Assembly (NCBI GenBank): GCA_016783505.1
Contig: JADHWK010000061.1
Coordinates: 1 to 13,004 of the forward strand
Length of the DNA: 13,004 nucleotides
DNA from: Candidatus Zhuqueibacterota bacterium
GTDB taxonomy: Bacteria > BS750m-G25
Direction: 5' to 3'
The translations under genes were made by a program, and so were the position numbers. This document shows, piece after piece, positions 1 to 13,004 of the stretch. The notes below the pieces were generated by a model. It was not told where the DNA came from and searched no databases. It was given only the letters and a program-made list of their open reading frames with translations. Each line of letters opens with the position of its first letter. Within the stretch, counting starts at the first letter, position 1.

Positions 1-38
1 GTTCGATGTTCATATTTTAAAGTTCGACGTTAATCTTT

Positions 39-62
39 CCGCCAATAGATCCGCCAATAGAT
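39..62. repeat. 12-bp perfect tandem duplication (CCGCCAATAGAT x2)
   Basis: The 12-mer CCGCCAATAGAT occurs at 39-50 and again without a break at 51-62. Just upstream, GTTCGATGTT (1-10) and GTTCGACGTT (22-31) form a second, imperfect short direct repeat. Both are seen directly. No function is assigned; slippage duplication in non-coding DNA is the simplest explanation. Confidence 0.8.
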
Positions 63-63
63 C

Positions 64-92
64 TTGACTAATTAGCTGAATTCAGCTAATTT
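64..92 (+). promoter_or_regulatory. Possible promoter with a 22-bp perfect palindrome in the spacer
   Basis: TTGACT at 64-69 matches five of six bases of the sigma-70 -35 consensus. Seventeen bases on, TAATTT (87-92) is a poor -10 (three of six). Bases 70-91 form a perfect 22-bp palindrome centred on GAATTC, which would fill the spacer like an operator. The same palindrome could fold as a stem of AATTAGCTG with CAGCTAATT around an AATT loop, followed by TTTCTCT, and act as a weak terminator for a gene left of the window. The palindrome is certain; both roles are inference. Confidence 0.35.
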
Positions 93-167
93 TCTCTAAA
101 TCTTCAAAATGAGGATGAATGCTGGTACCGAATGTCCTCCACCAACAACGTTTTTCCTCCCCCTCCC

Positions 168-206
168 TTACCCTCCCCCTTGAGGGGGAGGGCAGGGTGG
201 GGGTGA
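168..206. repeat. C/G-rich hairpin element, copy 1, with a G-quadruplex motif
   Basis: CCCTCCCCC (171-179) and GGGGGAGGG (184-192) are perfect 9-bp inverted arms around TTGA. The G-rich side continues, so 184-203 holds four runs of three or more G separated by 1-2 bases, a standard G-quadruplex-forming pattern. A diverged copy lies at 904-941. The element sits just upstream of the ribosome-binding site of the HNH gene. Confidence 0.75.
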
Positions 207-224
207 TAACTGGAGGGTGCGCAC

Positions 225-608
225 ATGTCACCGAAGAAGACGCAAAAAGAGATAGATAGGCAGGATCAGATCATTGCCGAGGCTCGGCGTAACCAAGAAC
301 TTCGGGAGAAGACCTATCGGGAGCGAGCGCTCAAGATTTTCCCTGCAATCTGTGCGCGGTGCGGGCGTGAATTCATAGGCAAAAGACTTCGTGAGCTCAC
401 GGTCCATCACAAGGATCACAATCACGATAATAATCCGCCTGACGGAAGCAACTGGGAGTTGCTATGTATTTACTGTCACGATAATGAGCATTCGCGATAT
501 CTGGATGCGGAATGGTATGAACCGGCGACACCGGGCGCCGAGCAAGAGCCAACTTCTACCTATAAGCCCTTCGCTGGCCTCGAGGCCTTATTGAAGGACA
601 AAAAGTAG
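225..608 (+). CDS. yajD: YajD-like HNH nuclease family protein
   Basis: A 127-residue protein of the HNH endonuclease superfamily, close to the small enterobacterial YajD group, whose cellular role is not established. C43-x2-C46 and C81-x2-C84 are likely structural zinc ligands. The core runs TVHHKDHNHDNN (residues 59-70), then GSNWELLCIYCHDNEH (74-89), giving the beta-beta-alpha-metal His/Asn/His pattern. The N-terminus (1-33) is a charged helix longer than in E. coli YajD, and the C-terminus has the family's P-F-x-x-L ending before lysines. The start is fixed by GGAGGG at 212-217, seven bases before ATG. It stands alone, with repeats on both sides and no restriction or phage gene adjacent. 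Confidence 0.88.
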   Translation: MSPKKTQKEIDRQDQIIAEARRNQELREKTYRERALKIFPAICARCGREFIGKRLRELTVHHKDHNHDNNPPDGSNWELLCIYCHDNEHSRYLDAEWYEPATPGAEQEPTSTYKPFAGLEALLKDKK

Positions 609-730
609 CTGATCAATATTATTTCTCCCTTAGTACAATGTGGAAGGAAATCTCGACTCGGGGAAACGAGACTTTCTGAATTAAAGGTTAACATGATGGG
701 CTCGTAAAAAACCGAAAAACACCATTTTTT

Positions 731-834
731 GTCATTCCGTCCCGGATCGTGGTCCGGGATGACGACCAAGCCGGAATCCAGTTTTTCAATTGATTACAAA
801 GTTTCTGGACTCCGGTTTTCACCGGAGTGACGAC
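731..834. repeat. REP/MITE-like imperfect inverted-repeat element
   Basis: The stretch opens with GTCATTCCG and closes with CGGAGTGACGAC, roughly inverted relative to each other. Internal hairpins are CCCGGA (741-746) with TCCGGG (753-758), and a perfect 7-bp stem ACTCCGG (809-815) with CCGGAGT (822-828). GGAATCCAG (773-781) is complementary with one mismatch to CTGGACTCC (805-813). The wording, GTCATTCCG ... CCGGAATCCAG, is typical of dispersed intergenic repeats in many proteobacterial and related genomes. Copy number cannot be seen here. Confidence 0.65.
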
Positions 835-875
835 TTTTTCCGAAACCGTCAACTTTAACAAAGATACATATCTTC

Positions 876-905
876 TTGGGTTTTAACTTGATAATTCTCT
901 ATAAT
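876..905 (+). promoter_or_regulatory. Possible sigma-70 promoter upstream of the MATE gene
   Basis: A perfect TATAAT lies at 900-905. The best -35 match is TTGGGT at 876-881 with an 18-bp spacer, of which only TTG fits consensus. Transcription from here would pass through the C/G-rich repeats and the 1107-1127 hairpin before reaching the transporter gene at 1149. The -10 is good and the -35 poor, so this is tentative. Confidence 0.3.
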
Positions 906-941
906 CCTCCCCCTTGACGGGGGAGGTTAGGTGGGGGTGGT
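904..941. repeat. C/G-rich hairpin element, copy 2
   Basis: CCTCCCCC (906-913) pairs with GGGGGAGG (919-926) around TTGAC, followed by GTTAGGTGGGGGTGG. It aligns with copy 1 (168-206) across stem, loop and G-rich tail with a few substitutions. The two middle G-runs are only GG, so the quadruplex potential of copy 1 is weakened here. Confidence 0.7.
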
Positions 942-948
942 AAAATAT

Positions 949-1089
949 TTGTTCACCCTCCCCTATATCCCCTCCTCTCCGAGGCGTAGGCTCTACCCTC
1001 CGGCCTGTAAGCCTCTCCGAGCTGTATGCTCTACGAGCAGGAAGCCTACGGGCTGGAAGCGGAGCCAGAGGCCATCAAGGGAGGGGCAG
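949..1089 (-). repeat. Probable inverted third copy of the C/G-rich element, split by degenerate short repeats
   Basis: Read on the minus strand, the right end (CTGCCCCTCCCTTGATGG) resembles the left arm and TTGA loop of copies 1 and 2. The left end (GGAGGGGATATAGGGGAGGG then TGAAC) resembles their G-rich tail. About 95 bp between them (975-1070) consist of short related units starting CTCTCCGAG or CTCTAC at 975, 991, 1013 and 1029, 16-22 bases apart. The arms and units are seen; the reading as an interrupted copy is inference. Confidence 0.45.
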
Positions 1090-1106
1090 TTGATATTGGA
1101 TAACCT

Positions 1107-1127
1107 GTCCCGCTGCTTTAGCGGGAC
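1107..1127 (+). promoter_or_regulatory. Perfect 8-bp-stem hairpin just before the MATE ribosome-binding site
   Basis: GTCCCGCT (1107-1114) and AGCGGGAC (1120-1127) form a perfect stem with loop GCTTT. It lies four bases before GGAAGG (1132-1137), the likely ribosome-binding site of the MATE gene at 1149. No T-run follows, so it is not an intrinsic terminator. It could affect translation or mRNA stability, or simply be another dispersed repeat. Confidence 0.5.
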
Positions 1128-1148
1128 TGCAGGAAGGTTCATTGAATT

Positions 1149-2591
1149 ATGAAAGAACGATGGTCAAAACCGAATGGATACCGCCAGGTCCTATCCATCA
1201 GCCTCCCTCTGGTGGCTTCCATGGGCTCGATAACTCTGATGCAATTCACCGATCGGATTTTTCTGGCAAATTACTCTGTCGACGCAATTTCAGCCGCACT
1301 ACCGGCAGGCATCGTCTGTTTCACCTTCATCGCCTTTTTTATGGGTGTTGCCAGTTATACAAATGCCTTTGTGGCGCAATATACCGGGGCTCAAGCCCTC
1401 AACCGGGTGGGCGCCGCCATCTGGCAGGGTATATATTTCTCCCTTTTGTCCGCCGTTCTGCTGGCCTTGCTCTACTTCATCGCCGACATCCTGTTCGACC
1501 TCATCGGCCACTCGCCTCCCATACGGTCACTGGAGGTGACCTATTTCAAAATCCTCACCTTAGGAGCTGGATTGGTCGTGCTGAGCTCGGCAATGGCCGC
1601 TTTTTACACGGGTCGTGGGCTGACCTGGACGGTGATGCTGGTCCACATGGCGGGTACGGCGATCAACATCCCTTTGGACTTCTGCCTGATCAACGGCTTT
1701 GGTCCTTTTCCAGAACTCGGTATTGTGGGGGCGGGCATAGCCACGGTAACAGCCTACTGTATCATCGTGGCTATTCTGAGCATCCTGATTTTCAGGCGTG
1801 CCAATCGAGAAAAGTTCGGCACCTGGAAAAACAGGGCCTTCGATAAGAAGCTGTTCCGAAGACTGATGCGGTATGGTTTGCCCAGCGGTATCCAGTTCTT
1901 TCTGGAGATTTTTGGGTTTACCTTCTTTATCCAGATGTTAGGACGGCTGGGCGATCTGGAATTGGCCACCTCCAACATTGTACTCTCAATCGAGACGTTA
2001 GCGTTTCTTCCCATGGTCGGCTTTCATATCGGTAATGCTACACTTGTTGGCCAGGCAATTGGAAGAGGTCAACCTGAAGCTGGGGTATATTCGACCACGA
2101 GCGCGCTGCACATAACCTTAGCCTATATGTTGTTGTTGGCGGCTATATTCGTCATTGTGCCAGAACCACTTCTTTATCTTTTCAAGGGCAATCACTATGA
2201 CTCTACACACTATGCCGAAATCATGGATTTAGGTGTGATACTGATGCGGTTTGTGGCCGTATTCTGCTTTTTTGATGCCCTTAACCTTATTTACTCAGGG
2301 GCCATTAAGGGGGCGGGCGACACCCGGTTCATCATGTGGACCATCGCGGCGCTCTCCATCGGGGTGATGATCGCTCCGGTCTACGTCGCCATAGAGTTAC
2401 TCGGCGCCGGGCTCTATACGGCCTGGACCATAGCTACGCTCTACGTCTGTGCACTGGGTATAGCCTTTATGCTGCGCTACCGCCAGGGCAAGTGGAAGAA
2501 AATGCGGGTCATCGAGGATCAGCCGATTGTGGCCCAGGCCAGAGGCATAGGTGCAGAAGTTTTGGGTGGAGGATTAAAAAGCTCCAATTAG
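1149..2591 (+). CDS. MATE-family multidrug/solute efflux transporter
   Basis: A 480-residue polytopic inner-membrane protein of the MATE (multidrug and toxic compound extrusion) family, which uses Na+ or H+ gradients to export cationic or other compounds. The length and two-fold internal repeat are usual for the 12-helix family. The first half has QFTDRIFLA (32-40) with the conserved Asp35 in helix 1 and FVAQYTGA (74-81). The second half begins near residue 235 with MRYGLPSGIQF and repeats the pattern in NATLVGQAIGRG. The C-terminal 35 residues are polar and probably cytoplasmic. The start uses GGAAGG at 1132-1137, eleven bases upstream, which is a long spacing. Substrate is unknown. It is separated from the downstream gene run by 444 bp, so a role in exporting that product is only possible. 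Confidence 0.93.
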   Translation: MKERWSKPNGYRQVLSISLPLVASMGSITLMQFTDRIFLANYSVDAISAALPAGIVCFTFIAFFMGVASYTNAFVAQYTGAQALNRVGAAIWQGIYFSLLSAVLLALLYFIADILFDLIGHSPPIRSLEVTYFKILTLGAGLVVLSSAMAAFYTGRGLTWTVMLVHMAGTAINIPLDFCLINGFGPFPELGIVGAGIATVTAYCIIVAILSILIFRRANREKFGTWKNRAFDKKLFRRLMRYGLPSGIQFFLEIFGFTFFIQMLGRLGDLELATSNIVLSIETLAFLPMVGFHIGNATLVGQAIGRGQPEAGVYSTTSALHITLAYMLLLAAIFVIVPEPLLYLFKGNHYDSTHYAEIMDLGVILMRFVAVFCFFDALNLIYSGAIKGAGDTRFIMWTIAALSIGVMIAPVYVAIELLGAGLYTAWTIATLYVCALGIAFMLRYRQGKWKKMRVIEDQPIVAQARGIGAEVLGGGLKSSN

Positions 2592-3035
2592 CATTTTTTC
2601 ATTATCAGAACTCACCCTCCTCCAAATGAGATATCTGGCAAGCTATCACTGAATCTTGGTCATTTTAAACTCAGTTGGGCCCTGTCATCAATTCTAACCC
2701 GCAAATCTAGACATATCCCTTTCATCTCCCCTATCACAACGACCTGAATGATATAGTCTTAGACATCTCCGGACCAGCTTAACCAATGTGGAATGTGGTT
2801 TATTGGATTCTGAGCAGGTTGGTGAGGAATAGATTGGAGAAGGTAAAATCGATCTGAGATGATTATCAAATATTTTTCAATTTATTTCGTCAAAATATGA
2901 CGAAGTTTGCTTTTAATCTCAAATAGTTGAGCTGATCCCAAAATAATTATTTCATATTTTTTCATTAAGTGTTAGGATAAATAATTCATATTATTTCCCC
3001 TTAAAATATGGTCATAAACAGTTTTAAAGGCAAAA
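2592..3035. other. AT-rich gene-free region before the RiPP cassette
   Basis: No credible gene is seen on either strand and no clear terminator follows the MATE gene. From about 2860 the sequence becomes markedly AT-rich and contains a 7-bp inverted repeat (2886-2904), so the promoter of the downstream genes is probably here. I found no convincing -35/-10 pair; TTGAGC (2927-2932) is the best -35 candidate and lacks a good -10 at 17 bp. Confidence 0.65.
2886..2904. promoter_or_regulatory. Inverted repeat TTCGTCA-N5-TGACGAA, possible operator
   Basis: Perfect 7-bp arms TTCGTCA (2886-2892) and TGACGAA (2898-2904) flank AAATA. The total of 19 bp is the right size for a dimeric repressor site. 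It sits 131 bases before the radical SAM gene in the only sizeable spacer upstream of the gene run. No regulator gene is in the window. An RNA hairpin is an alternative. Confidence 0.45.
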
Positions 3036-4064
3036 ATGAATAGCATAGCTGATGAATTAAATATTGAGAATGAATTTTATTTCCAATGGCATATCACGGA
3101 AAAATGCAATCTTAGGTGTAAACACTGTTATCACTCCAATTATACCTCTGCTAATGAATTGAATTTAAATGAATTAATTCTTATTGCCGATAAGATTAAC
3201 TCCACGCTAAGGAAATGGAACAAGGACGGTACGCTTTCCATTACCGGGGGAGAGCCTTTTATGGTTATGGACAAGCTCTTTCCCCTTTTGCAGCACATTA
3301 ATTCCCTCGAAACCATCAGCCATTTCGATCTCTTAACTAATGGATCTCTATTTAATGAAGGCATTCTGTCGGAGCTAAAGAAATTTAAAAAATTGAGACG
3401 GGTTCAAGTCTCTTTGGAGGCGGGAAATCAGAAACTGAATGACCAAATAAGAGGCAATGGTAGTTTTGGAAAAACTTTATCTGCAATTAGGCTGTTGAAA
3501 CAGAATGGTTTTCAAGTTGCAGTGATGATGACCCTCAGTCATATGAATAAAAAAGAAGTTGAGCCGCTTATTGAGCTTCTTAAAAAAGAGGGAGTTAATA
3601 CCTTTTCTGCCGAACGATTTATTCCCGAGGGGGCTGGAGCCGATCTTAAAGACGAGTTTCTTACCGCCGACGAGGTAAAGGAAGTATTTCAAAAGATCTA
3701 TTCCGTGGCAATGAAAGAGGATAAAATAAGGATTTTATTATACCGGCCTCTATTTGCCCTCCTTAACGGTAATGATCCAACTGTGGGTGCCTTGTGCTCA
3801 GTCGGTAATAATGCTCTCACTATCATGCATGACGGGACTATTTACCCTTGCCGGCGACTACCTATCCCCATCGGAAACGCCCTAACCGACAACTTTTACA
3901 AGGTGTGGTACACATCCGAGGTTTTGTGGAATGTCAGAAACCTGAAAAATATTAAAGGAAAATGCACTGACTGTGATCTTATACCGGTATGCCGGGGCTG
4001 CCGTGCCATGGCCTATGCCCTAACCGGCGATTACCTTGCTGAGGATCCACAATGCTGGAGATAA
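3036..4064 (+). CDS. Radical SAM/SPASM peptide maturase
   Basis: A 342-residue radical S-adenosylmethionine enzyme with a SPASM domain, the class that modifies RiPP precursor peptides (thioether or carbon-carbon crosslinks, epimerisation). C24-x3-C28-x2-C31 binds the SAM-coordinating [4Fe-4S] cluster, and TGGEP (70-74) is the SAM-binding motif. The SPASM part has C254-x12-G-x4-C272, then C310-x2-C313-x5-C319-x2-C322, and C340 next to the C-terminus. This follows the family pattern for two auxiliary clusters, with x2 rather than the common x3 in the last pair. AAGG at 3027-3030 supports the ATG. Its last codons overlap the PqqD-like gene. No separate N-terminal recognition domain is fused, which fits the stand-alone PqqD-like partner. 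The exact subfamily and reaction cannot be named from sequence alone. Confidence 0.92.
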   Translation: MNSIADELNIENEFYFQWHITEKCNLRCKHCYHSNYTSANELNLNELILIADKINSTLRKWNKDGTLSITGGEPFMVMDKLFPLLQHINSLETISHFDLLTNGSLFNEGILSELKKFKKLRRVQVSLEAGNQKLNDQIRGNGSFGKTLSAIRLLKQNGFQVAVMMTLSHMNKKEVEPLIELLKKEGVNTFSAERFIPEGAGADLKDEFLTADEVKEVFQKIYSVAMKEDKIRILLYRPLFALLNGNDPTVGALCSVGNNALTIMHDGTIYPCRRLPIPIGNALTDNFYKVWYTSEVLWNVRNLKNIKGKCTDCDLIPVCRGCRAMAYALTGDYLAEDPQCWR

Positions 4065-4357
4065 AACAGAACGATACTTTTGTATTAGAAGAAAATATCT
4101 TTCTTCAAAAGATTAGCGAACTTGGAAAATACTGGGTTTTTAATATTGATACAGGTGAACATTATACGCTTAACGAGACTTCTTATTGGATATTGGAACA
4201 GATAGCTGAGAATTTACCGGCAAAAAATATTTTAAAGGATTTTCTGGAAAACTTTGATGTGGACGAAAATCAGGCCAAGGTTGATTTTGGAGAAATATTA
4301 ACTGGCTTCCTAAAGGAAGGGATTATCAAAAGGAGGGTGAAAGATGAAAAAATATAA
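4052..4357 (+). CDS. PqqD-like RiPP recognition protein
   Basis: A 101-residue stand-alone protein resembling PqqD, the RiPP recognition element that binds a leader peptide and presents it to the radical SAM enzyme. Residues 28-46 (WVFNIDTGEHYTLNETSYW) give the beta-hairpin and the typical Y-x-LNET turn. The two following helices cover 47-68 and 73-92, ending FLKEGIIK as in the family. Its ATG lies inside the end of the radical SAM gene (13-bp overlap), implying translational coupling. Its own last 14 bases overlap the start of the small Cys-rich peptide gene. The position between maturase and peptide strongly supports the role. Confidence 0.85.
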   Translation: MLEIKQNDTFVLEENIFLQKISELGKYWVFNIDTGEHYTLNETSYWILEQIAENLPAKNILKDFLENFDVDENQAKVDFGEILTGFLKEGIIKRRVKDEKI

Positions 4358-4484
4358 AAAAAGAGCTTATGAAAAACCCATCCTAAAAAAAGAAAATACT
4401 ATGAATTTTCCAATTGAGATTATCAACTCTTCAGGCAAGAGGATCGTTTGCAGGCAGTGTTCCGGTTGTCATGGCTGTAGATGA
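4344..4484 (+). CDS. Cys-rich RiPP precursor peptide candidate (46 aa)
   Basis: A short gene encoding 46 residues. The N-terminal part is Lys-rich with a YEKPIL segment (9-14), a style common in radical-SAM peptide leaders. A middle part, NFPIEIINSSGKRIV, follows. The last eleven residues, CRQCSGCHGCR, contain C36, C39, C42 and C45 in C-x2-C-x2-C-x2-C spacing, plausibly the core that is modified. There is no GG cleavage site; S29-S30-G31 marks the junction region. AGGAGGGTG (4331-4339), four bases before ATG, is the strongest ribosome-binding site in the neighbourhood, suggesting high expression. It starts inside the PqqD-like gene. The alternative that it binds metal or a cluster directly through its four Cys cannot be excluded. 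I do not recognise a named precursor family. Confidence 0.82.
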   Translation: MKKYKKRAYEKPILKKENTMNFPIEIINSSGKRIVCRQCSGCHGCR

Positions 4485-4526
4485 TCATGAATTCTTACTT
4501 CTATTGAAATGTAGGGCTTATAAAAA

Positions 4527-5240
4527 ATGAAGGACTGCCAAAATTTTCAAATCCAAGGCAAACGCCGAACTTGCAATATATGGCTGTACCCTGAAGATAA
4601 TCTTCAACTAAAAAATCTCAACATTGATCCCTTTGACATCATTATCTGTGACGGCCCCTATGGCATTTTGGAAACGGAATGCGAGTGGGATGATTTTGAC
4701 CTGAATAGCAAAAATGGCCGTGAAAAATTCCGACAATACTACAGAAACCTCTTTGACGCCTGCCTGAAGCACCTAAAAAAAACCGGTTCTATCTTCATCT
4801 TCAATTATCCCGAAGGTGCCAGTCTTATCAAATCAGTGCTCGACGAGGAATACCCGGTTCATTTCAGACGCTGGATCACCTGGGTCTACGATAATCATTT
4901 TGACTTTGACCGCGGCGCCAATTTCCGACGCTCCCATGAGACAATTCTCTACTACACAAAGGAACCCGATGGCTTCATCTTTAAAGGAGCAGATATTCCA
5001 GATGTTTTCTTACATCCCATCATTAAAATTAGATCCAATTCTTTCAAAGACGGTGAAAAGCCTCTACCGGTCATCAGGGACCTATTAAATGCCACATTTG
5101 TCCCTGAAGGAAGGTTGCTCAGCTTGTTCACCGGCTCAGGAACTGACATAGTGGCTGCTTTGGAGTACGATATGGATGTGGTGGGTTTCGAATTCAATGT
5201 GTCCAATTTCAATATGTTAGTTGAACGAATTAAAAATTAA
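4527..5240 (+). CDS. DNA (N6-adenine/N4-cytosine) methyltransferase-like protein
   Basis: A 237-residue protein with the fold of beta-class DNA amino-methyltransferases. The catalytic motif comes first: IIICDGPYG (38-46). It is followed by helical strand-pairing elements, an R-x2-HE-T-I-L segment (134-141), and at the C-terminus the SAM-binding SLFTGSGTD (199-207) with acidic residues in VVGFEFN. The order IV-then-I defines the beta class. The catalytic motif reads D-G-P-Y where (D/N/S)-P-P-(Y/F/W) is the norm. The protein is small, leaving little room for a target-recognition domain, and no restriction endonuclease is adjacent. It starts 42 bases after the Cys-rich peptide gene with only AGGG (4513-4516) as a weak ribosome-binding site. 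It may be an orphan methyltransferase or part of a conflict system; peptide methylation is speculative. Confidence 0.78.
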   Translation: MKDCQNFQIQGKRRTCNIWLYPEDNLQLKNLNIDPFDIIICDGPYGILETECEWDDFDLNSKNGREKFRQYYRNLFDACLKHLKKTGSIFIFNYPEGASLIKSVLDEEYPVHFRRWITWVYDNHFDFDRGANFRRSHETILYYTKEPDGFIFKGADIPDVFLHPIIKIRSNSFKDGEKPLPVIRDLLNATFVPEGRLLSLFTGSGTDIVAALEYDMDVVGFEFNVSNFNMLVERIKN

Positions 5241-5297
5241 AAGGTTCTTAGTTCCAATGCCTATAAACTCCCAAAAGTATGAGGAGGGAACATAACC

Positions 5298-8200
5298 ATG
5301 ATGTGTAGGAAAAAAGAAGAGCTTTTTGCTTTTGAAAGTGCATCTATTGAACTCGATATTGCAATTGATGAGCAAGACGAAAAAAAGTGTAATCGCATTG
5401 TTTCCATTCAGAAAGGAGATATTGCTGCTATTAAAGACGCAAAGAACCCAAAACGATTTCGGGAAGCATTAATCAGAAAAGAAGGCCTACTTCCAATAAA
5501 TGTTAATGGAAAGAAGTGTTCCATTGATTTTTGGCATGTTTATTTCCTTGCCAAAAGAATTCGTGGAATACTTCAGAATGAAAATACTGACAGCCAATCA
5601 AAAAAACTTGACTGGGTTGTAGATATATTAATCAGGGAAGCTACATCTAAAATCCCCGATGATGAACAGTTTCAATACCTTCTGCTTATGCTTGAATTGG
5701 CTGCATGTACTATGGGCGAACAATCCCTGGGCTATGCTGAAAAGGCTCGAATAATTCTTGATGACATTAAAAAAAATACGCCCCCCTTTCTTGCCAATTG
5801 GAGTGATGAAGCCTATGAGGCTCTCATTCACTATAACCAAGGTGTTGCCAAACAACACATGGCTTTGCACGATAAGGCACTGAATGAGTATGACCAATCT
5901 ATTAAAAAAATTCATAAAGTTAAAAATCTTATAGATAAATCATGGTTAACCTACGTATACCATCCCGCAATCCTCCAGAAAGCGGAGGTTCTTATCAAGA
6001 TGCAGTTTTCTTATAATGCACTGACGGCGCTAAAAAAAATAGATAATGATAGTTCAAGTATTTTTCATCGACGACGACGCGAACTTCTCAAATTAACATG
6101 CTATATTGATCTATCAGATTGGGACCGATTTGATTCACACTGGAAAGACACGATAGACTGTGAAAAGAAACAATCTGTTTTTTGTGAAAACAGCAATTCC
6201 ATTTTTCAAACACCCATTCCCCGACAAAAGGATATTTTAAATTATCTGGACGCTAAAAAACCTCAACGATCCGTTAACAGAATCCCTTTTTCTTTGAGTT
6301 CTCAATATAACGCCCATGTACTGGATCGCGCGAAAGAACAATTAGCGCAGAAAGTTAAAGACATTGAAAATGAAAAAAATGTAGAAAAGAAGGGTAAGAA
6401 AATTAGAGAAATAAAGGATTATAAAATCTTTTCATTTCTTAAAGACTACATTAAGCAATGTGAGCATAATAGATTTGAGAAGCTGACGCTCGAAGAAGCG
6501 ATCCTGGATTATATTGAAATCGTTGGTAGGCTGATTACGAAAGATAAGGGATTTACAAAATCTCCAGATGATTCCTGTAGAGATGGACTAGAGGAATTAG
6601 TAAGTATTTTAAAAAACAATTCATTTATAAATGAGATAGATTCATTAGACAAGCCATTGGTGCAAAGTGAAACAGTTCAAAAAGCAAGAAAAGTTTCAGA
6701 AGAGATCAATGATTCATTCCTGAAGAAATGGTTCTGCGAAAAAGAAGATGGATTTGATGATTCACTTCCCGAGGACGTAAAAATATTTTTTAACTTTGAG
6801 AAAGAACTTATCGAAAAACTGATATTCTTGGAGAAACGGACAGATTTACTGCAAAGGATGTATGATAAAAGATCTTTGCAAGAGCGCGAAATGCTTCTCT
6901 CTACAATTTCTAAAAATAAATTTTGTACGAAAAATATTGAAGAATTAAAAACAAAGCTGATAATTTATAAAGATGCTAAAATTCATGATAACCAAACTAA
7001 TTGCCTTCAAGAAATTATAAAAGCCATAGACGGCAAACATCCCATTGCCAAGGATTTATTTACGTTGAAGTTCGGAGACTATGATAATGTTTTGAAACGG
7101 GAGGAACGAAAGTTTCAGAAACACACTACGGGGCGAAGCATCCAACCTCTGCCGGTAAGAGAAGAAAGTAAAAAAGAAAAGTCGCCAAGTGTCAATTATG
7201 TGGGGCTGCGTCGCTGGAACTCCTACACTCCGGAGCTTTCATTTTCCGTGGGTGGAGGCCACTTTGTGTTCCTGTCGGAGGGGGAAAAAAACAATAAGGG
7301 TAAAGTCGGTATTGGCATAGCTGTGGACCCAGGTTTTGATTTCATACGCAATTTTTTTCGCCAAGGTTTTACGCTTACCGATATTGATGTCATTCTTCTT
7401 ACCCATGGTCATCCTGATCACATAAGGGATTTCCCCGCCGTCGTTGAATTGTTGCATGAAAATAAAAAACGCGGAAACGGCCAGGAAAAGAAAATATATG
7501 CCGTTATGAGCCTTGGCTGTTATGAAAGGCTCGATGATTATATTGTAAGGGATCCTTTTAAACTCCTCTTTTATGATACCATCATCGTAGACATTGATCA
7601 GGGAAGAGAAAATATACAAGACAAAGAGATATGTTTCACATACGACTCGGGAAATAAGGATCATCAAGTAAAACTGATACCTCCTCAGCCAGACTCGCCC
7701 CCAAACGGGGGCAAGAAAATTAGCATACAGTATTTCCCAGCATTCCATACTGACCACAGCGAATCAGATAGCTATGGTTACATCATAAAATTAAAGGGCG
7801 GTGATGTATCAATCGGATTTACGGGCGACTCAAAGTGGTTTTATGGATACGCCAAAAAATTTGAGAAATGTGACATGATCTGCTCGCATATCGGATCAAT
7901 AGCAGAGCCCAAAAAGGATAAGCGACTCAAGGACTATACGACGGTTGGCAAGGTCGAAAGGCTCATGAGGACGAAAGGCCACCCCTATCTGTTCGGAGAA
8001 ATTCTCTTTTGGCAGGATTGGCTGAAAATATTCAAAGAGAACGGGAAAAAGACCTTAATGCTCATGTCAGAATTTGGCGAGGAGATGAAGGGGAAAATCC
8101 GGTTCGATCTGGCACAGAGGTTTAATATGCCAGCAAATGGAGGATGTTGTTGGACCGGTTTCGAGCCAGAGCCAAAGAGCGATTGGAACTGTAAGTATTA

Positions 8201-8513
8201 TGAGCATTGCAAAGAAGGGGCAAAAAACATGATGGTCATTCCCGTCGACGTGGGGCTTCGAATCAGCATTCCCCTCGGAAAAGGAGATGGTCAAAATGAG
8301 CAGAGTAACGGTTCTCATCCCCATAGGATACATTGTGTTGTGTGTGACGATTTTGTCGCCCCCGATGAGATCGATTATGAGGTATACAGCCACGAAGAAG
8401 CAATTTTCTATATCTGCAAAACTTGTCTCCGTTCTACATCCTTTGATGTAAGGCACTCGATATATCAAAAGTATCATGAGAATGGCCGTGAGATAGAGAA
8501 AGATGACTTATAG
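5298..8513 (+). CDS. Large helical-repeat / metallo-beta-lactamase-fold / zinc-binding protein
   Basis: A 1071-residue protein I cannot assign to a named family. Residues 1-680 are mostly helical. Segments near 172-210 and 215-250 look like tetratricopeptide repeats, and 335-375 is a Lys/Glu-rich probable coiled coil. From about 685 a metallo-beta-lactamase-fold hydrolase begins: THGHPDH gives H703-x-H705-x-D707-H708, with H817, D844 (in TGDS) and H864 as plausible later ligands, so the two-metal site looks intact. After it, C950-C951 with C965 and C971, and a ribbon of C1013-x2-C1016 with C1040-x2-C1043, suggest bound zinc. GAGGAGGG (5281-5288) nine bases before ATG supports the start. No signal peptide or membrane segment is seen. 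The first half is AT-rich relative to the rest. The substrate (nucleic acid, nucleotide, lipid or peptide) is unknown. Confidence 0.85.
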   Translation: MMCRKKEELFAFESASIELDIAIDEQDEKKCNRIVSIQKGDIAAIKDAKNPKRFREALIRKEGLLPINVNGKKCSIDFWHVYFLAKRIRGILQNENTDSQSKKLDWVVDILIREATSKIPDDEQFQYLLLMLELAACTMGEQSLGYAEKARIILDDIKKNTPPFLANWSDEAYEALIHYNQGVAKQHMALHDKALNEYDQSIKKIHKVKNLIDKSWLTYVYHPAILQKAEVLIKMQFSYNALTALKKIDNDSSSIFHRRRRELLKLTCYIDLSDWDRFDSHWKDTIDCEKKQSVFCENSNSIFQTPIPRQKDILNYLDAKKPQRSVNRIPFSLSSQYNAHVLDRAKEQLAQKVKDIENEKNVEKKGKKIREIKDYKIFSFLKDYIKQCEHNRFEKLTLEEAILDYIEIVGRLITKDKGFTKSPDDSCRDGLEELVSILKNNSFINEIDSLDKPLVQSETVQKARKVSEEINDSFLKKWFCEKEDGFDDSLPEDVKIFFNFEKELIEKLIFLEKRTDLLQRMYDKRSLQEREMLLSTISKNKFCTKNIEELKTKLIIYKDAKIHDNQTNCLQEIIKAIDGKHPIAKDLFTLKFGDYDNVLKREERKFQKHTTGRSIQPLPVREESKKEKSPSVNYVGLRRWNSYTPELSFSVGGGHFVFLSEGEKNNKGKVGIGIAVDPGFDFIRNFFRQGFTLTDIDVILLTHGHPDHIRDFPAVVELLHENKKRGNGQEKKIYAVMSLGCYERLDDYIVRDPFKLLFYDTIIVDIDQGRENIQDKEICFTYDSGNKDHQVKLIPPQPDSPPNGGKKISIQYFPAFHTDHSESDSYGYIIKLKGGDVSIGFTGDSKWFYGYAKKFEKCDMICSHIGSIAEPKKDKRLKDYTTVGKVERLMRTKGHPYLFGEILFWQDWLKIFKENGKKTLMLMSEFGEEMKGKIRFDLAQRFNMPANGGCCWTGFEPEPKSDWNCKYYEHCKEGAKNMMVIPVDVGLRISIPLGKGDGQNEQSNGSHPHRIHCVVCDDFVAPDEIDYEVYSHEEAIFYICKTCLRSTSFDVRHSIYQKYHENGREIEKDDL

Positions 8514-9303
8514 AGAACCCAATCTGGCCGCTGCCGCTATCGGGCTTATTCGCGCAGTTAATGATTCTCTTGAACTTGGGAGAAGGGCAATCCCCTCTTA
8601 TGTTTTGAGCTATGAAGGTCTAACTTCATCTCTTGTAGCTGATGAAGAACTCCGCCAAACTCAGAAGGATGATGGGGGCTGGAATAATGTTCGTGACACG
8701 GCACTGCTTGCGGCACTATGTCACCTTCGCAGATCACTCCAGGACTGTTACCAGTCTGCTCTTTCCTGGCTTACAGAAGTCCGAAAAGACAATGGGGAGT
8801 GGGGTTTAACTGAACGTGATACGAGCCGCATCCCAGTTACTGGGCTTTTGCTTTATCTCCTCCCCGAACTTTCCGACCAAAAGGTGGTAAACTGGCTCAA
8901 AAATGAATGGAGGAAGGATTTTGAGGGTGCCACCAGACTTACTTACAAGGGGGCCTTCTTCTTGTTAGGATTGTCCGCGTCAAGGGTAGCCATTGATGAT
9001 TGCCCGTTGATTGAGGAAACTTACTCTTTCCTGCATGCTGAACAAAACCAAGACGGCGGGTTTGGGCCTTGGAAGGACCATCCCATTGGGAGTGAACCCT
9101 GGTCAACCGGAATTGTGCTGCTCGGTTTGGTTTCTTATCCTGATCTGACAGATCGAAGCGTTATAGAAAGGGCCGTCAACTGGCTGGCTGAGAATCAATT
9201 GCCCAATGGCTTGTGGGCCTATCACTATATTGAAGAAGGCTCTGCCTATGCATACTGGGGATTGGTGGAAGCATTAAAATATTTATCGAAAGAGTCAAAC
9301 TGA
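8503..9303 (+). CDS. Squalene-cyclase/prenyltransferase-type repeat protein (alpha/alpha toroid)
   Basis: A 266-residue protein built of repeats seen in squalene-hopene cyclases, prenyltransferases and related alpha/alpha toroids. QW-type motifs occur at residues 54-60 (QKDDGGW), 92-100 (VRKDNGEW), 180-187 (EQNQDGGF) and 230-238 (ENQLPNGLW). It is less than half the length of a true triterpene cyclase. The segment aligning with the catalytic DxDDTA reads NVRDTA (62-67), so two of the three acids are missing and class II cyclase chemistry is doubtful. No Cys/His metal set of protein prenyltransferase beta subunits is evident. It overlaps the preceding gene by 11 bases and shares one base with the next (TGATG), so all three are probably translated together. 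It may be a binding or scaffold protein, or an atypical enzyme. Confidence 0.78.
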   Translation: MTYREPNLAAAAIGLIRAVNDSLELGRRAIPSYVLSYEGLTSSLVADEELRQTQKDDGGWNNVRDTALLAALCHLRRSLQDCYQSALSWLTEVRKDNGEWGLTERDTSRIPVTGLLLYLLPELSDQKVVNWLKNEWRKDFEGATRLTYKGAFFLLGLSASRVAIDDCPLIEETYSFLHAEQNQDGGFGPWKDHPIGSEPWSTGIVLLGLVSYPDLTDRSVIERAVNWLAENQLPNGLWAYHYIEEGSAYAYWGLVEALKYLSKESN

Positions 9304-11117
9304 TGTGTGGAATTTGTGGAATATATAACGAAAAGAACTTAAGCACAGTAACCGCCATGCTTGAATCTATTCACCATCGTGGGCCTGACTCTTTTAGGAC
9401 TATGCTATTTGGAAAACACTCTCTGGGAGAATGCGGGCTAAATATTGTTAGAAGTAAAGACGATACGTTACCTTTGATAGATGAGGAAAATGAGATAGCC
9501 CTGCTTTTTAATGGGGAGATTTACAATTATCAAGAGATCAAAGATGAACTAGTAAAGGAAGGATATATTTTCACTTCCAATACAGACTCAGAAGTGATTA
9601 TCCCTCTTTATAGAAAATACGGGAAGGATTTCGTGAAGCATCTGAAGGGGATGTTTGCAATTGTCATTATAGATAAAGAGCAGATTATCCTGGCCCGTGA
9701 TAAGTTCGGTATTAAGCCCCTTTATTATTATCAGATAGGTGACAGGCTTATCTTTGGTTCCGAGATAAAGGCCTTGCTCCAGTATCCTGATGTTCCGGCT
9801 GACCTGGACCTGGAATCATTAAAAGAGCTAATGGTCTTCGGGTACATCTTTTCTCCTGACCGAACGCTGCTGAAAGATATTTACCAGGTTTCTCCCGGAT
9901 CGGTTGTTATTTTTGGTGGGAATAGGATTTCGGAACACAAATATTATCAAATCCCCACTCCCTTTTATCAGGATAACGGGAATATCGTCTATGAAGATTC
10001 TATCCTCCAATTGACAGCGAGTTTGCTAAAGACTTTTGAATTATTCCATGATCACGGGGATCAGGAAAAGGGCATATATCTGTCAGGTGGTCTGGATTCC
10101 ACACTAATGGCGGTTCTGTCGAAGGAAGTTATAAACAAGCCCATCCACACTTACACCCTGTATGATTCCGAAGATGCCCCGGATTTTAATTATGCCCGGA
10201 GAGCCGCAAGGGCTATAGGGTCCAAGCATCATGAATTTCTCGTCACGCCTGAAGATTACTTTAAAGAACTACCCCATTTTGTGTATCACTATGAAAATCT
10301 CATCGCAGGTGGCGTATTTGATATTCAGGGCGGTATAGCCTTTCAGATTCTCTCAGAGCATATTTCTGACTTTCACAAGGTGGCCTTTACCGGTGAAGGG
10401 GCAGATGAACTCTTTGGAGGGTATTACTGGATTTATACCCATCCATTGGGTTTCTCCGACAGAATCAGAGAAAGGGCCTCTAAGCTTCCTGCCTATTCCA
10501 GAGTAAGGAAGGTCGTCCAGGATATTTTCCCCCCACCTGAGGACGAAGCAACCTATAGGAAGAATCTGTTCCATATACTTATGGGAGCAGGTCTTGCAAA
10601 TTACCATTTATGGAGTGTGGACAGGTCCTGTGGTTCCTTTGGATTCGAAGCAAGGCCTCCTTACCTATATGATGATCTTGCCGAATATGCCCTGTCACTT
10701 CCTATTGACTTCAAGGTCTCTGGTAAATCGATCACCAAGAAGATACTTAAAGACGTGGCGCAGCCTTTTTTCAGGAAACATGGCTTGGAAGAAATTTTAA
10801 CAAGAAAAAAATACGGAATGCCTGCTGCCATTGACGGTATAAGCCCCAAAATAAGACGACAGATCAATAATCTCGTCCCGTACGAAACTATTGAGCAACA
10901 CCCTTTCAGGGATTACATCAAAGACGCTGTGGATGTCTTAATGTTTGACCTGTTTTATTACTTCGTAATCCAAAAGCGGGGAAAGTTCGAGACCGGATTT
11001 TCAATAGATGAGTTTTATAAAGGTCGCATAAATGAAGATATGTATGATCAGCAAATATCCGCCCATTCAGGGGGGAATTTCCGCCAAGACCTACTGGTTG
11101 GCACAGGGCCTTGCTGA
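9303..11117 (+). CDS. asnB: Glutamine-hydrolysing asparagine synthetase family protein (AsnB-like)
   Basis: A 604-residue amidotransferase. The N-terminal glutaminase domain has the nucleophile Cys2 directly after Met, Arg50, N70-G71 and D95, so ammonia release from glutamine should work. The synthetase domain has the ATP pyrophosphatase loop SGGLDST (261-267) and GEGADELFGG (364-373), then FEARPPYLYDD and the KKYGMP segment. All expected catalytic motifs are present. The start is certain because Cys2 must follow Met. Homologues in gene clusters for polysaccharides or peptides amidate or condense substrates other than aspartate, so free asparagine synthesis is not assured. The last 28 residues (577-604) are read across the start of the glycosyltransferase gene in another frame; they may be a recent extension caused by a frame change. 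Confidence 0.92.
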   Translation: MCGICGIYNEKNLSTVTAMLESIHHRGPDSFRTMLFGKHSLGECGLNIVRSKDDTLPLIDEENEIALLFNGEIYNYQEIKDELVKEGYIFTSNTDSEVIIPLYRKYGKDFVKHLKGMFAIVIIDKEQIILARDKFGIKPLYYYQIGDRLIFGSEIKALLQYPDVPADLDLESLKELMVFGYIFSPDRTLLKDIYQVSPGSVVIFGGNRISEHKYYQIPTPFYQDNGNIVYEDSILQLTASLLKTFELFHDHGDQEKGIYLSGGLDSTLMAVLSKEVINKPIHTYTLYDSEDAPDFNYARRAARAIGSKHHEFLVTPEDYFKELPHFVYHYENLIAGGVFDIQGGIAFQILSEHISDFHKVAFTGEGADELFGGYYWIYTHPLGFSDRIRERASKLPAYSRVRKVVQDIFPPPEDEATYRKNLFHILMGAGLANYHLWSVDRSCGSFGFEARPPYLYDDLAEYALSLPIDFKVSGKSITKKILKDVAQPFFRKHGLEEILTRKKYGMPAAIDGISPKIRRQINNLVPYETIEQHPFRDYIKDAVDVLMFDLFYYFVIQKRGKFETGFSIDEFYKGRINEDMYDQQISAHSGGNFRQDLLVGTGPC

Positions 11118-12147
11118 AAGAGGTATTGAGACCCATGTAGTCACCAACGGAAATTGTGTAGAGAGCGAATATCGTATTGAGGATACCTCTCCTAAACCGC
11201 ATCCTAACCTGCATATCCATTTCATAGATCCTGACCTCCCATGGCATATCCCTTATTCTGACTTGTATGTCCCAAGGTTATTGGACAAGGCCCTTCAAGT
11301 AACCCGCGAAAACCAAGTTGCTCTCATAGACACAGGATACCTCATCCCGTATGGAATCGTGGGATATCTCCTTTCTGAGATGACAGGAATCCCCTATGTC
11401 TTGCGGCATGGCGGCAGTGACCTCGAGAAGTTCTTCCGACAGGGAGTATTTAGTGATCTTCTGAAAAAGGTGATTCAAAGCGCGGCGGCCATCATCACCG
11501 ATAGGCACAACAAGGAGGTCTTTCAGAGTCTCAATTCGCGCCTGTACATAGTGCCCAGGTATATCCCCGACGAGAGATATTTCAGGCCTTCCATATCACC
11601 ACATGACACGCCAACCTTCGCCTATATAGGGAAGATTAACTATCACTGGAGGCATAAAAGCCTACACAGAATTGCGGAAATATTTGATGGGCTTAAAAGG
11701 GACTACCGCTTGATTTTTGTTGGTCAAGGCAAGGGATTCGAGGACTTTTCGGAATTCGTTTCGGGATATGGCCTGAGGGGATTTGAGTTTCGCCAATTCG
11801 TCCATCCTGCGAATATGCCTGGTTTGCTCAATGAGATAGATTTCCTGATTTGCTTTACAAAAGACAACCCCATCAAAGACTTTATGAATATTTTCTCCGA
11901 AGCCCTGTGGTCGGGAGTCCGGGTGCTCACTGATGATACAATGGATTTGGACACCTATACGGAACATATTGAACTGGCTGATCAGGCTCAGATAGTCAAT
12001 CTGCCCATAGATGATGTTGGAGCGACACAATCCAAAATCATTGATATGATAAGAGACTGGGACGGGCCATCTCGATACAACAACAAATTGAAATACGACT
12101 TCAATAGATATTTGGACGCAAATTTGGAGATATATCATCGGATTTGA
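11032..12147 (+). CDS. GT4-type glycosyltransferase
   Basis: A 371-residue GT-B-fold glycosyltransferase that would transfer a sugar from a nucleotide-sugar donor, probably at the cytoplasmic face. The N-terminal acceptor domain opens MKICMISKYPPIQGGIS, the usual first strand and Gly-rich loop. The donor domain begins near residue 195 with FAYIGKIN and contains a VGQGKG segment. In the family E-x7-E motif the second Glu is E290 (IFSEALWSG), but the first is replaced by K282. AAAGG (11019-11023) precedes ATG at good spacing, and an in-frame TAA directly abuts the ATG, so the gene cannot start further upstream. It overlaps the AsnB-like gene by 86 bases. The acceptor is unknown: a surface polysaccharide, a lipid or the pathway's peptide are all possible. 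Confidence 0.85.
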   Translation: MKICMISKYPPIQGGISAKTYWLAQGLAERGIETHVVTNGNCVESEYRIEDTSPKPHPNLHIHFIDPDLPWHIPYSDLYVPRLLDKALQVTRENQVALIDTGYLIPYGIVGYLLSEMTGIPYVLRHGGSDLEKFFRQGVFSDLLKKVIQSAAAIITDRHNKEVFQSLNSRLYIVPRYIPDERYFRPSISPHDTPTFAYIGKINYHWRHKSLHRIAEIFDGLKRDYRLIFVGQGKGFEDFSEFVSGYGLRGFEFRQFVHPANMPGLLNEIDFLICFTKDNPIKDFMNIFSEALWSGVRVLTDDTMDLDTYTEHIELADQAQIVNLPIDDVGATQSKIIDMIRDWDGPSRYNNKLKYDFNRYLDANLEIYHRI

Positions 12148-12159
12148 ACAAACTTGGTG

Positions 12160-12669
12160 ATGAAAATTCTTATAACGGGCATCGGCAATATCGGGAAAAG
12201 CACCCTAAGGGAGATGGTGGCTCACAAATTCCCCGATCGGGTTATTCAAATAGATATGGACTACCATTCCCATGAGGACATCCCGGAATCCTCTGACAAG
12301 GTTATACTGGTTGAAGACGTGCATGGTCTGGAAAGGAATCCTGAGCAATATGACAAAATAATTTATCTTATGCCACCGTCAAATCACTTCATCTTGTGGC
12401 TGAAGAGGGCTTGGGCATGGTTTTCCGGTGGAATAGTTGATTTATCTGCCCCAAAAGGTATTAATAAGCACTGTGCATTTTCCAACATCCCGATAATTGT
12501 GAAGATAGTGTTGAGGAATATCGTGTCGGCCAGGCGATGGGTCCTGGGCGATATGGAGACCATAAAGAGGAAATTCGAGGACAAAACCGTCATAGTTGAT
12601 ACTGTATCTGACGGCTTTCAGGAAATTGGAAAATTACTTTCACGAAATGGGAGTGAGGAAATTATATGA
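12160..12669 (+). CDS. Small P-loop NTPase/kinase-like protein
   Basis: A 169-residue protein with a Walker A motif at its very N-terminus, GIGNIGKST (residues 7-15), preceded by the strand MKILIT. VILVEDVHG near 48-56 could supply the acidic Walker B. The size fits small nucleotide-binding kinases, but I do not recognise the family. A Trp-rich stretch (LWLKRAWAWFSGG) lies in the middle. TTG (12154) and GTG (12157) in the same frame are alternative starts; ATG at 12160 is chosen because it places the first strand normally. It begins 12 bases after the glycosyltransferase gene and has no strong ribosome-binding site, suggesting coupled expression. It is the last intact gene of the run. Confidence 0.7.
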   Translation: MKILITGIGNIGKSTLREMVAHKFPDRVIQIDMDYHSHEDIPESSDKVILVEDVHGLERNPEQYDKIIYLMPPSNHFILWLKRAWAWFSGGIVDLSAPKGINKHCAFSNIPIIVKIVLRNIVSARRWVLGDMETIKRKFEDKTVIVDTVSDGFQEIGKLLSRNGSEEII

Positions 12670-12741
12670 AAAGCCGCTGAATTGAATTTCAGATTTTAGA
12701 TTGAACGCCATTTACAATAAAGCTGAAAGGAAACTGGAGAT

Positions 12742-12867
12742 ATGGCCCGAAAGAAAAAAGGAAATGAAGCAAAGGTCGAGGATTACAGGCATGGGGATGC
12801 AAAACGGAAGAACATTCCTCCGGTTGGATTGGCTGCCTGTTGCCACACTCCTGAGGTGGCCAAATAG
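12742..12867 (+). pseudogene. Truncated N-terminal remnant of a DNA methyltransferase-type gene
   Basis: A 41-codon open frame starts at an ATG with GGAG just before it and ends at TAG. It opens M-A-R-K-K-K and contains VEDYRHGDAKRKNIPPVGLA, a Lys/Arg-rich opening with a YRH...KRKN-PP-GLA pattern that I recall from the extreme N-terminus of large site-specific (type III-like) DNA methyltransferases. Nothing after the stop continues such a protein within the window. The match is from memory and short. The frame also overlaps a spurious 69-codon frame. The remaining bases up to 13004 show no gene. Confidence 0.4.
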
Positions 12868-13004
12868 AGGTTTTTTTCTAATCTGTAAGGCGGTCATTAC
12901 CCAATTTTGATATAGCCGCAAAAAGGCACAAAATACACAAAAATAATAATTTACATATTGGAATATCAAATAGTTATGGGCGTCAAAAATACAAATTTGG
13001 ACTT

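Follow-up and report, generated by a model that had tools for sequence, protein, structure and literature searches.

Does a short open reading frame (ORF) placed behind a radical SAM (rSAM)/SPASM gene and a PqqD-like gene encode the substrate of these proteins, and, if so, where else does this substrate occur? The question is raised by the following genes and signals in a stretch of DNA of 13,004 nucleotides, which was analysed as a whole and is hereafter called the window.

3036..4064, + strand: radical SAM/SPASM maturase, 342 aa (CNLRCKHC motif; PF04055, E 3e-21; SPASM PF13186, E 8.5e-8)
4052..4357, + strand: PqqD-like discrete RiPP recognition element, 101 aa (PF05402, E 3e-9)
4331..4339, + strand: ribosome-binding site of the peptide gene, AGGAGGGTG (read directly from the sequence)
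4344..4484, + strand: putative precursor peptide gene, 46 aa, MKKYKKRAYEKPILKKENTMNFPIEIINSSGKRIVCRQCSGCHGCR (leader Y9-x-K-P12; core C36-x-Q-C-S-x-C-H-G-C45-R)
4527..5240, + strand: N6/N4 DNA methyltransferase, 237 aa (PF01555, E 1.5e-19; variable, found elsewhere only in L054/L140 and L157)
5298..8513, + strand: large metallo-beta-lactamase (MBL) protein, 1071 aa (PF12706, E 6e-12; THSHPDH; C-terminal Cys pairs)
8503..9303, + strand: squalene-cyclase-like alpha/alpha toroid, 266 aa (PF13243, E 3.6e-8; all 7 loci compared)
9303..11117, + strand: asparagine-synthase-type amidotransferase, 604 aa (PF00733, E 3e-44; PF13537, E 5e-39; all 7 loci)
11032..12147, + strand: GT4-type glycosyltransferase, 371 aa, MKICMISKYPPIQGGIS... 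(weak Pfam GT4 matches; homologues in all 7 loci)
12160..12669, + strand: small P-loop protein, MKILITGIGNIGKST... (a homologue is found in L143, and L144 has a similar domain in fusion with the MBL protein)

The peptide gene and its conservation in cellular relatives

The AGGAGGGTG site is followed by a spacer of 4 nt and the ATG of the peptide gene, as the initial annotation had read it, and an AGGAGG-like site is retained at this place in several relatives. The first 14 nt of the ORF are shared with the 3' end of the PqqD gene (4052-4357). Within the genome from which the window comes, the tail pattern has a single occurrence. The placement of a 46-residue ORF behind the rSAM/SPASM and PqqD genes is in agreement with the coordinates, the Pfam matches and the relatives. 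Selenocysteine read-through of the TGA-TCA-TGA at the end of the peptide was also considered and was ruled out because the stop codon varies: the relatives stop with TAA or TGA there, and nothing is conserved beyond it.

Relatives of the maturase were sought in one genome per species, which gave nine loci (L051-L059). In L051-L057 (maturases 53-86% identical to that of the window; labelled as Deltaproteobacteria, Thermodesulfovibrionales, Desulfobacterales, Dehalococcoidia and Firmicutes; all metagenome-assembled genomes (MAGs)), an ORF of 42-54 aa follows the PqqD gene and has C-x-Q-C-S-x-C-H-G-C at its end, with terminal CSR replacing CR in L053. L058 and L059, whose sequences do not differ in the stretch compared, have the variant tail ...WCFGCTNCNCN and a maturase of 44% identity. 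Whole-genome searches added L139 and L154, which have the same rSAM-PqqD-peptide arrangement, and a further peptide copy (L157) whose sequence covers no genes upstream of it. We tested whether homologues of the rSAM/PqqD pair miss the ORF, and all close homologues (L051-L057, L139 and L154) have a homologous peptide directly behind PqqD; it is kept at the same position down to 50-55% maturase identity. The operon-bearing relatives belong to several phyla of anaerobes and are mostly MAGs, and the architecture proposed at the outset, a leader, a linker and a Cys core, has the same layout across them. The synonymous-site pattern was also tested, and selection at the protein level was seen between the window and L051 (pS 0.61, pN 0.06), where each core Cys codon switches freely between TGC and TGT.

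The ORF at 4344-4484 is thereby confirmed as a real gene. Its shortness might suggest a chance ORF or an annotation artefact, a reading that is refuted by pS far above pN together with the presence in all close relatives, and to which we give practically no weight. From these comparisons, the leader Y-x-K-P and the core C-x-Q-C-S-x-C-H-G-C are judged to be under purifying selection. A short gene conserved beside rSAM/SPASM and PqqD genes, the mark of a precursor of a ribosomally synthesized and post-translationally modified peptide (RiPP), is what was found, and the ORF is likely to be the substrate gene of the rSAM/SPASM and PqqD operon.

Cellular copies are rare. In a sample of one phylum 2 of 395 genomes had the peptide, both with the operon, and in a class sample the single positive of 294 was the query genome itself. 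A second copy with the exact tail was found in none of nine operon-bearing genomes, and a direct search for the peptide in 98 unrelated genomes gave matches at chance level only. In more distant rSAM relatives, taken from random genomes (L003-L031, identity 40% or less), the flanks examined showed no comparable Cys-tail peptide, and these relatives appear to be members of other families.

Comparison with known systems

In an alignment of the maturase with nine relatives (A6), the cluster Cys residues are invariant, including the seven-Cys SPASM set. The best NCBIfam model was TIGR04340, the ACGX maturase, with 198 bits, the cut-off being 400, and the SbtA/SbtM selenobiotic model gave 164 bits against 350. 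For the PqqD-like protein, the best NCBIfam matches were lasso PqqD models, below the cut-off (28.4 of 70 bits). The peptide itself matched no family in Pfam, NCBIfam, PHROG or PADLOC (best NCBIfam match at chance level, E 0.058), so that the earlier statement that the tail has no named family holds in these collections; the string CHGCR was absent from relevant papers in the open-access literature searched. As a separate observation, residues 310-341 of the maturase (SPASM region) read C-x2-C-x5-CRGCR, like the CHGCR tail of the peptide, which may be coincidence.

The ACGX system (AcgA/AcgM), of which the maturase model is the closest, also has a Cys-rich substrate adjoining an rSAM/SPASM enzyme; however, the AcgA example is a ACGTACGAG repeat without a YxKP leader and with no PqqD gene annotated alongside, whereas the window peptide has no ACGX repeat. 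Sactipeptide and ranthipeptide systems (AlbA, PapB) share the rSAM/SPASM enzyme and a Cys-containing C-terminal core, but the window differs from them in a maturase that reaches no curated model, in a discrete PqqD and in the near-invariant CxQCSxCHGCR core. Lasso systems are similar in their discrete PqqD (the best models being lasso B1) and their AsnB-type enzyme, and the YxxPxL leader of window-type peptides presumably resembles lasso leaders. In contrast to them, the window has an rSAM enzyme and a Cys-rich core, its PqqD and AsnB proteins stay under the lasso cut-offs, and no B2 peptidase was among the Pfam matches of the window genes scanned; the combination that defines a lasso system, with B1, B2 peptidase and cyclase all exceeding their curated thresholds, was not found. 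The RRE-Finder article (PMC7470986) describes a lasso-like discrete RRE that co-occurs with rSAM enzymes; no mention of the present core and operon, or of precursors carried by phages, was found there.

Downstream genes of the operon

Seven cellular loci have in common rSAM, PqqD, the peptide, the squalene-cyclase-like toroid, the AsnB-type amidotransferase and the GT4-type glycosyltransferase. Zero to two variable genes lie between the peptide and the toroid: the window and L140 have the DNA methyltransferase and the MBL protein there, L142 has MBL, L141 has a gene for a 583-aa protein, and L053, L143 and L144 have none. The predicted structure of the toroid has a 12-helix fold (pLDDT 91), and its nearest PDB entries are class II terpene cyclases (TM 0.65-0.71); an invariant DxDD motif was absent among the aligned relatives, and therefore no catalytic role can be named. 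The amidotransferase exceeds the TIGR01536 cut-off and is below that of the lasso cyclase (134.6 of 525 bits). The large MBL gene is variable, occurring also in L054 and L056 (alignment A4). Because a P-loop domain and the large MBL protein are joined in one gene in L144 (8177-11767), the P-loop gene (12160-12669) and the MBL gene (5298-8513) of the window probably belong together.

In L143 (7135-10652), an HD protein with an HD_assoc domain and a PHP phosphoesterase are encoded between the GT4 and AsnB genes. In L141 (13733-15436; G102), operon neighbours resemble the large and small terminase subunits by eye, the large one having no Pfam match, and a prophage may adjoin this operon. As regards a possible location in defence islands, the surroundings of the operons are mixed.

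Copies of the precursor in phage contigs

The IMG/VR database was searched with the pattern C-x-Q-C-S-x-C-H-G-C. Matches were found on 72 contigs, of which about 67 were judged real, corresponding to 53 distinct peptides (one of them, L080, apparently a chance match). The contigs are largely those of tailed phages, not every one being proven viral (e.g., the upstream neighbour in L060 has no PHROG match). The phage peptides are short, end at CHGCR or nearly so, and nearly all have a leader of the Y-x-K-P type; the spacing from this leader to the first Cys is 24-28, mostly 27 (starts were called by a heuristic, and a few peptides have YxKP further upstream). The linker between leader and core varies widely, with the docking motif retained. 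When the tail pattern was relaxed at two positions, one further true member was obtained, the rest being chance matches or another short ORF. The latter, seen in the viral contigs L148, L149 and L153, is a different recurring ORF ending VNCSQCYGCNGCQ, which lacks the YxKP leader and stands outside the precursor family. A search of isolate phages and plasmids for the peptide gave no real match.

PHROGs matches among the flanking phage proteins included several families, unrelated to one another, of terminases, portals and head proteins. A terminase, portal or head gene lies within 5 kb in at least 24 of the 53 phage loci and within 1.5 kb in at least 17, these counts being lower bounds since clusters with fewer than three loci did not enter them. 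On the same contigs, genes at a distance of over 4 kb from the peptide formed a mixed list led by DNA methyltransferases, with a weaker packaging signal (a rough control, with per-family counts only). The flanking large genes were co-directional with the peptide in 82 of 90 cases.

None of the operon genes was found in the examined phage DNA by tblastn with the window proteins, and a maturase profile built from nine sequences found no relative on viral contigs, a search confined to its two seed patterns, which the variant operon described below escaped. In 32 whole phage records (18-66 kb), neither PqqD nor a maturase of the precursor's family was present, and a single rSAM domain exceeded the cut-off, in a 271-aa frame. 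Because many phage records are fragments, the absence of the enzymes is strong only in aggregate. The peptide has been kept along with its operon in several phyla, and diverse tailed phages carry the precursor without the maturase.

Two loci stand apart. The variant tail CFGCTNCNCN was found in one 133-kb IMG/VR contig (L145). This contig is classed as viral, and the variant operon on it (rSAM, PqqD, a peptide ending KWCFGCTNCNCN and toroid) may be part of the host flank of a provirus. Conversely, L158 (G1007:C63, 5337-5465) is an orphan peptide whose subtype is phage-like (GGRFCLQCSGCHGCR) and which was found in a cellular genome bin that lacks the specific maturase (the bin's best rSAM relative scored 146 bits, compared with 635 for a true maturase); the contig of this peptide, of 5.7 kb, may be viral or misbinned.

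Host and phage peptides resemble each other by subtype. Outside the 11-residue tail, L051 is 88% identical to phage L099 over 32 residues (a head-tail adaptor/portal gene being near the latter), and the corresponding values are 70% for L139-L073, 65% for L057-L123, 56% for L056-L107 and 52% for L055-L106. Such a match of leaders would be expected if phage peptides must fit the host recognition protein, or if they derive from hosts, and does not separate the two. No phage contig was linked to an operon-carrying host, and none of the nine operon genomes had both the operon and a prophage copy; these two points count against the reading proposed below, as do the origin of most cellular loci from MAGs and the orphan copy L158.

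Proposed pathway and alternative explanations

We consider, with a probability of roughly 0.6, that the product of the ORF is the precursor peptide of rSAM-modified RiPPs that form a new family, a precursor which phages carry too and which host enzymes would mature in trans. As suggested by its conservation, the leader Y-x-K-P-x-[L/I/F], which lies some 27 residues ahead of the first Cys of the core, would dock on the discrete PqqD. The rSAM/SPASM enzyme would then modify the core C-x-Q-C-S-x-C-H-G-C-R, most likely, from its family, via the Cys sulfurs. Enzymes of this rSAM/SPASM group commonly form thioether links, and thioether crosslinks of the ranthipeptide or sactipeptide style in the present product are a guess at most. 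Judging from synteny, the toroid protein, the AsnB-type amidotransferase and the glycosyltransferase may act on or use the product. The phage copy would be a genuine substrate, from which the infected host would make the same product for the phage late in infection. The in-trans substrate role is the most likely one because the phage copies retain both the docking motif and an exact core and are similar to individual host subtypes. For the wider statement, that phages of anaerobes carry an enzyme-free precursor, often in the packaging module, that host rSAM/PqqD matures it, and that one peptide is shared or fought over, we see an even chance.

A quite different role of the phage peptide would follow if the host operon were an anti-phage system: the peptide would then be a counter-measure that imitates the substrate and ties up PqqD/rSAM, or takes the place of the host peptide, and thereby blocks or redirects the defence product. 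The orphan copies are indeed phage-borne and subtype-matched, some operons include DNA methyltransferase, MBL or HD genes or lie near restriction/helicase or toxin-antitoxin-like genes, and intracellular lanthipeptides with anti-phage activity have been reviewed (PMC12360287). Those peptides are RiPPs tied to phage infection as well; however, their enzymes and core are others, and there the host makes the peptide, whereas here phages carry the precursor. PADLOC found no matching defence system in the operon, only superfamily-level viperin and methyltransferase matches; the operons of L053 and L142 lie among housekeeping genes; and the phage copies are often amid late structural genes, which is odd for a fast-acting counter-measure. 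Moreover, a pure decoy needs no exact core, and the exact phage core therefore speaks for a genuine substrate rather than a decoy; some of this exactness comes from the search pattern itself, a concern that is softened because the relaxed pattern gained one true member only. We regard the anti-phage explanation as rather unlikely, while it deserves the most attention after maturation in trans.

Four evenly spaced Cys residues (C-x2-C-x2-C-x2-C) with a His make a plausible metal site, and since the phage copies have no enzymes and adjoin packaging genes, the tail might be a small metal-binding module, unmodified in the phage, e.g., in packaging, which the host operon recruited. This is improbable in our view, as the phages keep the YxKP leader and its spacing, which would be superfluous for an unmodified metal site, and the packaging modules of the carriers are very different. 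Slightly less probable still is that the phage peptide is cargo that widens the host's repertoire of secreted bacteriocins or signals; the widely varying linkers with a retained docking motif would suit it, but the core hardly varies, whereas bacteriocin cores do, and neither an exporter nor a protease was seen beside the peptide in phages.

Implications

The locus offers an rSAM-RiPP system that is small and open to testing and has a near-invariant core. The link to phages is unexpected: dozens of unrelated uncultivated phages retain one precursor without its enzymes, often beside packaging genes, which suggests that viruses borrow or exploit the modifying machinery of their hosts. A stand-alone phage substrate for a host natural-product pathway was not found described in the open-access literature searched. 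If the host does mature it, the virus would rely on a natural-product pathway of its host, or disturb it, through such a stand-alone substrate.
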